From the NCBI GenBank assembly GCA_031272715.1, contig JAISTH010000083.1, positions 1-64,000 of the forward strand: 64,000 bases of DNA, given 5' to 3'. The DNA comes from Desulfovibrio sp. Lineage in GTDB: Bacteria; Desulfobacterota; Desulfovibrionia; Desulfovibrionales; Desulfovibrionaceae. Both the position numbers and the translations under genes were made by a program. Positions 1 through 64,000 of the stretch are shown here, in pieces. A model generated the notes under the pieces. That model was not told where the DNA came from, ran no database searches, and saw only the letters and a list, made by a program, of their open reading frames with translations. Each line of letters starts with the position of its first letter. The first letter of the stretch is position 1.

Positions 1-67
1 TGGCGCAGCCGGCGGAAAGCAGCAAAAAGCCCAGGCGGCTTCCCAGCATTTCACGTTGTTGGCTCAT
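1..67 (-). CDS. Sodium-dependent symporter (NSS/SNF family), N-terminus only
   Basis: Only the first 22 codons lie inside the window; the gene continues past position 1. The peptide begins MSQQREMLGSRLGFLLLSAG. This matches the usual opening of bacterial neurotransmitter:sodium symporters, in which a short basic N-terminus with a W/L-G-SR-GF motif leads into the first membrane helix. Members import amino acids or related solutes with sodium at the inner membrane. The start ATG is at 65-67 on the complement and has only a weak Shine-Dalgarno sequence (GGAAACC). The substrate cannot be inferred, and the call rests on this short stretch. Confidence 0.6.
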   Translation of the reverse strand, partial: MSQQREMLGSRLGFLLLSAGCA

Positions 68-167
68 ACGGTTTCCGAAGTGCTTGCCCCGGGCCGGCGT
101 CTGCCGGAATTTTTCCCCGTGGGCGTTGAGGCGATCCACAATAAGGAGAAGCAATGCTCGTGCCGCG

Positions 168-410
168 TCATCGCATGGTCTCCGGCAACGCGGGGCATTC
201 CTTCCGGAGCGCGCCCCATGCACGATCGAAATCCCCGTGCAGGTTGCGCGCGTCCAGTTGGGCCATGTGCTCCAGGTATTCTGCGTCGGACATGTCCTTG
301 GCCTTGCGATGCCATTTGGACACCATGTCGCGCATCGGGCTCGAATACGCCCGGCCGCCGATGGACAGGGCCGCGACGCTGGACATCCGCCTCTTCAAAG
401 TGCTGACCAT
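168..410 (-). CDS. Small hypothetical protein (80 aa)
   Basis: I do not recognise this gene. The start at 410 is chosen because AAGGAGAGGG sits just upstream of the ATG on the complement; an in-frame start at 446 lacks such a site. The 80-residue product is basic at the N-terminus (MVSTLKRRMSS) and has a charged helical C-terminal half containing KDMSDAEYLEHMAQLDARN. There is no signal peptide or membrane segment. It lies between a symporter gene and decayed phage genes, all on the minus strand, so it may be a small prophage-derived or regulatory protein. Function unknown. Confidence 0.5.
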   Translation of the reverse strand: MVSTLKRRMSSVAALSIGGRAYSSPMRDMVSKWHRKAKDMSDAEYLEHMAQLDARNLHGDFDRAWGALRKECPALPETMR

Positions 411-469
411 GGCCCCCTCTCCTTGGCCTTGACCCGTTTCTAGCATCCCCTTCCCGGAATCCGCAAGCC

Positions 470-1075
470 CTACCTCCTCATAAGGTTCGACACGGTCCAG
501 GCGACGCGACCCACCATGGCAATGCGCAAGTCGTCGCAGGCGGACAGCGGCCTGATCACGAGCGCGTCACCTCGGTGGTTGTCGAACGGAACTTCATCTG
601 CGGCCCGGCCTCGGCCTGGTCCACCTCGACCCTCTTGACCATGGCGCCGCCATCCGGGGCATCAGGGACGCAACGAACTCGTCCAAGTCCATCAGGACGA
701 TGTCCTCCGGGCAAAGCGTGGGGACCATGCGCCGAGCGCTGCTGGGCGGGACATCCTGACGGGCCCAGGCCGTCGGGATCCGGACGCTTCGTGAACCCGT
801 CCCATAGGCGGGGAAAACCGGCCTGTCGCAATACCCCAAGCCGCCCAGGAGGCTCTGCTTTCGGGTTCGCAAGCACGAACACAGTGAGGGCGGTTGGCGG
901 CTTAAACTTCCATGCCGCAACGTACCTCGGTGACGGGGGCACTGTCGCCACCGCCATCCTTGGCCTCCACGCTCATCGGCTCCGGGAGCGGCCCTCGGCC
1001 CATCTCCGGCCTCAGGGACTTTCGCAACCATCCGTGGCCGCCCTTGGCACACTAAACCCCGACAATATGCCTCCG
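470..1075 (-). pseudogene. Decayed phage-type LexA/CI-like repressor (S24 peptidase domain)
   Basis: No single frame is open, but pieces in different frames line up as the C-terminal half of an S24-family phage repressor. One frame reads PTLCPEDIVLMDLDEFV, as expected around the catalytic serine/DSM region. The next reads MVKRVEVDQAEAGPQMKF, the region with the catalytic lysine. A third reads VIRPLSACDDLRIAMVGRVAW, the usual C-terminal GRVVW strand. The gene ends at a TAG at 470-472. An upstream piece resembles the linker between HTH and peptidase, and no HTH is readable. At least two frameshifts are needed. This is probably the relic of a prophage next to the tRNA-Leu. Confidence 0.55.
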
Positions 1076-1084
1076 GCAAAGAGA

Positions 1085-1104
1085 AGGCCCCCTAGCGGGG
1101 GCCT
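1085..1104 (-). terminator. GC-rich hairpin downstream of the 1110-1575 remnant
   Basis: A perfect 8-bp stem (AGGCCCCC / GGGGGCCT) closes a four-base TAGC loop. It sits just past the stop codon at 1110 of the minus-strand remnant. On the minus strand it is followed by TCTCTTTG, a weak U-rich tail. It is plausibly an intrinsic terminator. Confidence 0.45.
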
Positions 1105-1109
1105 GAAGA

Positions 1110-1575
1110 TCACTGGACGGGTTGCGCCTTTTCGGGCGGGATCGTGGCCGGCGGGGGGGCCATCAACCGCTGCATGTCCTCCTGGCGCCACTGCTCGGCG
1201 AGCCGCCGGGCCTCCACCTTGACGTTGGCCTCGGTGCCCCGGTCGAGGGCCTTCATGGCCACGTCCCAGTTGCGTTCAAAAACGTAGAGGATGATCATCA
1301 CGCCGATCCCGATCCCGGCAAGAACCCAGCTGATGATGGTCTTTGTCGATGTGCGCACTTCCTGCTTCAGGTCGGCCACGGCCGCCTGAAAGGCATGTTC
1401 TCCAGCATGTCCAGAAGCAGGCGCTGGACGTCCTCGCCCTCCGCCTCCTCCTTCCGGTACTTCTCCCACATGGCAGGGTTGTACACCCATTTGGTATGCC
1501 ACACTCCGTGTCGGGACGCAACAGGTAGAGCAATTCATCGTTTTCGAACGACCACACTCCACATCTGGACAATTC
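1110..1575 (-). pseudogene. Frameshifted phage-like protein with one membrane segment
   Basis: Three frames must be joined. The first reads VWSFENDELLYLLRPDTECG, the second VYNPAMWEKYRKEEAEGEDV then LLLDMLENM, and the third VADLKQEVRTSTKT followed by a hydrophobic helix (IISWVLAGIGIGVMIILYVF) and a charged C-terminal helix. The result is an internal coiled region followed by a single transmembrane anchor. It resembles small structural or accessory proteins of Mu-like prophages, but I cannot name the family. With the decayed repressor beside it, it marks a dead prophage. Confidence 0.5.
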
Positions 1576-1716
1576 TATGGGCGACCTGTGGAATGCGCGC
1601 CATCCGGGCGTGCGGTAACGGGCACGTGAAATTCATGGTGAACCAGTGGGACAGAGAAGCCAAAGATCGGCTGAAGGCTTTCCGACTGATGCGGGCTTGC
1701 AATGGACGCCTTCACG

Positions 1717-2097
1717 CTATCTGTGCCCTTTGAGTTTGACTGGGTAGACCTCATGATTTTCGTCAAGCCAGAGGACATGGAAGATGCTTTTTTCCATGAT
1801 GCCCCAAAGTCTGCATTTCTCCTTGAGCCATAATTGGGTCAATGGAACATCGATTCCGAGCTTCTTGAGGCGGTTCTGGGCCTTCGTGCAGAGTTCGCCT
1901 ACCCGCATAAGGTGGTTGTGCTTTTCGCCATAACACTCCACGGGCGTCTGCCCCTCGAAGTGTTTCAGCCTATCGAGATGAGGGGCGAGGTCGGCAATGG
2001 TAGTTGGCCACGGCATCTCCGCATCCATCTTGCCGAAGCGCCAAGAGATGGTGCTCACCTCTTCCCTAGGAAGTTGAGGCTTCCTCCCCCCGCTCAT
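1717..2097 (-). CDS. Putative Panacea-associated toxin (126 aa)
   Basis: This small protein follows a Panacea-domain gene, and the stop of that gene and this ATG overlap as ATGA (2094-2097), so translation is probably coupled. That arrangement is typical of Panacea toxin-antitoxin pairs, in which the partner is a variable toxin. The sequence opens with TISWRFGKMDAEMPWP and closes with a strand-rich CRLWGIMEKSIFHVLWLDENHEVYP-type segment (R-L-W-G ... FHVLW-D-x-x-H). I have seen such a C-terminus in small uncharacterised proteins near Panacea genes. There is no membrane segment. Toxicity is inferred from context only, and the molecular target is unknown. Confidence 0.6.
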   Translation of the reverse strand: MSGGRKPQLPREEVSTISWRFGKMDAEMPWPTTIADLAPHLDRLKHFEGQTPVECYGEKHNHLMRVGELCTKAQNRLKKLGIDVPLTQLWLKEKCRLWGIMEKSIFHVLWLDENHEVYPVKLKGHR

Positions 2098-2528
2098 TTG
2101 ATCAGCTCGCTGTAGTAGTCCTGCATGGCCTTTGGGGAGATCACCCCCCCCACGTTCTTGGTAAAGGGAACGCCCTTCCTCGCGTCCCTCCAAGGGGGTT
2201 CGAGGTGGGTGTAGTGGACCAGGCTCCACCAAAACTTGTCGCCGTAGGCATCCAGCACGGCATCGACCGATTCGATCTCGTCGTCGGTGAGCTTCGAGGA
2301 GTCACCGCCGGGGATTGCGCCGATCCTGTGCTTATCACCGTAGACCTGATGGAGGTCGGGCGCAACCGGCCCATAGGCCCACGCCTGAATCGTCTCCGGG
2401 AACATCGCCTTCCCCGTCCAGGCCAGATGCCAAGCCTGACAGTAGTAGACGAGCTTCTGTAGCTTGATGGTGGCGAGTCTGCCTTTTTTTTCCAGAATGC
2501 ATTGGGCCACGTCCTTCACGCTGGCCAT
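2094..2528 (-). CDS. Panacea-domain (DUF4065, SocA/GepA-like) antitoxin
   Basis: The protein is 144 aa. It has the hallmarks of the Panacea domain: KLQKLVYYCQAWHLAW near residue 25, a central EAxxxGPV-like AWAYGPVAPDLHQVYG, then a helical C-terminus ending ISPKAMQDYYSELIK. Panacea proteins neutralise unrelated toxins, and in Caulobacter SocA acts as a proteolytic adaptor for SocB. The start at 2528 follows GGAGGTGCCCC. The downstream gene overlaps by 4 bp and is the likely toxin. The pair sits at the 3' side of a tRNA-Leu gene, in a zone of dead phage genes, so it was probably acquired. Two broken relatives occur near 31.6 and 32.2 kb. Confidence 0.85.
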   Translation of the reverse strand: MASVKDVAQCILEKKGRLATIKLQKLVYYCQAWHLAWTGKAMFPETIQAWAYGPVAPDLHQVYGDKHRIGAIPGGDSSKLTDDEIESVDAVLDAYGDKFWWSLVHYTHLEPPWRDARKGVPFTKNVGGVISPKAMQDYYSELIK

Positions 2529-2631
2529 GGGGCACCTCCACGAGCGATCAGGGGCATGCGGCGTTTTCGCACGGTGCACCAACGCAGTGACACGGCAAGG
2601 ACAACGATGCCGCCTTGCCCCGCATGTGCGG

Positions 2632-2717
2632 TGGTGCCGAGAGCGGGACTCGAACCCGCACAGGCATAGCCCACTACCCCCTCAAGATAGCGTGTCTACC
2701 AATTCCACCATCTCGGC
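2632..2717 (-). tRNA. tRNA-Leu (anticodon GAG)
   Basis: This 86-nt gene folds as a class II tRNA. It has a 7-bp acceptor stem (GCCGAGA/TCTCGGC), a T arm with GCGGG TTCGAGT CCCGC, a long variable arm, and an encoded 3' CCA (2632-2634). The anticodon loop TTGAGGG sits on a 5-bp stem, giving anticodon GAG (2681-2683) for CTC/CTT leucine codons. A consensus promoter lies upstream. Phage relics and a toxin-antitoxin pair adjoin its 3' end, as is common for an integration site, but I found no duplicated attachment core. Confidence 0.95.
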
Positions 2718-2837
2718 ATGTCTGTCGACCGCAGGACCTTCGGCCCGCGCGGTCCGCGACGGCACGGATGAGCCCGTTCCCGTGCGGGGAGCGCTGAGGG
2801 ACGCTCCGGATCCGGGGTCTCGACCGTCAAGTAGAAC

Positions 2838-2866
2838 ATTATGCAACAAGTCGGCCATCGCGTCAA
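2838..2866 (-). promoter_or_regulatory. Sigma-70 promoter for tRNA-Leu
   Basis: On the minus strand TTGACG (2861-2866) and CATAAT (2838-2843) are separated by 17 bp. Transcription would start near 2831 and run into the tRNA at 2717. The AT-rich -10 stands out in otherwise GC-rich DNA. Confidence 0.7.
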
Positions 2867-2962
2867 GCATCTGAAAAAAAATGCGCGCAAGGGCCGCCCG
2901 ACACCCGATCCTGGCCGCCGGACGCAATCGGCCGGAGGCGCCGCTGGCGCTCCGGGACGGCC

Positions 2963-5900
2963 TCAGCCGGCATCGGGGTGACGCCGGAGCACTTCTCCCA
3001 GGGCCTTGAGCATCTCCTCCACCATCCTGATCAGCCCATCGTTCCCGGCAAGCACTTTCTGCGCATCCCCGTCCCTGGCCGCGGTCTCCTGTCCTTCCGC
3101 ACATCTTCCCACTTCCCGGGCGCAGACGCCGTAGGCGCTGCCTTTCAGGCCATGGACGGCGACCTGGTACGCCTTGAGGGACGCGGCGTCCACATTCCGC
3201 AGGGTCTCCAGAAGTCCGAGGGTGTGCTGCAGGAACGTGTGCAGCAGGTGCAGGTAGAGTCCGGGATCCCCGTAGGTCGCGATGCCTTCCCTGATGTCCA
3301 GCCCCTCGACGCGCTCGTCGGCCAGATCCGCCACATGCATGGCGTCCGCCCCTGACCTTTCGTCGTGGCCCGGGCGCCTTTCCGCCTCCGCTTCACCTTC
3401 GGCCCCGCCGCCCGTGGCCCCCTCCGGCGCGTCATCCCTGAAACCGCCCCCGGCGTCTTCCTCCGTCTCCGACGATCCCCGGTTCCATTGCGTCAGCACC
3501 GAATCCAGCTGCACGACGTTGATGGGCTTGGAGATGTATCCGTTGAAGCCCTTGGCCAGGAACATGTCCCTGCCCGCGACGAGCACGTTCGCGGTGACCG
3601 CAACGATGGGGACGTTGCGCGCGTAGTCCGTGTCGATGGTCTCCCGGATCAGTCTCGTGGCCTCCACCCCGTCCATGCCCGGCATCATGTGGTCCATGAG
3701 AATGAGATCGTAGCGCGTCCCCCCGTTCCTCACCCTGTCCACGGCCTCCTCACCGCTGCCCACGGAGTCGATCTGCAGCCCGTAGGGCGTCAGCAGTCCC
3801 TCCAGGACCTCCAGATTCGTGGGCACGTCGTCCACCAGCAGCACGTTGCCATGGGGGACGGGGTGACGGACGATGTTCCCTCCGCGCCTGAAGGAGGATG
3901 GCAACCAGAATCGCCGCAATTCCGCCGCGAGTTCCTCTCCCAGAGGCGGGGCGCCGACCGTCCGCTGCACGATGCGGACCGTGAAGACGCTGCCTTTGCC
4001 GTAGACGCTCCGGACGTCGATGGAACCATGCATCAGCTCCACCACCTCCTTGGTGATGGAGAGACCGAGGCCCGTACCCTCGATCCTGCGGTTCTGCTGG
4101 ACGTCGAACTGCTTGAACGCCGTGAAGAGGTCGCCCATGTCGCTTTCGCGGATGCCGCGGCCCGTGTCCTCCACCTCGATGGTCACGGTGACGGCGTCGG
4201 ACTGGTCCAGGTCATCCGCTGCTCCAGGCACCCAGCGCATCCTGAGGACCACGGTTCCCTGCTGGGTGTACTTGATCGCATTGGAGAGCAGGTTGTTCAG
4301 TATCTGCCGCACGCGCATCTCGTCGCCGACAAGACGGCTGGGGAAGTCGCCATTGATGTCGATGACGAAGTCGATGTCCTTCGAGCCGATGCGCAGTGCG
4401 TTCAGCCTGGTGGCATCAGCGATGAGCATCGCGACATCGTACTCGAAGGGATTGAGTTCTATGTTGCCAGCTTCTATCTTGGAGATATCGAGAACGTCAT
4501 TTATGATGCGAATGAGCATCTCTCCAGCCTTGTAGACTTTGTCGATGTAGTTTCGTGTATCTTCATCATTACATTTTCCACGTTGTATCTCGGTAATCCC
4601 AATGATGGCATTTAATGGGGTTCTGATCTCATGGGAAATAGTAGCAAGGAATATGGATTTTGCTTTGTTGGCATGTTTCGCTTCTTCCATCTGCAACTGA
4701 AGATCAAGAGTTTTTTGTTTAACGAGATCTTGTAGTCTGGTTTTCTCTGTCCTATGCCAGTAGAGCGCTATGCCAAGCATGGCGACAAGACATACCATCA
4801 AAAAGATAACCAGCGAAAGCCACCGCATCCTGACTTCAGCCATTTCAGCTCTGTGATCATGGGCCTTGAATGTCCACTTTTGAGATATTGCCTCAGTGTC
4901 AATAAACTTCAATGTCTTGTCAAATATAGACCTCAGAATTTTTTCGTCACTGTTAAATCCGAAGCGTGCAGGGATGCCATAATTAAAGAGATAGCAAGTC
5001 TTTATGTCGGCATTTTCATTATAGTTATGCTCGTTCAGCACCATCTCCTGCAACCCCATCATCATGTCGATCTCGTTGTCACGCAACGCTTTAGCCAGAC
5101 TTGTGTAACTGTCGTACAGCATGACGTTTGTGGTATTTGGGAACCATTCCAAAAAAAGATCGCCAGTCATGTTGTCTTTAATAATTCCGACTTTAGAGTA
5201 AATGATTTCATTTGCATAAATAGACGGATGGCTTAGTTTTGAGAGAAGGGCGCAATGACTTTGATAGTAATCTTTTTTTGACCAAATATAGAACGGCTCA
5301 CGTTCCCTCGATCGCGCCAGGGCGACAATAAGTGACGCATCGCCTTTGCGCAACATCTTCAATATGTTGGACCAATTTTCGTTTTTGTTATTTGCTGGAA
5401 TGAAATTCAGGCCAGTAATATGAGCGATCTCATTTAATATGTCTAGGCCGATGCCTTCCCAATTGTGATTTTCCTCATTATAGAAGGACACAGGATAATT
5501 TGCAGCATCGGCAAAGTATTTAATGGGTATTCTTTCTGTTCTATGTCTATCTATATACTCTCGCTCCACTTCAGTGAGAAGTCTGTGCACCCTCTGTTTT
5601 GAAAAATTTTTCATCCCTTCATTAAAAATACGCGAAATGTATTTTCGCTCCCCACTCATGAGAGCTTTTGATACGATTGATATTATTGACTTGTATTTTT
5701 CGTTTTTTGCTGTCAAAGAGACATTGCTATAGATCGGAGGACTAAATTCAGTCATGATGATCCGCCGATCAATGTCAAAATTGATCTCGGTTCCATCATC
5801 TGAAATAAAAAAATCCACTTCGCCACTTCTCATGGCGTCGTAGATTTCTTGAAAGGTCTTTTTGTAGATGATTCTACTGTTTTCAGGAATTCTTTGCTGT

Positions 5901-6445
5901 ACGAGTTCGTATTCGACGCTGTCGGCAAGAAGGCAGAACCGCACTTCGCGAGTGCGGGCGATGACTTCCATGGCCGGGGTGTCGTCGAGGGAAAGCATCG
6001 TCACGCGACGCGAAACGATGGGCTCGGTCATCAGGTAGGTTCTGAGCCTGCCTGGGGTTCTCGTCATGTCGCCGGTGAAATCGACGTTCCCCGCATCCAG
6101 CCCGTCGACGATCTGCGCCCAGCTCGTCACCGAAGGCCGGAACGACATGGAGAAGAGTCTCGAGAGCCACCGGCAGAAGAGGCTTGTGAAGCCGGCGATG
6201 CCGCCATCCTCGAGGTAAGTCTCGTTCCCCAGGGTCATGGCGTAGACGAAGGGGACCTTCCTCGCCTGCAGTTCCTCGATGTCCCGTATCTCTTCGGCCG
6301 TCACGCCGGGGACCGTGCGGAAGTCCGTGAACAACGGCCCGTCGTGCGTGTCGGCCTGCGACGCGGCCGGCGCGGCCGCCCCCAGCAGGGCGACACAGAG
6401 CGCCGCGCTCGCGAAAAGCGCGCAACGAAAAACGCTGCACCTCAT
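2963..6445 (-). CDS. BvgS/EvgS-like hybrid sensor histidine kinase
   Basis: This 1160-aa protein has an N-terminal signal sequence. Two tandem periplasmic solute-binding (SBP_bac_3-like) domains follow (about 45-285 and 300-535), then one transmembrane helix near 540-562. Next come a coiled HisKA domain with the phospho-His motif TISHEIRTPLNAIIG (about 600), an HATPase domain with DTGRG and GTGLGLSI, and a receiver with acceptor Asp in LILMDHMMPGMDG (about 915). A C-terminal HPt domain carries VHGLKGSAYG (about 1100). It is a complete four-step phosphorelay sensing a periplasmic ligand. The start at 6445 follows GGGGAGAGGG. No response regulator gene adjoins it. Base composition is mosaic: roughly 4440-5930 is markedly AT-rich while both ends are GC-rich. 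Confidence 0.93.
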   Translation of the reverse strand: MRCSVFRCALFASAALCVALLGAAAPAASQADTHDGPLFTDFRTVPGVTAEEIRDIEELQARKVPFVYAMTLGNETYLEDGGIAGFTSLFCRWLSRLFSMSFRPSVTSWAQIVDGLDAGNVDFTGDMTRTPGRLRTYLMTEPIVSRRVTMLSLDDTPAMEVIARTREVRFCLLADSVEYELVQQRIPENSRIIYKKTFQEIYDAMRSGEVDFFISDDGTEINFDIDRRIIMTEFSPPIYSNVSLTAKNEKYKSIISIVSKALMSGERKYISRIFNEGMKNFSKQRVHRLLTEVEREYIDRHRTERIPIKYFADAANYPVSFYNEENHNWEGIGLDILNEIAHITGLNFIPANNKNENWSNILKMLRKGDASLIVALARSREREPFYIWSKKDYYQSHCALLSKLSHPSIYANEIIYSKVGIIKDNMTGDLFLEWFPNTTNVMLYDSYTSLAKALRDNEIDMMMGLQEMVLNEHNYNENADIKTCYLFNYGIPARFGFNSDEKILRSIFDKTLKFIDTEAISQKWTFKAHDHRAEMAEVRMRWLSLVIFLMVCLVAMLGIALYWHRTEKTRLQDLVKQKTLDLQLQMEEAKHANKAKSIFLATISHEIRTPLNAIIGITEIQRGKCNDEDTRNYIDKVYKAGEMLIRIINDVLDISKIEAGNIELNPFEYDVAMLIADATRLNALRIGSKDIDFVIDINGDFPSRLVGDEMRVRQILNNLLSNAIKYTQQGTVVLRMRWVPGAADDLDQSDAVTVTIEVEDTGRGIRESDMGDLFTAFKQFDVQQNRRIEGTGLGLSITKEVVELMHGSIDVRSVYGKGSVFTVRIVQRTVGAPPLGEELAAELRRFWLPSSFRRGGNIVRHPVPHGNVLLVDDVPTNLEVLEGLLTPYGLQIDSVGSGEEAVDRVRNGGTRYDLILMDHMMPGMDGVEATRLIRETIDTDYARNVPIVAVTANVLVAGRDMFLAKGFNGYISKPINVVQLDSVLTQWNRGSSETEEDAGGGFRDDAPEGATGGGAEGEAEAERRPGHDERSGADAMHVADLADERVEGLDIREGIATYGDPGLYLHLLHTFLQHTLGLLETLRNVDAASLKAYQVAVHGLKGSAYGVCAREVGRCAEGQETAARDGDAQKVLAGNDGLIRMVEEMLKALGEVLRRHPDAG

Positions 6446-6501
6446 TGGAACCCTCTCCCCGCTCCGCGGAACGCCCCGCCCCCTCGGGACGCGTTCCGCG
6501 C

Positions 6502-7848
6502 TCACTCCATGTTGTTTCTGGCGTACTCCCGCACGAAGGCCTTGGCGGCCTCCCTGTCCGAGATCACTCCCGCCTTCTGCGCCTCCAGCAACGCCGCCCT
6601 GGTGAGCCCCACGAGGCGTCCTTGAGGAAGGTTGGTCTCCTCCATGATCTCGTTGCCGTTGAGCAGCGGTTCCAGCATCTGCTCCGGGGTCCCCGCCCGG
6701 TCCAGGTATTTCATGTTGTGGTTGAAGGACGTGTTGCTGGCGTTCCGCGCCTTGATGTCGGCCCTGGCCATCGCGATGAGCCGCTTGTGCTCGCCCAGCG
6801 CCATGAAGCGCCTGATGCCCCGGTCGGTGAGCATGAAATGGAAGCGCATGTGGTTGCTCACGAGGTGGCACAGCAGGTCGATGTCCTCGGAGGCGAAGTG
6901 GAGGCGCCGCAGTATCTTGCGGGTGACCTTGGCCCCCACCAGATGGTGCTGGTAGAAGTTCCACTGCCCGTCGAAGTGCTCCCCGGTGTAGAGCTTGCCC
7001 ACGTCGTGGAAGAGCGTGGCCATCGTGCCCAGCCAGTCGTGGTGGAACTCCTCCTCCGGGTAGAGGCGGACGCAGTCCAGCGTGTGCCGGAAGACGGTCT
7101 CCTCGCCTCCCTCTTCATTGCGCCGCTGGCGGATCTGCGAAAGGGCCGCGACCTCGGGGATGAGCCCCTGGAGCAGATGCGCCTCGGACAGGAGTTCGAC
7201 GAACCGATGGATCGACTCCGCAGGGACCTTGCGCCACTCGTCCATGATGTCCCGCGCGGCCACGTAGTCCAGCACTCGCGAGGATGCCCGCAGGATCGCC
7301 AGCCAGGAATTGGGTTCGATGGGCAGTTCGAAGTTCGCGGCGAAGCGCAGGGCCCGCACGGCGAGCAGATAGTTGTGTCGCAGCGTCTCGTCGGGGAGAC
7401 CCGCGATCCTGATGGCGCCGCTCTTGACCTCCTCGAAGCCCGCGTAGGGCCCGGCGTCGTCGATGTGCCCCATCGAGGTGAGACGCATGCGCAGGCGTTC
7501 CTCGGGGTTCAGCATGTCCCTCATCGTCGGCGTGAGCCGGAGCAGGGACAGTTCCGGGTGGGCCGCATCGGCCGTTTCCATGGGATAGAAGCGGAACAGG
7601 AACTGCGTGTCGCCGTCCTTGTCCTTCTCGCTGAGGGTGGCCATCCAGGGGGAACCCGGGGACGCCACGGCGTTGGGGACGAGCTTCGTCAGCGTCTCGA
7701 CGTCGGGGTCGCAAGCCAGGTCGACGGCGACCGTCTCCGCCTTCTCAAGGAGATGCTCCTGGAGCGGGGCGTTCACGACGTAGGCGTCGACGCCGTTTCT
7801 GCACAGGGTCTTGCATATGCCCATGGCCTGTTTGATCGCGTTCTGCAT
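6502..7848 (-). CDS. HD-domain protein with degenerate CCA/poly(A) nucleotidyltransferase head
   Basis: The protein has 448 aa; the start at 7848 follows AAGGAG. The order is that of CCA-adding enzyme or poly(A) polymerase relatives: a nucleotidyltransferase-like head (1-130), an RNA-binding-like helical region with LRHNYLLAVRALRFAANFEL (about 160), and an HD phosphohydrolase domain with LFHDVGKLYTGEHF and NFYQHHLVGA (about 285-310). The head has lost the nucleotide-binding signature. Where active enzymes read GGxVRD, this one reads AYVVNAPLQEHLLE, and no clear DxD follows. It is therefore probably a metal-dependent HD phosphatase or phosphodiesterase with a vestigial transferase domain, not a true CCA enzyme. 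It lies 56 bp upstream of the hybrid kinase gene on the same strand. Confidence 0.75.
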   Translation of the reverse strand: MQNAIKQAMGICKTLCRNGVDAYVVNAPLQEHLLEKAETVAVDLACDPDVETLTKLVPNAVASPGSPWMATLSEKDKDGDTQFLFRFYPMETADAAHPELSLLRLTPTMRDMLNPEERLRMRLTSMGHIDDAGPYAGFEEVKSGAIRIAGLPDETLRHNYLLAVRALRFAANFELPIEPNSWLAILRASSRVLDYVAARDIMDEWRKVPAESIHRFVELLSEAHLLQGLIPEVAALSQIRQRRNEEGGEETVFRHTLDCVRLYPEEEFHHDWLGTMATLFHDVGKLYTGEHFDGQWNFYQHHLVGAKVTRKILRRLHFASEDIDLLCHLVSNHMRFHFMLTDRGIRRFMALGEHKRLIAMARADIKARNASNTSFNHNMKYLDRAGTPEQMLEPLLNGNEIMEETNLPQGRLVGLTRAALLEAQKAGVISDREAAKAFVREYARNNME

Positions 7849-8574
7849 CGTCCACTCCTTCATAAGTAGGCGCAAAGGCAATCGGCACGTTGCCAGCGTC
7901 CCGCATGACGGCCGGCGCGACCGTCCGCACCGTCTTCGGGAAACGGCCTTGTCGGCCGATATCGCGAGAAGGCGCCGGCGGAGACAACCCGAAGGCCGTC
8001 CCCTCTCACGCTTGCCGCACGATTTCGGGCAGTTGCGCGACACCAGCCAATGGCGTGGGGTTGCGGGGCGTCCGGCAAGCATGGGAAAACGTCCGGGGAA
8101 CGTATACCCTCTTTCGACGCCGATGACCACCACCCATCGCGCTCGTGTCGGTTCCGCGCACGGTGGCACGCAATCAGGGCTCCCGGCGCTCGATGGCGCC
8201 CCTGTCGCGTCGGCCGGTCGTGGGGTCCGAAGAGATGGAGAGAGAGGGATGCCCTCGGGACGGGGAGGGCCCGGCACCGTCGCAGGGATCCACGACCACG
8301 ATGTCCTCCGCATGGAACGCGGGGCATGCCGCGCCGCCATATCCCGCTCTCCATCGCCGCAGGATCGGGTGCCTGCCGCATGCGCAGGTTCCCGTGCCCC
8401 CGGCTACACCCTGGCCCATGGGCAAAGTCACGTCCCGTCCGCATCTCCCACGCCATCGTCGCAAACGGAACGCCGGGGCCCGGGAGGCATCCCTGCTCTC
8501 CGACGGCTGCGCCTTGACAGCGAACCGCGGTTGTGGGAGACACCGGGGCACATCTTCAATCCAGGGGGGAGCAC
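7849..8574. other. Intergenic region, 726 bp
   Basis: This divergent intergenic stretch separates the HD protein (minus) from the DUF362 gene (plus). It is GC-rich, its open frames overlap one another, and none has a convincing ribosome site or family resemblance. I see no clear promoter or riboswitch. Confidence 0.4.
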
Positions 8575-9483
8575 ATGCTGCGACGGGATTTCCTGAAACT
8601 CAACGCAATCGGCATTCTCGGATGCGGACTGTCCTTCCCCTTCGCCGGGGACGCCTTCGCCGCCGATCCGTATCTCGTCGTGGCGAAGGGCGAACCGGGC
8701 CCGGCGACCCGGGCCGCCGTTCAGGGCCTCGGCGGCATGGCGCGATTCGTCCAGCCGGGGCAGAAGGTGGTGATCAAGCCCAACATGAGCTTCGACCAAG
8801 GCCCTGCCGCGGCCGTGAACACGCACCCCGACGTGGTCAGGGAACTGGTCGTCATGTGCAAGGAGGCCGGGGCCGGGAAGATCCGCGTGCTCGACCACTC
8901 CCTGCACAATCCGCGGCAGTCCCTCGAGCGCAGCGGCATCCTGGCGGCCTGCGACAGCGTCGAGACCGGCATATGCCATCACCTGATGAGCGGATCCCAG
9001 TATGCCGAGGCCACGATACCCGACGGCAAGGAGATGCGGAAAAACGCGTTCATGAAGGACGTGCTGGAGGCCGATGTCATCATCGCCGCCCCCGTGGCGA
9101 AGAGCCACAGTTCGGCTGGCGTCTCCCTCTGCCTCAAGGGCCAGATGGGGCTGATCCAGGATCGGCACGTGATGCACTCCCGCTACGACCTCGACGTCTC
9201 CATCGTCGATCTGGCGACCCGCGTGAAGCCGGCGCTGTCCGTCGTCGACGCCACACGCGTGCTCACGTCCGGCGGACCGGGCGGACCGGGACGCATCATC
9301 ACTCCGGGAGAAGTGATCGCCTCGGCCGATCCCGTCGCGGCGGACGCCATGGCCGTCTCTTCCTACGAGTGGTACGGCCGCAAGCAGAAGCCGCGCCAGG
9401 TCGCACACATCCGCCTCGCCCACGAGCGGGGTTTGGGACGCATGGACATCGATGCGTTGAACGTCGCGCGCATCGCCGTCTAG
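8575..9483 (+). CDS. Tat-exported DUF362 protein
   Basis: This 302-aa protein begins MLRRDFLKLNAIGILG, a twin-arginine signal with a hydrophobic core and a likely cleavage site near AFA-AD. The start at 8575 follows AGGGGGGA. The body is DUF362: VVIKPNMSFDQGP, a central AAPVAKSHSSAGVSLCLKG, and GEVIASADPVAADAMA near the end. DUF362 proteins are usually associated with iron-sulfur proteins and often carry their own ferredoxin domain. This one has none. The next gene, 7 bp downstream, encodes a membrane polyferredoxin, so the two likely form an envelope-located redox unit. Substrate unknown. Confidence 0.88.
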   Translation: MLRRDFLKLNAIGILGCGLSFPFAGDAFAADPYLVVAKGEPGPATRAAVQGLGGMARFVQPGQKVVIKPNMSFDQGPAAAVNTHPDVVRELVVMCKEAGAGKIRVLDHSLHNPRQSLERSGILAACDSVETGICHHLMSGSQYAEATIPDGKEMRKNAFMKDVLEADVIIAAPVAKSHSSAGVSLCLKGQMGLIQDRHVMHSRYDLDVSIVDLATRVKPALSVVDATRVLTSGGPGGPGRIITPGEVIASADPVAADAMAVSSYEWYGRKQKPRQVAHIRLAHERGLGRMDIDALNVARIAV

Positions 9484-9490
9484 CACGACA

Positions 9491-11119
9491 ATGGCCGCTT
9501 CGGTCTGGCCAGGCCTGCGCCGCGCCGTCCAGGGGGCGTCGCTGGCGCTCTTCCTGTTTTGCTGCTGGTCGGTCGCGTGGCCGCTCCCGGACGGCCCGAC
9601 ACCCGCCGACCTCTTCCTGCGTCTCGACCCGGCGGCGGCCGTGCTGACGACCATCGCCTCGCGGCACTTCATCGTCGCCCTCGTGCCAGGCATCGTCGTG
9701 CTCGCCTGCACGCTCATCGCGGGAAGGTTCTTCTGCGGCTGGATCTGCCCCTACGGGGCGACGCTGGACATCGTCCGCAGGCTCTGGGGCCGGCGCCGCA
9801 AGACCTGCCAGCTTCCACGGCGACTCCCGGCCCTGAAGTTCGTCGTCCTCGCAGCCATGACCGGGACCGCGCTGCTCGGCGTCAACACCGTCTTCTGGGG
9901 CGCCCCGATCCCCCTGCTCACCCGCGCCGTCGAGACGCTCGTCCATCCCCTTGCGACGCTCCTCGCCCAGTCGGGGCTGGACATCGGGAGCCCGCTTCTC
10001 GAAGGGTTCCCGCAGCTCGCCTATCTGGAGGTGACGCCCAGACGATACGAAGGCATGCTCTTCATCGCATGCCTTTTCGGGGCCTGTTGCTGGCTTGAGG
10101 CCGTGTATCCGCGGTTCTGGTGTCGATGCCTCTGCCCGTCCGGAGCGCTCATGGCGCTGCTCTCCAGAAGGCCGATCCTGCGGCGCAGGGTGTCCGAAGG
10201 ATGCCGGGGATGCGAACGCTGCGTCCGCATATGCCCGACCCAGGCCATCTCCGACGATCCCGGACGCACGAACCACGAGGAATGCCTGACCTGCCAGCGA
10301 TGCCGCGGGGTCTGCCCCGACGGGAGCATCGCCTTCGGGACCGTCCCCCGGGCGATCGCAGCGCCCCCCGCTCCGTCCCATTCCCCGTCGCGTCGGGCTT
10401 TTCTCGGATCCGGGGCGATGGGCATCGTCCTCGCCGGCATCCAGTACAGCGGGACGGGAAGTCTCATGGCCGGCGACGGCAAGGGGACGCTGCTGCAACC
10501 CTGGGTCGTGCGCCCGCCCGGCGCCCTGCCGGAACCTGATTTCCTGCGACGGTGCCTGCGGTGCGGCCTGTGCATGAAGGCCTGCCCGACAAACGGACTG
10601 CAGCCGGCCTGGACGCTTGCGGGAGCGGAGGCGCTCTTCTCCCCGATCCTCGTTCCCCGCCGGGGACCCTGCGATCCCGCATGCCACGCCTGCGGACAGG
10701 TGTGTCCCACCGGGGCCGTGGCGTCCCTCGTGCCCGAGGAGAAGCAATGGGCCAAGGTGGGCACGGCCGTCGTGCTCAGGGAGCGATGTCTCGCCTGGGC
10801 CGAGGGGCGCAAGTGCGTGGTGTGCCAGGAGGTGTGCCCGTACGGCGCCGTGGCCCTCGCCCACACGGAACAGACGGCCGTGCCGGCCCCTGTCGTCAAG
10901 GGCGTCAAGTGCTACGGTTGCGGGTACTGCGAGAAGCACTGCCCGGTGCGGATACCGGCCATCCGGGTGGAACCCCTCAACGCCTTGCGTCTTGCGACGA
11001 CGGACTACAAGGCCGCGGCACAGGAGGCGGGACTCTCGCTCGAGGTGGGGAAGCGGGAAGGCGGCGAGATGCAGGACACTGTCCCTGAAGGGGAACTGCC
11101 GCCGGGGTTCAGCGATTGA
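9491..11119 (+). CDS. NapH/NapG-like membrane polyferredoxin
   Basis: This 542-aa protein joins two parts. The first (1-290) is NapH/NosR-like, with four predicted membrane helices, the membrane-side motifs CGWICPYGATLD and CRCLCPSGALM, and 4Fe-4S motifs CRGCERCVRICP and CLTCQRCRGVCP. The second (about 300-542) starts with SRRAFLGSGAMG, which looks like an internal twin-arginine/hydrophobic segment. It carries further cluster motifs: CLRCGLCMKACP, CHACGQVCP, CVVCQEVCPYG and CYGCGYCEKHCP, as in NapG/MauM ferredoxins. It probably moves electrons from quinol or cytoplasm to a periplasmic acceptor. It follows the DUF362 gene by 7 bp. The joining of H- and G-like parts in one chain is unusual. Confidence 0.85.
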   Translation: MAASVWPGLRRAVQGASLALFLFCCWSVAWPLPDGPTPADLFLRLDPAAAVLTTIASRHFIVALVPGIVVLACTLIAGRFFCGWICPYGATLDIVRRLWGRRRKTCQLPRRLPALKFVVLAAMTGTALLGVNTVFWGAPIPLLTRAVETLVHPLATLLAQSGLDIGSPLLEGFPQLAYLEVTPRRYEGMLFIACLFGACCWLEAVYPRFWCRCLCPSGALMALLSRRPILRRRVSEGCRGCERCVRICPTQAISDDPGRTNHEECLTCQRCRGVCPDGSIAFGTVPRAIAAPPAPSHSPSRRAFLGSGAMGIVLAGIQYSGTGSLMAGDGKGTLLQPWVVRPPGALPEPDFLRRCLRCGLCMKACPTNGLQPAWTLAGAEALFSPILVPRRGPCDPACHACGQVCPTGAVASLVPEEKQWAKVGTAVVLRERCLAWAEGRKCVVCQEVCPYGAVALAHTEQTAVPAPVVKGVKCYGCGYCEKHCPVRIPAIRVEPLNALRLATTDYKAAAQEAGLSLEVGKREGGEMQDTVPEGELPPGFSD

Positions 11120-11303
11120 GTGCCGTCATGCAGCCTGAAAGATTCCTGTCAACAAGGCCGTTGACATTCGAGCATGCCAAGATGCGGACTGCGCAAATCT
11201 GCGGGGCATTTGCATAGCTCCGACCACAAGTCAGCCTAGGGGAATGAGGACAATTCGTGGCACGGAAGCATGCGTCAGCGTTTGGCGTTGACAAGTTTCT
11301 GAA

Positions 11304-11624
11304 CTATTTGGCGTTGGCCAATTGCAATGTGGCGTCTACCGTGCGCTCGAAGGCAGCCAGATCGCCTTTGTGCTGGACAGCTGCGTCAAGCAGATCATTC
11401 AGAATCTCCGGGGCATTGATACTTCTTATCTTGTCTTTGAGGGATTTACTGATTTGAGGGAATCGCACTTCCGCAATGCGCAGGAAACTGTCCTGAAGGC
11501 CTTCGGAATATCCTATATTCCTAGCAATGACATAGCTCATGTTCTTCCAAATCTGTACAGCCAAGGGCTGTTTCTTTTCAGAAGCATTCATATTGTTAGT
11601 ATCTTCAAAATGCATATCTTTCAT
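11304..11624 (-). CDS. Repeat-array module protein, copy 1 (106 aa)
   Basis: This is one of five related modules in a tandem array. The start at 11624 follows GGAGTTCTTCC. The product contains the shared pattern: QPLAVQIWKNMS, then EGLQDSFLRIAEVRFP, KDKIRSINAP, and the C-terminal FERTVDATLQLANAK. I do not recognise the family. The regular helices and KIRSIN / FERTVDATL blocks resemble the C-terminal tails of repetitive Rpn-like (PD-(D/E)XK transposase-associated) proteins, but no nuclease core is present. Probably a remnant. Confidence 0.5.
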   Translation of the reverse strand: MKDMHFEDTNNMNASEKKQPLAVQIWKNMSYVIARNIGYSEGLQDSFLRIAEVRFPQISKSLKDKIRSINAPEILNDLLDAAVQHKGDLAAFERTVDATLQLANAK

Positions 11625-11695
11625 GGAAGAACTCCAATCGATAATGGTTTTGCAGCATCTTGATTCAATACACCTAGCGCTGACCAATATCAGAG

Positions 11696-12463
11696 CTATT
11701 TGGCGTTTGCAAACTGCAATTTGGTATCGACAGTGCGTTCGAAGGCAGCCGAATCACCTTTGTGCTTGAGAGCTACGTCAATCAGGCCATTCAGAACATT
11801 AGGATCATTGATACTGCGTATCGTGTCATTGAGGGATGCGCTGATTGGAGGGAATCGCAGTTCCGCTATGCGCAGGACGCTGCTCTGAAGGCCATCGGCG
11901 TATCCTTCAGAGTGTCCTGCAGAGTATTCTTCAAAAAACTCTATATTCTTGCCAACGATATGGCTCATCTCCTTCCAGAGCTTTACAGCGAGGGGATGTT
12001 TCCTCCCAAGAAAATTCGTAAAGAATTTTCCTACATTTTCAGAATCCACATATCCTCTAGAAAAGTACCATCCGACAAGCGCCTTTGTAGTGTCTTGGTC
12101 CAATACGTCAGACGCTGACCAATCTCCAAATCTTTTGGCGCCAGCCATGTGCAATGTTGCATCTACAGTGCGCTCAAAGGCAACGGCATCGACTTGTTTC
12201 TGGGTTGCGTCAAGCAGGTCATATAGTGCATCAGGCTCATTGATGCTTCGTATCTTTGCGTTAAGGGATGCATTGATTGACTGGAATCGCACCTCAGCTA
12301 TACGCAAAACGCTATTCTGAAGAGCCTTGATTTCTCCCATGGCAAGGCCTTCAGTAATGCCTTCAGCCTTGCCCTTGGCCTTGCCCACCATCTTGCCCAT
12401 GCCGAAGCTCATGGTCTTCCAGAACTCTACGGCTAGGGGATGGTACTTTCGATAAGATTTCAT
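11696..12463 (-). CDS. Repeat-array protein with two fused modules, copies 2 and 3 (255 aa)
   Basis: This ORF preserves two complete modules in frame. The first (1-115) starts MKSYRKYHPLAVEFWKTMSFG, contains an EGITEGLAMGEI glycine-glutamate spacer, and ends FERTVDATLHMAGAK. A linker DWSASDVLDQDTTKALVGW then leads to the second module (LGRKHPLAVKLWKEMS to FERTVDTKLQFANAK). The intact linker probably shows what the degraded spacers elsewhere once encoded. Family and function unknown; no membrane or signal segment. This is the most intact member of the array and may be expressed. Confidence 0.55.
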   Translation of the reverse strand: MKSYRKYHPLAVEFWKTMSFGMGKMVGKAKGKAEGITEGLAMGEIKALQNSVLRIAEVRFQSINASLNAKIRSINEPDALYDLLDATQKQVDAVAFERTVDATLHMAGAKRFGDWSASDVLDQDTTKALVGWYFSRGYVDSENVGKFFTNFLGRKHPLAVKLWKEMSHIVGKNIEFFEEYSAGHSEGYADGLQSSVLRIAELRFPPISASLNDTIRSINDPNVLNGLIDVALKHKGDSAAFERTVDTKLQFANAK

Positions 12464-12572
12464 TAAAATTTTCCACTATATTCAGATTTTATATATTTCA
12501 AAAAGAGTGTAAGCCGACATGTACCTTTGCAACATCTTGATGTCATACCACTGGCATTGGCCAATCTCAAAA

Positions 12573-12905
12573 TCATTTGGCGCCAGCCATGTGCAATGTT
12601 GCATCCACAGTACGCTCAAAGTCAACAGCATAGAATTGTTTCTGGGTTGCGTCAATCAGATCATATAGGGCATCAGGCTCATTGATGCATTGTATCTTTT
12701 TGTTGATGGATGCACTGATTGATGGAAAGTACATCTGCACAATGTACAAAATAATGTTTTTGAGAGTCATGATCTCTCCCGCAGCAATGCCTTCAGTCTT
12801 GCCCTCAGCAATGCCCTCAGCCCTGCCTTCAATCATGCCCATGTCGAAGCTCGTCTCTTCCCAGAGCTGTATGGCTTTTGGATTTGTCTTTCTTGAAATC
12901 TTCAT
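12573..12905 (-). CDS. Repeat-array module protein, copy 4 (110 aa)
   Basis: The product begins MKISRKTNPKAIQLWEETSF, parallel to the start of copy 3. It has a longer spacer of EGRAEGIAEGKTEGIAAGE repeats and ends DFERTVDATLHMAGAK. The upstream DNA (AAAATTTTTATG) matches the upstream DNA of copy 3, so the whole unit including its leader was duplicated. The middle block has diverged (ILYIVQMYFPSISASINKKI). Function unknown. Confidence 0.45.
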   Translation of the reverse strand: MKISRKTNPKAIQLWEETSFDMGMIEGRAEGIAEGKTEGIAAGEIMTLKNIILYIVQMYFPSISASINKKIQCINEPDALYDLIDATQKQFYAVDFERTVDATLHMAGAK

Positions 12906-13015
12906 AAAAATTTTCGGATAACTTCAGAATTTACACATTTTCTGAAAGAGTTTCAGCCGACAAGCGCCATTGCAGCATCTTGCTCCAATACGTCTGGCGC
13001 TGGCCAATCTTCGAA

Positions 13016-13261
13016 CTATTTGTCGTCAGCCATCTGCAATGTGGCATCCAAAGTGCGCTCGAAGGCCGCCAGATCGCCTTGTTGCTCGGTGACTGCGTCA
13101 ACCAGGCCATACAGAACTTCAAGCACGTTGATGCTGCGTAACTTGTCATTGAGGGATGGGTTGATTGCAGGGAATCGCACCTCCGCAATGCGCAGTATGC
13201 TGTCTTGGAGACCTTCAGCAATGTCCTCAGAACTCGTGTTCTGCCAGTGCTGTACGGCCAA
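13016..13261 (-). CDS. Repeat-array module protein, copy 5 (81 aa, partial)
   Basis: This is the outermost copy. It starts inside the module (MAVQHWQNTSSEDIAEGLQD) and keeps SILRIAEVRFPAINPSLNDK, LRSINVLEVLYGLVDA and FERTLDATLQMADDK. Sequence upstream in another frame still shows the IIPLAVQHW block, so a frameshift has removed the original N-terminus. Probably not functional. Confidence 0.4.
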   Translation of the reverse strand: MAVQHWQNTSSEDIAEGLQDSILRIAEVRFPAINPSLNDKLRSINVLEVLYGLVDAVTEQQGDLAAFERTLDATLQMADDK

Positions 13262-13354
13262 GGGATGATGTGTCTTTCCCGAAAGCCGCGCACAGGGAAC
13301 ATGCCCCGGAGGTCGGTCAGGGACGCAAGTCCCGGCCTTGCACGCCTAAAACGA

Positions 13355-13453
13355 ACTGTGTGGATACTGCGACTGTGTGGATACTGGCGACTGTGTGGAT
13401 ACTGGCGACTGTGTGGATACTGGCGACTGTGTGGATACTGGCGACTGTGTGGC
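13355..13453 (+). repeat. 18-bp tandem minisatellite
   Basis: The unit ACTGTGTGGATACTGGCG repeats: a first copy lacking one base (13355-13371), four exact copies (13372-13443), then a partial copy to 13453. The length is a multiple of three, but no convincing gene uses it. There are no spacers, so it is not a CRISPR array. It lies at the edge of the five-copy protein-module array and is likely variable in copy number. Confidence 0.9.
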
Positions 13454-14035
13454 TGAACACACGTTTCTCTGGAAGTGGTCTTCCTGCGAGGAAGCTCTAC
13501 GCCTGAACGCCGGGACGCACGGTATCACAAGGCATTTGGCCATGTCAACCCCCCACTGGAAAGAAAAAATCCCCCCACCATTGAACCTGGAGAAACGGGG
13601 AGAACGACGGCAGCGAGGGCCGCCCTGCAGGGACGTTGAGCGTCCAGGGTCTTTTGCGGGAGGGCGGAGCGCGCTGGCAACGAGGAGCGGCCGCCACCGG
13701 CGGCTTTCCACCGCCGTGCACCAGAGGATCCGACGATGTCAGGAATTCGGGCGCTTCCGGGATCGCCGCAAGACCGGCCGGCCTCCGTCAGGAAGTCCCC
13801 GTCGCCGGATTCGTGCCCGTCGCCCTTCGGGCGCGACCAGCCGAAGCGCCCCGGAAACGCCGGACACACGGCATCCGGGGTGCCCGCGATCGCCCTTTCG
13901 TCACCTCGCGGCGGACGTCCGGACGATCGCGGGACGCTGTGCTCTCTCTACTCCATCTCTTCGCCGGCATGGCGACGATGTCCCCATGCCGACGCCCCTC
14001 GCGCCTCCATGCGCCCCCCTGCAACCCTGCGCCGC
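13454..14035. other. Intergenic region, 582 bp
   Basis: This GC-rich stretch lies between the minisatellite and the end of the sulfur operon. No frame has a plausible start, ribosome site or family match. I see no clear terminator for the sulfur operon here. Confidence 0.4.
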
Positions 14036-15709
14036 CTAGCTGAGCTCCCGCAAGGCCCGGGCCAGCAGTTCCACCTCCTCGTGGGTGTTGTAGAAGGCCA
14101 GGGAGGGACGCACGGTCCCCTCGAGCCCGAATCGCCGCAGGATCGGCTGCGCGCAGTGGTGCCCGGCCCGCACGGCGATGCCGTGCCGGTCGAGATGCTT
14201 CGCCGTCGCCTCGATGCCGACGCCGTCCATGACGAGGGATATCACGCTGGCCCGCTGCGCGGGATTCCCTACGAGATGCAGACCGGGGACGGTCCGCAGC
14301 TCCTCGAGGGCGTGGACCAGCAGTTCGTGTTCGTAGGCGGCGATGTTGTGCATGCCGATTTCCGAGACGTAGTCCAGGGCCGCGGCGAGACCCACGGCGT
14401 CCGCTATGTTGCCGGTGCCGGCCTCGAATTTCGTCGGGGCTTCCCGGTACTGCGTCCGCTCGAAGGTCACGTCCGCGATCATGTTGCCTCCGCCCTGCCA
14501 GGGGCGGGCGGCCTCGAGAAGCTCCTTGCGGCCGTAGAGCGCCCCGATGCCCGTGGGGCCGTATATCTTGTGCCCCGAGAAGACGAGGAAATCCGCATCC
14601 ATGGCCGTGACGTTCACCGGCATGTGGGACACGGACTGGGCGCCGTCGACGCAGACGGGAACCCCGCGGGAGTGGGCGATGGAGATCAGTTCCTCGACGG
14701 GGGCGACGGTACCCAGCGCGTTTGACACGTGGGTGGCGGACACGAATCTCGTCCTGCGGTTGAAGAGCCTGGCGTAGTCGGCAAGGAGGATCTGTCCGGT
14801 GTCGTCCACGGGGGCGACCCGCAGGACGGCCCCGGTCTCCTGGGCCACCAACTGCCAGGGGACGATGTTCGCGTGGTGTTCGAGCTGCGTCAGTATGATC
14901 TCGTCCCCCGGCCGAAGCAGGGGGCGGACGCAGGCGTACGCCACGAGGTTCAGGGCCTCCGTCGTCCCCCGCACCCAGACGATGTCCTCCGGGGACGGGA
15001 CGCCGAGGAAGGCGGCGACGGTCGCCCTGGCCGCCTCGTAGGCCTCGGTGGAGACGGCCGCCAGATGGTGGGCGCCCCTGTGGACGTTGGAGTTCTCGTG
15101 GGCGTAGTAGTGGGCGAGGCGCCGGATGACCTGCCGGGGACGCTGGGTGGTGGCCGCGTTGTCCATCCAGACCAGGGGGCGGCCGTTGACGGTCTCGGAG
15201 AGGATGGGGAAGTCCTCCCGGATGGCCGCGAGGGATCTGCCGCCGACGCTTCCGGTCGCCCCTCCCGGCCTTGGCGAGGCCGGGGAGGGGATGGCGGCGG
15301 GGGGCGCCCCCTGCATCGTCACGACGGGGCCGTATCTGGGCGCTTCCCGGGACGTCCTCTCCCCGGACCGCCAAATTTCCCTCCCGGAAACGGCGGGCGC
15401 GGACGGGTCGTGCATGAAGGACAGGAGTCCCTCGATTTCGGCCGGATCGAGCACGTGGCCGGGCCGGGAGCCGTCGGGGATTCCGGGGACGTCTCCATGG
15501 GCCGGAACCTGGGGCGCGACTTCGGGAACCACGGGGGACGACGGGAACGCGGAGGGCGATCCCCCTTCCCCTGTCGGGGCGGGGCCGGGCCCTGCGCCGG
15601 CCGCGGCGCATTCCGGGACCCATGCGGCCAGCAGGCGTCGCAGCTCCCCTTCGTCCGGCAGGCCGTAGGCCTTGGGATCGAGGTGCGGGACGTCAGCGGC
15701 TGTAGTCAT
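14036..15709 (-). CDS. Family 2A encapsulin cargo cysteine desulfurase (SufS-like)
   Basis: This 557-aa PLP enzyme removes sulfur from cysteine to form a protein persulfide. From about residue 160 it is a standard group II desulfurase: DNAATTQRPRQVI, EHHANIVPW, the PLP lysine in FSGHKIYGPTGIGALYG, EAGTGNIAD, and the catalytic cysteine in RAGHHCAQPILRRFG. The first 158 residues are unusual: a short helix, then a Pro/Ala/Gly/Ser-rich disordered stretch with conserved-looking islands (DPAEIEGLLSFMHDP, REIWR). Such an extension is the encapsulation region of family 2A encapsulin cargo desulfurases. Its start overlaps the encapsulin gene by 17 bp, so coupled production is likely. It is the last gene of the operon. 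Confidence 0.93.
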   Translation of the reverse strand: MTTAADVPHLDPKAYGLPDEGELRRLLAAWVPECAAAGAGPGPAPTGEGGSPSAFPSSPVVPEVAPQVPAHGDVPGIPDGSRPGHVLDPAEIEGLLSFMHDPSAPAVSGREIWRSGERTSREAPRYGPVVTMQGAPPAAIPSPASPRPGGATGSVGGRSLAAIREDFPILSETVNGRPLVWMDNAATTQRPRQVIRRLAHYYAHENSNVHRGAHHLAAVSTEAYEAARATVAAFLGVPSPEDIVWVRGTTEALNLVAYACVRPLLRPGDEIILTQLEHHANIVPWQLVAQETGAVLRVAPVDDTGQILLADYARLFNRRTRFVSATHVSNALGTVAPVEELISIAHSRGVPVCVDGAQSVSHMPVNVTAMDADFLVFSGHKIYGPTGIGALYGRKELLEAARPWQGGGNMIADVTFERTQYREAPTKFEAGTGNIADAVGLAAALDYVSEIGMHNIAAYEHELLVHALEELRTVPGLHLVGNPAQRASVISLVMDGVGIEATAKHLDRHGIAVRAGHHCAQPILRRFGLEGTVRPSLAFYNTHEEVELLARALRELS

Positions 15710-16637
15710 AGTAGTCCCCTATCTCGACGTCTTCCAGCACCGCGACGGCGTCGTCCGCGAGGATCGCGACGGAGCAGTAGAGGGAGAGCAGGTAGGACGC
15801 CACGCCCTTCTCGTCCACGCCCCGCAGGCGCACGCTCAGGCCCCGGGACTGTTCGCCGGGCATCCCGGTCTGGTAGAGGCCCACGACGCCCCGTTTGTTC
15901 TCGCCGGTGCGCACGAGCAGGATGTTCGTCTTGCCTTTCGCGCTCACGGGGTTGCGCAGGCCGTCCACCAGCAGCTTGTCCGTGGGGATCAGGGGGACGC
16001 CCCGCCACTCGATGAAGGTCCCGCCGTGGATGCGGGCCGTCGAGGGCGGCACCCCGCGGCGCGTGCACTCCCGCTCGAAGGCCGCGATGGCCCTGGGATG
16101 GGCGAGGAAGAAGGAGGGTTCCTTCCAGACCTTGGCCAGCAGTTCGTCCATGTCGTCCGGCATGGGGGCGCCGAACCGCGGCTTCACGCGCTGGGTCTCG
16201 ATGGCGTTCGCAAGCAGGCCGTAGTCGGAGCTGTTGATGATCTGGCTCTCCTGGCGCTCCCGCAGGCTCTCTATGGCCAGGGCGAGCTGCTCGGCGGTCT
16301 GGTCGTAGGGCGAGCTGTAGACGTCGGAGACCCTCGTGTCCACGTTGATGATCGTGGAAATGGCGTTGAGTTCGTACTCCTTGGGCTTGGTCTCGTAGGG
16401 CGTGAAGCCGGACGGGATCGTCGCGTGGGGGGCCTGCTGGCTGCAGAGGATGTCCAGGGGCGTCTCCCCTTCCACGACCCTGTTGACCCGGTAGATGCCG
16501 GACTCGAGTCCCTTGAATTCCAGCAACGCCGTCAGCCATCGGGGCGTCAGGGCGCCGTACTGGGGCCGCGTCTTGTTGACGTCCGCGAGCTGGTATGCGG
16601 CATACCGGCTCAGCGTGGCACCGTTGTTCTGTGGCAT
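15693..16637 (-). CDS. Family 2A encapsulin shell protein (SrpI-like)
   Basis: This 314-aa protein is the HK97-fold shell subunit of a family 2A encapsulin nanocompartment. Length and sequence fit SrpI-type shells: an N-terminal arm (SRYAAYQLADVNKTRPQYGA), TPRWLTALLEFKGLESGIYR, NAISTIINVDTRVSDVYSSP, an ESQIINSSDYGLL loop, HPRAIAAFERECTRRGVPP, and a C-terminal strand region ending VLEDVEIGDYYDY. The neighbouring desulfurase with a disordered N-terminus is its known cargo type. In characterised systems the compartment takes up cargo-derived elemental sulfur and is linked to sulfur nutrition. The start follows GGGAGAAAG; the preceding MoeB-like gene ends 15 bp upstream. Confidence 0.93.
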   Translation of the reverse strand: MPQNNGATLSRYAAYQLADVNKTRPQYGALTPRWLTALLEFKGLESGIYRVNRVVEGETPLDILCSQQAPHATIPSGFTPYETKPKEYELNAISTIINVDTRVSDVYSSPYDQTAEQLALAIESLRERQESQIINSSDYGLLANAIETQRVKPRFGAPMPDDMDELLAKVWKEPSFFLAHPRAIAAFERECTRRGVPPSTARIHGGTFIEWRGVPLIPTDKLLVDGLRNPVSAKGKTNILLVRTGENKRGVVGLYQTGMPGEQSRGLSVRLRGVDEKGVASYLLSLYCSVAILADDAVAVLEDVEIGDYYDYSR

Positions 16638-16652
16638 GGTCTTTCTCCCGGG

Positions 16653-17816
16653 TTAATATTGTTGTATCGACTTGTCGACTTCCCGCGCCCAGGCGTTCAC
16701 GCCCCCTTGAAGATTCAGCATTTTCCCCTCGTATCCGCACTCCTCCATGATCTGGATCGCGTAGGCGCTCCTCTGTCCTATCTTGCAGATGAACACCGCG
16801 TCCTTGGACGGATCGAGTTCGTCGCTGCGCCTCGCCAATTGGCCGATCGGGATGGAGATGGCGCCCGGGAAGGCGTAGAGGGCCTGTTCGTGGGGCTCCC
16901 GGATGTCGATGATCTGCAGGTCGTCCCCTTTGTCGATGCGCGCCTTGAGTTCCGCGGGGGTGATGTGCTCCACCGGGTACTCTTCCTTGGGCTTGACGCC
17001 GCAGAACTCCTCGTAGTCGATGAGTTCCGTGATGGTGGGATGGGATCCGCACAGGGGGCACTCGGGGTTCTTGTCGATGCGTATCTCCACGAAGCGCATG
17101 CGCCAGCCGTCCATGATCAGGAGACGCCCGGTGAGGGTCTCCCCTCCTCCCACGACGAGCTTGATCGCCTCGCAGGCCTGTATGCAGCCGATGATGCCCG
17201 GGAGCACGCCCATGACGCCCCCCTCCCCGCAGGACGGGACGAGGCCCGGAGGGGGCGGTTCGGGGAAGAGGCATCGCAGGCAGGGCCCGTTCTTCGCGTC
17301 GAAGACGCTCGCCTGGCCCTCGAACTGGAACACGGATCCGTAGACGACGGGCAGGCCCAGAAGGGCGCAGGCGTCGTTGAGAAGGTATCGCGTCGGGAAG
17401 TTGTCCGTGCCGTCCACGACGACGTCGTAGCCCTTGAGGATGTCCATGGCGTTCTGGCTGGTCAGCCGCTCGTTGTGCATGACGACGAGGGTCCGGGAGT
17501 TCAGGCGGTGGATGGCGTCCCGGGCGGAGGCGACCTTCGGCCGGTCGATGTCGTCCTCGGTGTGGATGACCTGTCGCTGCAGGTTCGACTCCTCCACGAG
17601 GTCGTAGTCCACGAGCCCGATGGTCCCGACGCCCGCGGCGGCGAGATAGAGGCCCACGGGGGCGCCGAGGCCTCCGGTTCCCACGATGAGGACGCGGGAG
17701 GCCTTGATGCGCTTCTGCCCCTCGACGCCGATCTCCGGGAGGAGCAGGTGGCGGCTGTAGCGGGAGAAGTCCCAGGTGGAGAGGCCGTTCAGGCGGTCGT
17801 CGGCGATGCGGCTCAT
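16653..17816 (-). CDS. MoeB/ThiF-type E1 adenylyltransferase-rhodanese fusion
   Basis: The protein has 387 aa. The N-terminal ThiF/MoeB domain (1-265) has the ATP-binding GTGGLGAPVGLYLAAAGVG, then DYDLVEESNLQRQ, DGTDNFPTRYLLND, and zinc-binding CxxC pairs (CLRC and CPLC). The C-terminal rhodanese domain (about 280-387) has the active-site loop FICKIGQRSAYA. Such proteins adenylate the C-terminal Gly-Gly of a MoaD/ThiS-like carrier and load it with sulfur from the rhodanese cysteine as a thiocarboxylate. The ATG overlaps the stop of the carrier gene (17813-17816), so carrier and E1 are made together. In this operon it probably serves Cys/Met synthesis, not molybdopterin. Confidence 0.9.
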   Translation of the reverse strand: MSRIADDRLNGLSTWDFSRYSRHLLLPEIGVEGQKRIKASRVLIVGTGGLGAPVGLYLAAAGVGTIGLVDYDLVEESNLQRQVIHTEDDIDRPKVASARDAIHRLNSRTLVVMHNERLTSQNAMDILKGYDVVVDGTDNFPTRYLLNDACALLGLPVVYGSVFQFEGQASVFDAKNGPCLRCLFPEPPPPGLVPSCGEGGVMGVLPGIIGCIQACEAIKLVVGGGETLTGRLLIMDGWRMRFVEIRIDKNPECPLCGSHPTITELIDYEEFCGVKPKEEYPVEHITPAELKARIDKGDDLQIIDIREPHEQALYAFPGAISIPIGQLARRSDELDPSKDAVFICKIGQRSAYAIQIMEECGYEGKMLNLQGGVNAWAREVDKSIQQY

Positions 17817-18094
17817 CGGGCGCCTCCCGCGATGGCGGGGACGAGCATGAGGCGCGCGCCGCTCTCCAGCGGCGTCTCCAGCCCCTTGAGGGACTTGATG
17901 TTCGCATCGCCCAGATAGACGTTCAGGAACGAGCGCAGCTTGCCCTCCTCGTCGTAGAGGTGCCGCCTGATGTCCGGGTAGGACGCCGCGAAGGCGGCCA
18001 GGGCCTCGCCGACGTCGCGACCCTCCACGGACACCTCCGAGCGGCCTTCGGTGAAGGTCCGCAGCGCGGTGGGGATGCGGATCGATGTCGCCAT
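17813..18094 (-). CDS. MoaD/ThiS-family sulfur carrier (CysO/HcyS-like), C-terminus GG-AR
   Basis: This 93-aa ubiquitin-fold carrier begins MATSIRIPTALRTFTEG and contains RSFLNVYLGDANIKSLKGLETPLESGA, as in the CysO branch. It ends LVPAIAGGAR, so two residues follow the Gly-Gly. The carrier must lose Ala-Arg before it can be adenylated and thiocarboxylated, and the JAMM peptidase encoded 17 bp upstream is the obvious processing enzyme. By analogy with CysO (Mycobacterium) and HcyS (Wolinella), the thiocarboxylate donates sulfur to cysteine or homocysteine synthesis. AAGGAG precedes the start, and the stop overlaps the E1 gene. Confidence 0.9.
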   Translation of the reverse strand: MATSIRIPTALRTFTEGRSEVSVEGRDVGEALAAFAASYPDIRRHLYDEEGKLRSFLNVYLGDANIKSLKGLETPLESGARLMLVPAIAGGAR

Positions 18095-18111
18095 GGTTGG
18101 TTCTCCTTCTG

Positions 18112-18528
18112 TTACAATATGCTTTCGGGGATGAAATCGCTACGGTCCGCTGCCAGTTCCCAGCTCGTGAGGTCCGTCGCCCGGCCGTCTTCGACGGCGA
18201 CGATGACGTAGGAGTAGCACGGGAGGGCCTGCGCCAGGTCGAAGTCCGACGGCCGCGCGGGATGGTCCGGATGGGAGTGGTAGAATCCCGTGACGTCGAG
18301 GCCCTGGGCGGCGGCGGCCCGTTCCGCCCGGAGGTAGTCGTCGGGGTCGATTTTGAATCGGCGGCGCATGTCCCCCTCGTCCCAGGCGTTCTCGGCGGGC
18401 AGGGCCGTCTCCGCGGTCCTGCCCCGGGCGTCGAGGCGCCCCAGCAGGAAGCCGCAGCACTCCTCGGGATACGCCGTCTCCCCGGCGGCGCGGACGGCGG
18501 CGATCACGTCCTCGTTCAGGGCGATCAT
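18112..18528 (-). CDS. JAMM/M67 metallopeptidase (Mec+/HcyD-like)
   Basis: This 138-aa zinc peptidase has the full JAMM signature: the upstream Glu in YPEECCGFLLG (about residue 22) and the metal site FYHSHPDHPARPSDFD (H-x-H-x7-S-x-x-D). Mec+ proteins release cysteine from CysO-Cys, and relatives trim extra residues after the carrier's Gly-Gly. Here the carrier ends GG-AR, so trimming, Cys release, or both fit. Its start codon overlaps the stop of the upstream synthase gene (ATGA, 18525-18528). The carrier gene starts 17 bp downstream. Confidence 0.92.
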   Translation of the reverse strand: MIALNEDVIAAVRAAGETAYPEECCGFLLGRLDARGRTAETALPAENAWDEGDMRRRFKIDPDDYLRAERAAAAQGLDVTGFYHSHPDHPARPSDFDLAQALPCYSYVIVAVEDGRATDLTSWELAADRSDFIPESIL

Positions 18529-19481
18529 GGCGCGGTCCTCCAGAAGTCGTCGGAGAGGTGCCGTTCGCCGCGGTCGCAGAGTATGGTCACGATCCGCGCG
18601 CCTTGGGGGAGGCTTCGGGCGAGGGTCAGCGCCCCGTGGACGTTGGCGCCGGAGCTGATCCCCACGAGGATGCCCTCCTCCCGGGCGAGTCTGCGGACCA
18701 TGGCGTAGGCGTCCTCGGTGGACACGGGGACGACGGCGTCGGCGAGGGTCTCGTCGTAGATGCCGGGCTTGATGGTGGAGGCCATGTGCTTCGTCCCCTC
18801 GATGCCGTGGAAGGGGGAGTCCGGCTGGACCGCGACGATGCCGATGCCGGGGTTCCGTTCCCTGAGGAATCGGGAGGTGCCCATGAAGGTGCCGGAGGTG
18901 CCCATGCCGGCGATGAAGTGGGTGAGGGGGCCGGCCTGGGCCAGTATCTCGGGCCCTGTGGTCTCGTAGTGGGCCCGGGGGTTCGCGGGGTTGTTGTACT
19001 GGTCCGGGTGGAAGTGGCGTTCGGGATCCGCCTCGGCGGCGGCCTTGGCCGCGAGGTAGGCCCCGTCCGAGCCCTCCAGCGGGTCCGTGGGGACGATCGC
19101 GGCTCCGTAGGCGAGGATCATGTCCCGGCGCTCCCTGCCGGCGTTGGCGGGCATGTAGAGGACGACGGCCCGGCCGAGGGCCGCGCCCATCATGGCGTAG
19201 GCGATGCCGGTGTTGCCGCTGGTGGCGTCGACGATGGTCCGGCCGGGAGGGAGCAGCCCCCTTGCGATGCCGTCCAGCAGCATGGCGCGGGCGGCGCGGT
19301 CCTTGACCGAGCCGCTGGGATTCAGGAACTCGGCCTTTGCAAGCAGGGTCCTGCCCGGCACGTCCCGGGATATCCTGTGGAGGGTCAGCAGGGGGGTGTT
19401 CCCGACGGCGTCCAGGATCTCCGGGATCGGGGCGTCGGGGGATGCGGGCTTGAACAGGGAGCGGACGGGTGCTTCGCTCAT
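18525..19481 (-). CDS. Cysteine synthase-family PLP enzyme (CysM/CysK-like)
   Basis: This 318-aa fold-type II PLP enzyme has the PLP lysine in NPSGSVKDRAARAMLLD (about residue 63), the substrate loop DATSGNTGIAYA, the phosphate-binding GMGTSGTFMG, and GISSGANVHGAL near the end. It makes cysteine from O-acetylserine or O-phosphoserine and a sulfur donor. Next to a CysO-like carrier and a Mec+-type peptidase, the donor is probably the carrier thiocarboxylate, as for mycobacterial CysM. This is inferred from neighbours, and free sulfide use is not excluded. The start at 19481 follows GGGGAGG. The upstream PLP gene ends 219 bp away, the widest gap in the operon, and that gap holds an imperfect 18-bp repeat. 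Confidence 0.9.
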   Translation of the reverse strand: MSEAPVRSLFKPASPDAPIPEILDAVGNTPLLTLHRISRDVPGRTLLAKAEFLNPSGSVKDRAARAMLLDGIARGLLPPGRTIVDATSGNTGIAYAMMGAALGRAVVLYMPANAGRERRDMILAYGAAIVPTDPLEGSDGAYLAAKAAAEADPERHFHPDQYNNPANPRAHYETTGPEILAQAGPLTHFIAGMGTSGTFMGTSRFLRERNPGIGIVAVQPDSPFHGIEGTKHMASTIKPGIYDETLADAVVPVSTEDAYAMVRRLAREEGILVGISSGANVHGALTLARSLPQGARIVTILCDRGERHLSDDFWRTAP

Positions 19482-19490
19482 GCCGCACCT

Positions 19491-19540
19491 CCCCTGCATG
19501 CCGCGCCTTCCCTGCGTGCCGCGCCTTTCCTGCGTGCAAT
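19491..19540 (-). repeat. Imperfect 18-bp tandem repeat upstream of the synthase gene
   Basis: Three imperfect copies of CCCTGCATGCCGCGCCTT (with G/A and C/T changes) lie immediately upstream of the synthase ribosome site. They may be simple slippage DNA in the wide intergenic gap. No protein-binding role can be claimed. Confidence 0.5.
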
Positions 19541-19700
19541 GGTCGCGGGATCCGGGCCGAGGCCCGCCCTTTTCGCGCCGGCGCCCGCAGGGGCCCGGCG
19601 AAGGAGTCTTGGCGGCGTTCCGGCGCCGCCGGCGTCTGCACCCATCGTCCCTCCCTTTTCTGAAGTCGCGGCCCTTTTCCGAAGTCGCGGTTCGCGGCCC

Positions 19701-20837
19701 TCAGTCCGCGAGCGCATCCTCGATGTCCGCCAGGATGTCCCCGGGCGCCTCGAGCCCCACGGAAAGCCGCACCAGTTCGTCCCCTATCCCCCGGGCCGCC
19801 CGGGCCTCCCGCGGCATGGAGGCGTGGGACATGGTGGCCGGATGGCACAGGATGGACTCCACCCCGCCGAGGCTGACGGACACCAGCGGCAGCCTCGCCC
19901 GGTCCAGCAATCGCTCCGCGAGGGCGGGCGTCTCGAGGTCGAAGGACAGGACCGCCCCGGGACCCGACGCCTGGCGCTCGTGCACGTCCCGTCCCGGATG
20001 GTCCGGGAGGCCTGGATGGTAGACGCGCCGCACCCTGGGATGGGCGGCGAGGCGCCGGGCGATCTCGGCGGCCCCCGCCTGGCAGGCGTCCATGCGCACT
20101 GCGAGGGTCTTCAGGCCCCGCAGGAGGAGCCAGCAGTCCTGGACGCCGAGGACGGCCCCGAAGGCGTTCTGGATGAACCGCATCCGCGCCGTGATCTCCT
20201 CGTCCCGGACGACGGCGATCCCGGCCAGCACGTCGCTGTGGCCTCCCAGGAACTTCGTGGCGCTGTGGACGACCACGTCGAAGCCGAAGTCCAGGGGCCG
20301 CTGCAGGTAGGGGGTGGCGAAGGTGTTGTCCGCGATGGACAGCAGCCCCCGGCTGCGGGCGATGGACGCCATGAGGGGGAGGTCCGTGATCCCGAGGTGG
20401 GGATTTGAGGGGGTCTCGACGAAAATGGCCCGGGTGGCGGGCCGGATGGCGGCCTGGACGGCGTCCGGGGAGGATGTGTCCACGAAGGTGGTGGCGAGGC
20501 CCCAGCGGGAGAAGAGGGTGGTGAGCACCCGGAAGGAGCCGCCGTAGAGGTCCCGGCCGGCCACCACGTGGTCCCCGGGGGAGAGGAGGAGCAGCGTCGA
20601 GGAGACGGCGGCCATGCCTGAGGCGAAGGCGAGGGCGGCGGCGCCGTTCTCGAGATCCGCCATGGCGGCCTCCAGGGCGTCCCGGGTGGGGTTGCCGCTG
20701 CGGGTGTAGTCGTGGCGGCCCTGGGAGAGGATGCGACGCTGGTCGAAGGTCGAGGCGAGGTAGATCGGGACGCTGGAGGCTCCGGTGTAGGGATCCCTGT
20801 CCTGTCCGGCGTGGACGATGCGGCTTCTGATGTCCAT
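19701..20837 (-). CDS. Cys/Met-metabolism PLP enzyme (cystathionine gamma-synthase/lyase family), second copy
   Basis: This 378-aa protein has the PLP lysine in VVVHSATKFLGGHSDVLAG (about residue 190), YTRSGNPTRDALEAAMADLE, and DLYGGSFRVL. It belongs to the MetB/MetC/CGL family. The C-terminal ESILCHPATMSHASMP is typical of synthases and lyases acting on cystathionine. Whether it makes or cleaves cystathionine cannot be decided by eye. The ATG at 20837 is preferred because CAAGGACC precedes it; a GTG at 20858 overlapping the upstream stop is the alternative (adding 7 residues). Confidence 0.85.
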   Translation of the reverse strand: MDIRSRIVHAGQDRDPYTGASSVPIYLASTFDQRRILSQGRHDYTRSGNPTRDALEAAMADLENGAAALAFASGMAAVSSTLLLLSPGDHVVAGRDLYGGSFRVLTTLFSRWGLATTFVDTSSPDAVQAAIRPATRAIFVETPSNPHLGITDLPLMASIARSRGLLSIADNTFATPYLQRPLDFGFDVVVHSATKFLGGHSDVLAGIAVVRDEEITARMRFIQNAFGAVLGVQDCWLLLRGLKTLAVRMDACQAGAAEIARRLAAHPRVRRVYHPGLPDHPGRDVHERQASGPGAVLSFDLETPALAERLLDRARLPLVSVSLGGVESILCHPATMSHASMPREARAARGIGDELVRLSVGLEAPGDILADIEDALAD

Positions 20838-20854
20838 GGAGGTCCTTGGGGATG

Positions 20855-21994
20855 TCACGCGCGCAGCGCCGCGTCGAGGTCGTCCACGAGGTCCGCGGGA
20901 TCCTCGAGGCCGATGGAGAGCCGCACGAGTCGGTCGGTCAGGCCGATGCGCTCGCGGATGGCCGGGTCGATGTCCGCATGGGTCTGGACGAGGGGGTAGG
21001 TGACGAGGGATTCCGTGGCGCCGAGGCTCTCGGCGAAGAGGAAGACGCGCACCGAGGCGAGGAGCCGCTCCACGGCCCCGGGGGATTCCAGCTCGAAGGA
21101 GATCACGCCGCCGAAGACGCCCGACTGGCGCTTCAGGGCCTCGTGGCCGGGGTCGGAGGGGAGTCCCGGATAGCGCAGGTTGGAGACCCTGGGGTGGCCC
21201 TCCAGGAACCGGGCGACGGCGAGGGCGTTGGCCTCGTGCCGCGCGAGGCGCAGGGGCAGGGTCTTGAGGCTGCGAAGCAGCAGCCAGGACTCGAAGGGGC
21301 CGAGGATGGCCCCGGCGGCGTTCTGTATGTAGGCGATGCGGTCCGCGAGTTCCCGGGTCCGGGAGACGACGGCCCCCGCGATGAGGTCGTTGTGGCCGCC
21401 GAGGTACTTCGTCGCGCTGTAGAGGGAGATGTCCGCCCCGAAGTCCAGCGGGCGCAGGGCGGCCGCCGTCAGGAAGGTGTTGTCGACGACCAGGAGCGCC
21501 TCCCGTTCCCGGGCGAGAGCGGCGAGTCCGGCCAGGTCCGCCACCTTGAGCAGGGGGTTCGTGGGGATCTCCACGAAGAGTCCCCGGGCCTGCGGGGCGG
21601 CGAGGCCCTCGGCGACGGCGCCTGCGTCCGTGGTGTCCACGTACCGGAAATCCAGCCCCATGGTCCTGCCGAAGCGTTCGAAGAGCCGGAAGGTGCCGCC
21701 GTACATGTCTTCCGTGACGACGATGGCGTCCCCGGGACGGAAGAGCCGCATGACGGCGTCCACGGCCGCGAGGCCCGACCCGAAGGCCGCCGCCCCGGCC
21801 GCCCCTTCCAGGCGCGCGAGGGTCTGCTCGAGAGCCTGGCGGGTCGGGTTGCCGGTGCGGGAGTAGTCGAAGCCCGTGCTTTGTCCGAGGCCCGGGTGCT
21901 GGAACGCCGCGGAGGGGCAGATGTGGGGGGATATGGCGCCGGTGGCCGGATCCCTGCGCGCCCCTGCCTGGGCAAGTATGGTGTCTCGTCGCAT
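20855..21994 (-). CDS. Cys/Met-metabolism PLP enzyme (cystathionine gamma-synthase/lyase family), first copy
   Basis: This 379-aa enzyme of the MetB/MetC/CGL family has FDYSRTGNPTRQALEQ, the PLP lysine in LYSATKYLGGHNDLIAG, and ESLVTYPLVQTHADI. It is about 45% alike by eye to the next gene, and the two may split synthase and lyase roles of transsulfuration. The start ATG at 21994 gives the family's usual N-terminus (MRRDTILAQAG), but its ribosome site is poor; a GTG at 22048 would add 18 residues. It lies between metY and the second copy, all in the same direction. Confidence 0.83.
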   Translation of the reverse strand: MRRDTILAQAGARRDPATGAISPHICPSAAFQHPGLGQSTGFDYSRTGNPTRQALEQTLARLEGAAGAAAFGSGLAAVDAVMRLFRPGDAIVVTEDMYGGTFRLFERFGRTMGLDFRYVDTTDAGAVAEGLAAPQARGLFVEIPTNPLLKVADLAGLAALAREREALLVVDNTFLTAAALRPLDFGADISLYSATKYLGGHNDLIAGAVVSRTRELADRIAYIQNAAGAILGPFESWLLLRSLKTLPLRLARHEANALAVARFLEGHPRVSNLRYPGLPSDPGHEALKRQSGVFGGVISFELESPGAVERLLASVRVFLFAESLGATESLVTYPLVQTHADIDPAIRERIGLTDRLVRLSIGLEDPADLVDDLDAALRA

Positions 21995-22090
21995 GCGCCC
22001 GTCCGGGAGGGGAGAGGTTTCATGCCATGGCCGGGGCCGGGCCGGCACGCCGGGGCCCGGCGATGCGCGGACCCCGGCCGTGCGGCGGGC

Positions 22091-23383
22091 CTAGGTCTTC
22101 GCGAAGGCCTGCTCTATGTCGTCGATGAGATCCTTCACGTTCTCGGTGCCGATGGAGAAGCGCACCGTCTCGGGGAAGATCCCCTGCTCCGCCAGTTCCT
22201 CCGGGGAGAGCTGGGAATGTGTGGTGCTGGCCGGGTGGATCACCAGGGACTTCACGTCGGCGACGTTCGCCAGCAGGGAGAAGATCTCCATGCCGTCCAC
22301 GAAGCGCCGGGCCGCCTCGAACCCGCCCTTGACCTCGAAGGTGAAGATGGAGCCGGCGCCGTCGGGGAAGTACTTTTTGTAGAGCTCGTGGCTGGGCTCC
22401 TCGGGCAGGCAGGGGTGATGGACCCTGGCCACCTTGGGGTGCCCCTTCAGGTGCTCCACGATCTTCAGGGCGTTGGAGACGTGCCGTTCCACCCGCAGGG
22501 AGAGGGTCTCCACCCCCTGGAGCAGCAGGAAGGCGTTGAAGGGGGAGATGCAGGCCCCCATGTCCCTGAGCAGGATCGCCCGTATCTTGACGACGAAGGC
22601 GGCCGGCCCCACGGCCTCGGTGAAGGAGATGCCGTGGTAGCTGGGGTTGGGGCCGCAGACGGACTCGAACTTCCCGCTGGCCTTCCAGTCGAACTTCCCG
22701 CCGTCCACGATGATCCCTCCCAGGGACGTGCCGTGGCCGCCGATGAACTTCGTGGCGGAGTGCACCACGATGTCGGCGCCGTGGTCGAGGGTGCGCAGGA
22801 GGTTCGGGGGGGTGAAGGTGGCGTCCACCACGAGGGGGATTTTGTTGGCGTGGGCGAGGTCCGCCAGCGCCTCGATGTCCACGACGTTGGAGTGGGGGTT
22901 GCCCATGGTCTCGATGAGGATGGCCTTGGTGTTGGGGCGGATGGCCTTGGCGAAGCCGTCCTTCTCGTAGGGGTCCACGAAGGTGGTGTCGATGCCGTAG
23001 AGGGGCAGGGTGTGTTCCAGCAGGTTGTAGGTGCCCCCGTAGATGGTCTTTTCGGAGACGATGTGGTCGCCCTTCTGGGCCAGCGTCATGAAGGTGTAGG
23101 TCAGGGCGGCGGCCCCGGAGGCCACGGCCAGCGCCGCCACGCCCCCTTCGAGGGAGGCCATGCGGCGTTCGAGGACGTCCTGGGTGGAGTTGGTGAGGCG
23201 GCCGTAGATGTTGCCGGGGTCCCGCAGTCCGAAGCGGGCCGCGGCGTGGTCGCAGTTGTGGAAGACGTACGAGGTGGTCTGGTAGATGGGCACGGCCCGG
23301 GCGTCGCTGGCGGGGTCGGGGGTTTCCTGGCCCACGTGGATCTGCCTGGTCTCGAAGGCCCATTTCGAAGTGTCTACGGACAT
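22091..23383 (-). CDS. metY: O-acetylhomoserine sulfhydrylase
   Basis: This 430-aa protein is typical of MetY in length and sequence. It begins KWAFETRQIHVGQETPDPAS, followed by PIYQTTSYVFHNCDHAAARF and YGRLTNSTQDVLERRMASLEGG. The PLP lysine lies in VVHSATKFIGGHGTSLGG, and the C-terminus reads VIHPASTTHSQLS. It makes homocysteine from O-acetylhomoserine and sulfide or a protein thiocarboxylate. In Wolinella, MetY works with a MoaD-like HcyS carrier and a JAMM peptidase, the same partners encoded downstream here. The start follows AGGAGGGACGAC. It is the first gene of the operon, behind a good promoter. Confidence 0.95.
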   Translation of the reverse strand: MSVDTSKWAFETRQIHVGQETPDPASDARAVPIYQTTSYVFHNCDHAAARFGLRDPGNIYGRLTNSTQDVLERRMASLEGGVAALAVASGAAALTYTFMTLAQKGDHIVSEKTIYGGTYNLLEHTLPLYGIDTTFVDPYEKDGFAKAIRPNTKAILIETMGNPHSNVVDIEALADLAHANKIPLVVDATFTPPNLLRTLDHGADIVVHSATKFIGGHGTSLGGIIVDGGKFDWKASGKFESVCGPNPSYHGISFTEAVGPAAFVVKIRAILLRDMGACISPFNAFLLLQGVETLSLRVERHVSNALKIVEHLKGHPKVARVHHPCLPEEPSHELYKKYFPDGAGSIFTFEVKGGFEAARRFVDGMEIFSLLANVADVKSLVIHPASTTHSQLSPEELAEQGIFPETVRFSIGTENVKDLIDDIEQAFAKT

Positions 23384-23520
23384 GTCGTCCCTCCTGGTCG
23401 TTGGGCGCCCCCCTTTGCGGACGGGACGCATGCGCACGAGCGCGCGTGTTTCGTCGTCGCCGCCCTCCAGGATGGAGTCGCGGTGTCTCCCTAACAAAGA
23501 CGACTAAGCCGATGGGATTT

Positions 23521-23549
23521 GTGATAATAAAAGCCGCGGACGCTGTCAA
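23521..23549 (-). promoter_or_regulatory. Sigma-70 promoter of the sulfur/encapsulin operon
   Basis: On the minus strand TTGACA (23544-23549) and TATCAC (23521-23526) are 17 bp apart. They lie about 140 bp upstream of the metY start in an unusually AT-rich patch. The leader between promoter and start (roughly 23384-23514) shows no riboswitch I recognise. Confidence 0.65.
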
Positions 23550-23686
23550 GGGGAACGGGAAAATTCCCGGGAACGCCTTGGGGCGGCCGTGGAGGCGGCC
23601 CTGAGGGAACCTCCCGGCATGGGGTCCGGAGCGCGGTCGGAGGGGGGCGGGGGGTGCGGTCGCCGGGGCCGGGGGCCTTCGGGACG

Positions 23687-26600
23687 TCACGACCTCGTCA
23701 GGAACTTGCGCAGCTTCTCCAGCACCACGTCGAAGTCCAGGGGCTTGCCGATGTGGTCGTCCATGCCCGCGGCGAGGCATCGCTCCACGTCCTCCTTGAA
23801 CACGTTGGCGGTCATGGCCACGATGGGGATGGTCCCGGCCTTGGGCAGGTCCAGGGACCGGATGATCCGGGTGGTTTCGTAGCCGTCCATCTCCGGCATC
23901 TGCACGTCCATGAAGATCATGTCGTAGGCGCCTTCGTTCCGGACGAACATGTCCACGGCCATCATGCCGTTCTCTGCGCAGGAGATCCTGATGTTGGTGG
24001 GTTCCAGGAGGGCCTGCACGATCTCGCGGTTGATCTCCACGTCCTCCACGAGGAGCAGGTGGTGGCGCATGAAGTCGTGTGCCTGTGCAGAAAGCCTGGG
24101 GGGAGCCGTTCCGGGCGGGACTTCCGGAGCGGGCGGGACTTCGGGCGCGGGGGATGGCGCGGGCGTCGGTGCGGGCGTCCGGGCTTCGGGAGCGGTCTCC
24201 GGGGCTTCCTGAGCCGGTTCCGGCGCTCCAGGAGCAGGCTCCGGGGCCTCGGAATCGGCTCCCGGCGTTCCCCCCTCCGGTTCCGGCGTTCCCCCCTCCG
24301 GTTCCGGGACTTCGGGCGACGGGGCGAGGGCCTCGGCCAACGCCGAAGGAAGAAGCGGCTTCACGAGGAAGGCGTCGACACCCTCCATCCGGGATCCTCC
24401 ATCCCCCTCCCCGGTGCCGTCCGAAAACCCCATGACCACGAGACGCCCCTTCCCTATCCTCCGCCGCAGCTTCGCGAGAAGCCCGCGTCCCTCCTCCCCG
24501 TCCGCGAGATCCGCATCCACGAGACAGACCTCGTGCCCCAGCCCGTTCCCAAGCAGGACCAGGGCGCTGTCCTCGTCGCAGGCCGTGTCGCAGACGGCAT
24601 CCATCGCCTCGAGCACGTCCCGGCACTCCAGCGCGGCCTCCCGGTCCGCGTCCACCACCAGCACCCGCAGCCCGTGGAGACTCGCCGCGGGGAACCCCTC
24701 GGCATCCTCCCGCGCCTCGGGCAGTCGCACCGAAAAGGAGAAGGTGCTCCCCCGCCCCTTCGCCGACTTGATCCAGATCCTGCCCCCCATCATCTCCACG
24801 ATGCGCTTCGAGATGGCGAGCCCGAGGCCCGAGCCGCCGTACTTCCTGGAGGTGCCGCTCTCCGCCTGCTCGAAGGAGCGGAAGAGCCGCGCCTGCTGCT
24901 CCGGGCCGATGCCGATGCCCGTGTCCGTCACGTGCACCTCGAGGGTGCACATCCCCTCGCTCCGGTTCACGAGCCGCGCCTCCAGCGTGACGGTCCCCCC
25001 CTCGGGCGTGAACTTCACCGCGTTGGAAAGCAGGTTCGCCAGCACCTGGGCGAGCCGCTGGTCGTCCCCCACAAGCCGCCCGGGGATGGCGGGATCCACG
25101 ACGACGTCCAGCCGCAGGCGCTTCGAGTCCACGGCGAAGTTGAGGATGCCCACGGCGGTCCGCACCGTCTTCGGGAAGTCGAAGGCCGTGATCGACAGCT
25201 CCAGCTTGCCCGCGTCGATCTTCGACATGTCCAGGATGTTGTTGATGACCCCAAGAAGATGCGTCGACGCCTCCTTGATCCTGCCGAAGGCGTAGTTCTT
25301 CCGCTCGATGTCGGCGGCCCCCTCCCCGATGGTGGTCATGCCGATGACCGCGTTGAGGGGGGTGCGTATCTCGTGGCTCATGCTGGCCAGGAAGACGGAT
25401 TTCGCCTGGGCGCTGGCCAACGCCTGCTCCCTGGCCTTCTGCAGGTTGCGCAGCATCCTCTCCCGCAGGACGGCCGTCGCCGCCATCAGGGCGAAGGCGC
25501 GCAGGATGTCCTCCTCCTCGCCGGTGAAGGACCGCTCCGACTGGGCGTCGTCGTAGACCGCGAACCCCCAGAACCCCTCCTGCAGATGCACCGGCAGGAT
25601 CAGGGCTGACTTCGAGCCCTCCTCCCCGAGAAGCCTGCACACCTCGGGGGGGAGTCCGGACACGGGCCCGTTCAGGCTCATGGCCGGCGAGGCGAAGCGC
25701 TCCCGCCACTCGGGCCCCATCGCCGCGTAGGGAACGGGCCCGTCGAACGCGTCCGCCCCTCCGCCCCGCTCCTGCTCGAGGCGCTCGTACACCGGACTCG
25801 ACCACACGCTCTCCAGGACGAAGTACAGTTCCCCGTCGATGAGCCGGTTCCGGAACACCCGGACCCTGTCCACCCCGACGCTTCTGCCGATCTCCCGCAT
25901 CGCCGAGGGGACCACCGCCGAGACGTCCTCCGCCCGGGACATGAACAGGAGCTTCGCGCCGGCGTGGGCGGCGTTCAGCAGCTTCGTCATGTTGATGAGA
26001 CGGTTCCTGACGGTGATCAGCTCCGTGATGTCCACCATGTAGACGACGATGGCGTGGCCGTCCCTGAAGGGGATGCGCTTCATCACCACGGACATCCGGT
26101 GTGAGGCCCCCCGCAGGAGAATGGACGTCCGGAATTCCAGGTACCCCTGCTCCGAGGCCATGCGCAGCCGCTCCCTGAGGGGGATGGACGCGTGGCCGGG
26201 CTGGCTCCTCGGGACGACGCTCTCCGCGAGGAGGCCGGCGCCGCCCTGGATCATCTCCTCCTTCGTGGCGAAGCCCATGAAGCTGACGGCCGCGGGGTTG
26301 CAGTCCAGGAGCCGCCCCCCGTCGTCGAAGAGGATGTTGATGTGGGGGTTGGCGTCGAAGAGGGCCGAGATGACCTGCTGCTCCCGGATGAGGGAGAGGT
26401 TCGCCCTGCTGACCTTCTCCCTCTCCTTCTCGTAGATCTGCTCGTGGAAGAGGAGGACCATGGCGACGAAGAGGCCCGACACGATGAGGGACTGGATGTG
26501 GTCCACGGTCTGGGCCCAGGGGATGGAGGCGTCGATGGGGATGACCAGGTCCGGATCGTTGTATATGGCGATGTAGCACCCCACCACGAGGAGGATGTGG

Positions 26601-26992
26601 GTGACGAGGAGCACGTAGCGGGTCCTGCCCTCGGACAGGAGCATGATGACCGTGATGCACAGGACGAAATACGCCGACATGCCGCTGTCCGGCCCTCCCA
26701 GCAGGAAGAGGAAGGTGGGCATGATGATGTCGCAGAAGGTGACGATGAAGGGGAGGGAGGCGTAGCGGTGCAGGTGGTAGACGTTGCAGACGAAGAAGAA
26801 GCCGACGGCCGCCACGATCAGGGCCGCCAGCAGCAGCAGGACGGCGAGGCTGGCGCCCATGATGGTCCGGCTCACGATGGCGATGAGCAGCATCAGCAGC
26901 CCCGCGGTGCAGAGCATGTTGATGAGGCGCTCCCTGAGAGGGATGTCCTCGGCGAAGATGTACTTCCTGACGAAGGCCTGGATTCTGCTCAT
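23687..26992 (-). CDS. Membrane hybrid histidine kinase with PAS, GAF and two receivers
   Basis: The protein has 1101 aa. Residues 20-200 hold about six membrane helices (a MASE-like sensor), followed by a PAS domain (about 215-330), a GAF domain (about 345-505), HisKA with SMSHEIRTPLNAVIG (about 535), and HATPase with DTGIGIG and GSGLGLAI. A first receiver-like domain is divergent. Next comes a Pro/Glu-rich linker (about 894-967) with repeated PEPEGGT and PAPE units, then a canonical receiver with acceptor Asp in MIFMDVQMPEMDGYE (about 1029). No HPt domain is present, so phosphotransfer needs a separate protein. The start follows AGGCATCC. It lies 97 bp downstream of an HD-GYP gene, suggesting joint function in c-di-GMP signalling. 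Confidence 0.93.
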   Translation of the reverse strand: MSRIQAFVRKYIFAEDIPLRERLINMLCTAGLLMLLIAIVSRTIMGASLAVLLLLAALIVAAVGFFFVCNVYHLHRYASLPFIVTFCDIIMPTFLFLLGGPDSGMSAYFVLCITVIMLLSEGRTRYVLLVTHILLVVGCYIAIYNDPDLVIPIDASIPWAQTVDHIQSLIVSGLFVAMVLLFHEQIYEKEREKVSRANLSLIREQQVISALFDANPHINILFDDGGRLLDCNPAAVSFMGFATKEEMIQGGAGLLAESVVPRSQPGHASIPLRERLRMASEQGYLEFRTSILLRGASHRMSVVMKRIPFRDGHAIVVYMVDITELITVRNRLINMTKLLNAAHAGAKLLFMSRAEDVSAVVPSAMREIGRSVGVDRVRVFRNRLIDGELYFVLESVWSSPVYERLEQERGGGADAFDGPVPYAAMGPEWRERFASPAMSLNGPVSGLPPEVCRLLGEEGSKSALILPVHLQEGFWGFAVYDDAQSERSFTGEEEDILRAFALMAATAVLRERMLRNLQKAREQALASAQAKSVFLASMSHEIRTPLNAVIGMTTIGEGAADIERKNYAFGRIKEASTHLLGVINNILDMSKIDAGKLELSITAFDFPKTVRTAVGILNFAVDSKRLRLDVVVDPAIPGRLVGDDQRLAQVLANLLSNAVKFTPEGGTVTLEARLVNRSEGMCTLEVHVTDTGIGIGPEQQARLFRSFEQAESGTSRKYGGSGLGLAISKRIVEMMGGRIWIKSAKGRGSTFSFSVRLPEAREDAEGFPAASLHGLRVLVVDADREAALECRDVLEAMDAVCDTACDEDSALVLLGNGLGHEVCLVDADLADGEEGRGLLAKLRRRIGKGRLVVMGFSDGTGEGDGGSRMEGVDAFLVKPLLPSALAEALAPSPEVPEPEGGTPEPEGGTPGADSEAPEPAPGAPEPAQEAPETAPEARTPAPTPAPSPAPEVPPAPEVPPGTAPPRLSAQAHDFMRHHLLLVEDVEINREIVQALLEPTNIRISCAENGMMAVDMFVRNEGAYDMIFMDVQMPEMDGYETTRIIRSLDLPKAGTIPIVAMTANVFKEDVERCLAAGMDDHIGKPLDFDVVLEKLRKFLTRS

Positions 26993-27088
26993 CGGATGCC
27001 TGGGGTCGTGGGCGGCGTCTCCGGGAGGGCGGCCGAGAAGGGGGGATGCCGGTCTGGGGGTTGGCGCGGACCGGGGACGCGGGACGCG

Positions 27089-28111
27089 TCAGGTCGCCTC
27101 GATGGCATCGTCCATGGGAATGGGCTCGGGCCACGTCGACACGAGGGAGAACAGGAGCCTGGTCATTTCCTCGTCGTAGCGGCGCTTGTCGTCGGCCAGC
27201 GTCCTGGCCGCGTCCACGGGATCCATCGCCTGGGCGTAGGAACGCTCCGCGATCATGGCGCAGAAGGAGTCCGCGACGGCCGCGATGCGCCCCATCCGGC
27301 TGATCTGGGAGCCCGACGCCTTCCTGGGGTAGCCGGACCCGTCGTTGCGCTCGTGGTGTTCGTAGCAGGCCTGGACGAACTCCTCGAAGTTCACGTCCAG
27401 CTTCTGCATCATCTGCACGCCCAGATGGGGGTGCAGCAGGACCTTCTCCCGCTCGTCGGGCTTGAGGCGGCCGGCCTTGCCCACCAGGAAGGCCGGGACC
27501 TTGCACATGCCCACGTCGTGGAGCAGCAGGGCCAGGCCCGTCCTGTCCAGTTCCTTGCGCCTGTAGTCGGAGACCAGCTGCAGCCACAGCCACATGCCCA
27601 CGATCATGCTGTTGATGGCGTGGCGGGCCGGTTCGTGCTTGCGGAAGAGGCGGCGCAGGAAGGCGGTCAGCCTGTGCCTGTCCCCCATGATGATTTCGGT
27701 GAACACCGAGAAGTCCCGGTAGAGGGGGTCGAAGACCGCCTTCACGGGCTGCCCGATGAAGGCGGTGTACCGCATGTGCAGCGCCCGGAGGCAGATGTCC
27801 GCGATCTCGGCCTCCTTGAGGTTCCTGTCCTGCAGGACGAGATCCAGCTGCTTGACGATGTGCCGGGAGTATATGGGATGGTCCGAGCGCGAGACGAAGA
27901 GGTCGCCGTCCTCGCAGAGTTTCGCGACCTCCTCGACCTGCTCGTTGGTCAGCCGGGCGTCCTTCCTGCTGTACGGCTCCAGCACGGCGATGTCGTCCCG
28001 GAACCTGAAGAGATCCACCGGAGGGCGGTACTTGGCGAAGCTCCCCAGTATCTCCGGGCCGATCTGGTAGTACTCCTCGTCGATGTTCCGCTTCGCGACG
28101 TCTTTCGCCAT
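27089..28111 (-). CDS. HD-GYP cyclic-di-GMP phosphodiesterase-like protein
   Basis: This 340-aa protein has a helical N-terminal region without recognisable receiver or membrane segments. An HD-GYP domain follows from about residue 170: LLLHDVGM (about 199), LLHPHLGVQMM (about 231), and YEHHERNDGSGYP (about 255). The HHE-x-x-DGSGYP signature is intact, so hydrolysis of cyclic di-GMP is likely. The start follows AGGAATCC. It sits between pyruvate kinase and a hybrid kinase on the same strand, and the kinase gene follows after 97 bp. Confidence 0.9.
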   Translation of the reverse strand: MAKDVAKRNIDEEYYQIGPEILGSFAKYRPPVDLFRFRDDIAVLEPYSRKDARLTNEQVEEVAKLCEDGDLFVSRSDHPIYSRHIVKQLDLVLQDRNLKEAEIADICLRALHMRYTAFIGQPVKAVFDPLYRDFSVFTEIIMGDRHRLTAFLRRLFRKHEPARHAINSMIVGMWLWLQLVSDYRRKELDRTGLALLLHDVGMCKVPAFLVGKAGRLKPDEREKVLLHPHLGVQMMQKLDVNFEEFVQACYEHHERNDGSGYPRKASGSQISRMGRIAAVADSFCAMIAERSYAQAMDPVDAARTLADDKRRYDEEMTRLLFSLVSTWPEPIPMDDAIEAT

Positions 28112-28135
28112 CTGGATTCCTCGATTTGACGGCCC

Positions 28136-28168
28136 GGGCCGCCGGGAGCGCGCGGCCCCCGGCGGCCC
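28136..28168 (-). terminator. Strong GC hairpin between pyruvate kinase and HD-GYP genes
   Basis: A perfect 11-bp stem (GGGCCGCCGGG / CCCGGCGGCCC) encloses an 11-base loop. It follows the pyruvate kinase stop (28191) by about 20 bp and precedes the HD-GYP start. No U-run follows, so it may attenuate or stabilise transcripts; full termination is not certain. Confidence 0.5.
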
Positions 28169-28190
28169 GGATATGGCCCGTGCCGGGCGT

Positions 28191-29612
28191 CTATTTCCAG
28201 TAGAGCTTCACCAGATTCGTGCCACGGGTGGAGGTCGCGTCGTCGCCGCGCAGCTGGCCGGCGGTGATGACGGCGCAGTCCTCGGGGGCGATGTCGGGGC
28301 AGCCCGCGATGAAGGCCTCGGCCCTCGACAGGTGGCTGACGACCTTGTCGGGATGCCCGATGAAGACGGGATTGACCCCCCAGACGAAGTTGAGGGCCTT
28401 GTAGGTGACGGGATCCGGGGTCAGGGCGTAGACGGGCTGGGACGGGCGTCTGGAGGAGACCTGGCGCGCCGCCGCCCCGCTCATGCTGTGGGACACGATG
28501 GCCTTGGCGTGGGCCTTGTCCGCCAGCAGGCAGGCGGAGTACGCGAGGAACTCCGGAATCCCCCTGTCGGCGTCCGGGGCCTCGAGGGTGCGCCGGTCGA
28601 GGAGCAGGCCCTCGGCCTCCGCGGTGATCCTGCGCATGTACCGCACGGTCTCCACCGGGAAGTTCCCCATCGCCGTCTCTTCCGAGAGCATGACGCAGTC
28701 CGCGCCGTCAAGCACCGCGTTGGCCACGTCCGTGGTCTCGGCCCGGGTGGGGGCGGGGCTGTTCACCATGGACAGGAGCATCTGCGTGGCGACGATCACG
28801 GGCTTGGAGGCCTTGTTGCAGGCGCTGATGATCCGCTTCTGCAGGCCGGGGAGCTTGGGCAGGGGGCATTCCACGCCGAGATCGCCCCGGGCCACCATGA
28901 CCACGTCCGTGGCCTTGAGGATTTCGTCGAGGTTGTCCACGGCGCTCTGCCGCTCCAGCTTGACCACCACGGGCAGGTCGCGGCCCCCGGCCCGGATCAG
29001 TTCCTTGGCCTCCAGCACGTCGTCGGCGGTCTGCACGTACGAGATGGCCACCGCATCCACGCCGAGCTTGAGCCCGTCGGCAAGGTCCTTGCGGTCCTTC
29101 TCGGTCAGGGCCTTGACCTTGGTGGCCTTGCCGGGCAGGGCGAGGCCCTTGCGGGAGGTCACGATGCCGCCGTTCTGGGCCTCGAGGAGCACGAGTCCGT
29201 CCCCGCGCCGTTCCCGGACCACGAACTGGAGCCCGCCGTCCGCCAGCACCATGGTGTCCCCCGGCACGAGGCTCTCGAGGATCACGGCGTGCTCGAAGGG
29301 CAGGAAGGGCAGGTTGTCCGTGCGGCGATCCGGGAGGCCGAGGAGCAGGCGCATGCCCTTGGTGACCTGGATGGTCTTTTCCGGCAGCACGCCGAGGCGG
29401 ATCTTGGGGCCGGAGAGATCCTGCATGATGGTGACGGGCTGCCCCAGTTCCTTCTCGACGGCGCGGATGTAGCCGATGATGGAGGCGAAATCCGCGGCGA
29501 CGCCGTGGGAGAAGTTGAGCCTGAAGACGCTCACGCCGGCCTGGGCCAGCTCCTTGAGCTTCGCCTTGGAACTCGATGCAGGCCCGATGGTGGCCACGAT
29601 CTTCGTCTTCAT
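28191..29612 (-). CDS. pyk: Pyruvate kinase
   Basis: This 473-aa protein converts phosphoenolpyruvate and ADP to pyruvate and ATP. Family motifs are clear: TIGPAS near the start, LNFSHG, LSGPKIRLG, the active-site lysine strand VVVKLERQSAVDN, MVARGDLGVE, and ATQMLLSM. The C-terminal domain (about 350-473) is complete. The start at 29612 is fixed by the typical MKTKIVATIGPAS, although the ribosome site is weak. An HD-GYP gene follows after a strong hairpin. Confidence 0.96.
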   Translation of the reverse strand: MKTKIVATIGPASSSKAKLKELAQAGVSVFRLNFSHGVAADFASIIGYIRAVEKELGQPVTIMQDLSGPKIRLGVLPEKTIQVTKGMRLLLGLPDRRTDNLPFLPFEHAVILESLVPGDTMVLADGGLQFVVRERRGDGLVLLEAQNGGIVTSRKGLALPGKATKVKALTEKDRKDLADGLKLGVDAVAISYVQTADDVLEAKELIRAGGRDLPVVVKLERQSAVDNLDEILKATDVVMVARGDLGVECPLPKLPGLQKRIISACNKASKPVIVATQMLLSMVNSPAPTRAETTDVANAVLDGADCVMLSEETAMGNFPVETVRYMRRITAEAEGLLLDRRTLEAPDADRGIPEFLAYSACLLADKAHAKAIVSHSMSGAAARQVSSRRPSQPVYALTPDPVTYKALNFVWGVNPVFIGHPDKVVSHLSRAEAFIAGCPDIAPEDCAVITAGQLRGDDATSTRGTNLVKLYWK

Positions 29613-30031
29613 AAAAATTTGCGCGAGGATGCCCCTGCGGCGCGCGCGGCGGGGGGGAATCGCGCCCTCCGATGGCTGTTCCTGGTTAAGCGACCGATCG
29701 CCTTCCGCCGGCGCCGATCAGCCCGGGGCCTTGCGGCGCCTCGATGCGTACGGCACGGCCGGAGGGCGTGCCCTTGCGATCCGGCCGCCCTGCTCCGGCC
29801 CGCGGCCGGGAGGGCGTCCCAACGTCGCCTCGATGCCGGAGGGCTGGGAATGGCCCGCCCGATCCCGGTTCGCCGACGCCGCCGACATTCTTACTCATTA
29901 AAGGACGGCGCCCAAAAATGCAACGGAAAATGCCGCATACGCCAACGGGAACCGGGGGCCGACGACGAGGGAAACCGGCCCCTGCCCTTTTCAGCCGGGA
30001 CGGCCGGCGATGCCGTCCCCGAACGCGCGCG
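29613..30031. other. Intergenic region, 419 bp
   Basis: The region lies upstream of pyruvate kinase and downstream of the MFS gene, both on the minus strand. An AT-rich patch near 29885-29925 could hold the pyk promoter (TTGCAT and TAATGA 17 bp apart on the minus strand), but the match is weak. Nothing else is recognisable. Confidence 0.35.
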
Positions 30032-31237
30032 TCACCTGCGGCGTCCCGCGAAGGGGTCCCTGTAGCCCTTCGTGGACGCGAGGATCAGCCAGTATATCAG
30101 GCACAGGACGCCGATCCCCGTGGCCATGGCCCCCACGGGAAGGACGGGGGCGTGGGCGGCGACGGAGCAGCAGGCCATGGCGATGCTGCCGAAAAGCAGC
30201 CCGCCGCAGCCTATGAGGGAGGAGACGCTCCCGGTGTCCCCGTCGACCTGGGAGAGGATGAGCAGGGTGTTCAGGGGACGGCTCGCCGCGGCGAAGAAGG
30301 TCAGGGGGAAGTAGAGCAGGAGGAAGGCGACGGGGCCGCTGGCCCCCGCGAGGAGGAGGCCGATGCCGGTCAGGACCGTGACGCTGAAGGACAGGGTGAG
30401 GAAAGGCACGTGGGGCATGTTCCGCAGGAACCGCTTGTAGGCCAGGGGCCCGGCCATGGAGGCGATGGCGTTGACCGCGAAGTAGAAGCCGAACTGCTGC
30501 TCGGTGCAGCCGAAGAAGGTGATGTAGATGAAGGCCGAGGAGGTGATGTAGGCCATGAAGGGCATGGAGGAGATGGAGGAGAGCAGGAGCAGGTTGCGCA
30601 GCCCGGGGATGCGCAGCACGACGAAGAGGCGGGCGAAGGTGGCGAGGGGCCCGGTCTCCAGGGGGTGCTCCAGGGTCTCGTCGAGGGATCCCAGCAGAAG
30701 GAAGGCCGCGGCCGAGCACAGGAAGAGCGTCACGAAGAGCCCCTTCCAGCTGGTGATCTGCAGCAGGAAGGCGCCGAGGATCGGGGCGACCATGGGAGCG
30801 AGGTTGGAGATGGTCTGCATCCAGACCAAAACGTTCTCCACCTCCCTGCCCCTGTAGACGTCCTTGACGATGGCGAGGGAGATCGCGCTGACCGCGCCGC
30901 TGCCGATGGCCTGGCACACGCGTCCGAAGATGAAGACGTAGATCGTCGGGGCGAAGAGGCACACCAGGGAGGCGGCGGCGTAGAGGAGCAGGCCGGCCTT
31001 CAGCACGGGCTTGCGGCCCCACCTGTCGCTCAGGGGGCCCCAGACGAGCATGGAGAGGGCGAAGAAGAGCATGAAGCCGCTGATGGTCAGGTCCACCAGA
31101 TGCCGGGGGCACTGGAAGACCTCGGTCATGCGGGGCAGTGCGCTGAGGTAGAGGTCGGTGGAGATGGGGACGAAGGCGTTGAGGAAGGCGAGATAGCCTA
31201 TCAGGGCTCTCGGGCCGTAGCGGAAGGGATGGGCCAT
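30032..31237 (-). CDS. Bcr/CflA-family MFS drug efflux transporter
   Basis: This 401-aa protein has 12 predicted membrane helices. It opens with LIGYLAFLNAFVPISTDLYLSALP, the usual Bcr/CflA first helix with the conserved Asp-Leu-Tyr. MFS motif A follows as GPLSDRWGRKPVL, then GRVCQAIGSGA and the antiporter-type motif APMVAPILGAFL. Members export bicyclomycin, chloramphenicol or other small molecules by proton antiport. The start at 31237 (MAHPFRYGPRALIG) fits the family length; the ribosome site is weak. It is monocistronic. Confidence 0.9.
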   Translation of the reverse strand: MAHPFRYGPRALIGYLAFLNAFVPISTDLYLSALPRMTEVFQCPRHLVDLTISGFMLFFALSMLVWGPLSDRWGRKPVLKAGLLLYAAASLVCLFAPTIYVFIFGRVCQAIGSGAVSAISLAIVKDVYRGREVENVLVWMQTISNLAPMVAPILGAFLLQITSWKGLFVTLFLCSAAAFLLLGSLDETLEHPLETGPLATFARLFVVLRIPGLRNLLLLSSISSMPFMAYITSSAFIYITFFGCTEQQFGFYFAVNAIASMAGPLAYKRFLRNMPHVPFLTLSFSVTVLTGIGLLLAGASGPVAFLLLYFPLTFFAAASRPLNTLLILSQVDGDTGSVSSLIGCGGLLFGSIAMACCSVAAHAPVLPVGAMATGIGVLCLIYWLILASTKGYRDPFAGRRR

Positions 31238-31595
31238 GGCGGTGCGCGGGGATGTTGCCGGGTGCGGCCGCCCTCGCTCCCCTGGCGGAGGAAGGTCGCG
31301 GGTCCGAGACATGGGACAAGACCACAAGTCGGCGCCGAACGCAACCGCCGCAGTCGCCCCCGTCTGCCTGCGGGGCGATGGTCGGCCTCCCCCGGCATGC
31401 CTGCAGCGGGCGGGTCGGACGGGGCGCCGGGAGACGGACGGGAGATTTTTTCGCTGGCCCCCGGCGCGGACTCGTGTCAAGGGACATCCGTCAGGGCAGG
31501 CGGAGATCATACACACGCCTGCCGACCGGGGTTCCGAGGGCACCGCCCGCCGCAGGGCGCCGGAGGATCTCAACATCAAAACATTGGAGGTCGCC
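31238..31595. other. Intergenic region, 358 bp
   Basis: This GC-rich divergent region lies between the MFS gene and the first broken Panacea fragment. No gene or clear promoter is visible. Confidence 0.35.
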
Positions 31596-31688
31596 ATGGC
31601 CACGGCCATCGATGTTGCGCGCTACTTTCTGGCGGTCGCGCCGGAAGACACGCTCACCCTCAAGAAGTTGCACAAGCTGGTCGCATAA
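31596..31688 (+). pseudogene. Panacea (DUF4065) N-terminal fragment
   Basis: The first 30 codons read MATAIDVARYFLAVAPEDTL and end KLHKLVA before a TAA. They match the N-terminus of the longer Panacea pseudogene at 32217 almost residue for residue, including the GGTCGCC before the ATG. A good Shine-Dalgarno sequence (GGAGGT) is retained, but the rest of the domain is missing. It is a truncated duplicate. Confidence 0.7.
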
Positions 31689-32216
31689 GAAGATATGGCA
31701 AACCTGTCGCCATCATTTCGATGCCTAGTCGACATGAAAGTAGCCGAGATCCTCTCACTCGAAGACATCAGGAGCACAGGCGGCGCATTGAAAGTGGCAG
31801 GCCAAAGAAGACATGGCAATACAGAGTTTTAGGGGGATTGACCATACATATCACCATTAACGATACTTCCGATACGGTCGTCTTCGAACGAGTCACTAAT
31901 TGGTGACTCCGCCACCGTATAATTTACGCACACACAAGTGGGCCATTCCTTTGACATAAAGGGATGCATCACAGATGACCGCAGTAAAGGATGGCCTTTC
32001 TGCCCTCCCATAGCGTACAAGGAAAGGAGTAAAAGCCAGCCAACAACTCATCTCTTCCATTCGTCCAGCCATCGCTATCCATCAATCTTCTTGTGCGGTA
32101 CTATGTCTGCGCTGACCATTTCGTGTCAATGGCTGTTACCCTTCTGTAGTTCCCTTTCCGTCTGTCGCTCGCTTCTCTCCGGAGAATCCGCCTAAACGTC
32201 TACATTTTAGGTCGCC
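31689..32216. other. Decayed spacer between two Panacea remnants, 528 bp
   Basis: AT content rises here. A 45-codon open stretch at 31695-31832 (plus, beginning MANLSPSFRCLVDMKVAE) looks weakly coding, but it has no family match or good ribosome site and may be another gene fragment. The rest shows nothing recognisable. Confidence 0.35.
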
Positions 32217-32756
32217 ATGGCCACGGCAATCGACGTTGCGCGCTACTTCTTGGCGGTCGCGCCGAAAGACACTGTCACCCACACGAAGCTGCAGAAATTG
32301 GTCGCCTACGCACAAGGGATCAGTCTGGGCATGACGGGCTTGACGCTCTATGAAGAGTCCATTCTGGCCTGGGCGCAGGGCCCCGTGATCCGTGAGGTCA
32401 TGGATGCCTTCGAGAAATAAGGTGATCACACCATCCCCGCCGACATGACGGAGGGGGAAGCCCGCAAGGCGTTCGCCGACGACCAGACGTTCGTACTGGA
32501 GATGGCGCAGGAATGGTACGGCGGCTATGAGGCTTGGGCACTCAACGAGAAGTCCCATCATGACTTCCCCGTACAGGAGTGGGATGGTCGCGTCATCCCG
32601 GTGGAGGACATCAGGGCGGCATTCATCGACAATTTCTGGGTTTCGCATTTCAACGAGGCAAATGCGAGGGTGATGAAGGAGATGGAGGAGAACCCTCCAG
32701 AGGACGATCCGCGCCGATATACATGGGAGGAAGTCTGTGCAGCCGTTGGACTATGA
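32217..32756 (+). pseudogene. Panacea (DUF4065) antitoxin interrupted by an in-frame stop
   Basis: Two open stretches in the same frame make one gene of 180 codons split by a TAA at 32418-32420. The first part has MATAIDVARYFLAVAP, KLQKLVAYAQGISLGM and ESILAWAQGPVIREVMDAFEK. The second, straight after the stop, begins GDHTIPADMTEGEARKAFAD and contains VLEMAQEWYGGYEAWALNEKS. This is the Panacea layout with the A/G-x-GPV block. A single base change would restore it, so decay is recent. Another start (32445) follows the stop, but it would lack the N-terminal half. Confidence 0.75.
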
Positions 32757-32932
32757 GTTTACACAGATGTTGAGGAAGTGTACGGTCGAAGTCGTGGGCG
32801 CAAGGAGACTTGATGCGTTTTCCTGTTCGTGGTACCATCAAGCAGGAAGTGCGTCACGTCAGCCTTGATGTCGTTGCGCAGAAAAGTCCGTCGCCTATGG
32901 CCGAGGCGGTCGGAATGCAAGGGGACAGGACA

Positions 32933-33372
32933 ATGCGGAACAGATCCCGCAAGGAATTCCTCGAAACCGTACGGGAGCTTGCTGGGCGCCCCCGGCGGTT
33001 GACGGACGGGGACAGGGAGATCATGGCCCTGCTCACTCCGAGGCTCCGCAGTCTCCTTGACGCATACATCGCAGTGGAGATGGACTTCCACTCCCTGCAT
33101 GAGGCATCCGGACTGCCCATCAGGACGTTGAACTCCGCATTCGGCATGATTGCCCCATCCGTGTCCGCCGAAGCGACCGCACGGGACCGCAGGTCGACGC
33201 CACCGCCCCGGCCGCAAGGGACATCGGTTCCGACGACAGCGGATGCGAACTGACCACCGAGGCCGTGATCCGCAGTGTCGACAGGATGTACGACTATTTC
33301 GAAAAGATCGGCATGTGGGACTACCTGAAGTCGACCGACCTGTACGGCAATGGAGATGCCAAAGATGCCTGA
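32933..33372 (+). pseudogene. Frameshifted hypothetical protein after the Panacea pseudogene
   Basis: The first frame starts MRNRSRKEFLETVRELAGRP and is helical through LHEASGLPIRTLNSAFGMIAP. About base 33190-33250 the coding signal moves to another frame: DSGCELTTEAVIRSVDRM then YDYFEKIGMWDYLKSTDLYG, ending at TGA 33370-33372. The next open frame starts inside this end (ATG 33365). By position it could be a relic of a Panacea partner or cargo gene. I do not recognise the family. Confidence 0.4.
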
Positions 33373-33860
33373 CTCCAACGTTAAAAAGAAAAGTCTCCCG
33401 AAAAGGCAAGTCAACCTCTCAAAAGATGTATGTAGTCTAATGTATTCATTGATGGATACATTATTGCAGACATCCAGATTCGTGTTGTCAAGCCAATTGA
33501 AGAACTTGACATACCACTCACAATCTCACGAAAATCGTAGTCATCGTTGTCTTTTGTGTGCGAAAGCTCAAGCACCTCTCGTACAGCCAGACGATAGAGA
33601 CGCATAGAAGCAAAAGGTTCTACGTGATCAACGAATTGCTGACGGTGATGACGAGACTGTCAATTTGCAATACGTATCATGATGATGAGACACTGGCCGA
33701 AATCCCAATCAAGACCCTGCCCAGTCCTGAGAAAAACGGGACGTACCGTCTCATGTACGACTGGTTGCACGGTCTTCGCTTCCAGACGCACTCGCCGCAC
33801 AGTTTAATCTTCACTTTCGAGTTGATTGCGAGCGAGTCCAATCCCTCCCGATGGTCCTGA
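33365..33860 (+). pseudogene. Multiply frameshifted AT-rich hypothetical gene
   Basis: Coding-like pieces occur in three frames in order. The first is MPDSNVKKKSLPKRQVNLSK; then comes VFIDGYIIADIQIRVVKPIE; the last is a stretch from 33558 containing KRFYVINELLTVMTRLSICN and LMYDWLHGL. No family is recognised. It follows the preceding pseudogene with an overlapping start, as toxin-antitoxin partners often do, so it may be a dead effector gene. The C-terminal piece could still be expressed alone. Confidence 0.35.
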
Positions 33861-33971
33861 TCTCTCACACATCAACGCAAGAGGGTCCGCCTAGGCGGGC
33901 GGATCCGGGACAATCCGCGCAGGAACAACCGCCACTCCTCCGGTTCGTCCCCGATCCCCGGATCGAGGACA

Positions 33972-34202
33972 TCACCGGCCCTGCGCCTTCTCCTCCCGGA
34001 AGTTCACGGCGATGGAGACATCCGTGCGCTTCGGCGGCGGAGGCACCTGCCCCATGCCCCGCACGGCGTTCATGGCGGCATCGTCCAGTTCCGGATAGCC
34101 GCTGCTCCTGGCCACCCTCGCCGAGCCCTGGACCCATCGGCCCCCTTTCAACCAGGGCTTGCTGACCGCCTCCCGCAGGGCCGCGATGCATCCCGTTCGT
34201 CG
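33972..34202 (-). pseudogene. TonB/TolA C-terminal domain fragment
   Basis: The readable C-terminal 76 codons contain CIAALREAVSKPWLKGG, SARVARSSGYPELDDAAMNA and VSIAVNFREE. This is the closing part of a TonB/TolA-type energy-transducer domain (SSGYPELDxAAxxAVR, then a final beta strand). The N-terminal anchor and the Pro-rich linker cannot be found upstream in any frame. The middle of the domain also appears shortened between KPWLKGG and SARV. It is a remnant at the edge of the decayed zone. Confidence 0.6.
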
Positions 34203-34235
34203 CACGGCCGCCCTGACACCTGCGGCCAAAGCATG

Positions 34236-34262
34236 TTGACAGATCTGCCGTATTGGTATACA
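34236..34262 (+). promoter_or_regulatory. Possible sigma-70 promoter before the methyltransferase gene
   Basis: TTGACA (34236-34241) is followed by TATACA (34257-34262) with a short 15-bp spacer; ATACAT gives 16. It stands out in GC-rich DNA and points toward the methyltransferase gene at 34498. The rest of 34263-34497 shows nothing recognisable. Confidence 0.4.
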
Positions 34263-34497
34263 TCTCCAATCCCACCGCGCCGCCGACGGCCGGCAGGGAT
34301 CGGAAGCAGCGGCGCGGGACGGCGCGACGTGCAGGAGCCCCGGCAGGCCCCTTCCGGCCGCGACCCAGAAAGACCCCACTATGGCGGCGCATGTCCCCGG
34401 AATCCCCGGCACGCGCCATTTCCTGCACCCGGAGCCCGAACGTAGCCGCTCCCCAATATTTGCGCGTCCCAAGACGCGGTGCCACCGGAAGTCCCTG

Positions 34498-35253
34498 ATG
34501 CCCGACATCCTCGAAAGGATCCGAAACAACCTGCCCATCGGCCACGACCTCGGCATCACCGCGGACCAGATCTCGTCCCTCGTGGAGGCCACCGGGGCGG
34601 AACGCTGGCACGTCCACGCCATCGTCCGCAGGAAGTACCGTCGCCACGCCTGCGTCGCCTGCGAATGGCTGGCCTCGGCCCTCCCCAGGGACGCCGTGGT
34701 GTTCGAGACCGCCTGCGGCAGCGGCGCGAACCTGCTCTGGCTGGCGGGCCGGGGATTCCACGCCCTCCACGGCATCGACATCTCCGAGGAGGCCGTCCGG
34801 CTGGCCCACGAAATCTCCCGGACGACGGGGGTGGATCTCGACGTCTGGAAGGACGACGCCCTGGCGCCCAAGGAGCCGAAGACCCTGGAACTCCTGGCCG
34901 GGGGCATCGACGCGGTCTTCTCCACGTCCTGGCTCGAGTACTCCCCCAACGAGACCCTTGGGGAATTCCTGCGGACGTACCGTCCGCACCTGCGGCCGGA
35001 CGGCATAGTGGTGTTCGTTTCGGCGACCCACGCCTACGATTCGGTGCCCAACAACAGATACCACTCCGCGGACTGGAAACTTCCGGTGGAGAAAAGACGC
35101 CCATCGGAGTACAAGATGCGCATCGACGCGAAAGAGGTCGCCGCCGTGGCGTCGGACTGCGGCTACAGGCTCGAGCGCGATGCGTCGTTCATGACGCTGG
35201 TGACCGGCCATCCCCAGATGGCCACGTACATGCTGCGCCGCTTGGCCGCATAG
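34498..35253 (+). CDS. Class I SAM-dependent methyltransferase
   Basis: This 251-aa protein has the Rossmann SAM-binding motif I VFETACGSGANLLWLAGRG (about residues 69-87), the acidic strand HGIDISEEAVRLA, and FSTSWLEYSPNETLGEFLRT in the motif II-III area. The N-terminal helical part contains HVHAIVRRKYRRHACVACEWL. There is no membrane segment. It resembles small-molecule or lipid/glycan methyltransferases; the substrate is unknown. It precedes a glycan-modification-like cluster on the same strand and may belong to it. The chosen ATG has no strong ribosome site; an upstream in-frame start exists but would add low-complexity sequence. Confidence 0.82.
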   Translation: MPDILERIRNNLPIGHDLGITADQISSLVEATGAERWHVHAIVRRKYRRHACVACEWLASALPRDAVVFETACGSGANLLWLAGRGFHALHGIDISEEAVRLAHEISRTTGVDLDVWKDDALAPKEPKTLELLAGGIDAVFSTSWLEYSPNETLGEFLRTYRPHLRPDGIVVFVSATHAYDSVPNNRYHSADWKLPVEKRRPSEYKMRIDAKEVAAVASDCGYRLERDASFMTLVTGHPQMATYMLRRLAA

Positions 35254-35309
35254 GCGATGGGGATGCGGGAAGAAAGACAACGTCGATTCACGCGGGAAAC
35301 GCCCAGGAC

Positions 35310-35522
35310 ATGAGCACGTCACGGAAATTGCGGGAAAGCGGCCCGAAGGCCGCCCCGAGCGCCCTCCTGCAGTGCCTCTGCGCACTGCTCGCGCTGCCGG
35401 CGTCGCTCCTCGCGACCCTGACGTTTCTCGTCGCGGGCCTTCCCTTCCTTCTCGTGAACGAACTCCTTCCTGCCGACTTGAGAGACGATCCGGCCTCCCG
35501 CATGCGGCGCGGGACCGTCTGA
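35310..35522 (+). CDS. Small hypothetical membrane protein (70 aa)
   Basis: The product has a basic N-terminus (MSTSRKLRESGPK) and two short hydrophobic stretches (LLQCLCALLALPASLL and FLVAGLPFLLVNELL), then a charged tail. It starts at an ATG preceded by CAGGA and lies between the methyltransferase and the SGNH gene on the same strand. No family is recognised. Its location suggests a small accessory protein of the carbamoyltransferase/SxtJ cluster. Confidence 0.45.
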   Translation: MSTSRKLRESGPKAAPSALLQCLCALLALPASLLATLTFLVAGLPFLLVNELLPADLRDDPASRMRRGTV

Positions 35523-35561
35523 AACGGACAATAGCCACCGGACAACGAGATAACCGCCAGG

Positions 35562-35608
35562 CAACGGCAGGACCGCCAGACGACGGCAGGACCGCCAGAC
35601 GACGGAAC
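35562..35608 (+). repeat. 19-bp tandem repeat before the SGNH gene
   Basis: The unit GACGGCAGGACCGCCAGAC occurs about 2.5 times, with flanking imperfect copies back to about 35540. It lies directly upstream of the ATG at 35624. Confidence 0.6.
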
Positions 35609-35623
35609 GACAGACACGGAACC

Positions 35624-37066
35624 ATGCAGAAAACCCGGAACAACATTCGGCTCTTTTTCCCGAGCGCGGCGCTGCGCTTCTTCGCCGGCATGCTGGCGAT
35701 CGTCGTCGTCGTCCTCTTCGGCGTCGAGCAGTTCATCCAGCGCCAGACGAGCTCCTCCCTCCTCAACAATTCCTGGTCCGAGGAGAACAGGCGCATCAAG
35801 CAGAGCAACCGGGAGAAGTTCGACAAGCTCGACGAGACCTTCCCGCTCCTGGCGACAAGGCACGGATGCACGCCCCTGGCATCGACCGCGTCCCACAGGA
35901 TCGTCCTCCTCGCGGACTCCTTCTCCTGGGGGGACGGGCTGGCCAACCTGAACGACGTCTGGTGGAGGCAGCTGCAACGGGAACTGGAACGCCGCGGCTA
36001 CCATGACGTCGAGGTCGTCTCCCTCGGCTGGAACGGCGCCCAGACCAAGGAGGAGCTCTCCTGGCTGCGGGATCCCCGCTTCACCGACCTCAAGGCCGAC
36101 GCCATCGTCATCGGCTACGTGGTGAACGACCCGGACATGGGGCTCATCCCCCAGAACTACAAGGTCTACCGGATGTTCTTCGCCGACGACGTCTTCCGCT
36201 TCTGGCTCCCCGAACTGGTGGAGCACTACCAGGCGGCGTTCATGCGCAAGGAGCACGCCCGCCGGGCGGCGGAGAACCTTTCCTACGGCCCGGAGGAGTG
36301 GCTCCTGCTCATCCTCGAGGGGGAGAACTTCCGCCTGTGGACGGAGACGGTGGCGGCCCTGAAGAAGGAACTCGCCTCCAAGGGCGTCCCCTTCGTCTAC
36401 ATGACCCTGCCCGCCTCCCCCGACAAGGCCTACCATGAAGTCCGCTACGAGAAGCCCCTGCGGGTCATCCGGGAGAGCGGCATCCCGCTGCTGGACATCC
36501 TGGACGACTTCACCAGGGAGAAGGACAAGGGGGTCTCGCCTCTCATCTGGGCGGCCAACCCCGCCAACGGGCATCCCGGGACGGGCACCACCAACTACTA
36601 CGCCAGGAAGCTCGCGGACTACCTGGAGGCCAACATGCCCCAGGTCCTCGGCCCGAAGGGCCCGGCCCCCGTCCGCCCCCCCCGGGTCAACGACTGGTAC
36701 CCTTGGAAGATGCAGGCCGACCTGAACGAGTCCGGCCTCCTCCATCTGCGCCTGCCGGAATTCCGGGAGATGGGCGTCCTGCCCGTGGGCGAGCCCCACA
36801 TCCTTGTCAGCTTCGAACGCCCCGTGAACCTGCGGCAGGTGCAGCTCCCGGACGCCGGCATCGTCTCCCAGGTCATCGTCACCGCCACGGACCCCCAGGG
36901 ACTCGACGAACACACCCTCATCCCCTGTTCCACCAACAACGGCCGCGACTTCACCGTCCCCCCTCTCCCCCCGGGCAACCTCGTCAACACGCTGCGTTTC
37001 GTGCCCAAGGTGGAGAACCGCGCCATGACGGCCCAGCTGACCTTCGGCGACGGAGGCGGACGATGA
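35624..37066 (+). CDS. Membrane-anchored SGNH/GDSL-like protein
   Basis: This 480-aa protein has an N-terminal membrane anchor (about residues 18-38, MLAIVVVVLFGVEQFI) and a large extracytoplasmic part. An SGNH block I reads LLADSFSWGDGL (about residue 90), block II EVVSLGWNGAQT, and block III is like VIGYVVNDPDMG, as in SGNH hydrolases that deacylate or acylate glycans. The C-terminal 120 residues form a beta-rich domain. The stop overlaps the next start (ATGA, 37063-37066), so it is coupled to the carbamoyltransferase. In related clusters such SGNH proteins accompany NodU-type carbamoyltransferases and SxtJ proteins. Confidence 0.8.
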   Translation: MQKTRNNIRLFFPSAALRFFAGMLAIVVVVLFGVEQFIQRQTSSSLLNNSWSEENRRIKQSNREKFDKLDETFPLLATRHGCTPLASTASHRIVLLADSFSWGDGLANLNDVWWRQLQRELERRGYHDVEVVSLGWNGAQTKEELSWLRDPRFTDLKADAIVIGYVVNDPDMGLIPQNYKVYRMFFADDVFRFWLPELVEHYQAAFMRKEHARRAAENLSYGPEEWLLLILEGENFRLWTETVAALKKELASKGVPFVYMTLPASPDKAYHEVRYEKPLRVIRESGIPLLDILDDFTREKDKGVSPLIWAANPANGHPGTGTTNYYARKLADYLEANMPQVLGPKGPAPVRPPRVNDWYPWKMQADLNESGLLHLRLPEFREMGVLPVGEPHILVSFERPVNLRQVQLPDAGIVSQVIVTATDPQGLDEHTLIPCSTNNGRDFTVPPLPPGNLVNTLRFVPKVENRAMTAQLTFGDGGGR

Positions 37067-38901
37067 ACACGATCTTGGGCATCTCCGCCTACTACCACGA
37101 CTCGGCCGCAGCCCTGCTGCAGGACGGGGTCATCGTCGCCGCGGCGCAGGAGGAGCGGTTCTCCCGCGTCAAGGGGGACGCCCGGTTCCCCCACAACGCC
37201 GTGGGTTTCTGCCTCGAGGAAGGGGGCCTGGACATCGCCGACGTGGACCACGTCGTCTTCTACGAGAATCCCCTGGAGAAGTTCGACAGACTCCTCCAGT
37301 GCTACCTCCACACCTCCCCCGGCTCCCTGCAGAGCTTCCTCGCCGCCATGCCCAAGTGGCTCTCCAGCAACCTCTGGATGGAGAAGGAGATATGCAGGGA
37401 ACTGGGCGTCTCGCGGCGCATCCAGTTCTGCGACCACCACCTCTCCCACGCCGCCAGCGCCTTCTTCCCCTCCCCCTTCCGGGACGCCGCCATCGTCACC
37501 ATCGACGGCGTCGGGGAATGGGCCACGTCCACCATCGGCGTCGGCGAGGACAACACCATCACCCTGCGCAAGGAGATGCGCTTCCCCAACTCCATCGGCC
37601 TGCTGTATTCCGCCTTCACCGCCTTCACGGGCTTCAAGATCAACAGCGGCGAATACAAGCTCATGGGCCTGGCCCCCTACGGCCGGCCCGTCTACAAGGA
37701 GCGCATCCTGCGGGACGTCATCAGCCTCGACGAGAGCACCGGGGCCGTCACGCTGAACCAGAAGTACTTCAACTACACCCGCGGCCTCACCATGACCAAC
37801 GAGGCCTTCAACGACCTCTTCGGCGGCGCCCCGCGGACGCCCGAGACCGACATCACCCAGCGGGAGATGGACATCGCGGCCAGCATCCAGGAGATCGTGG
37901 AGGACGCCATCCTCGCCATCGCGCGGCACGCCCTGGATCTGACCCTCAAGGATCGCCTCGTCATGGCCGGGGGCGTCGCTCTCAACGTGGTCGCCTGCGG
38001 CAGGCTGGCCCGGGAGGGGATATTCCCCTCCATATGGGTGCAGCCGGCCTCCGGGGACGCCGGCGGGGCTCTCGGCGCCGCCCTCTGGCACTGGCACATG
38101 GTCCAGGGCAAGCCCCGCACCCCGAATCCCGACGACGACATGCGGGGTTCCTTCCTCGGCCCGGACATCCCCCCGGCCTCGCCGGAGGACGACGAGATGC
38201 TGACCAGGCTCGGCGCCGTCTGGGAGACCCTGGAGGACGAGGCCCTGCAGGCCCGCATCGCGGAACTCCTCGCGGACGAGCGCATCGTCGCGGTGGCCCG
38301 GGGACGCATGGAGTGGGGGCCGAGGGCCCTGGGAGCCCGGTCCATCCTCGGCGACGCCCGCAGCCCCCGCATGCAGGCCCACATGAACCTGAAGATCAAG
38401 TTCCGGGAGAGCTTCCGGCCCTTCGCCCCCATGGTGCTGGCGGAACACCAGGACGAATGGTTCGAGCCCATCCAGCAGAACCCCTACATGCTCCTCGTCT
38501 CGCCGGTCCGGGAGGAGCGCCGCATCCCCCTGGAAAAGGAGGCGGAGGGCCTCTGGGGCATGGACCTGCTCAAGGTGCGCCGCTCCCAGATACCCGCCGT
38601 CACCCACGTGGACTATTCCGCCCGGCTCCAGACCGTGGACGCCAAGCGCAACCCCTTCACCCACGGGGTGATCGTCCGGTTCATGGAACTGACGGGCTGC
38701 CCCGTCATCATCAACACGTCCTTCAACGTCCGGGGCGAGCCCATCGTCTGCACCTGCGAGGACGCCTACCGATGCTTCATGGCCACGGAGATCGACGCCC
38801 TCGTGGTGGGCAACCGTCTCATGCTGCGGGAAGAACAGAAGAGCCGCCCCATGACCGCCGAGGAGCGGGCGCAATGGCTGAAGAGGTACGACCTTGACTA
38901 G
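37063..38901 (+). CDS. NodU/CmcH-family carbamoyltransferase
   Basis: This 612-aa protein has the two-part family layout. The N-terminal Kae1-like part (1-370) has GISAYYHDSAAALL, QEERFSRVKGD, the metal-binding histidines in CDHHLSHAASAFFPSPF, and NSGEYKLMGLAPYG. The C-terminal YrdC-like part has RMEWGPRALGARSIL and SFNVRGEPIVCT. It transfers a carbamoyl group from carbamoyl phosphate to a hydroxyl of a sugar or small molecule in the cytoplasm. The gene overlaps the SGNH gene upstream and the SxtJ-like gene downstream, so all three are made together. A surface glycan is the likely acceptor; this is inference. Confidence 0.93.
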   Translation: MNTILGISAYYHDSAAALLQDGVIVAAAQEERFSRVKGDARFPHNAVGFCLEEGGLDIADVDHVVFYENPLEKFDRLLQCYLHTSPGSLQSFLAAMPKWLSSNLWMEKEICRELGVSRRIQFCDHHLSHAASAFFPSPFRDAAIVTIDGVGEWATSTIGVGEDNTITLRKEMRFPNSIGLLYSAFTAFTGFKINSGEYKLMGLAPYGRPVYKERILRDVISLDESTGAVTLNQKYFNYTRGLTMTNEAFNDLFGGAPRTPETDITQREMDIAASIQEIVEDAILAIARHALDLTLKDRLVMAGGVALNVVACGRLAREGIFPSIWVQPASGDAGGALGAALWHWHMVQGKPRTPNPDDDMRGSFLGPDIPPASPEDDEMLTRLGAVWETLEDEALQARIAELLADERIVAVARGRMEWGPRALGARSILGDARSPRMQAHMNLKIKFRESFRPFAPMVLAEHQDEWFEPIQQNPYMLLVSPVREERRIPLEKEAEGLWGMDLLKVRRSQIPAVTHVDYSARLQTVDAKRNPFTHGVIVRFMELTGCPVIINTSFNVRGEPIVCTCEDAYRCFMATEIDALVVGNRLMLREEQKSRPMTAEERAQWLKRYDLD

Positions 38902-39493
38902 CGCCTACATGAAGGGATACGCCGACCGGCAGCTCGTGGAGAGGATCCGGCACTGCACGGCCCTGGGGCAGGTGCTGGGGGCGATCTGCGCCGTGTACGG
39001 GGCCTACGGCTACTTCGCCGGGATGGATCATTCCGACGGGTTCTACATCACGTTCTGGGTTCTCGGCTCCGCGCTGCTCCTCGCCGCCATCGCCTACCCC
39101 CTCTGTCTCGATTCCGCGACCCGCGCGGTGCGGAACCTCACGGGAAAAATCGGGCATTTCATCTTCAACGCATTGCTGACGATACTCTACTATCTCGTGC
39201 TGACGCCCATCGGGCGCCTCACCGGGAAGGCCTCCCCGGCCCTGCCCTTCGCCGCGTGGGACTCCCCCGAGAAGGCGGTCTCCTACGGATGGCGGGACAA
39301 GACGACGCGAACCCTCGTGCAGGAGAGCGGCGAGGCCCACATCGGGAACATCTTCTACCAGATACTCAGATACTTCGTGCAGCACGGCCGGTGGTTCCTG
39401 ATACCGCTGATCATCGTGCTCCTGTTCCTCGGGCTCATCCTGTTCTTCGCCCAGACGTCGGTGCTTGCGCCGTTCATCTACACGCTTTTCTAG
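38894..39493 (+). CDS. SxtJ-DUF5989 fusion membrane protein
   Basis: This 199-aa protein combines two proteins usually encoded separately beside carbamoyltransferases. Residues 1-130 resemble SxtJ: two hydrophobic helices (GQVLGAICAVYGAYGYF and FWVLGSALLLAAIAYPL), then ILYYLVLTPIGRLTG. Residues 145-199 match DUF5989: IGNIFYQILRYFVQHGRWF, a hydrophobic helix, and the typical ending SVLAPFIYTLF. The start is taken as TTG at 38894, which overlaps the upstream stop and has GAGG seven bases before it; an ATG at 38909 lacks a ribosome site. It probably assembles with the carbamoyltransferase or SGNH protein at the membrane. Confidence 0.85.
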   Translation: MTSAYMKGYADRQLVERIRHCTALGQVLGAICAVYGAYGYFAGMDHSDGFYITFWVLGSALLLAAIAYPLCLDSATRAVRNLTGKIGHFIFNALLTILYYLVLTPIGRLTGKASPALPFAAWDSPEKAVSYGWRDKTTRTLVQESGEAHIGNIFYQILRYFVQHGRWFLIPLIIVLLFLGLILFFAQTSVLAPFIYTLF

Positions 39494-39772
39494 CAGGAAA
39501 GGCCCGGACGGGCGGCGGTCGGCGGCCGCCCGGGATTCGAGGGCACCGGGACTTCCAGCCGGACGGGAGCGCGCAAGGACGCGAAACCTCCCGGAACAGG
39601 GACGACGAGACGCCCGCAAGGCCGATGCCTTCCGGGACGGGATCCGGCGGATGGAGGCCGGATGCGGGACGGCATCGCACCGGACCGCGCCGATTGGAAA
39701 CTTGCACGTGGCCGGAGGACCGGTGAAGCCGATGCCGCGGATTGCACGCCCGGAAACGGGCAAAGGGTCGCC

Positions 39773-41641
39773 ATGGCGTTCCCCACGCTGAACGATCTGC
39801 TCCATGCGCCGCAGATACCCGATCTGCGCGTCGCCGACGACGTCCGGGAGGGGCGGCTTCGCCTCCTGCCTGCGGACTGGCTGTTCCTGTTCGCGGTGCT
39901 GGCGTACGCGTGGGTCGCCCTTGCCGGCATCGCGTCGCTGTCGGTGGGCGGGGTGGACATCTGCGGGGACCTCGCCTGCTACGCCCAGCACATCGCCGGC
40001 ATCCAGCACCGCCCCATCTTCGCCCTCGACCCGCTCCTTGCCACGGCGACCCCCGCCAACACGCTTCCCACCCTGGAAGCCTTCCTGGCCCAGCTGCTCC
40101 AGCCGGGAGACGACTGCGTGCAGGGACTCTTCAGGGCAGGCTTCGTCGCGGTCCTGGCCAACTATCTCGCCTATTACGCCCTCGGGCGCTGCCTCTTCGC
40201 CTCCCCGCTCGTGGCGGCGCTGCTCTCGCTCCTCATGACCACCACGGTCTGGGTGGGCTTCGGCACCTTCTGGGGACTGGGCACCGGGGACGTCACCCCC
40301 AGGGTCTTCTTCTCCGCCTACTTCCCCCTGCTCCTGGGCGGCACGCTCCTCGCCCTGGACCGGCCCGCGCTGCGGCCCATCGTGATGCTGGCATCCGGGG
40401 CGGGCATCTATCTCCACGGCCTCAGTTCCCTCGTCGCGAGCTGCATGTGCTTCACGGTCTTCGCGCTGACCCTGCCCAAGGAGTGCAGCATCCGGAGACA
40501 CATCGTCGGTCTCGCCGTGTGCCTCGCCGCCTGGGCGCTGCCCACCTGTCTCTTCTTCCAGGCGACCCTCACCCCCACCGGCAAGTTCTCCGCGGAGGAA
40601 CTGGAGACCTTCCAACGGGTCTTCGACAGGCGTTTCGCGAAGGACTACGGGGGGATGCTGGGCTATTTCTTCCGCGGCAACGACATCTTCCCGCTGCTGC
40701 CGCTGGGCATCGCGGGGTACCTCATCACCCAGCGCCTCGGTTCCCCGGAAATGCGCAGGCTGGCCCGGGTCTGCGCCCTCATGGCCGTGGGGGTCGGGGG
40801 CGCCGCCATCCTCTCCGTGGCCGAATCCGCCATCGCGCCCCACATCGGCAACCTCCCCATGGGACGGGAGATACTCCGGGGCACGCGCTTTCTCGTCCCC
40901 CTCTCATGGCTCATGGGGGTCAGCGCCCTCGTGTGCATCGGCCGGGAGCATCCCCGGCCGATGCAGGTCGTCGCGATCGGCGCCATGGTGTGCATCCTGA
41001 CCCTCGACCAGGGGCGGTGGCGCAGATCCTTCGACGTCGAGGCGAGAGAGGCGCTGGGGATTGCGCAGTCCCAGGAGACGCGTCTGACCGTCGAGATCGC
41101 CGGCAGCTACAAGGAGGCCCTTGAGGCCCTGGACCGTCTGGTCAAGCCGGGGGAGACCGTGCTGGGAGTCCCCGACACCATGGCGGTCCGCTACTTCCTG
41201 CGCCGCCCCCTTGCCTACTCCTTCAAGGACGGTTCCTTCTACCTCTACAACCGGGACATCACCGGAGCCCGGAAGTGGATGGACCTGACGAGCGCCCGGG
41301 ACAAGGGAGGGGACATGGGGCTCTGGCGGGCGACGGGGGCGAAGTGGATCCTGAGCGGCTTTCCCGGGAGGAGGGACCAGGTGGCCCGGGAAGGGATGGG
41401 GCGTGTGGTGTGGAGCAACGGGCTGTGGTTCATCGCGCAACGGGGGGACGCGGACGAGGCCCCGGCGGCCGGGGCGGACCGGAAGACCGAGCAGGCCCCC
41501 GAGTCGGTCCGGAAGACCGAGTCGGTCCCCGAACCGGTCACGCAGTCCGAACCTGCCCCAGCCCCTGAACAGGTTCCAGCCCCCGAGCAAGTCCCTGCGC
41601 CCGAGCCGGCCCCTGAGCCGGTTCGGCAGCCGGCGCCGTAG
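39773..41641 (+). CDS. Polytopic membrane protein with Pro/Glu-rich tail
   Basis: The product is 622 aa with about ten predicted membrane helices between residues 38 and 430 (for example LFLFAVLAYAWVALAGIASL and HIVGLAVCLAAWALPTCLFF). A soluble domain (about 430-570) is followed by a low-complexity tail of PEP and PAPEQV units. The layout resembles GT-C-type or O-antigen-related membrane proteins, with a loop after helix 1 (DICGDLACYAQHIAG) rich in acidic residues. No catalytic signature is certain. It follows the SxtJ-like gene by 279 bp on the same strand and may complete the glycan-modification cluster. Function unknown. Confidence 0.75.
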   Translation: MAFPTLNDLLHAPQIPDLRVADDVREGRLRLLPADWLFLFAVLAYAWVALAGIASLSVGGVDICGDLACYAQHIAGIQHRPIFALDPLLATATPANTLPTLEAFLAQLLQPGDDCVQGLFRAGFVAVLANYLAYYALGRCLFASPLVAALLSLLMTTTVWVGFGTFWGLGTGDVTPRVFFSAYFPLLLGGTLLALDRPALRPIVMLASGAGIYLHGLSSLVASCMCFTVFALTLPKECSIRRHIVGLAVCLAAWALPTCLFFQATLTPTGKFSAEELETFQRVFDRRFAKDYGGMLGYFFRGNDIFPLLPLGIAGYLITQRLGSPEMRRLARVCALMAVGVGGAAILSVAESAIAPHIGNLPMGREILRGTRFLVPLSWLMGVSALVCIGREHPRPMQVVAIGAMVCILTLDQGRWRRSFDVEAREALGIAQSQETRLTVEIAGSYKEALEALDRLVKPGETVLGVPDTMAVRYFLRRPLAYSFKDGSFYLYNRDITGARKWMDLTSARDKGGDMGLWRATGAKWILSGFPGRRDQVAREGMGRVVWSNGLWFIAQRGDADEAPAAGADRKTEQAPESVRKTESVPEPVTQSEPAPAPEQVPAPEQVPAPEPAPEPVRQPAP

Positions 41642-42283
41642 TCCCCGGGATCCGGCCCCCACCCGCCCCACGATTCCTGGCGCGGACTCCCTCCGGGCCG
41701 TCCGCCGCATCCCGCTGCGCGCTTTTGCGCGCGTCTTCTTTTGTCCCACGGGAGTTCAGGGCATGCGTCCATTGCGCACGGATCCTCCTGCAGGAGCATC
41801 CGGCCCCTATCTCTTCACAACAGGGCAAAAGCATTCGAGGAAGGTTCCATGCCGGGGACCGTGACTGGTGGCGGACAGAACGTGCGAGAGCCCTGGCCGG
41901 ATTCCGGCAGGAAGATGTTGACACGGCGGCGAGGGACGCATAACGTGGAGAGGCCGCCTTGGGCCATGGGTAAGGCGATATGCGCAATCCCATGCTGGCA
42001 CGAAGGAGGAAGGCGGACGGTCCCGGCAACCGGCGAGACCCCCACGAGGTGCCGCCCATGGGGCAGACAACGGAAGCGGCGCAACCGGAGGCCGTCTGGA
42101 CCTGGACGACAAGCCCAAAGCCCTGAAGCGGGAACCAGTTGGACGTGTGGCGCCGATGCCCATGCCTGCACAAAGAAAATCGTCGAGGGACACGCATGAA
42201 GAGCGCAGGAGAACGCCTCCCGGCAGTCCCCGTGAGCGAACCCGAAAGTCCTGAGGCCGCCCGCGGGTCGATCCGCCGTGATT
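41642..42283. other. Intergenic region, 642 bp
   Basis: Several short overlapping frames exist on both strands, but none has a ribosome site or family resemblance. The region ends at a sigma-54-type promoter. Nothing else is recognised. Confidence 0.4.
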
Positions 42284-42299
42284 TGGCACGATTCTTGCT
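42284..42299 (+). promoter_or_regulatory. Sigma-54 (RpoN) -24/-12 promoter
   Basis: TGGCACGATTCTTGCT is an exact match to the TGGCAC-N5-TTGCW consensus, with the invariant GG and GC correctly spaced. Transcription should start near 42310. The next gene, cbiK, is 580 bp downstream, and a terminator-like hairpin lies between. Confidence 0.75.
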
Positions 42300-42309
42300 C
42301 TCTCTCTAC

Positions 42310-42388
42310 AACAGGTAACTCTTCTCCCGAAGAGCTACCTCTCTTTTTGTCTTCCGCACAAGACCACCGCCAACGATGGTGGTCTTGT
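42310..42388 (+). ncRNA. Candidate sigma-54-dependent small RNA
   Basis: The predicted sigma-54 start (about 42310) leads straight into two hairpins. The first, 42314-42339 (GGTAACTCTTC / GAAGAGCTACC with one mismatch), is followed by CTCTTTTTGTCTT. The second, 42358-42388, is a perfect 11-bp stem (ACAAGACCACC / GGTGGTCTTGT) with a 9-base loop. No ORF of useful length fits. The product would be a transcript of about 40 or 80 nt. This is inferred from sequence only. Confidence 0.45.
42314..42350 (+). terminator. Intrinsic terminator-like hairpin with U-run
   Basis: The stem GGTAACTCTTC / GAAGAGCTACC (one A-C mismatch) has a TCCC loop, followed by TCTCTTTTTGTC. It lies only a few bases after the predicted sigma-54 start. 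Confidence 0.6.
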
Positions 42389-42889
42389 ATCCTCTTGCCT
42401 ATGCCACAACCCGTTCATTGCAACAGCTTGCATAAAGACATATGAATTGTCTTGATCCCACGCCACTTGTCACCAAGAATCAACAGGCCAATCCCAATAT
42501 CGACTGCCGCTCACCGTTTATTGAATATTATCGATCCAAGTTCTAAAAGCACAACTGCATAAATTTCTAAAAAAACAAAAAAAATTGTACTTCCCATAAA
42601 ACAAAAAAACTTTTCACCATTTTTGCACAAAAGAATCACACATGGATGCTCGCCACCACCCGTGCCCCACAGGCCGCATGTCCCATCAGGAAAAGGTAGG
42701 TCCCGGTCCTGTCCGAACCGCACGCATCCCGCTTGACATCCACGCCCGGCGGCGTACTTCATCCCGTGACGGCGCACAACCCCTTCGGAAAAACATGCAG
42801 CGTCAACGGCCCGCCCCGGATCCCCGGATCCCCTCCGCAGGCCGACGCCTCTCCCTGCGCCGCGAACGATCCATCCCGAGGATCCCCCG
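42389..42889. other. AT-rich intergenic region before cbiK, 501 bp
   Basis: The first half (to about 42645) is strongly AT-rich, with A-runs near 42568-42612 that could act as UP-elements or bend DNA. The second half returns to high GC. No gene, riboswitch or clear promoter is recognisable. Confidence 0.4.
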
Positions 42890-43786
42890 ATGACGAACGA
42901 CCCCACCGCCCCCCGCATCCCCGGACGCGCCCCGGCCAGGTCCGCGGCCTTCCTTCTGACCCTCCTGCTGGCGCTGCTCCTCTCCCTCTCGCCCTCCCAG
43001 GCCACGCGACAGCAGCCGAAGGAGGCCCTCGTCATCGCGGCCTTCGGCACCAGCGCGGTGAAAGCCCGGACGTCCTACGCAAACGTCGAGGAGGCCGCCA
43101 AAAAGGTCTTCCCCGGCAGGGAGATACGCTGGGCGTGGACGGCCCGATCCCTGGCCGCCGCCGACGGGCGCCAGACGCCCCTGGAGGCCTTGGCGAGGCT
43201 CGCGGCGGAAGGCGCGGAGGACGTCGCCGTCCTCTCCCTGCACATCATCCCGGGCCAAGAGTACCAAGGCCTGCTGGACGCCGCCAAGGCCCTGGAAGGG
43301 CTCCCGAAGGGACTGCGCAAGGTCCGGGTGGCCCCCCCGCTCGTCCACGACACCGCAAGTCTGGACAAGGTGGCCGGGATGCTCCTCGAGACCCTCAAAG
43401 AACGCAAGGCCGGCGAGGCCGCCGTCTTCGTGGGGCACGGATCCCCGCACCGGTCCGCGGTGTTCTACCCCGCCATGCAGTACTATCTGCAGCGCCGCGA
43501 CGCCAACGCCCTCGTTGGCACGGTGGAGGGGGACATGGACAGGCAGTCGGTGATAGACGCCCTGCAGGCCAGAGGCGTGAAAAAGGTGTGGCTGGCACCG
43601 CTCATGACGGTCGCGGGGGAGCACGCCGCAAGCGACCTCTTCGGCGACGGGGAGGACAGCTGGAAGAAAGGGCTGGAGGCGGCGGGCTTCCAGGTCGTGC
43701 CCGTCCGCAAGGGCCTCGGCGAATACCCCGCCTTCGTGGACCGCTGGGTGTCGGGGTTGGCGGAAGGATCCGCCGGGAGCCGCTGA
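42890..43786 (+). CDS. cbiK: Periplasmic sirohydrochlorin cobaltochelatase
   Basis: This 298-aa protein inserts Co2+ into sirohydrochlorin or precorrin-2. A signal sequence (about residues 18-38, AFLLTLLLALLLSLSPSQA) indicates export, as for the periplasmic CbiK of Desulfovibrio. The chelatase fold shows ALVIAAFGTSAVKARTSYAN, LSLHIIPGQEYQGLLDAA, AAVFVGHGSPHRSAVFYPAM, TVEGDMDRQSVIDAL and LAPLMTVAGEHAASDLFGD. The histidines in VGHGSPH and AGEHA fit the metal site. It stands alone, without other cobalamin genes adjacent, so it may serve cobalt or iron porphyrin handling in the periplasm. The AT-rich region and a sigma-54 site lie upstream. Confidence 0.92.
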   Translation: MTNDPTAPRIPGRAPARSAAFLLTLLLALLLSLSPSQATRQQPKEALVIAAFGTSAVKARTSYANVEEAAKKVFPGREIRWAWTARSLAAADGRQTPLEALARLAAEGAEDVAVLSLHIIPGQEYQGLLDAAKALEGLPKGLRKVRVAPPLVHDTASLDKVAGMLLETLKERKAGEAAVFVGHGSPHRSAVFYPAMQYYLQRRDANALVGTVEGDMDRQSVIDALQARGVKKVWLAPLMTVAGEHAASDLFGDGEDSWKKGLEAAGFQVVPVRKGLGEYPAFVDRWVSGLAEGSAGSR

Positions 43787-43966
43787 ACCCCAAAAAGGCG
43801 GAGATGTGGTAGGAGTCCCTCGGGGGACGCCCGGCCGCGGCCGTTCCCGCGGGATTCCATGGAGGGCGCGGAGCCGGGGCGGTTCCCGCGCTTGTCCTGA
43901 CGCCCCGGTCTGTGGCAAAGTGACGGACGGGACAAGGCGCCGTCCGCCCCAAGGATGCGACACCGC

Positions 43967-44944
43967 ATGAAGAACGATCGACCGAAACTTCTCTCCGTCG
44001 TGAGCCCCGCCTTTTGCGAGGCCTCCAACATAGGCCCCTTCCTCACGGCCACCATGGAGGTCCTGGAACGGATCCGGACGACCCGGGGCCTCGACTGGGA
44101 GATCATCCTCGTCGATGATGGCTCCACCGACGACACCTGGGAGCGGATGCGCCAGGAGACCGAGCGCCGCCCCCACCTGCGGTGCCTGCGGTTCAGCAGG
44201 AACTTCGGCAAGGAGGCGGCCATCGCGGCAGGACTCGCCGCCGCCAAGGGCGATGTCGTGATCACCTTGGACAGCGACCTGCAACACCCCCCGGAACTCA
44301 TCGAGAAGATGCTGGACATCTGGGCGCAGGGGAACGTGGAGATCGTGGACGCCCGCAAGGCGGTCCGGCAGCGGGAATCCTCGGGCAGCCGCCTGTTCGC
44401 GAACTGGTACTACAACTGCTTCAAGGCCCTGACGGAATGCGACCTCAAGGAATCCAGCGACTTCAAGCTGCTGGACCGCAGGGTCGTGGAGGCGGTGAAG
44501 TCCCTGCCCGAGCGCAAGCGCTTCTTCCGCGGCATCACGGCGTGGATGGGCTTCCGCCACGGCGAGGTGCTCTTCGAGCCGCCGGACCGCGTCAACGGCC
44601 AGACCAGATGGTCCGTGTCCCAGCGCATCGCGCTGGCGGTGGACTCCATGACCTCCTTCAGCAGCAAGCCCATCCTGCTGATCTGGGGATTGACGGCGAT
44701 CTTCTACATCTTCTCCATCGTCGTCGGGGGGGAGGCGATCTGGACCCACATCCAGGGGAACGCCTCCACGGGGTTCACGACGGTCATCCTCCTCGTCCTG
44801 CTGACGGGCAGCGCCATCATGACGGCCTTGTGCGTGCTTTCCACGTACATCCACCAGACGTTCCAGGAGATCAAGGGCAGACCCAGCCACCTGATCAGCG
44901 ACACCGCCGAGAGCGCCGACCACGCGGCGTCCGATACGCCTTGA
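43967..44944 (+). CDS. GT2 glycosyltransferase (DPM1/ArnC-like) with two C-terminal helices
   Basis: This 325-aa inverting GT-A glycosyltransferase has SVVSPAFCEASNIGPFL at the N-terminus, the nucleotide-binding EIILVDDGSTDDTWE, RFSRNFGKEAAIAAGLAAAKGDVVITLDSDLQHPPELI (metal-binding DSD), and the acceptor-side DFKLLDRRVV. Two membrane helices follow (about 235-258 and 268-292). The family transfers sugars to polyprenyl phosphate at the inner membrane for lipid A, O-antigen or teichoic-acid-type modification. The start at 43967 follows AAGGA; an upstream ATG at 43955 is possible. The next gene encodes a YdjC-type deacetylase, a common pairing. Confidence 0.92.
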   Translation: MKNDRPKLLSVVSPAFCEASNIGPFLTATMEVLERIRTTRGLDWEIILVDDGSTDDTWERMRQETERRPHLRCLRFSRNFGKEAAIAAGLAAAKGDVVITLDSDLQHPPELIEKMLDIWAQGNVEIVDARKAVRQRESSGSRLFANWYYNCFKALTECDLKESSDFKLLDRRVVEAVKSLPERKRFFRGITAWMGFRHGEVLFEPPDRVNGQTRWSVSQRIALAVDSMTSFSSKPILLIWGLTAIFYIFSIVVGGEAIWTHIQGNASTGFTTVILLVLLTGSAIMTALCVLSTYIHQTFQEIKGRPSHLISDTAESADHAASDTP

Positions 44945-45091
44945 GCCGATGCCGCCGGCTCTTCGGGAGGGGGTCCGGGAGAGAGGCGGAAATTCCCGGG
45001 GGACGCCGGCATCCCTGGGGATGGGCGTGACCGCGCATCGACGGGGATCCGCCCCGGGAGCCGCGCACGGACTTCAACCCCGGACCGTCCG

Positions 45092-45997
45092 ATGAAGTGC
45101 ATCCCCCACGCCGACGACTGCGGCCTCACCGCCGACGTCACCCGGGACATATTCGCGTGCATCGGGGAGGGAAGGCTCGCCTCCACCTCCGTCATCATGG
45201 GGGGCGAACGCGCCGGGGAAAGCCTCGACAGGCTCGCCGGGATGCCCCATGTCCGCGCGTGCCTGCACCTGAATCTGCTGGAGGGACGTGCCGTCGCCCC
45301 GCCGAAGGACGTCGCCTGCCTCGTCGGGCCGGACGGCTTCTTCAGGCACGGCCTTGCGGGGCTGTGGAGCCGGCTCGCGGCCAGTTCGGGGCGCGGCAGG
45401 AGGACGCTTCTCGCCGCCGTGCGCACCGAGTGGGAGGCGCAGATAGAGGCCTTCAAGGGACGCTACCGGCCCGGAGGCGCCTCCCCGGACCTGCGGCTTG
45501 ACGGGCATCTGCACGTCCACGCCATGCCGGAACTCGACGAGGTCATGGAGGGAATCCTCGCCGCCCACGCCCCGGCGTGGGTCCGCCTTCCCCTGGAACC
45601 GCCCCACGCCGCGCCCCTGCCCTTCCGGAACCGGGTCACGGGCATGCTCCGAAGGGCGCTGCTCGCGGGATGGTCGAAGGGACTTGCGAGGATGCTGGAA
45701 CGGCGCGGCGTGCCCCACAACGCCTGGCTCAGCGGGGTGCTGTCCGGGGGATGCATGGACGAGGGCCGTCTGCGTGCCTCGCTGGCCGCCATACGGGCCG
45801 CGGGTTGCGGCGAGGACGACGTCGTCGAGATCATGCTGCACCCGGGAGGCGACGGCGCACCCCGCTCGTCCCCCTGCATACGCGCGTCCCATCGAGGCTT
45901 CTTTGCCAGTCCCGCCCGGAAGGTCGAACTGGCGCTCGTGCTGTCGGGACGTCTGGACGCCGTCTTGGAGGACCTCGGCGCGACGCGGCAGCGCTGA
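45092..45997 (+). CDS. ChbG/YdjC (HpnK)-family deacetylase
   Basis: This 301-aa protein is a metal-dependent carbohydrate deacetylase. It begins MKCIPHADDCGLTADVT, where HADD holds the metal ligands, then HLNLLEGR, the second histidine cluster LDGHLHVHAMPEL (about residue 137), and EIMLHPGGDG near the end. YdjC enzymes remove acetyl groups from N-acetylated sugars. With the polyprenyl-phosphate glycosyltransferase 147 bp upstream it probably acts on a lipid-linked amino sugar. No signal peptide is seen, so action is cytoplasmic. Confidence 0.88.
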   Translation: MKCIPHADDCGLTADVTRDIFACIGEGRLASTSVIMGGERAGESLDRLAGMPHVRACLHLNLLEGRAVAPPKDVACLVGPDGFFRHGLAGLWSRLAASSGRGRRTLLAAVRTEWEAQIEAFKGRYRPGGASPDLRLDGHLHVHAMPELDEVMEGILAAHAPAWVRLPLEPPHAAPLPFRNRVTGMLRRALLAGWSKGLARMLERRGVPHNAWLSGVLSGGCMDEGRLRASLAAIRAAGCGEDDVVEIMLHPGGDGAPRSSPCIRASHRGFFASPARKVELALVLSGRLDAVLEDLGATRQR

Positions 45998-46086
45998 CCC
46001 GGGCCCGCCGGGGTCGCGACGCTCCCCGGCCGCGACGCGGAACGGTCCCCCGGAAGGGCCGCTCCGGCCATCGGGATCCCCCCCCC

Positions 46087-47769
<1,683 letters not shown>

Positions 47770-47864
47770 CTACCGGAAGCCCCGGTGTTGCCCGTCCCGT
47801 CCGGCGTCCGCCCCCGCGTCCGCCCCCAAGCCATGCGCCGACGCCCCGCCGGCGGCCCTCCCCC

Positions 47865-49586
47865 TCACTGCTGCAGCGAATGGCGCTGCAGGTTCCGGGG
47901 CACCCACCATTCGTCGAAATTGTACATGATGCCCGCGATGGTCGGCTTTATCCCCCGGAACCGACGCTGCACCACGGGCAGCGCGTTGGGCACGTAGAGG
48001 AAGCAGTAGGGCTGGTCCCGCGCGAGAAGTTCCTGGAACCTCGCGTAGAGCTCCGCCCGCCGCTCCGTGTCCGGCGTCTGGGCCGCCCTGGTCAGCAGGT
48101 CGTCCACCTCCGGATCCACGTACCCGATGAAGTTCAGCCCCCCTTCCACCGTCCCCGAGGAGTGCCAGATGGGGAGTATGTCGGGATCGACGGAGATGGT
48201 CCATCCCAGGATGATGGCGTCGAACCGCCCCTTGTGCACGAACTCCCGTATGAACGCGGCCCACTCCACGGTGCGGATGGCCACGTCGATGCCCACGGCC
48301 CGCAGCTGGGACTGTATCACCTCGGCCGTCAGGATGCGCTGCTCGTTCCCCTGGTTCGTCAGGATGGTGAAGGCCAGGGGCTTGCCGTCGCGCTCCACGA
48401 TGCCGTCCCCGTCGGTGTCCGCGAAACCCGCCTCGGCAAGGAGCCTGCGCGCCCCCTCCACGTCCTGGGCCACGGGCCGCAGGGTCGGGTGGTAGGCCCA
48501 GGTGCCGGGCTTGTAGGGGCCGAAGGCGGGCTCCCCCTCCCCCAGCAGCACCCCCCGCACGATGTCCTCCCGGTTCATGGCCTTCGAGACCGCCCATCGC
48601 ACCCTGACGTCCTTGAGGACGGGGTGCCGCAGGTTGAAGCCGAGGAACACGTAGCTCGAGGAGAGGTACCGGTACTTGCCGAACTCGGTGTCCCAGGGGG
48701 GGCCGGAGGTCTGGCGCCTGTACTGCAGGGGGCTCAGGTTCGTGCAGTCCAGCCGGCCCGCCTTGGTCTCCAGGAAGATGGAGGCGCTGTCGGGGATGAC
48801 CCGGTAGACCACCTGGTCGATGTGGGGCCTGCCCATGAAATACGTCGGGGAGGCCTCCAGCACGATGCTGCTGCCCGCCTCCCATTTCTTGAGACGGTAG
48901 GGGCCGGCCCCGATGGGATTGCGGGAGAAGGGGGTATGGCGGATGTCCTGCCCCTCGAGAACGTGCTTCGGCAGGATGGAGGCCATCCAGGACTCAACGG
49001 CCCGGGCGTAGAAGGACTCGTAGCGGACCTCGAAGGTGTACCTGTCCAGGACCCGCAGCTCCTTGACCCGCATGAAGTCGTCGGCGTAGGGGCTCGCCGT
49101 CGCCGGATCCACCACGATGCGGTAGGTGTACTCCACGTCCTCCGTGGTGAGCTCCTTGCCGTCCTCCCAGAGGATCCCCTTGCGCAGCGTGAACCGCAGG
49201 AGCCTGCCCTCGTCCTCGACGCTGAAGGACTCCGCGGCCCAGGGCTCCGTGCGCAGTTCGGGATCGTAGCGCAGCAGGGACACGAAGATCAGGCCGGACA
49301 CCTCGTGGGAGGAGGCGTCCGTGGACAGGAAGGGGATGAGGTTCGAGGCCTCGCCTATGGTTCCGAAAAGAATCCGGTCCCCGTCGTCGGGAGGGCCGTC
49401 CGGGGAGACGGGCGCCTGGGGGGCGGACGCCTCGGGGACCGCGGACCGCGGCCCGTCCGGGGCCACGTCGTCGCCCCCCGCCGCCCCGCGGGGCAGAAGG
49501 AGCGCTGCAGTCAGCAGAAGCGTCCCCGCCAGCCGGGCCACACCCCCGAGAATCGACGTCCCGAGGGCGTCATCTCCCGTGCACAT
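47865..49586 (-). CDS. Oligopeptide ABC transporter solute-binding protein (SBP_bac_5)
   Basis: This 573-aa exported binding protein has a hydrophobic signal sequence (LAGTLLLTAALLLPRGAAGG), then a low-complexity Pro/Ala linker to about residue 75. The family 5 body follows: GTIGEASNLIPFLSTDASSHEVSGLIF, LRFTLRKGILWEDGKELTTEDV, GAGPYRLKKWEAGSSIVLEA and DVRVRWAVSKAMNRED. Such proteins bind peptides or nickel complexes for an ABC importer, but no permease or ATPase genes adjoin it. The start at 49586 follows GGAGACGG; an in-frame ATG at 49613 is an alternative. It is transcribed divergently from the SNF2 helicase gene, which begins 47 bp away. Confidence 0.9.
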   Translation of the reverse strand: MCTGDDALGTSILGGVARLAGTLLLTAALLLPRGAAGGDDVAPDGPRSAVPEASAPQAPVSPDGPPDDGDRILFGTIGEASNLIPFLSTDASSHEVSGLIFVSLLRYDPELRTEPWAAESFSVEDEGRLLRFTLRKGILWEDGKELTTEDVEYTYRIVVDPATASPYADDFMRVKELRVLDRYTFEVRYESFYARAVESWMASILPKHVLEGQDIRHTPFSRNPIGAGPYRLKKWEAGSSIVLEASPTYFMGRPHIDQVVYRVIPDSASIFLETKAGRLDCTNLSPLQYRRQTSGPPWDTEFGKYRYLSSSYVFLGFNLRHPVLKDVRVRWAVSKAMNREDIVRGVLLGEGEPAFGPYKPGTWAYHPTLRPVAQDVEGARRLLAEAGFADTDGDGIVERDGKPLAFTILTNQGNEQRILTAEVIQSQLRAVGIDVAIRTVEWAAFIREFVHKGRFDAIILGWTISVDPDILPIWHSSGTVEGGLNFIGYVDPEVDDLLTRAAQTPDTERRAELYARFQELLARDQPYCFLYVPNALPVVQRRFRGIKPTIAGIMYNFDEWWVPRNLQRHSLQQ

Positions 49587-49633
49587 TCCGTCTCCGGTTG
49601 CCTTTTTCGACATCCCTGTGGTATTTTTTATGT

Positions 49634-52600
49634 ATGAGCCGCGCCGAACATTCAATCGCGTCCGAGATGTGTCGGGCCTTCCTTCAGGAGAACGTCCCCG
49701 AGCACATCCGCGATGCCGGCCACTATATCCTTTCCCGCAACGGACTGCAAAAAGTCACCGTCCAGGAAGGGGAGACCTGGACCATACAAGGGACGATCCA
49801 GGGGGAGGAGGACCTGCAGAACTACACCCCCTCCCTGACCCTCACCCTCACCGACCGCAGCCACCAGGCCCGCTGCAACTGCTCCGACGCCTTCTCCGGC
49901 ACCTGCAGCCACGTGGCCGCCCTCTGCCTCTACCTGCTCGAGGAACTGCGCAAGGAGCAGGGGGATGCGGAGGAGTCGGACGCCAACGCCACCACCGAAT
50001 GGAAGCAGACCTTCAGGTTCTTCTTCTCGGCGCAGATGGAGCCCGAGCCGGGACGCCACTACCTGATCTTCCGGCTCCACCCCGAAGAGGGCCGCCTGCT
50101 GGTCTCCTTCTTCCGCAGCCGGCAGAACAAGTCCGGGATCTCCTCCGTGCACACCGAGGTCACCCTGGAGCAGATCATCCAGAATCCCGACTGGTGCGAA
50201 CACTCCCCCCAACTCCCCCTGGTGGCGAAGCAGATCGGCCGCCACCTCGACTACCACGGACACAGGATCGAGGTGCCCAACGGCCTCATCTCCTGGTTCT
50301 TCTGGGCCATACGGGACGAGTACTACCTGCTCTGGAAGGACACGGACATCCCCTGCCAGATCGAGACCATGTCCGTGGCCTTGAAGCTGCGACCCAAGCT
50401 GGTGGACAAGGGACTGAGCTTCGACGTGCTCCTCGTCCGGGAGGGCCGCCCCCCCGTGACCGTCGAACCCCCCAGGGACGAGGAGGAGAAGGAGGACGAC
50501 GCGGAGGACGACGACTGGCACGCCCGGCGCGCCCCGGTCACCTTCCACGGCCAGATGCCCCTGTGGCTCTGCTTCCGCCGCAAGTTCTACCCGGTGCAGA
50601 CCAGCCTTCCCCAGGCCCTGATCCACAAGCTCGTCCACGACCGCCCCGTCGTGCCCAGCCCCGACATATCGGAATTCCTGGACCGCGTCTGGGCCCACCT
50701 CCCCGCCACCGAACTCTACCAGCCCCAGAAGTTCCTGCGCCTCATGGCGCCGATCTTCCAGCCGGCCACCTTCAACCCCAAGCTCTTCCTGGACGAGGAG
50801 GGAAGCCTGCTCACCCTCGAGGTGGACAACATCTACGAGACCAAGCACGGGGAATTCACCATCAACGGCCCCAATCCCGACTTCCAGACCGGCAGCTACG
50901 CCTACCAGGGGAAGACCTACCTCGTCCGCAGGGACCAGTCCGAGGAGGCGGCGCTCATCGGCGAACTCACCTCCATGGGGTTCCAGGCCAGATCCACGAA
51001 GCTCTGGTTCCTCGAGCCCGAGGAGGCCATCGCCTTCCTCCTGGACAGCTACCCGAAGCTCGTGGAGAACTACCGGGTCTTCGGCGAGAAGGCCCTGCAC
51101 CGCTACAAGGTCCACACCTCCCAGCCCAACGTCGTGGCCCGTCTCATCTCCCATCCCGAGGACAAGTGCTTCTCCCTGGACATCTCCGTGGACTACGACG
51201 GGCAGTCCCTGCCCATCGAGCGGATATGGAGGGCCTGGATGCGGGGGAAGCGCTACGTCCAGCTCAAGGACGGGGCCTACACCAGCCTGCCGGAGGCGTG
51301 GCTGACCAAGCTGGCCCACCGTCTCGAGGCCCTCGGCTTCGACCCCTCCAAGCCCCCCCAGCGCATCTTCCGCCAGTACGAGGCGCCGGTGCTGGACAAC
51401 ATCCTGGACGACGTGCCCAACGTCGCCACGGATCCCTTCTGGGCCGACCTGCGGGAGCGCATCCGGCACTTCGACAGGATAGAGGCCATCGACGCGCCCG
51501 CTGGACTGCACGCGACGCTGCGCAGCTATCAGGAGATGGGCCTCGCATACCTGAACTTCCTCTCCGAATACGGCTTCGGAGGCATCCTCGCCGACGAGAT
51601 GGGCCTGGGCAAGACCGTCCAGACCCTGGCCTTCCTCCAGCATCTGGCCGAACAGGGACACAAGGGGCCCAACCTCATCGTGGTCCCCACCTCGGTCCTC
51701 CCCAACTGGGAGCGGGAGGCGGAGAAGTTCGTGCCGGGCCTGCGGCGGCTCATCATCTACGGCGCCCGCCGCGTCTCCCTCTTCGCCCAGGTGGAGGAGT
51801 CGGACCTGGTGATCACCACCTACGCACTGCTGCGCCGCAACCTGGAGGACATCGAGAAGTTCTCCTTCGACACCGTGATCCTCGACGAGGCGCAGAACAT
51901 CAAGAACCCCAACACCATCACGGCCCGGGCCGTGCGCAGGCTCAACGCGAGGATGCGGCTGTGCCTCTCCGGGACCCCCATCGAGAACAACCTCTTCGAG
52001 CTCTGGTCGCTGTTCGAGTTCCTCATGCCGGGATTCCTCGGCTCCCAGCACGCCTTCCAGCGCGGCGTGGTCAAGCCCATCAAGGACGGCGACGCCGAGT
52101 CGCTGGACTATCTGCGCTCGAGGGTGCGCCCCTTCATCCTGCGCCGCACCAAGTCCGAAGTGGCGAAGGATCTTCCGCCGAAGATGGAGAACGTCACCTT
52201 CTGCGCCATGGAGGAGGCCCAGGCCGAACTCTACGCCGCCCTCGCCAAGAAGCTCCGGGACCAGGTCATGGCGGACGTCGCCGAAAAGGGCATGGGCAAG
52301 AGCCAGATGTCCATCCTGGACGCCCTGCTCAAGCTCCGGCAGATATGCTGCCATCCGAGGCTGCTGAAGATCGACCTGCCCGGCTTCAGCAACAACCTCC
52401 CCTCGGGGAAGTTCGACGCCTTCAAGGACATGGTGACCGAAATCGTGGCCGGGAACCACAAGGTGCTGGTGTTCTCCCAGTTCGTGCGCATGCTCCACAT
52501 CATCCGGCAGTGGCTGGAGTTCAGCGAGATCCCCTTCTGCTATCTGGACGGGTCCACCCGGGACCGCCTGGCGGAAGTGGACAGGTTCAACGACAACGCG

Positions 52601-52909
52601 GAGATCCCCATCTTCCTGATATCCCTCAAGGCCGGCGGCACGGGACTCAACCTCACCTCCGCCGACTACGTCATCCACTACGACCCGTGGTGGAACCCGG
52701 CCGTGGAAAGCCAGGCCACCGACCGCACCCATCGCATCGGGCAGACGCGCCAGGTCTTCTCCTACAAGCTCATCTGCCAGCATTCGGTGGAGGAGAAGAT
52801 CGTGAATCTGCAGGATTCGAAGCGGGGGATGGCGGAAGCCGTGATCCCCGGCCAGGACACGTGGAAGTCCCTGACGCGGGAGGATCTCGAGCATCTCTTC
52901 GAATTCTGA
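49634..52909 (+). CDS. SWIM zinc-finger SNF2-family helicase
   Basis: This 1091-aa ATPase translocates on nucleic acid. An N-terminal SWIM finger reads CNCSDAFSGTCSHVAALC (C-x-C-xn-C-x-H, about residues 76-95). A long middle region (100-620) is without named domains and has an acidic EEEKEDDAEDDD segment. The SNF2 core from about 635 has Walker A ADEMGLGKTVQTL, motif II LDEAQNIKN (DEAQ form), SGTPIENNLFELWSLFEF and LRRTKSEV. The helicase C domain has LVFSQFVRMLHII, SLKAGGTGLNLT and QATDRTHRIGQTRQV. It may act in transcription recycling or in mobile-element defence; the accessory arrays that follow make the second possible, but that is inference. The start lacks a clear ribosome site. Confidence 0.93.
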   Translation: MSRAEHSIASEMCRAFLQENVPEHIRDAGHYILSRNGLQKVTVQEGETWTIQGTIQGEEDLQNYTPSLTLTLTDRSHQARCNCSDAFSGTCSHVAALCLYLLEELRKEQGDAEESDANATTEWKQTFRFFFSAQMEPEPGRHYLIFRLHPEEGRLLVSFFRSRQNKSGISSVHTEVTLEQIIQNPDWCEHSPQLPLVAKQIGRHLDYHGHRIEVPNGLISWFFWAIRDEYYLLWKDTDIPCQIETMSVALKLRPKLVDKGLSFDVLLVREGRPPVTVEPPRDEEEKEDDAEDDDWHARRAPVTFHGQMPLWLCFRRKFYPVQTSLPQALIHKLVHDRPVVPSPDISEFLDRVWAHLPATELYQPQKFLRLMAPIFQPATFNPKLFLDEEGSLLTLEVDNIYETKHGEFTINGPNPDFQTGSYAYQGKTYLVRRDQSEEAALIGELTSMGFQARSTKLWFLEPEEAIAFLLDSYPKLVENYRVFGEKALHRYKVHTSQPNVVARLISHPEDKCFSLDISVDYDGQSLPIERIWRAWMRGKRYVQLKDGAYTSLPEAWLTKLAHRLEALGFDPSKPPQRIFRQYEAPVLDNILDDVPNVATDPFWADLRERIRHFDRIEAIDAPAGLHATLRSYQEMGLAYLNFLSEYGFGGILADEMGLGKTVQTLAFLQHLAEQGHKGPNLIVVPTSVLPNWEREAEKFVPGLRRLIIYGARRVSLFAQVEESDLVITTYALLRRNLEDIEKFSFDTVILDEAQNIKNPNTITARAVRRLNARMRLCLSGTPIENNLFELWSLFEFLMPGFLGSQHAFQRGVVKPIKDGDAESLDYLRSRVRPFILRRTKSEVAKDLPPKMENVTFCAMEEAQAELYAALAKKLRDQVMADVAEKGMGKSQMSILDALLKLRQICCHPRLLKIDLPGFSNNLPSGKFDAFKDMVTEIVAGNHKVLVFSQFVRMLHIIRQWLEFSEIPFCYLDGSTRDRLAEVDRFNDNAEIPIFLISLKAGGTGLNLTSADYVIHYDPWWNPAVESQATDRTHRIGQTRQVFSYKLICQHSVEEKIVNLQDSKRGMAEAVIPGQDTWKSLTREDLEHLFEF

Positions 52910-53074
52910 TTCCACAAGGACAGCGGGACCGCCGAAACGGCGATGTCAGCATCCGCCGCGAACAATGACCCTCGAATCTGCCGACGCAGGAAGCGTCACT
53001 CCACAAAAAGCCGTCACTCCACAAACCCGTCGGACGGCCTGACGCCCCCGACCGGAAGAACCAAGATCATTAAA
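52910..53074 (+). other. Leader duplicated before gene A copies
   Basis: The segment ending GACCGGAAGAACCAAGATCA before the first gene A copy matches the segment before the second copy (53985-54030). The duplication unit therefore includes the leader and probably its promoter. Confidence 0.5.
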
Positions 53075-53848
53075 ATGGCAAATTTTTTGCTAAAGATACT
53101 CTTCAGTATCGGCAGATCCCTCGCACGATGGCAGTTGGCCAAAAGGCGCCCCGCCGGCGCAACAGATGGCCCTACATGGCGGGAGGTTCGGGAACGCTGC
53201 GAGGCCATGGGGTTGACGCTGATGGAACTAGTGAAGCCCACCTTGGCCCCGGACTCCATCGATCCCAGCATCATGTGGCAGAATGAAAACTGGATAATAC
53301 CGATTGAGGTGGAGACATTCCTGGTTGCCGAGGAGATTACATTCGATAATCAAGTGAAAAATCTCACCAAGCAATTCATCAAGAAGTACAAGAGAAGGAT
53401 TGAAGGGCTCCAAAAGAAATCCAAAGAGGAAGGATTCGATAATATTGAATGCGAACTTGGCGCATATGGAGTGCTTCGGGTCGTGGACCCAAGAGACATC
53501 ACCTACATATACACAGTGAAGAAGCTGAAGCCTGTGAGGTACTATCAAGCAGTCATTGATCAAGTTCAGAAACACCTGGTCAAACTGGGCATCCCAGCCA
53601 GAATCGTCGATTTCGACCGACAGGCTTTCCTAGCATGGTGCGACGAACAGGAATTCGCAACCGACACGAAGGAGTCCATCGCCGCCTGCATGGAGACATG
53701 GACGCAGGTGAGGGCAAGTGAAGACGAGCACTACAACTCCATCGATTCCAAAGCCATGGGCGACACCATCCCCCTGATTCTCCCACCGTCAGACCCTACA
53801 ATCGTCGCCAAAACGCCGAGGAAGCGGCCACGCCGAATGCGCCGATAG
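53075..53848 (+). CDS. Accessory gene A, copy 1 (257 aa, unknown family)
   Basis: I do not recognise this family. The N-terminus is hydrophobic then basic (MANFLLKILFSIGRSLARWQ), without a clear cleavage site. Next comes TWREVRERCEAMGLTLMELV, a helical middle rich in lysine, a block GVLRVVDPRDITYIYTVKKL, then IPARIVDFDRQAFLAW, and an Arg-rich tail PRKRPRRMRR at the very end. The matching blocks in copy 2 (TWRDIRGRCEAIGMTF, VVDSKDITYVYGIK, VPARLVDFDRQAFLAWF, PRRRPRRMHR) mark the conserved parts. It follows the SNF2 helicase gene on the same strand and is AT-richer than the chromosome around it. Confidence 0.7.
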   Translation: MANFLLKILFSIGRSLARWQLAKRRPAGATDGPTWREVRERCEAMGLTLMELVKPTLAPDSIDPSIMWQNENWIIPIEVETFLVAEEITFDNQVKNLTKQFIKKYKRRIEGLQKKSKEEGFDNIECELGAYGVLRVVDPRDITYIYTVKKLKPVRYYQAVIDQVQKHLVKLGIPARIVDFDRQAFLAWCDEQEFATDTKESIAACMETWTQVRASEDEHYNSIDSKAMGDTIPLILPPSDPTIVAKTPRKRPRRMRR

Positions 53849-54030
53849 ACGACCACGCCGACCCGTGCCGCCGATTGCAATCTTCCTTTGACTTGGCGTC
53901 CCGCACGGGCCAGACGCCAGACCATATACGGCAACCTTTCACGGCCATGGCGGTGAATACACCATTTCTCCCTCAACGAACCGGTCGGCCGGACTGACAC
54001 TCCCCGACCGGAAGAACCAGGATCATCACG

Positions 54031-54915
54031 ATGGGACAACTCATACGCGAAACTATCAACCGTCTGATTGAACCTCTGCTGCGATGGAGATTGGCCCAAT
54101 TGCGTCCCGCTGATGCAAAGGGAAGACCCACGTGGCGGGATATCCGTGGGCGCTGCGAGGCCATAGGGATGACGTTCATGGACCTGATGAAAATTGGCCT
54201 GGTCCCTGACGCCCCCGATCCCAGCTTCATGTGGGAAGACGAAAACAGTGTGGTTCCGTATATGGCTGAAGCATGGCTGGTCAGCGAGGAGCGCACATTT
54301 GCCAATCGCGTGCAAGGGCACATCAGGGAATCCCTCAAAGTTTACGAGATGTTGAAAGAAAATTTACGAGTGACAGCCCGAGAGAGAGGGGTAAGCGAGG
54401 CGGATTTCGCACCTGTCGTGTATGGACTGCTTCACGTCGTGGACTCCAAGGACATCACGTACGTGTACGGCATAAAGCATCCCGAGCCTTTGGGGTTCTT
54501 CCAGACCATCACGGCGCAGGTTCTGAAACGCCTGCTCGAACAGGGCGTCCCGGCGAGACTCGTGGATTTCGACCGGCAGGCCTTCCTTGCGTGGTTTGCC
54601 AAGCAGGAGTTCGCGTCCGACTCTAAGAAGGTCATCTACGACAGCATGGAGTTATGGGCACAAGTGAAGGCGAATCAAAACGAATACGGCACTCTTTTCC
54701 AACACTTCAAAACCATGAGCAGCATTTTTACCATGGGCAATGTCTCCAAAACCATGGACAACGTTTCCACCATGCGCAATGTCTCCAAAGCCATGGGCAG
54801 CGTTTCCGAAGTCGAAGGCAACTTTTCCAAGACTCTGGGGACCGTTTCCAAAGCCGAAGGCAATGTCGTTCGCGAAAAGCCACCGAGAAGACGGCCACGC
54901 CGAATGCACAGATAG
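54031..54915 (+). CDS. Accessory gene A, copy 2 (294 aa, unknown family)
   Basis: This paralogue of copy 1, about 45% alike by eye, starts 956 bp further on. It begins MGQLIRETINRLIEPLLRWR and keeps the same conserved blocks and Arg-rich C-terminal tail. It differs by an insert (about residues 228-275) of short degenerate repeats such as MGNVSKTMDNVSTMRNVSKA, built on a 7- to 8-residue unit N-V/F-S-K-[AT]-[ML]-[GE]. The insert looks like recent repeat expansion. AGGA precedes the start. A minus-strand gene B copy ends 34 bp downstream, so the two converge. Function unknown. Confidence 0.7.
   Translation: MGQLIRETINRLIEPLLRWRLAQLRPADAKGRPTWRDIRGRCEAIGMTFMDLMKIGLVPDAPDPSFMWEDENSVVPYMAEAWLVSEERTFANRVQGHIRESLKVYEMLKENLRVTARERGVSEADFAPVVYGLLHVVDSKDITYVYGIKHPEPLGFFQTITAQVLKRLLEQGVPARLVDFDRQAFLAWFAKQEFASDSKKVIYDSMELWAQVKANQNEYGTLFQHFKTMSSIFTMGNVSKTMDNVSTMRNVSKAMGSVSEVEGNFSKTLGTVSKAEGNVVREKPPRRRPRRMHR
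54700..54870 (+). repeat. Degenerate short repeats inside gene A copy 2
   Basis: The DNA repeats a unit resembling ACCATGGGCAATGTCTCCAAA, with changes, about seven times. It encodes the N-V-S-K-[AT]-M-G stretch near the C-terminus of the protein and is absent from copy 1. Confidence 0.7.
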
Positions 54916-54949
54916 ACAATCATGCCGTCTTCGGCCGCACCCACGGGAT

Positions 54950-55666
54950 TCAATTCATCTTCCAGTAGCCATGCGCCTTGGCCTCCTCGTCCCTGTGGGC
55001 GACGAACAAGGCATCGCCAACCCAAAACTTGAGCTTATCCAGGACATCGGCATGTCCGGTATGTCCTGGATGTCCCGACAAGAGCCTCCTCGCATACGAG
55101 TCACCCTCTTCAAGACGGGCCAGCAATGCATCGGCAACGATATTCCAGTCATCCTCCGTCCCATTTTCTTCAGTGTAGAGCCAAAAAATGCTGCATGTTG
55201 CGCCAGGGGCACGCATTTCACATTCAATGCAGAAGATTAGCCTCTCGGCATGAGACATTGAGGATACATCTAGAGCTTCAGGAATCAATTCAATGCAATC
55301 CACCAAGTCTTCAAGGATGGAGTCTGCGAAGTCGTAATCGTATATGAGCATGAAGGAATACTTCAAGATCACATCGCACACCTTGAGGATAGCGTCACCC
55401 TCCCCATCTTCCAGAAGCTTGAGCAGTTCACTATAGATTTTGTCAAATTTCGGATCGGCAGTCTCTAAGTTCTCGCACATCCGCTTTACTCCATCGCAAA
55501 GACGCTGTGCAATCGCATCTATATCGTTTTTTAGCCGTGCTTCATCGAGAAGCTTTTTTGCGAGTTTGTCGTCCTTCTTGCACATTTCCATGATGAAGGA
55601 CAGCAACTGATCAGGAGTTTTTTTCTGCAGATACGCTACTATCTTGGATTCTTCGTCACTTGTCAT
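54950..55666 (-). CDS. Accessory gene B, copy 1 (238 aa, unknown family)
   Basis: This is one of three tandem paralogues. The N-terminus reads IVAYLQKKTPDQLLSFIMEM then KLAKKLLDEARL; a middle block is GEGDAILKVCDVILKYSFML; then come SSMSHAERLIFCIECEMRAP, DDWNIVADALLARLEEGDSY and a C-terminal KFWVGDALFVAHRDEEAKAH. The protein looks all-helical and cytoplasmic. The YLxxKTxxQLLSL / LAxxLLDEA opening resembles helical repeats seen in SWIM-finger-associated (DUF6880-like) proteins, which is suggestive beside a SWIM-SNF2 helicase but unproven. AAGGAG precedes the start. Confidence 0.7.
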   Translation of the reverse strand: MTSDEESKIVAYLQKKTPDQLLSFIMEMCKKDDKLAKKLLDEARLKNDIDAIAQRLCDGVKRMCENLETADPKFDKIYSELLKLLEDGEGDAILKVCDVILKYSFMLIYDYDFADSILEDLVDCIELIPEALDVSSMSHAERLIFCIECEMRAPGATCSIFWLYTEENGTEDDWNIVADALLARLEEGDSYARRLLSGHPGHTGHADVLDKLKFWVGDALFVAHRDEEAKAHGYWKMN

Positions 55667-55675
55667 GAAAACTCC

Positions 55676-55976
55676 TTAATTTGAATCGGGATTTGTTGAA
55701 TCGTCTATTTTCGGGACGAATGTCACAGAAGCGGGCATGTTCCGCATAAGCATCCCCGATACCGGACAGGAAAAACGGCAATGTTTCGACGACAGACCTT
55801 TCATGCCTGGTTCGTCCAGCACGATTTCACATGAGACGCAACGGCAGCCATCTGCGCTCGTATGAGATTGTAAGCGCACGCAAAGGCAGTCGCCCCCAGA
55901 CTCATATATCTTCCAATTTCAGGCACAAATATCATTGGCAAGAATGCATCGGGGAGACGGACGCGCCGACATGCGA
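55676..55976. other. Spacer between gene B copies 1 and 2 with gene A remnants
   Basis: On the plus strand near 55930-55975 the sequence ARMHRGDGRADM-like matches the end of gene A (PRRMHR and the DNA just after its stop). This suggests a deleted gene A copy. On the minus strand 55676-55830 keeps a weakly coding stretch (MRNMPASVTFVPKIDDSTN). Both look like debris of the duplicated unit. Confidence 0.4.
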
Positions 55977-56699
55977 TCAGTCCGTCTTGGCATCGGGATC
56001 CCATCCAATCGGCCTGTAGCCATACGCCATGGCTTCCTCTTCCCTGTCGGCGAAAGCCAGGGCCTCCCCGACCCAATGCCTGAGCCTTTCCGGGATGTCC
56101 TGATCCTTCGCAACGAGCTTGCTCGTGTACGACTCGCCCTCGGCAAGATGGGCCAGCAATGTCTCGGCCACGATGTTCCAGTCCTTCTCTGTCCCCTTCT
56201 CGTCGAACCACTCGCTGAAGGGGGATAGCTCGACAGGGGCGCGTATGTCACATTCAATGCAATAGATGAGCCCATCTATCAGAGACATTGGTGATGCCTC
56301 AATGGCTTGGGGAATCAGCTTGAAGATTTCCACCAATTCATCGTATGCTTCCTCAGGATAATAGCAATCATAGGTGAACGTGCAGGAATATTTCAATATC
56401 ACATCGCATACTTTGAGGACAGCTTCCCATTCCCCCTTCAACAGCAAATTTTTCAGCTTCTTCTTGATTTCCTCAAATTTAGGGACATACTCCTCCCTGT
56501 TCTCGTACATCTTTTCAACTTTATCGCAAAGGAACTGGATGCTCGCATTGGCATCGTTTTCCCTTTGTTGCGCTTCGTCGAGAAGTTTTTTTGCGGCATT
56601 TTTGTCGCTCTCGCAGAACTTCAAGACCAGAGACACTAACTGATCAGAAGTTTTTCTCTGCAGGTAAGCCTTGATCTGGAATCTCTCATCACCTTTCAT
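55977..56699 (-). CDS. Accessory gene B, copy 2 (240 aa, unknown family)
   Basis: This paralogue starts 1033 bp from the start of copy 1. Matching blocks are IKAYLQRKTSDQLVSLVLKF, AAKKLLDEAQQ, GEWEAVLKVCDVILKYSCTF, ASPMSLIDGLIYCIECDIRA, KDWNIVAETLLAHLAEGESY and LRHWVGEALAFADREEEAMA. The C-terminus has a 10-residue extension (RPIGWDPDAKTD). It is all-helical, with no membrane or metal-binding motif. GAGG precedes the start. It looks intact and is probably expressed. Confidence 0.7.
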   Translation of the reverse strand: MKGDERFQIKAYLQRKTSDQLVSLVLKFCESDKNAAKKLLDEAQQRENDANASIQFLCDKVEKMYENREEYVPKFEEIKKKLKNLLLKGEWEAVLKVCDVILKYSCTFTYDCYYPEEAYDELVEIFKLIPQAIEASPMSLIDGLIYCIECDIRAPVELSPFSEWFDEKGTEKDWNIVAETLLAHLAEGESYTSKLVAKDQDIPERLRHWVGEALAFADREEEAMAYGYRPIGWDPDAKTD

Positions 56700-57052
56700 G
56701 ATGACCTCATAATTGTAAATGGAATAGGGAAAAATTTAGTGTTTTTCGGAACGCACGTCGCAGAAGGCTGCGGAATCCACGAGAGCCTCCTCTCCATCGG
56801 GCCGGAAAACGCTAACGGTTTCAACAGGCAAGCCACCATGCGTAATTTGCCATCCAGGAGTTCACATCAGACTCAGACGGCCGCCAACCTAGACAACGTG
56901 AACTTGTGGCACGCACGTATCAAAGCAGCTGAAGATTGGTGCCGTATCTCTCCCAATCCTTAAGTCCGAGACAAGACCATTGGTGAAAGGTAACGAGGAG
57001 ACGGACGCATCGGTAGACGACTATGTCGTCTCAGGTCACATTGGGATACCCT
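56700..57052. other. Spacer between gene B copies 2 and 3, 353 bp
   Basis: Short remnants only. Near 56990-57040 the plus strand reads GAGGAGACGGACGCATCGGT then AGACGACTATGTCGTCT, similar to the DNA around the ends of gene A copies. On the minus strand 56702-56850 has a weakly coding stretch (CLLKPLAFSGPMERR) resembling the debris upstream of copy 1. No intact gene. Confidence 0.4.
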
Positions 57053-57742
57053 TCACCTTAAGCCTTGAGCCCTGGCTTCATCTACTCTGCCAGCGTAATT
57101 CAGGGCCATCGCGACCCACATATCGAGATCGCACGCGACATCGGGATACTCGGTCACGAGCTCCTTCGTGTACGCCCCATCCAGTGCATGGCGAGCTATC
57201 AATGTGTCGGCGACGATGCTCCAATCCTCCTTCGACGCCATTTCATAAAGCCAGACGTCAAATGTCGCTAGCCAGTCAGGGACGCGTGAATCGCATTCGA
57301 TGGCATGGATGAGACCGTCTATATGGGACATTGAGGATGCCTCGATGGCGATTGTAGCCATTAAAATGGATTCCTCCAATTCAATGCATGTGGACTGCGC
57401 ACAGTTTTCAGCGGTAACAAACGTGTAGGCATACTTCAAGATCACATCGCATACCTTGAGAGCCGCATCCCCTTCTCCCTTAGATATCAATTGGTAGAGC
57501 TCTTCATTGAACTCAGCGAACCTTGGACAAACCTTGTCTCGGTTCTTGTATATCTCTTCGACTTTGTTACAGAGATACTCTACGGTTAAATCTGGGGTGT
57601 TACTCGTCAACCTTGCATCTTTGATCAACCTACTTGCGAGCCTGTCATCCTCTTCGCAAGATTTTAAGAAGAGGGACAGCAACTCCTCGTGAGTCTTTCC
57701 CTCAAGATATTCCTTGAGCCTGGATCTCTCTCTATCCGTCAT
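57053..57742 (-). CDS. Accessory gene B, copy 3 (229 aa, unknown family)
   Basis: This paralogue starts 1043 bp from the start of copy 2. Matching blocks are LKEYLEGKTHEELLSLFLKS, RLASRLIKDARL, GEGDAALKVCDVILKYAYTF, ASSMSHIDGLIHAIECDSRV, EDWSIVADTLIARHALDGAY and DMWVAMALNYAGRVDEARAQ. It has an ideal AGGAGG site before the start, the best of the three. It is the outermost, and presumably first transcribed, copy of the array. Function unknown. Confidence 0.7.
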   Translation of the reverse strand: MTDRERSRLKEYLEGKTHEELLSLFLKSCEEDDRLASRLIKDARLTSNTPDLTVEYLCNKVEEIYKNRDKVCPRFAEFNEELYQLISKGEGDAALKVCDVILKYAYTFVTAENCAQSTCIELEESILMATIAIEASSMSHIDGLIHAIECDSRVPDWLATFDVWLYEMASKEDWSIVADTLIARHALDGAYTKELVTEYPDVACDLDMWVAMALNYAGRVDEARAQGLR

Positions 57743-57893
57743 AACGACCTCCTGAATTTTTTAAAGAAGTTGAACGGCATCCGGACTTTTCTGGCTCCCG
57801 ACGCGTAATGCTGCAGGTTCCCTGGAGGCACTCCGCCATCGTGGGGGAAACCGGCACCGGGCGATCCGCAAGCCGCGGGCCCCCGCCGCCCGG

Positions 57894-58424
57894 TCAATGT
57901 CCGCAGCGGCGCCTGTACGCCTGGCAGACGGCATGGGCCGCGGGATCCTCCCGGACATCGGGAAGGTCCCCGCCCCGGGCGAAGTCTCCGAGTTTCGTCA
58001 CCACGTCCAGAAGCGCCTCGGCGCTGTCCGCCCAGGCGCTGACCGCGCCGTGCACCATGAGCCCAGGACCCTCGAGAGGACCTCGCAGGCCCAGCACGGG
58101 CACGCCGGCGGCCGCGGCGAGCCCCACTTCCACGCCCGCGTCCTGCCCCGAGGCTCCGTAGTAGATCACCAGATCCGCCCCGAGGCACGCGTCGCGGCAG
58201 AAGGCGTAGACCTGTCCCCCGTCGGTGTCCGTGTCCATCCACTGCCGCCGCTCCAGCGGGGTGAGTCCCGGCGGGGGCACGGCCTTCTCGGTCCAGTCCA
58301 GGACCGTCCATCCGAGTTCCCGCAGCCGCGCGCACAGTAGCCGCACGCCGTGCTTGTGCCTGAAGGACGCGGCAACGTAGACCCGCAGTTCCTTTGGGGG
58401 CGTCCCGGGCTTGCGTGTGGGCAC
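57894..58424 (-). CDS. Nucleoside 2-deoxyribosyltransferase-like protein
   Basis: This 176-aa protein has the flavodoxin-like NDT layout. The N-terminal strand is RVYVAASFRHKHGVRLLCARL, then WTVLDWTEKAVPPPGLTP, the acceptor-side acidic stretch DGGQVYAFCRDACLGADLVIYYGASGQDAGVEVGLAAAAGVPVLGL, and a helical tail. Family members bind nucleosides or nucleotides; a base-exchange or nucleotide-sensing role is possible. The start is a GTG at 58424 with GAGG upstream. The cobalamin adenosyltransferase gene ends 52 bp upstream on the same strand, so it may be the last gene of that operon. Confidence 0.7.
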   Translation of the reverse strand: MPTRKPGTPPKELRVYVAASFRHKHGVRLLCARLRELGWTVLDWTEKAVPPPGLTPLERRQWMDTDTDGGQVYAFCRDACLGADLVIYYGASGQDAGVEVGLAAAAGVPVLGLRGPLEGPGLMVHGAVSAWADSAEALLDVVTKLGDFARGGDLPDVREDPAAHAVCQAYRRRCGH

Positions 58425-58476
58425 TTCCGTCCTCGCTTCGAAAGGGTTCGCCCGGCCGCCCGAACCGGCGGGGGCC

Positions 58477-58980
58477 TCAGAACTCGATCCCGGGCCGGGC
58501 CGGGACGCCGCTGCGGTAGTGGTGCTTGACCTCCCGCATCTCCGTCACGAGATCGGCCCGCTCGACGAGCCATCCGGGGGCGTTGCGCCCGGAAAGGACG
58601 AGATGGCAGTCCGCAAGGGCGCAGGCGTCCATCGCCGACTCAAGTTCCGTCGCCGCCAGCAGGGCCGCATCGAGGGCGTAGACGGCCTCGTCCAGCACCA
58701 GCATGTCCAGGGCCCCGCACCGCGCAAGCGCCCATTCCAGCGTGGTCAGGACGGCCCGCCTGTGCACCGGCCGCTCCGACTCCTCCCGGAAGAATCCGAG
58801 CCCCCCCGCGAGGAAGTTCTCCCCGAGCAGGTCGGCGAGCATCCGCTGTTCCCCCGCCTGCCCCGGACGCTTGAGGAACTGGGCGAAGGCCACCCTGAGC
58901 CCCTGTCCCAGGGCCCGCAGCGCCTGGCCGACGCAGGCGCAGCTCTTTCCCTTGCCCTCGCCGGTGTAGACGAGAAGCAT
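58477..58980 (-). CDS. cobO: Cob(I)alamin adenosyltransferase (CobO/BtuR type)
   Basis: This 167-aa P-loop enzyme adenosylates cob(I)alamin with ATP. It begins MLLVYTGEGKGKSCACVGQALRA, containing the CobA-type P-loop TGEGKGKS, then VAFAQFLKR, the acidic Walker B-like DMLVLDEAVYALD, HLVLSGRNAPGWLVERADLVTEM, and a C-terminal KHHYRSGVPARPGIEF, all family hallmarks. Length is normal. The start ATG shares a base with the stop of the AmrS-like gene upstream (TGATG at 58978-58982), indicating translational coupling. Confidence 0.94.
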   Translation of the reverse strand: MLLVYTGEGKGKSCACVGQALRALGQGLRVAFAQFLKRPGQAGEQRMLADLLGENFLAGGLGFFREESERPVHRRAVLTTLEWALARCGALDMLVLDEAVYALDAALLAATELESAMDACALADCHLVLSGRNAPGWLVERADLVTEMREVKHHYRSGVPARPGIEF

Positions 58981-59987
58981 CAGCGCCAGACGCCGGGGAT
59001 CGCGGTGCCGCAGGAGGAGCACACCCCGGCGGTGCCGTGGACGCGCGTCCGGTAGCCGCGCCGTTCCACATGCAGCATGCCGCACTTGGGGCAGAAGGTG
59101 TTGCTGCCGATGGCCGACGCGACGTTTCCGACGTAGACGTAGGAAAGGCCCTCCTCGCGCCCGATGCGCCAGGCCATGTCGAGGGTGGTCAGGGGCGTCG
59201 TGGGGCGGTCCGCCCACCTGTACGCGCCATGGAAGGCCGACAGGTGCCACGGCGTCTCGTGTCCCAGCTCGTCCCGGATGAACCTCGCGATGTCGCGCAT
59301 CTCCTCGGGGCTGTCGTTGGCGCCGGGGATGACCAGGGTCGTCACCTCGAGCCACCAGCCCATTTCCCGTATGTTCCTGAGGGATTTCAGGACGGGCTCC
59401 AGACGGCCGCCGCAGTAGTCCTTGTAGAAGGAGTCGCGGAAGGACTTCAGGTCGATGTTGGCGGCGTGGATGAACTGGCCGAGGGCGTGCAGGCAGTGCT
59501 CGGACATGAACCCGTTGCTCACGAGCAGGCAGCGGATGCCCGCCACCTCGGCCAGCTTGGCCGTCTCGCTGACGAGTTCGTAGAACACGGTGGGCTCGTT
59601 GTAGGTGAAGGCCATGGAGGGGGCGCCGTAGTTCTCGGCCTGGCCGACGAGTTCCGCGGGATCCACGTGCTTGCCCCTGATGACGCCGTTGGGCGGCACC
59701 TGGGAGATGGTGTAGTTCTGGCAGAAGGCGCAGCTGAAGTTGCAGCCGACGCTGCCGATGGAATAGGTCTGGGTGCCGGGCAGGAAGTGGAAGAGGGGCT
59801 TCTTCTCCACCGGATCCATCTGCACGCTGGACACCACGTCGGCAACAAGGGAAACGAGTCTCCCGTCGGATGCCGCACGCACCCCGCAGCGCCCCTTCTG
59901 GTCGTCCTTCATGCGGCAGCCGTGGGCGCACAGCTTGCATCGGACGACCTTCTCGTCGACGAGTCTCTCCCAGAGCGCCCCTCTCAT
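58980..59987 (-). CDS. amrS: AmmeMemoRadiSam-system radical SAM enzyme
   Basis: This 335-aa protein has an N-terminal cysteine cluster (CKLCAHGCRMKDDQKGRCGVR), the radical SAM motif CNFSCAFCQNYTISQ (about residue 82), FTYNEPTVFYELV, NIDLKSFRDSFYKDYCGG, and a C-terminal zinc-ribbon-like CPKCG/CSSCG pair. It matches AmrS (PflA-like) proteins. The usual AMMECR1 and Memo partners are not encoded here. The start follows GGAGGTGGACG and overlaps the upstream secreted-protein gene (ATGA at 59984-59987). It is coupled to cobO downstream. The substrate is not established for the family. Confidence 0.92.
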   Translation of the reverse strand: MRGALWERLVDEKVVRCKLCAHGCRMKDDQKGRCGVRAASDGRLVSLVADVVSSVQMDPVEKKPLFHFLPGTQTYSIGSVGCNFSCAFCQNYTISQVPPNGVIRGKHVDPAELVGQAENYGAPSMAFTYNEPTVFYELVSETAKLAEVAGIRCLLVSNGFMSEHCLHALGQFIHAANIDLKSFRDSFYKDYCGGRLEPVLKSLRNIREMGWWLEVTTLVIPGANDSPEEMRDIARFIRDELGHETPWHLSAFHGAYRWADRPTTPLTTLDMAWRIGREEGLSYVYVGNVASAIGSNTFCPKCGMLHVERRGYRTRVHGTAGVCSSCGTAIPGVWR

Positions 59988-60544
59988 CGTCCACCTCCGG
60001 CACCGGAAGTCCGGGTCCCGCCATGGATTCCCGACCCGCGGGCCGTTCCGGCGGAAACTCCCGTCCCCCCTCTGGAGGCGCCGACGAAGTCGGGGGGAGG
60101 CGTCTCGCCCTTCTGGGCACCGACGAAATGCGGGGATGCGGGATCGCTCACCGCGCCGCCATGGGGGCCGGCGTTCCGGGACTCCCATGGGCCGAGCCCG
60201 AGCCCGCCCGTGGACACGCCATCGTCGCCGCGAGGGGGACGCGCATGGTGCGGGGGCGGAGGCAGGGGCACCACGAAGACGTCGCCGTGGCTCTTCGCGT
60301 CGCCGGGGTTGGCGGGCGGCGCCGTGACGCTGGTGATGATGTCGCCGGTGGCGGGATCCACCCAGGTCCCCATGCCGCCGGGCTGGCCCGTCGTGGTGCT
60401 GATGAAACCGCCGGCGCCGGCGTCGCGTCGAAGCGCCGCCTCGTCGCCGGACTCGCATCGCCGACAATCCCCCTCGGCCCGGACGTTGCCGACGACACCG
60501 AAAATCGCGCAGCACACTGCCAGAAGACGAAACATGATGGACAT
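59984..60544 (-). CDS. Secreted low-complexity hypothetical protein
   Basis: The 186-aa product has a signal peptide (MSIMFRLLAVCCAIFGVVGN, likely cleaved before AEGDC). A short CRRC-containing segment follows, then a Gly/Pro-rich, disordered body with PLPPPPHHARPP. It does not resemble a known enzyme. The start follows AGGAAG, and its stop overlaps the start of the AmrS-like gene, so the three genes down to cobO form one transcript. A promoter with a long leader lies upstream. The Cys pair and His-rich part hint at metal binding; function unknown. Confidence 0.65.
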   Translation of the reverse strand: MSIMFRLLAVCCAIFGVVGNVRAEGDCRRCESGDEAALRRDAGAGGFISTTTGQPGGMGTWVDPATGDIITSVTAPPANPGDAKSHGDVFVVPLPPPPHHARPPRGDDGVSTGGLGLGPWESRNAGPHGGAVSDPASPHFVGAQKGETPPPDFVGASRGGTGVSAGTARGSGIHGGTRTSGAGGGR

Positions 60545-60718
60545 GGACTTCCTTCCTGAAAATTCCCTTGGGCACCCTTGCCGCGCCACGCATGGCGGGA
60601 CGCAGGGGAGCGTCGGCGACAGGATGCTCGCGTGCGCAATCGACGGGGGGCATTGATCCGCGGACGATGCGCCCTCGACCGGTCCGGCACGCGTCCCGCG
60701 TCCTGCAGGGTGCGGACG

Positions 60719-60741
60719 CCTGCGGGATCCCGTCCCGCAGG
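60719..60741 (-). other. Hairpin in the leader of the secreted-protein operon
   Basis: A perfect 9-bp stem (CCTGCGGGA / TCCCGCAGG) with a five-base loop lies between promoter and first gene. The leader is about 300 nt long. I do not recognise a cobalamin or other riboswitch. Confidence 0.45.
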
Positions 60742-60850
60742 AAGTCGCGCCGAATTCCCACGCGTGCCCTGCATGCGACGGAAACGACCGGCCTTTTGCG
60801 GGACGGCCTCGACATCGGCCAGGGTGCCCTTCAACAAAAAAACATCTGGC

Positions 60851-60880
60851 AGCATAGTCCGATTCGCGGCAATCCGTCAA
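60851..60880 (-). promoter_or_regulatory. Sigma-70 promoter for the secreted-protein/amrS/cobO operon
   Basis: TTGACG (60875-60880) and TATGCT (60851-60856) are separated by 18 bp on the minus strand. The predicted transcript has a leader of about 300 nt before the ATG at 60544. Confidence 0.6.
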
Positions 60881-60989
60881 TCGGCCCGGAATCGAGGAAA
60901 GACGTCGATGCCCCGTGTACCGCCACGCAAAAGAGGGGACAAGGCGGAAAAACGCCGCGGCGCCCTGGAGCGGGCCGCGGTGGCGCCCC

Positions 60990-61018
60990 TTGGGACGGAC
61001 GGGAAAACGTGCTATGCT
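60990..61018 (+). promoter_or_regulatory. Sigma-70 promoter for purM
   Basis: TTGGGA (60990-60995) and TATGCT (61013-61018) are 17 bp apart on the plus strand, about 105 bp before the purM start. The -10 has the same sequence as the divergent promoter at 60851. Confidence 0.55.
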
Positions 61019-61130
61019 GGGCAACCGGCATCCCCCTCGGCCGACGGACCGTCCCCCTCGAGGGGGGCGTTGTGACACGATCCATCCCATCCCCGCGATT
61101 GCGGAACACAGCACGGCAGGCGACATCAAT

Positions 61131-62189
61131 ATGAATCTCGACAGGGCGAAGGCATACACCGAGGCAGGGGTGAACATCCAGGCCGGCAACGCGTTCGTGG
61201 ACCGGATCAGGGGGCTGGTCGCCAGCACCCACACCCGCGGCGTCGTTTCCGACATAGGCGGATTCGGGGGACTGTTCCAGCCGGACCTGAGCGGCATGAA
61301 GGAGCCGGTCCTGGTGGCATCCACCGACGGGGTGGGAACCAAGCTGAAGCTTGCCTTCGCCTTCGACAGGCACGACACGGTGGGCATCGACCTCGTCGCC
61401 ATGTGCGCCAACGACATCATCGTGCAGGGGGCCAGTCCCATCTTCTTTCTGGACTACTTCGCCACCGGGAAACTGGAGCAGGAGACGGCCCGGCTGGTCG
61501 TCAGCGGCATCGCCAGGGGCTGCCGCTCCATCGGGTGCGCCCTGCTGGGGGGCGAGACCGCGGAGATGCCCGACATGTACGGCCCCGGCGAATACGATCT
61601 CGCCGGCTTCTGCGTCGGGATCGTGGACAACGAAAAACTCGTCGACGGCAGTTCCATCCAAGTGGGGGACAGGATCATCGGCATCGCCTCCTCCGGGCTC
61701 CACTCCAACGGCTACTCCCTGGTGCGCAAGCTGCTGGCCGAGAGCGGCCTGCAGCCGGACGACAGCTTTCCCGGCATGGAGAAGGCCACCGTGAAGGACG
61801 TCCTGCTCGCGCCGACCACCCTCTACGTGGAGACCGTGCGATCCCTGCTCCGGGACATCCCCATCAAGGGCATGGCACACATCACCGGGGGCGGCTTCTA
61901 CGACAACATCCCCCGAATGCTGCCCATGCAGGTCGAGGCGAGACTGTCCTTCGGCAGTTGGGACATCCCCCAGGTCTTCCACTGGGTGAAGGGATCGGGG
62001 GCGCTCTCCTGGCCCGAGATGCTGCAGATATTCAACGTGGGCATCGGCTACGTCCTCGTGACGCCGGCGGACGTCGTCGAGGAGACCATCAACCGCATCA
62101 ACGCCTTCGACCTGCACGCGTGGTGCATCGGCGAGATCGCGCGGCGCTCCCAGGACGGGACCGGGGAGCAGGTCGCCGTCGCCTACTGA
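61131..62189 (+). CDS. purM: Phosphoribosylformylglycinamidine cyclo-ligase (AIR synthetase)
   Basis: This 352-aa enzyme closes the imidazole ring in purine synthesis (FGAM to AIR, with ATP). Signatures include LVASTDGVGTKLKLAF, HDTVGIDLVAMCANDIIVQGASPIFFLDYFA, ALLGGETAEMPDMYGPGEYDLAGF, ASSGLHSNGYSLVRK and AHITGGGFYDNIPRM. The length is normal. The start at 61131 is a clear ATG, but the ribosome site is weak. The next gene begins 34 bp downstream, suggesting a short operon. Confidence 0.97.
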   Translation: MNLDRAKAYTEAGVNIQAGNAFVDRIRGLVASTHTRGVVSDIGGFGGLFQPDLSGMKEPVLVASTDGVGTKLKLAFAFDRHDTVGIDLVAMCANDIIVQGASPIFFLDYFATGKLEQETARLVVSGIARGCRSIGCALLGGETAEMPDMYGPGEYDLAGFCVGIVDNEKLVDGSSIQVGDRIIGIASSGLHSNGYSLVRKLLAESGLQPDDSFPGMEKATVKDVLLAPTTLYVETVRSLLRDIPIKGMAHITGGGFYDNIPRMLPMQVEARLSFGSWDIPQVFHWVKGSGALSWPEMLQIFNVGIGYVLVTPADVVEETINRINAFDLHAWCIGEIARRSQDGTGEQVAVAY

Positions 62190-62223
62190 ACCCGGGCGGA
62201 GCCTCACGGCCCGCGGATCCCAA

Positions 62224-62877
62224 ATGGCCTTCGAACTCGCAGCGGCCTTCATCGCCATCGTCGCGGGGCTGGTTCTCTGCTTCCGCCTCATGCGGCGGGG
62301 GATCACCACCCTCGACAAGGACAGGGCGAAATACCTGGAGCAGATCAGGGATCAGCAGACGCACATCGAGGAGGACCTGCGGGGCATTTCCTTCAGGGAC
62401 AACATGCAGGTGGCGCGGGCGGCCGCGGAGGACATCCTCAGGCTTGCGGACGCCCCCGAGGGATCCGGGGTGGAGGTGCAGGGGGCGCGGCTCGAGGTCG
62501 AGATCCCGGCGGGCCGATGGACCATCGCCCTCGATCAGCCGTCCCAGGCCCTGCGGCGCACGGGCAAGGTCCTGCAGGGGCGCCCCGAGTGGACGGTTTC
62601 CGGCCCGGGAGGCGAGCATAGCTTCACGGACATCGGGGAACTCATGAGACATCTGGACGCCCGGGTGCGGGAGGCGCTGGGCAAGACGGCGCCCCCGGAG
62701 CCTCGGGACGGCGACCGTCCCGCCCGGGACGAAGGCGTCCCCGCCCCGTCCGCCGGGACAGGACGGGGAGGATCCGCTCCGGAGTCCGGTCCCGTGCTGT
62801 GGCCGGAGGACGAGGATCTCAGGTTTTGGGGGCAGGGGAGCGGGGATTCCCCTCCGGATCAAGGAAAAGATCCCTGA
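62224..62877 (+). CDS. Hypothetical single-pass membrane protein (217 aa)
   Basis: The N-terminus is a membrane helix (ELAAAFIAIVAGLVLCFRL), followed by a charged coiled-coil-like segment (TLDKDRAKYLEQIRDQQTHI), a small domain (about 75-140), and a Pro/Gly-rich disordered tail. No catalytic motif is seen. It follows purM by 34 bp on the same strand. Its last 59 bp overlap the 3' end of the convergent thioesterase gene, so the tail codons are constrained on both strands. Function unknown. Confidence 0.6.
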   Translation: MAFELAAAFIAIVAGLVLCFRLMRRGITTLDKDRAKYLEQIRDQQTHIEEDLRGISFRDNMQVARAAAEDILRLADAPEGSGVEVQGARLEVEIPAGRWTIALDQPSQALRRTGKVLQGRPEWTVSGPGGEHSFTDIGELMRHLDARVREALGKTAPPEPRDGDRPARDEGVPAPSAGTGRGGSAPESGPVLWPEDEDLRFWGQGSGDSPPDQGKDP

Positions 62878-63268
62878 ACCAGCCCGGAACGCCCACGGGA
62901 CGCCCATCGCCGTTCACGAGGGCGTGTTGCGTCATCCCTTGGGCGAGGAGGGTTTTCTTGTTCTCCGCCAACATCTCGTATACAAAGCGCAGCGATGCGC
63001 GACCCCATTCGCTGACTGCAACGCGGACAAACACGAGGTCGTCGTATCGGGCCGGAACGCGGTATCGGCACTGGGCCTCGCGCACCGGCAGGAAGAGCCC
63101 TCGCCGCTCGATGTCGGCGTAGCTCACGCCGAAGTGGCGTATGTAGGCGCTGCGTGCGCGCTCGAACAGATGCAGGTACTCGGCGTAATACAGCACCCCC
63201 ATGGCATCGGTCTCGCCATAGGAGACCCTGTGGGGCAGGACAACATCGGGAGCGGGAAAATCGTGCAC
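62819..63268 (-). CDS. YbgC/4HBT-family acyl-CoA thioesterase
   Basis: This 149-aa hot-dog protein has the 4HBT active-site segment YGETDAMGVLYYAEYLHLFERAR (about residues 17-39; the Asp in ETD is the expected catalytic residue), then RRGLFLPVREAQCRYRVPARY and RFVYEMLAENKKTLLAQG. Relatives hydrolyse acyl-CoA thioesters and often sit by Tol-Pal genes. The start is a GTG at 63268 behind AGGAGG. It is divergent from the mltA-like gene (25 bp apart) and convergent with the preceding membrane-protein gene. Confidence 0.88.
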   Translation of the reverse strand: MHDFPAPDVVLPHRVSYGETDAMGVLYYAEYLHLFERARSAYIRHFGVSYADIERRGLFLPVREAQCRYRVPARYDDLVFVRVAVSEWGRASLRFVYEMLAENKKTLLAQGMTQHALVNGDGRPVGVPGWFRDLFLDPEGNPRSPAPKT

Positions 63269-63292
63269 TGTCTCTTTCCTCCTTGTCTGCGG

Positions 63293-64000
63293 ATGAACGG
63301 CCTGGCGTCCTTCGCGGGCCGTTTGCTGCTGGTGGCGCTGCTCACGTGCACCCTCGTCGCGTGCGGCAAGAAGCCCGAAGAGAAGCCACCGACGGTGGAC
63401 TTCGGCCCCTCCGTCTCCATCGCGGAAAGCCCCGACCTCTTCGTGAAGTGGCTCAACCCGCGCAACCAGGGACTGGCCAGTTGGCAGGACATGCGCCCCG
63501 TCCTCCAGAAATCCCTGCGCTACGTCTCGAACAAGCCCCCCGAGGCCGTCGTCGTCACCCAAGGGGGGACGGTCATCACGTGGGGACAGCTCGGCCGCAC
63601 CCTCACGCGCCTCATGGACATGCTGCCGCAACTGGACGCGGACCCCGGACTCCTGCAGAAGAATTTCCAGTGGGTGGCCATCCCCGGCGGCATCAGCTAT
63701 TCCGGGTACTACGAACCCACGATCCGCGCAAGCCGCACCCGCAAGCCGGGCTACGAGCAGCCCATCTACCGATGTCCGCCGGAGATCAAGCGCGTCAACA
63801 AGGGCCGGGGCTCGAAACGCTCCCCGACGCGCCGTTCCATCGAGGAGGGGCGGATTCTTGCCGGACGGGGGCTCGAACTCGCCTGGGCGGCCGATCCCGT
63901 GGACTCGTTCTTCCTGGAGATACAGGGATCGGGACGCCTGCTCTTCGACGACGGCACCCAGGCCTTCGTGAACTACGACTGCCAGAACGGCCACAAGTAC
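63293..64000 (+). CDS. mltA: Membrane-bound lytic murein transglycosylase A, N-terminal part
   Basis: The ORF is open to the window end, giving 236 residues. It begins as a lipoprotein: MNGLASFAGRLLLVALLTCT, then a lipobox LVAC-G, so the mature protein is anchored in the outer membrane. The MltA domain follows: FVKWLNPRNQGLASWQDMRP, a middle GYYEPTIRASRTRKPGYEQP, and EIQGSGRLLFDDGTQAFVNY near the end, typical of the family. The Asp-rich 3D domain with catalytic Asp residues lies beyond the window. It cleaves peptidoglycan with 1,6-anhydro product formation. The start ATG is close to the divergent thioesterase start. Confidence 0.88.
   Translation, partial: MNGLASFAGRLLLVALLTCTLVACGKKPEEKPPTVDFGPSVSIAESPDLFVKWLNPRNQGLASWQDMRPVLQKSLRYVSNKPPEAVVVTQGGTVITWGQLGRTLTRLMDMLPQLDADPGLLQKNFQWVAIPGGISYSGYYEPTIRASRTRKPGYEQPIYRCPPEIKRVNKGRGSKRSPTRRSIEEGRILAGRGLELAWAADPVDSFFLEIQGSGRLLFDDGTQAFVNYDCQNGHKY

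What the first reader, a model, noticed from the sequence alone, without database searches (positions are those of the whole stretch)
14036..23383. Encapsulin nanocompartment embedded in a protein-thiocarboxylate Cys/Met operon
Nine minus-strand genes run in one direction from a good promoter, several with 4-bp overlaps. They encode MetY, two CGS-family PLP enzymes, a CysM-like synthase, a Mec+-type JAMM peptidase, a MoaD/ThiS-like carrier, a MoeB-rhodanese fusion, a family 2A encapsulin and its cargo desulfurase. Family 2A encapsulins with desulfurase cargo, and CysO/HcyS-type pathways, are each known. Their fusion in one co-transcribed unit suggests that sulfur stored by the compartment is handed through the rhodanese to the carrier and then to cysteine and homocysteine.
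Basis: partly seen in the sequence, partly recalled or inferred. Interest (0 to 1): 0.85.

Follow-up and report, generated by a model that had tools for sequence, protein, structure and literature searches.

The report
Sulfur-storing shell with built-in cysteine pathway
A bacterial protein shell thought to store sulfur travels with a complete protein-carrier pathway for making cysteine, and the same gene block recurs in bacteria of several phyla in termite guts and on a plasmid of another bacterium, which suggests how stored sulfur could be put back to use.

Summary
The nine genes are there, at the stated coordinates. Six belong to a recurring cassette: cysM, JAMM peptidase, CysO-like carrier, MoeB-rhodanese, family 2A encapsulin shell, cargo desulfurase. 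All four pathway genes accompany the shell in 32 of 37 related loci (shell identity at least 70%, 3.2 kb or more upstream) and in 1 of 23 more distant ones. Of the 32, 25 are termite-gut MAG loci of five phyla by record title and 7 come from unnamed relatives of the window genome; the one distant case is a Campylobacterota plasmid. A serine acetyltransferase often follows. New detail: 38 of 38 carriers have 1-69 residues after the GG, so each probably needs trimming, most likely by the JAMM peptidase. Most likely function: the shell banks sulfane or elemental sulfur, and the carrier line turns it back into cysteine without free sulfide. Flux direction and hand-off are inferred. My text searches found no paper joining encapsulins to a sulfur-carrier protein. 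New variant of a known kind.

The parts
14036..15709 (-). cargo cysteine desulfurase (CyD), 557 aa, with a ~160-aa low-complexity N-terminal extension holding a GLPDEGELRRLLA motif
   Evidence: PF00266 476 bits; NF041166 family 2A cargo 744 bits (cut-off 800) over residues 160-556; RAGHHCAQP and SGHKIYGP present
15693..16637 (-). family 2A encapsulin shell (SrpI-like), 314 aa
   Evidence: NF041162 466 bits over cut-off 380; PDB 8t6r and 6x8m (SrpI) are the best sequence matches
16653..17816 (-). MoeB/ThiF adenylyltransferase fused to a rhodanese domain, loop CKIGQRS
   Evidence: PF00899 269 bits, PF00581 54 bits; Uba4 and MoeB in PDB
17813..18094 (-). CysO-like MoaD/ThiS-fold sulfur carrier, 93 aa, ends ...VPAIAGG-AR
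   Evidence: PF02597; best PDB match 3dwg_C, chain C of an entry whose chain A is named cysteine synthase B; tail count
18112..18528 (-). JAMM metallopeptidase (Mec-type), motif HSHPDHPARPSDFD
   Evidence: PF14464 88 bits; PDB 2kcq; motif in 36 of 36 JAMM proteins over 80 bits
18525..19499 (-). CysM-like PLP cysteine synthase
   Evidence: PF00291 243 bits; TIGR01138 342 bits, cut-off 394
19701..20858 (-). Cys/Met-metabolism PLP enzyme 2 (nearest model cystathionine beta-lyase, below cut-off); not part of the conserved cassette
   Evidence: rare near the shell elsewhere
20855..22048 (-). Cys/Met-metabolism PLP enzyme 1 (nearest model cystathionine gamma-lyase, below cut-off); not part of the conserved cassette
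22091..23383 (-). MetY, O-acetylhomoserine sulfhydrylase; not part of the conserved cassette
   Evidence: TIGR01326 605 bits over cut-off 495; relatives in 19 of 21 same-genus genomes searched, window included, without the cassette in the three opened
23516..23549 (-). possible promoter region upstream of metY (TTGACA at about 23549, weak -10)
   Evidence: by eye; not found by the consensus scan

Best explanation
A mobile sulfur-banking cassette with a deposit arm and a withdrawal arm. Deposit: the desulfurase, taken into the 2A shell by its N-terminal extension, converts cysteine to alanine and leaves sulfane or elemental sulfur inside. Withdrawal: the sulfane sulfur is picked up on the rhodanese cysteine of the MoeB-rhodanese protein. 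The JAMM peptidase first trims the carrier tail to expose GG. The MoeB domain then adenylates the carrier and it is converted to a thiocarboxylate. CysM couples that sulfur to an activated serine (probably O-acetylserine, as a serine acetyltransferase often ends the cassette). The JAMM peptidase finally cleaves carrier-Cys to free cysteine and carrier. The route bypasses free sulfide and works beside the ordinary cysteine synthase. Supported by homology and synteny: the parts and their association. Inferred: sulfur inside this shell, transfer from shell to rhodanese, flux direction, the double role of the peptidase.
For: All four pathway genes beside the shell in 32 of 37 related loci against 1 of 23 distant ones. 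Protein distances correlate in all 15 gene pairs, r 0.59-0.75, 0 of 500 permutations each (shared ancestry alone gives some correlation). In the window's family the strong JAMM matches (139 bits or more) are in 8 of 149 genomes, and all 8 are among the 11 shell-bearing genomes. In two genomes where the shell stands without the block (G095, G107) the four genes lie on another contig. Carrier best PDB match is 3dwg_C. Rhodanese loop in 40 of 41 (the miss is an IS-cut piece) and JAMM motif in 36 of 36. A tail after GG in 38 of 38 carriers. Serine acetyltransferase match 17-1260 bp after the cargo in 17 of 42 related loci. Each of 29 cassette genomes tested has another cysteine synthase over cut-off, so the cassette CysM is extra. 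The CysO pathway steps, and that its sulfur source remained unknown, are in PMC3227635 (passages); encapsulated desulfurases are called involved in sulfur storage in PMC12407261 (passages).
Against: No expression or biochemical data. The desulfurase consumes cysteine and the line makes it, so the two arms must be separated in time or place, and nothing here shows how. Five related loci have fewer than four pathway genes beside the shell although upstream sequence is held (L036, L107, L111, L112, L116), so linkage is not obligatory. Three Oscillospiraceae relatives and L120 have shell and cargo without the block in the stretches held. Shell-bearing G056, G150 and G194 are not among the JAMM matches (whether they were drawn is not shown). 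The window organism has dsrA and so probably makes sulfide, which makes a need to bank sulfur less obvious. The two published targeting motifs are not matched literally by the cargo.
Confidence: 0.55

Rival explanations
1. Charging line: the carrier pathway makes cysteine from outside sulfane sources (thiosulfate, polysulfide) and feeds it to the encapsulated desulfurase, so sulfur flows into the shell for storage or detoxification.
For: The same gene set fits. Uptake genes lie near some cassettes: cysteine and sulfate transport genes on the Aliarcobacter plasmid, SsuA-like and MetN-like ABC genes beside L019. Mycobacterial MoeB-rhodaneses accept thiosulfate (PMC3227635, passages).
Against: Each of 29 genomes tested has another cysteine synthase, so a separate sulfide-free line is not needed merely to make cysteine for storage. 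ABC-type genes cluster in only 9 of 47 loci compared.
Confidence: 0.22
2. Co-regulation without hand-off: two sulfur-limitation modules share an operon, but the carrier gets its sulfur elsewhere and the shell's product is used by Fe-S assembly or as sulfide.
For: Shell and block are on different contigs in G095 and G107 and the shell stands without the block in three Oscillospiraceae loci. S. elongatus shell and cargo rise under sulfur starvation (PMC8049743, passages).
Against: Conserved order and close spacing across phyla and correlated gene distances; strong JAMM matches only in shell-bearing genomes of the window's family.
Confidence: 0.2
3. The carrier is a ubiquitin-like modifier of shell or cargo and the JAMM peptidase removes it.
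For: NCBIfam nearest models are SAMP1 (55.8 bits, cut-off 60) and desampylase (73.6 bits, cut-off 130).
Against: Neither model reaches its cut-off; a CysM-type synthase lies next to the JAMM gene in the 32 complete blocks, and the carrier's best PDB match is solved with a cysteine synthase.
Confidence: 0.03

Closest known systems
Family 2A encapsulin with cysteine desulfurase cargo (SrpI/CyD, Synechococcus elongatus)
   Same: Shell over the family 2A cut-off, SufS-type cargo with a low-complexity N-terminal extension, gene order shell then cargo, frequent serine acetyltransferase.
   Different: Around S. elongatus SrpI lie cysK, epsC and a free rhodanese; serine acetyltransferases and rhodaneses are the enriched partners in print. 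Here the rhodanese is fused to MoeB, and carrier, JAMM and CysM are added. By simple patterns the related cargo proteins keep GLPxxxxL in 29 of 36 and the YYFL-type motif in 0 of 36, against 5 and 8 of 18 in distant ones.
CysO-CysM-Mec cysteine pathway with MoeZR (mycobacteria)
   Same: All four functions present; carrier nearest to 3dwg_C; the same chemistry is predicted.
   Different: Carriers have 1-69 residues after GG in 38 of 38, while the matched chains 3dwg_C and 4n6e_B end at GG. The four genes sit in one block with an encapsulin.
Protein-thiocarboxylate methionine pathway (HcyS/HcyD/HcyF/MetY, Wolinella succinogenes)
   Same: Carrier with residue after GG plus a JAMM peptidase and an E1-like enzyme; MetY lies nearby in the window (details of HcyS recalled; the paper was seen only as a reference).
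   Different: MetY was not found with the other cassettes; the conserved acceptor enzyme is CysM.

Membership tests
Family 2A encapsulin | SrpI-type HK97 shell sequence without a cNMP-binding domain | tested here: met
   NF041162 466 bits over cut-off 380; 2B model 369 bits, under its cut-off of 400; no cNMP domain reported; 314 aa
Family 2A encapsulin | desulfurase cargo with N-terminal targeting extension | tested here: inconclusive
   Cargo gene overlaps the shell gene by 17 bp and has ~160 aa before the SufS domain with a GLPDEGELRRLLA motif, but the cargo model is 744 bits against a cut-off of 800 and the published motifs LARLANEFFS and AASPYYFLDG are not matched literally
Family 2A encapsulin | assembles into a shell, loads cargo, stores sulfur | not testable with these tools
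   needs protein work
CysO/CysM/Mec protein-thiocarboxylate cysteine pathway | ubiquitin-fold carrier with C-terminal GG | tested here: met
   GG present but followed by AR, so only after trimming; 38 of 38 carriers have GG plus tail
CysO/CysM/Mec protein-thiocarboxylate cysteine pathway | E1-like MoeB with rhodanese domain, active loop intact | tested here: met
   CKIGQRS and SCGEGG in the window protein
CysO/CysM/Mec protein-thiocarboxylate cysteine pathway | JAMM zinc peptidase active site | tested here: met
   E.CG and HSHPDHPARPSDFD
CysO/CysM/Mec protein-thiocarboxylate cysteine pathway | CysM that takes sulfur from the carrier; O-phosphoserine preference | tested here: inconclusive
   PALP/CysM family, below the TIGR01138 cut-off; the best PDB matches are other cysteine synthase B chains, the 3dwi/3dki/3dwg ones come lower. 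Acceptor not determined; an O-acetylserine route is suggested by nearby serine acetyltransferases
HcyS-type methionine pathway | MetY linked with carrier, E1 and JAMM | tested here: not met
   Linked in the window; MetY not found in the 42 related loci

The most novel reading that the evidence does not exclude
The cassette is a self-contained, horizontally spread sulfur bank in which the MoeB-rhodanese protein draws sulfane sulfur straight from the encapsulin and a JAMM-unmasked carrier delivers it to cysteine: a dedicated, sulfide-free withdrawal route for a protein organelle, kept in several phyla of the termite gut.
Probability: 0.3. Interest if true: 0.85.

Novelty: new variant of a known kind. 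Interest (0 to 1): 0.64.

Why it matters
[quoted passage not shown] A recurring cassette that joins the two makes both questions testable with one set of purified proteins. It also shows one shell-plus-pathway unit shared across phyla in one kind of habitat, with two cross-phylum groupings in the tree that point to transfer.

Tried and rejected
Homocysteine delivery as a conserved function: rejected, since MetY and the CGS enzymes do not travel with the cassette. A riboswitch or conserved leader before metY: the only Rfam match is a microRNA model far below its gathering score, and the 230-base leaders of 13 related metY genes show no shared block in the alignment. An extra gene in the 0.9-1.3 kb gap between MoeB-rhodanese and shell in eight loci: no convincing ORF in the six looked at. 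Loss of the ordinary cysteine route as the reason for the cassette: rejected, since 29 of 29 genomes tested have a cysteine synthase over cut-off; 32 of 33 have a serine acetyltransferase match at E 0.001 or better, though only 5 over the cysE cut-off and one (G595) only weakly. Misbinned contigs as the cause of the cross-phylum pattern: tetranucleotide profiles of three cassette contigs are closest to contigs of their own genomes, but binning itself uses composition, so this is weak. Structure prediction and fold searches were not used.

Counts and choices. The 70% identity line was set after seeing the data; the genome-contig scan used patterns from the window's own shell and so favours close kin; loci are related, so the Fisher value is descriptive only. 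Five related loci (L022, L032, L041, L109, L117) were left out of the 37 because under 3.2 kb of upstream sequence is held. Neighbourhoods were opened for 8 of 32 plasmid records and for 1 of the 13 other Actinomycetota genomes with a match (most of those look 2B-type). The window is not in the counts; it is in the 38, 36 and 41 and the 36. Catalytic patterns of the desulfurase were both found in 32 of 37 related cargo frames; the other five (L020, L029, L040, L117, L118) lack one or both, some of them in cut or split frames.
Full report
OBSERVATION. The window is contig C87 of a draft genome of 2.99 Mb in 101 contigs, 80% complete. All nine genes exist as open frames in one direction, with 4-bp overlaps at CGS1/CGS2, CysM/JAMM and carrier/MoeB-rhodanese, a 17-bp overlap of shell and cargo, and a 201-bp gap between CGS2 and CysM. 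The promoter before metY is not found by the consensus scan, and no RNA element was recognised.

CONSERVATION. A scan of the genome collection with the window's shell gave 32 loci at 62-77% identity. Their accessions fall in JAIRJQ-JAITXW, deposited with a study of 48 termite-gut metagenomes (PMC11257099, passages). Record titles name Treponema/Spirochaetaceae, Deltaproteobacteria, Clostridiales Family XIII, Oscillospiraceae, Synergistaceae, Acidobacteriota and Propionibacteriaceae. In all, 65 non-window loci were compared. Of the 42 with a shell at 70% identity or more, 32 have all four pathway genes, 5 have too little upstream sequence, and 5 have fewer (L036 has no CysM match; L107 and L112 keep only MoeB-rhodanese; L111 none; L116 carrier and MoeB-rhodanese). 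Of the 23 below 70%, one has all four: the mobilizable plasmid pACIB of Aliarcobacter cibarius (65%), where insertion elements now interrupt the block. L125, an Acidobacteriota-phylum shell at 60%, has JAMM and a CysM fragment beside it. In two of the exceptions, G107 and G095, the four-gene block sits on another contig.

SPREAD. In the shell tree the window and its relatives form a clade of 45 rows (SH-aLRT 99), with Aliarcobacter and L120, a shell from the Family XIII genome's phylum, next (quick method, midpoint root). A tree of the six proteins joined (34 rows, 1621 columns) mostly groups loci by host lineage, but the Acidobacteriota locus groups with the four Family XIII loci (100/100), and one locus of the window's family (L110) groups with the three spirochaete loci (99/98), apart from the other five of its family. 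The finer nesting is not settled: starred branches do not exclude Family XIII or the spirochaetes as single sets. These placements indicate transfer between phyla, or misbinning, which composition does not favour. The listing shows 15 same-genus genomes without the shell.

PARTS AND MECHANISM. The carrier's best solved relative is 3dwg_C, whose entry also holds a cysteine synthase B; by recall this is mycobacterial CysO with CysM. The rhodanese loop is kept in 40 of 41 and the JAMM motif in 36 of 36. Unlike 3dwg_C, whose matched chain ends at GG, every carrier examined has extra residues after GG (38 of 38), variable in length and sequence. A thiocarboxylate forms on the last glycine, so the tail must come off; the JAMM peptidase of the cassette is the obvious candidate, which would give it two jobs. 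Cargo targeting: the published motifs of 2A cargo are LARLANEFFS and AASPYYFLDG (PMC8049743, passages). By simple patterns the related cargo proteins instead have GLPxxxxL in 29 of 36 and YxPxV in 21 of 36, with 0 of 36 for YYFL; in distant ones the numbers are 5, 0 and 8 of 18.

CONTEXT. The window genome has dsrA over cut-off; of 36 shell-bearing genomes tested 4 do (G000, G056, G095, G107), while 28 have some match. Three of these four are exceptions in which the block is not beside the shell, a small-sample curiosity. Each of 29 genomes tested has an ordinary cysteine synthase over cut-off. A serine acetyltransferase follows the cargo in 17 related loci, though not in the window. L019 lies in a long same-direction run with SsuA-like, MetN-like, extra cysteine-synthase-family, serine acetyltransferase and a Cys_Met_Meta_PP gene.

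JUDGEMENT. Supported by sequence: the cassette, its recurrence, its concentration in one clade of shells plus the Aliarcobacter plasmid and, in part, L125, and the masked carrier. Inferred from homology: the CysO-type cysteine synthesis. Inferred from linkage: that the shell's sulfur feeds it. The argument for withdrawal is that a sulfide-free line kept next to a sulfane-producing compartment, in cells that already have an ordinary cysteine synthase, is most simply explained as a dedicated user of sulfane sulfur; the charging reading is not excluded. Enriched neighbours of 2A shells in print are serine acetyltransferases and rhodaneses (PMC8346489, passages). Text searches for encapsulin with JAMM, termite, CysO or thiocarboxylate (20 of 39 papers listed), sulfur carrier (none) and MoeB (one) gave no paper whose listing looked relevant; only open-licence papers are held and supplements could not be opened. 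That the A. baumannii shell stores elemental sulfur is recalled from a 2024 paper that I did not see; its title phrase only counts as a match in the search listing.

Noticed in passing
L118:3246-5763: Just upstream of this cassette lie a small sulfite-reductase-like protein (NIR_SIR domains), a second ThiS, a second MoeB and a second, different JAMM: a second thiocarboxylate cluster. Weak JAMM and sulfite-reductase-like hits also share contigs in G078, G084, G119 and G131.
   Followed up: partly
L129:9343-16643: A 2B-type shell with desulfurase has MoeB and a JAMM gene starting about 2.7 kb downstream of the cargo.
   Followed up: no
L051 (NZ_CP043858.1 56682-81611): On a mobilizable Aliarcobacter cibarius plasmid the cassette is interrupted by IS110 and IS5 elements, and is flanked by cysteine and sulfate uptake genes, cysE and cysK.
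   Followed up: partly
window 13346-13456: Short tandem repeat downstream of the cargo gene, unit about 18 bp, seen by eye.
   Followed up: no
window 11304-13261: Several related short ORFs in tandem that look, by eye, like pieces or copies of one family; not identified.
   Followed up: no
G056, G095, G107: The three other genomes with dsrA over cut-off are all ones in which the shell is separated from, or lacks, the carrier block.
   Followed up: partly
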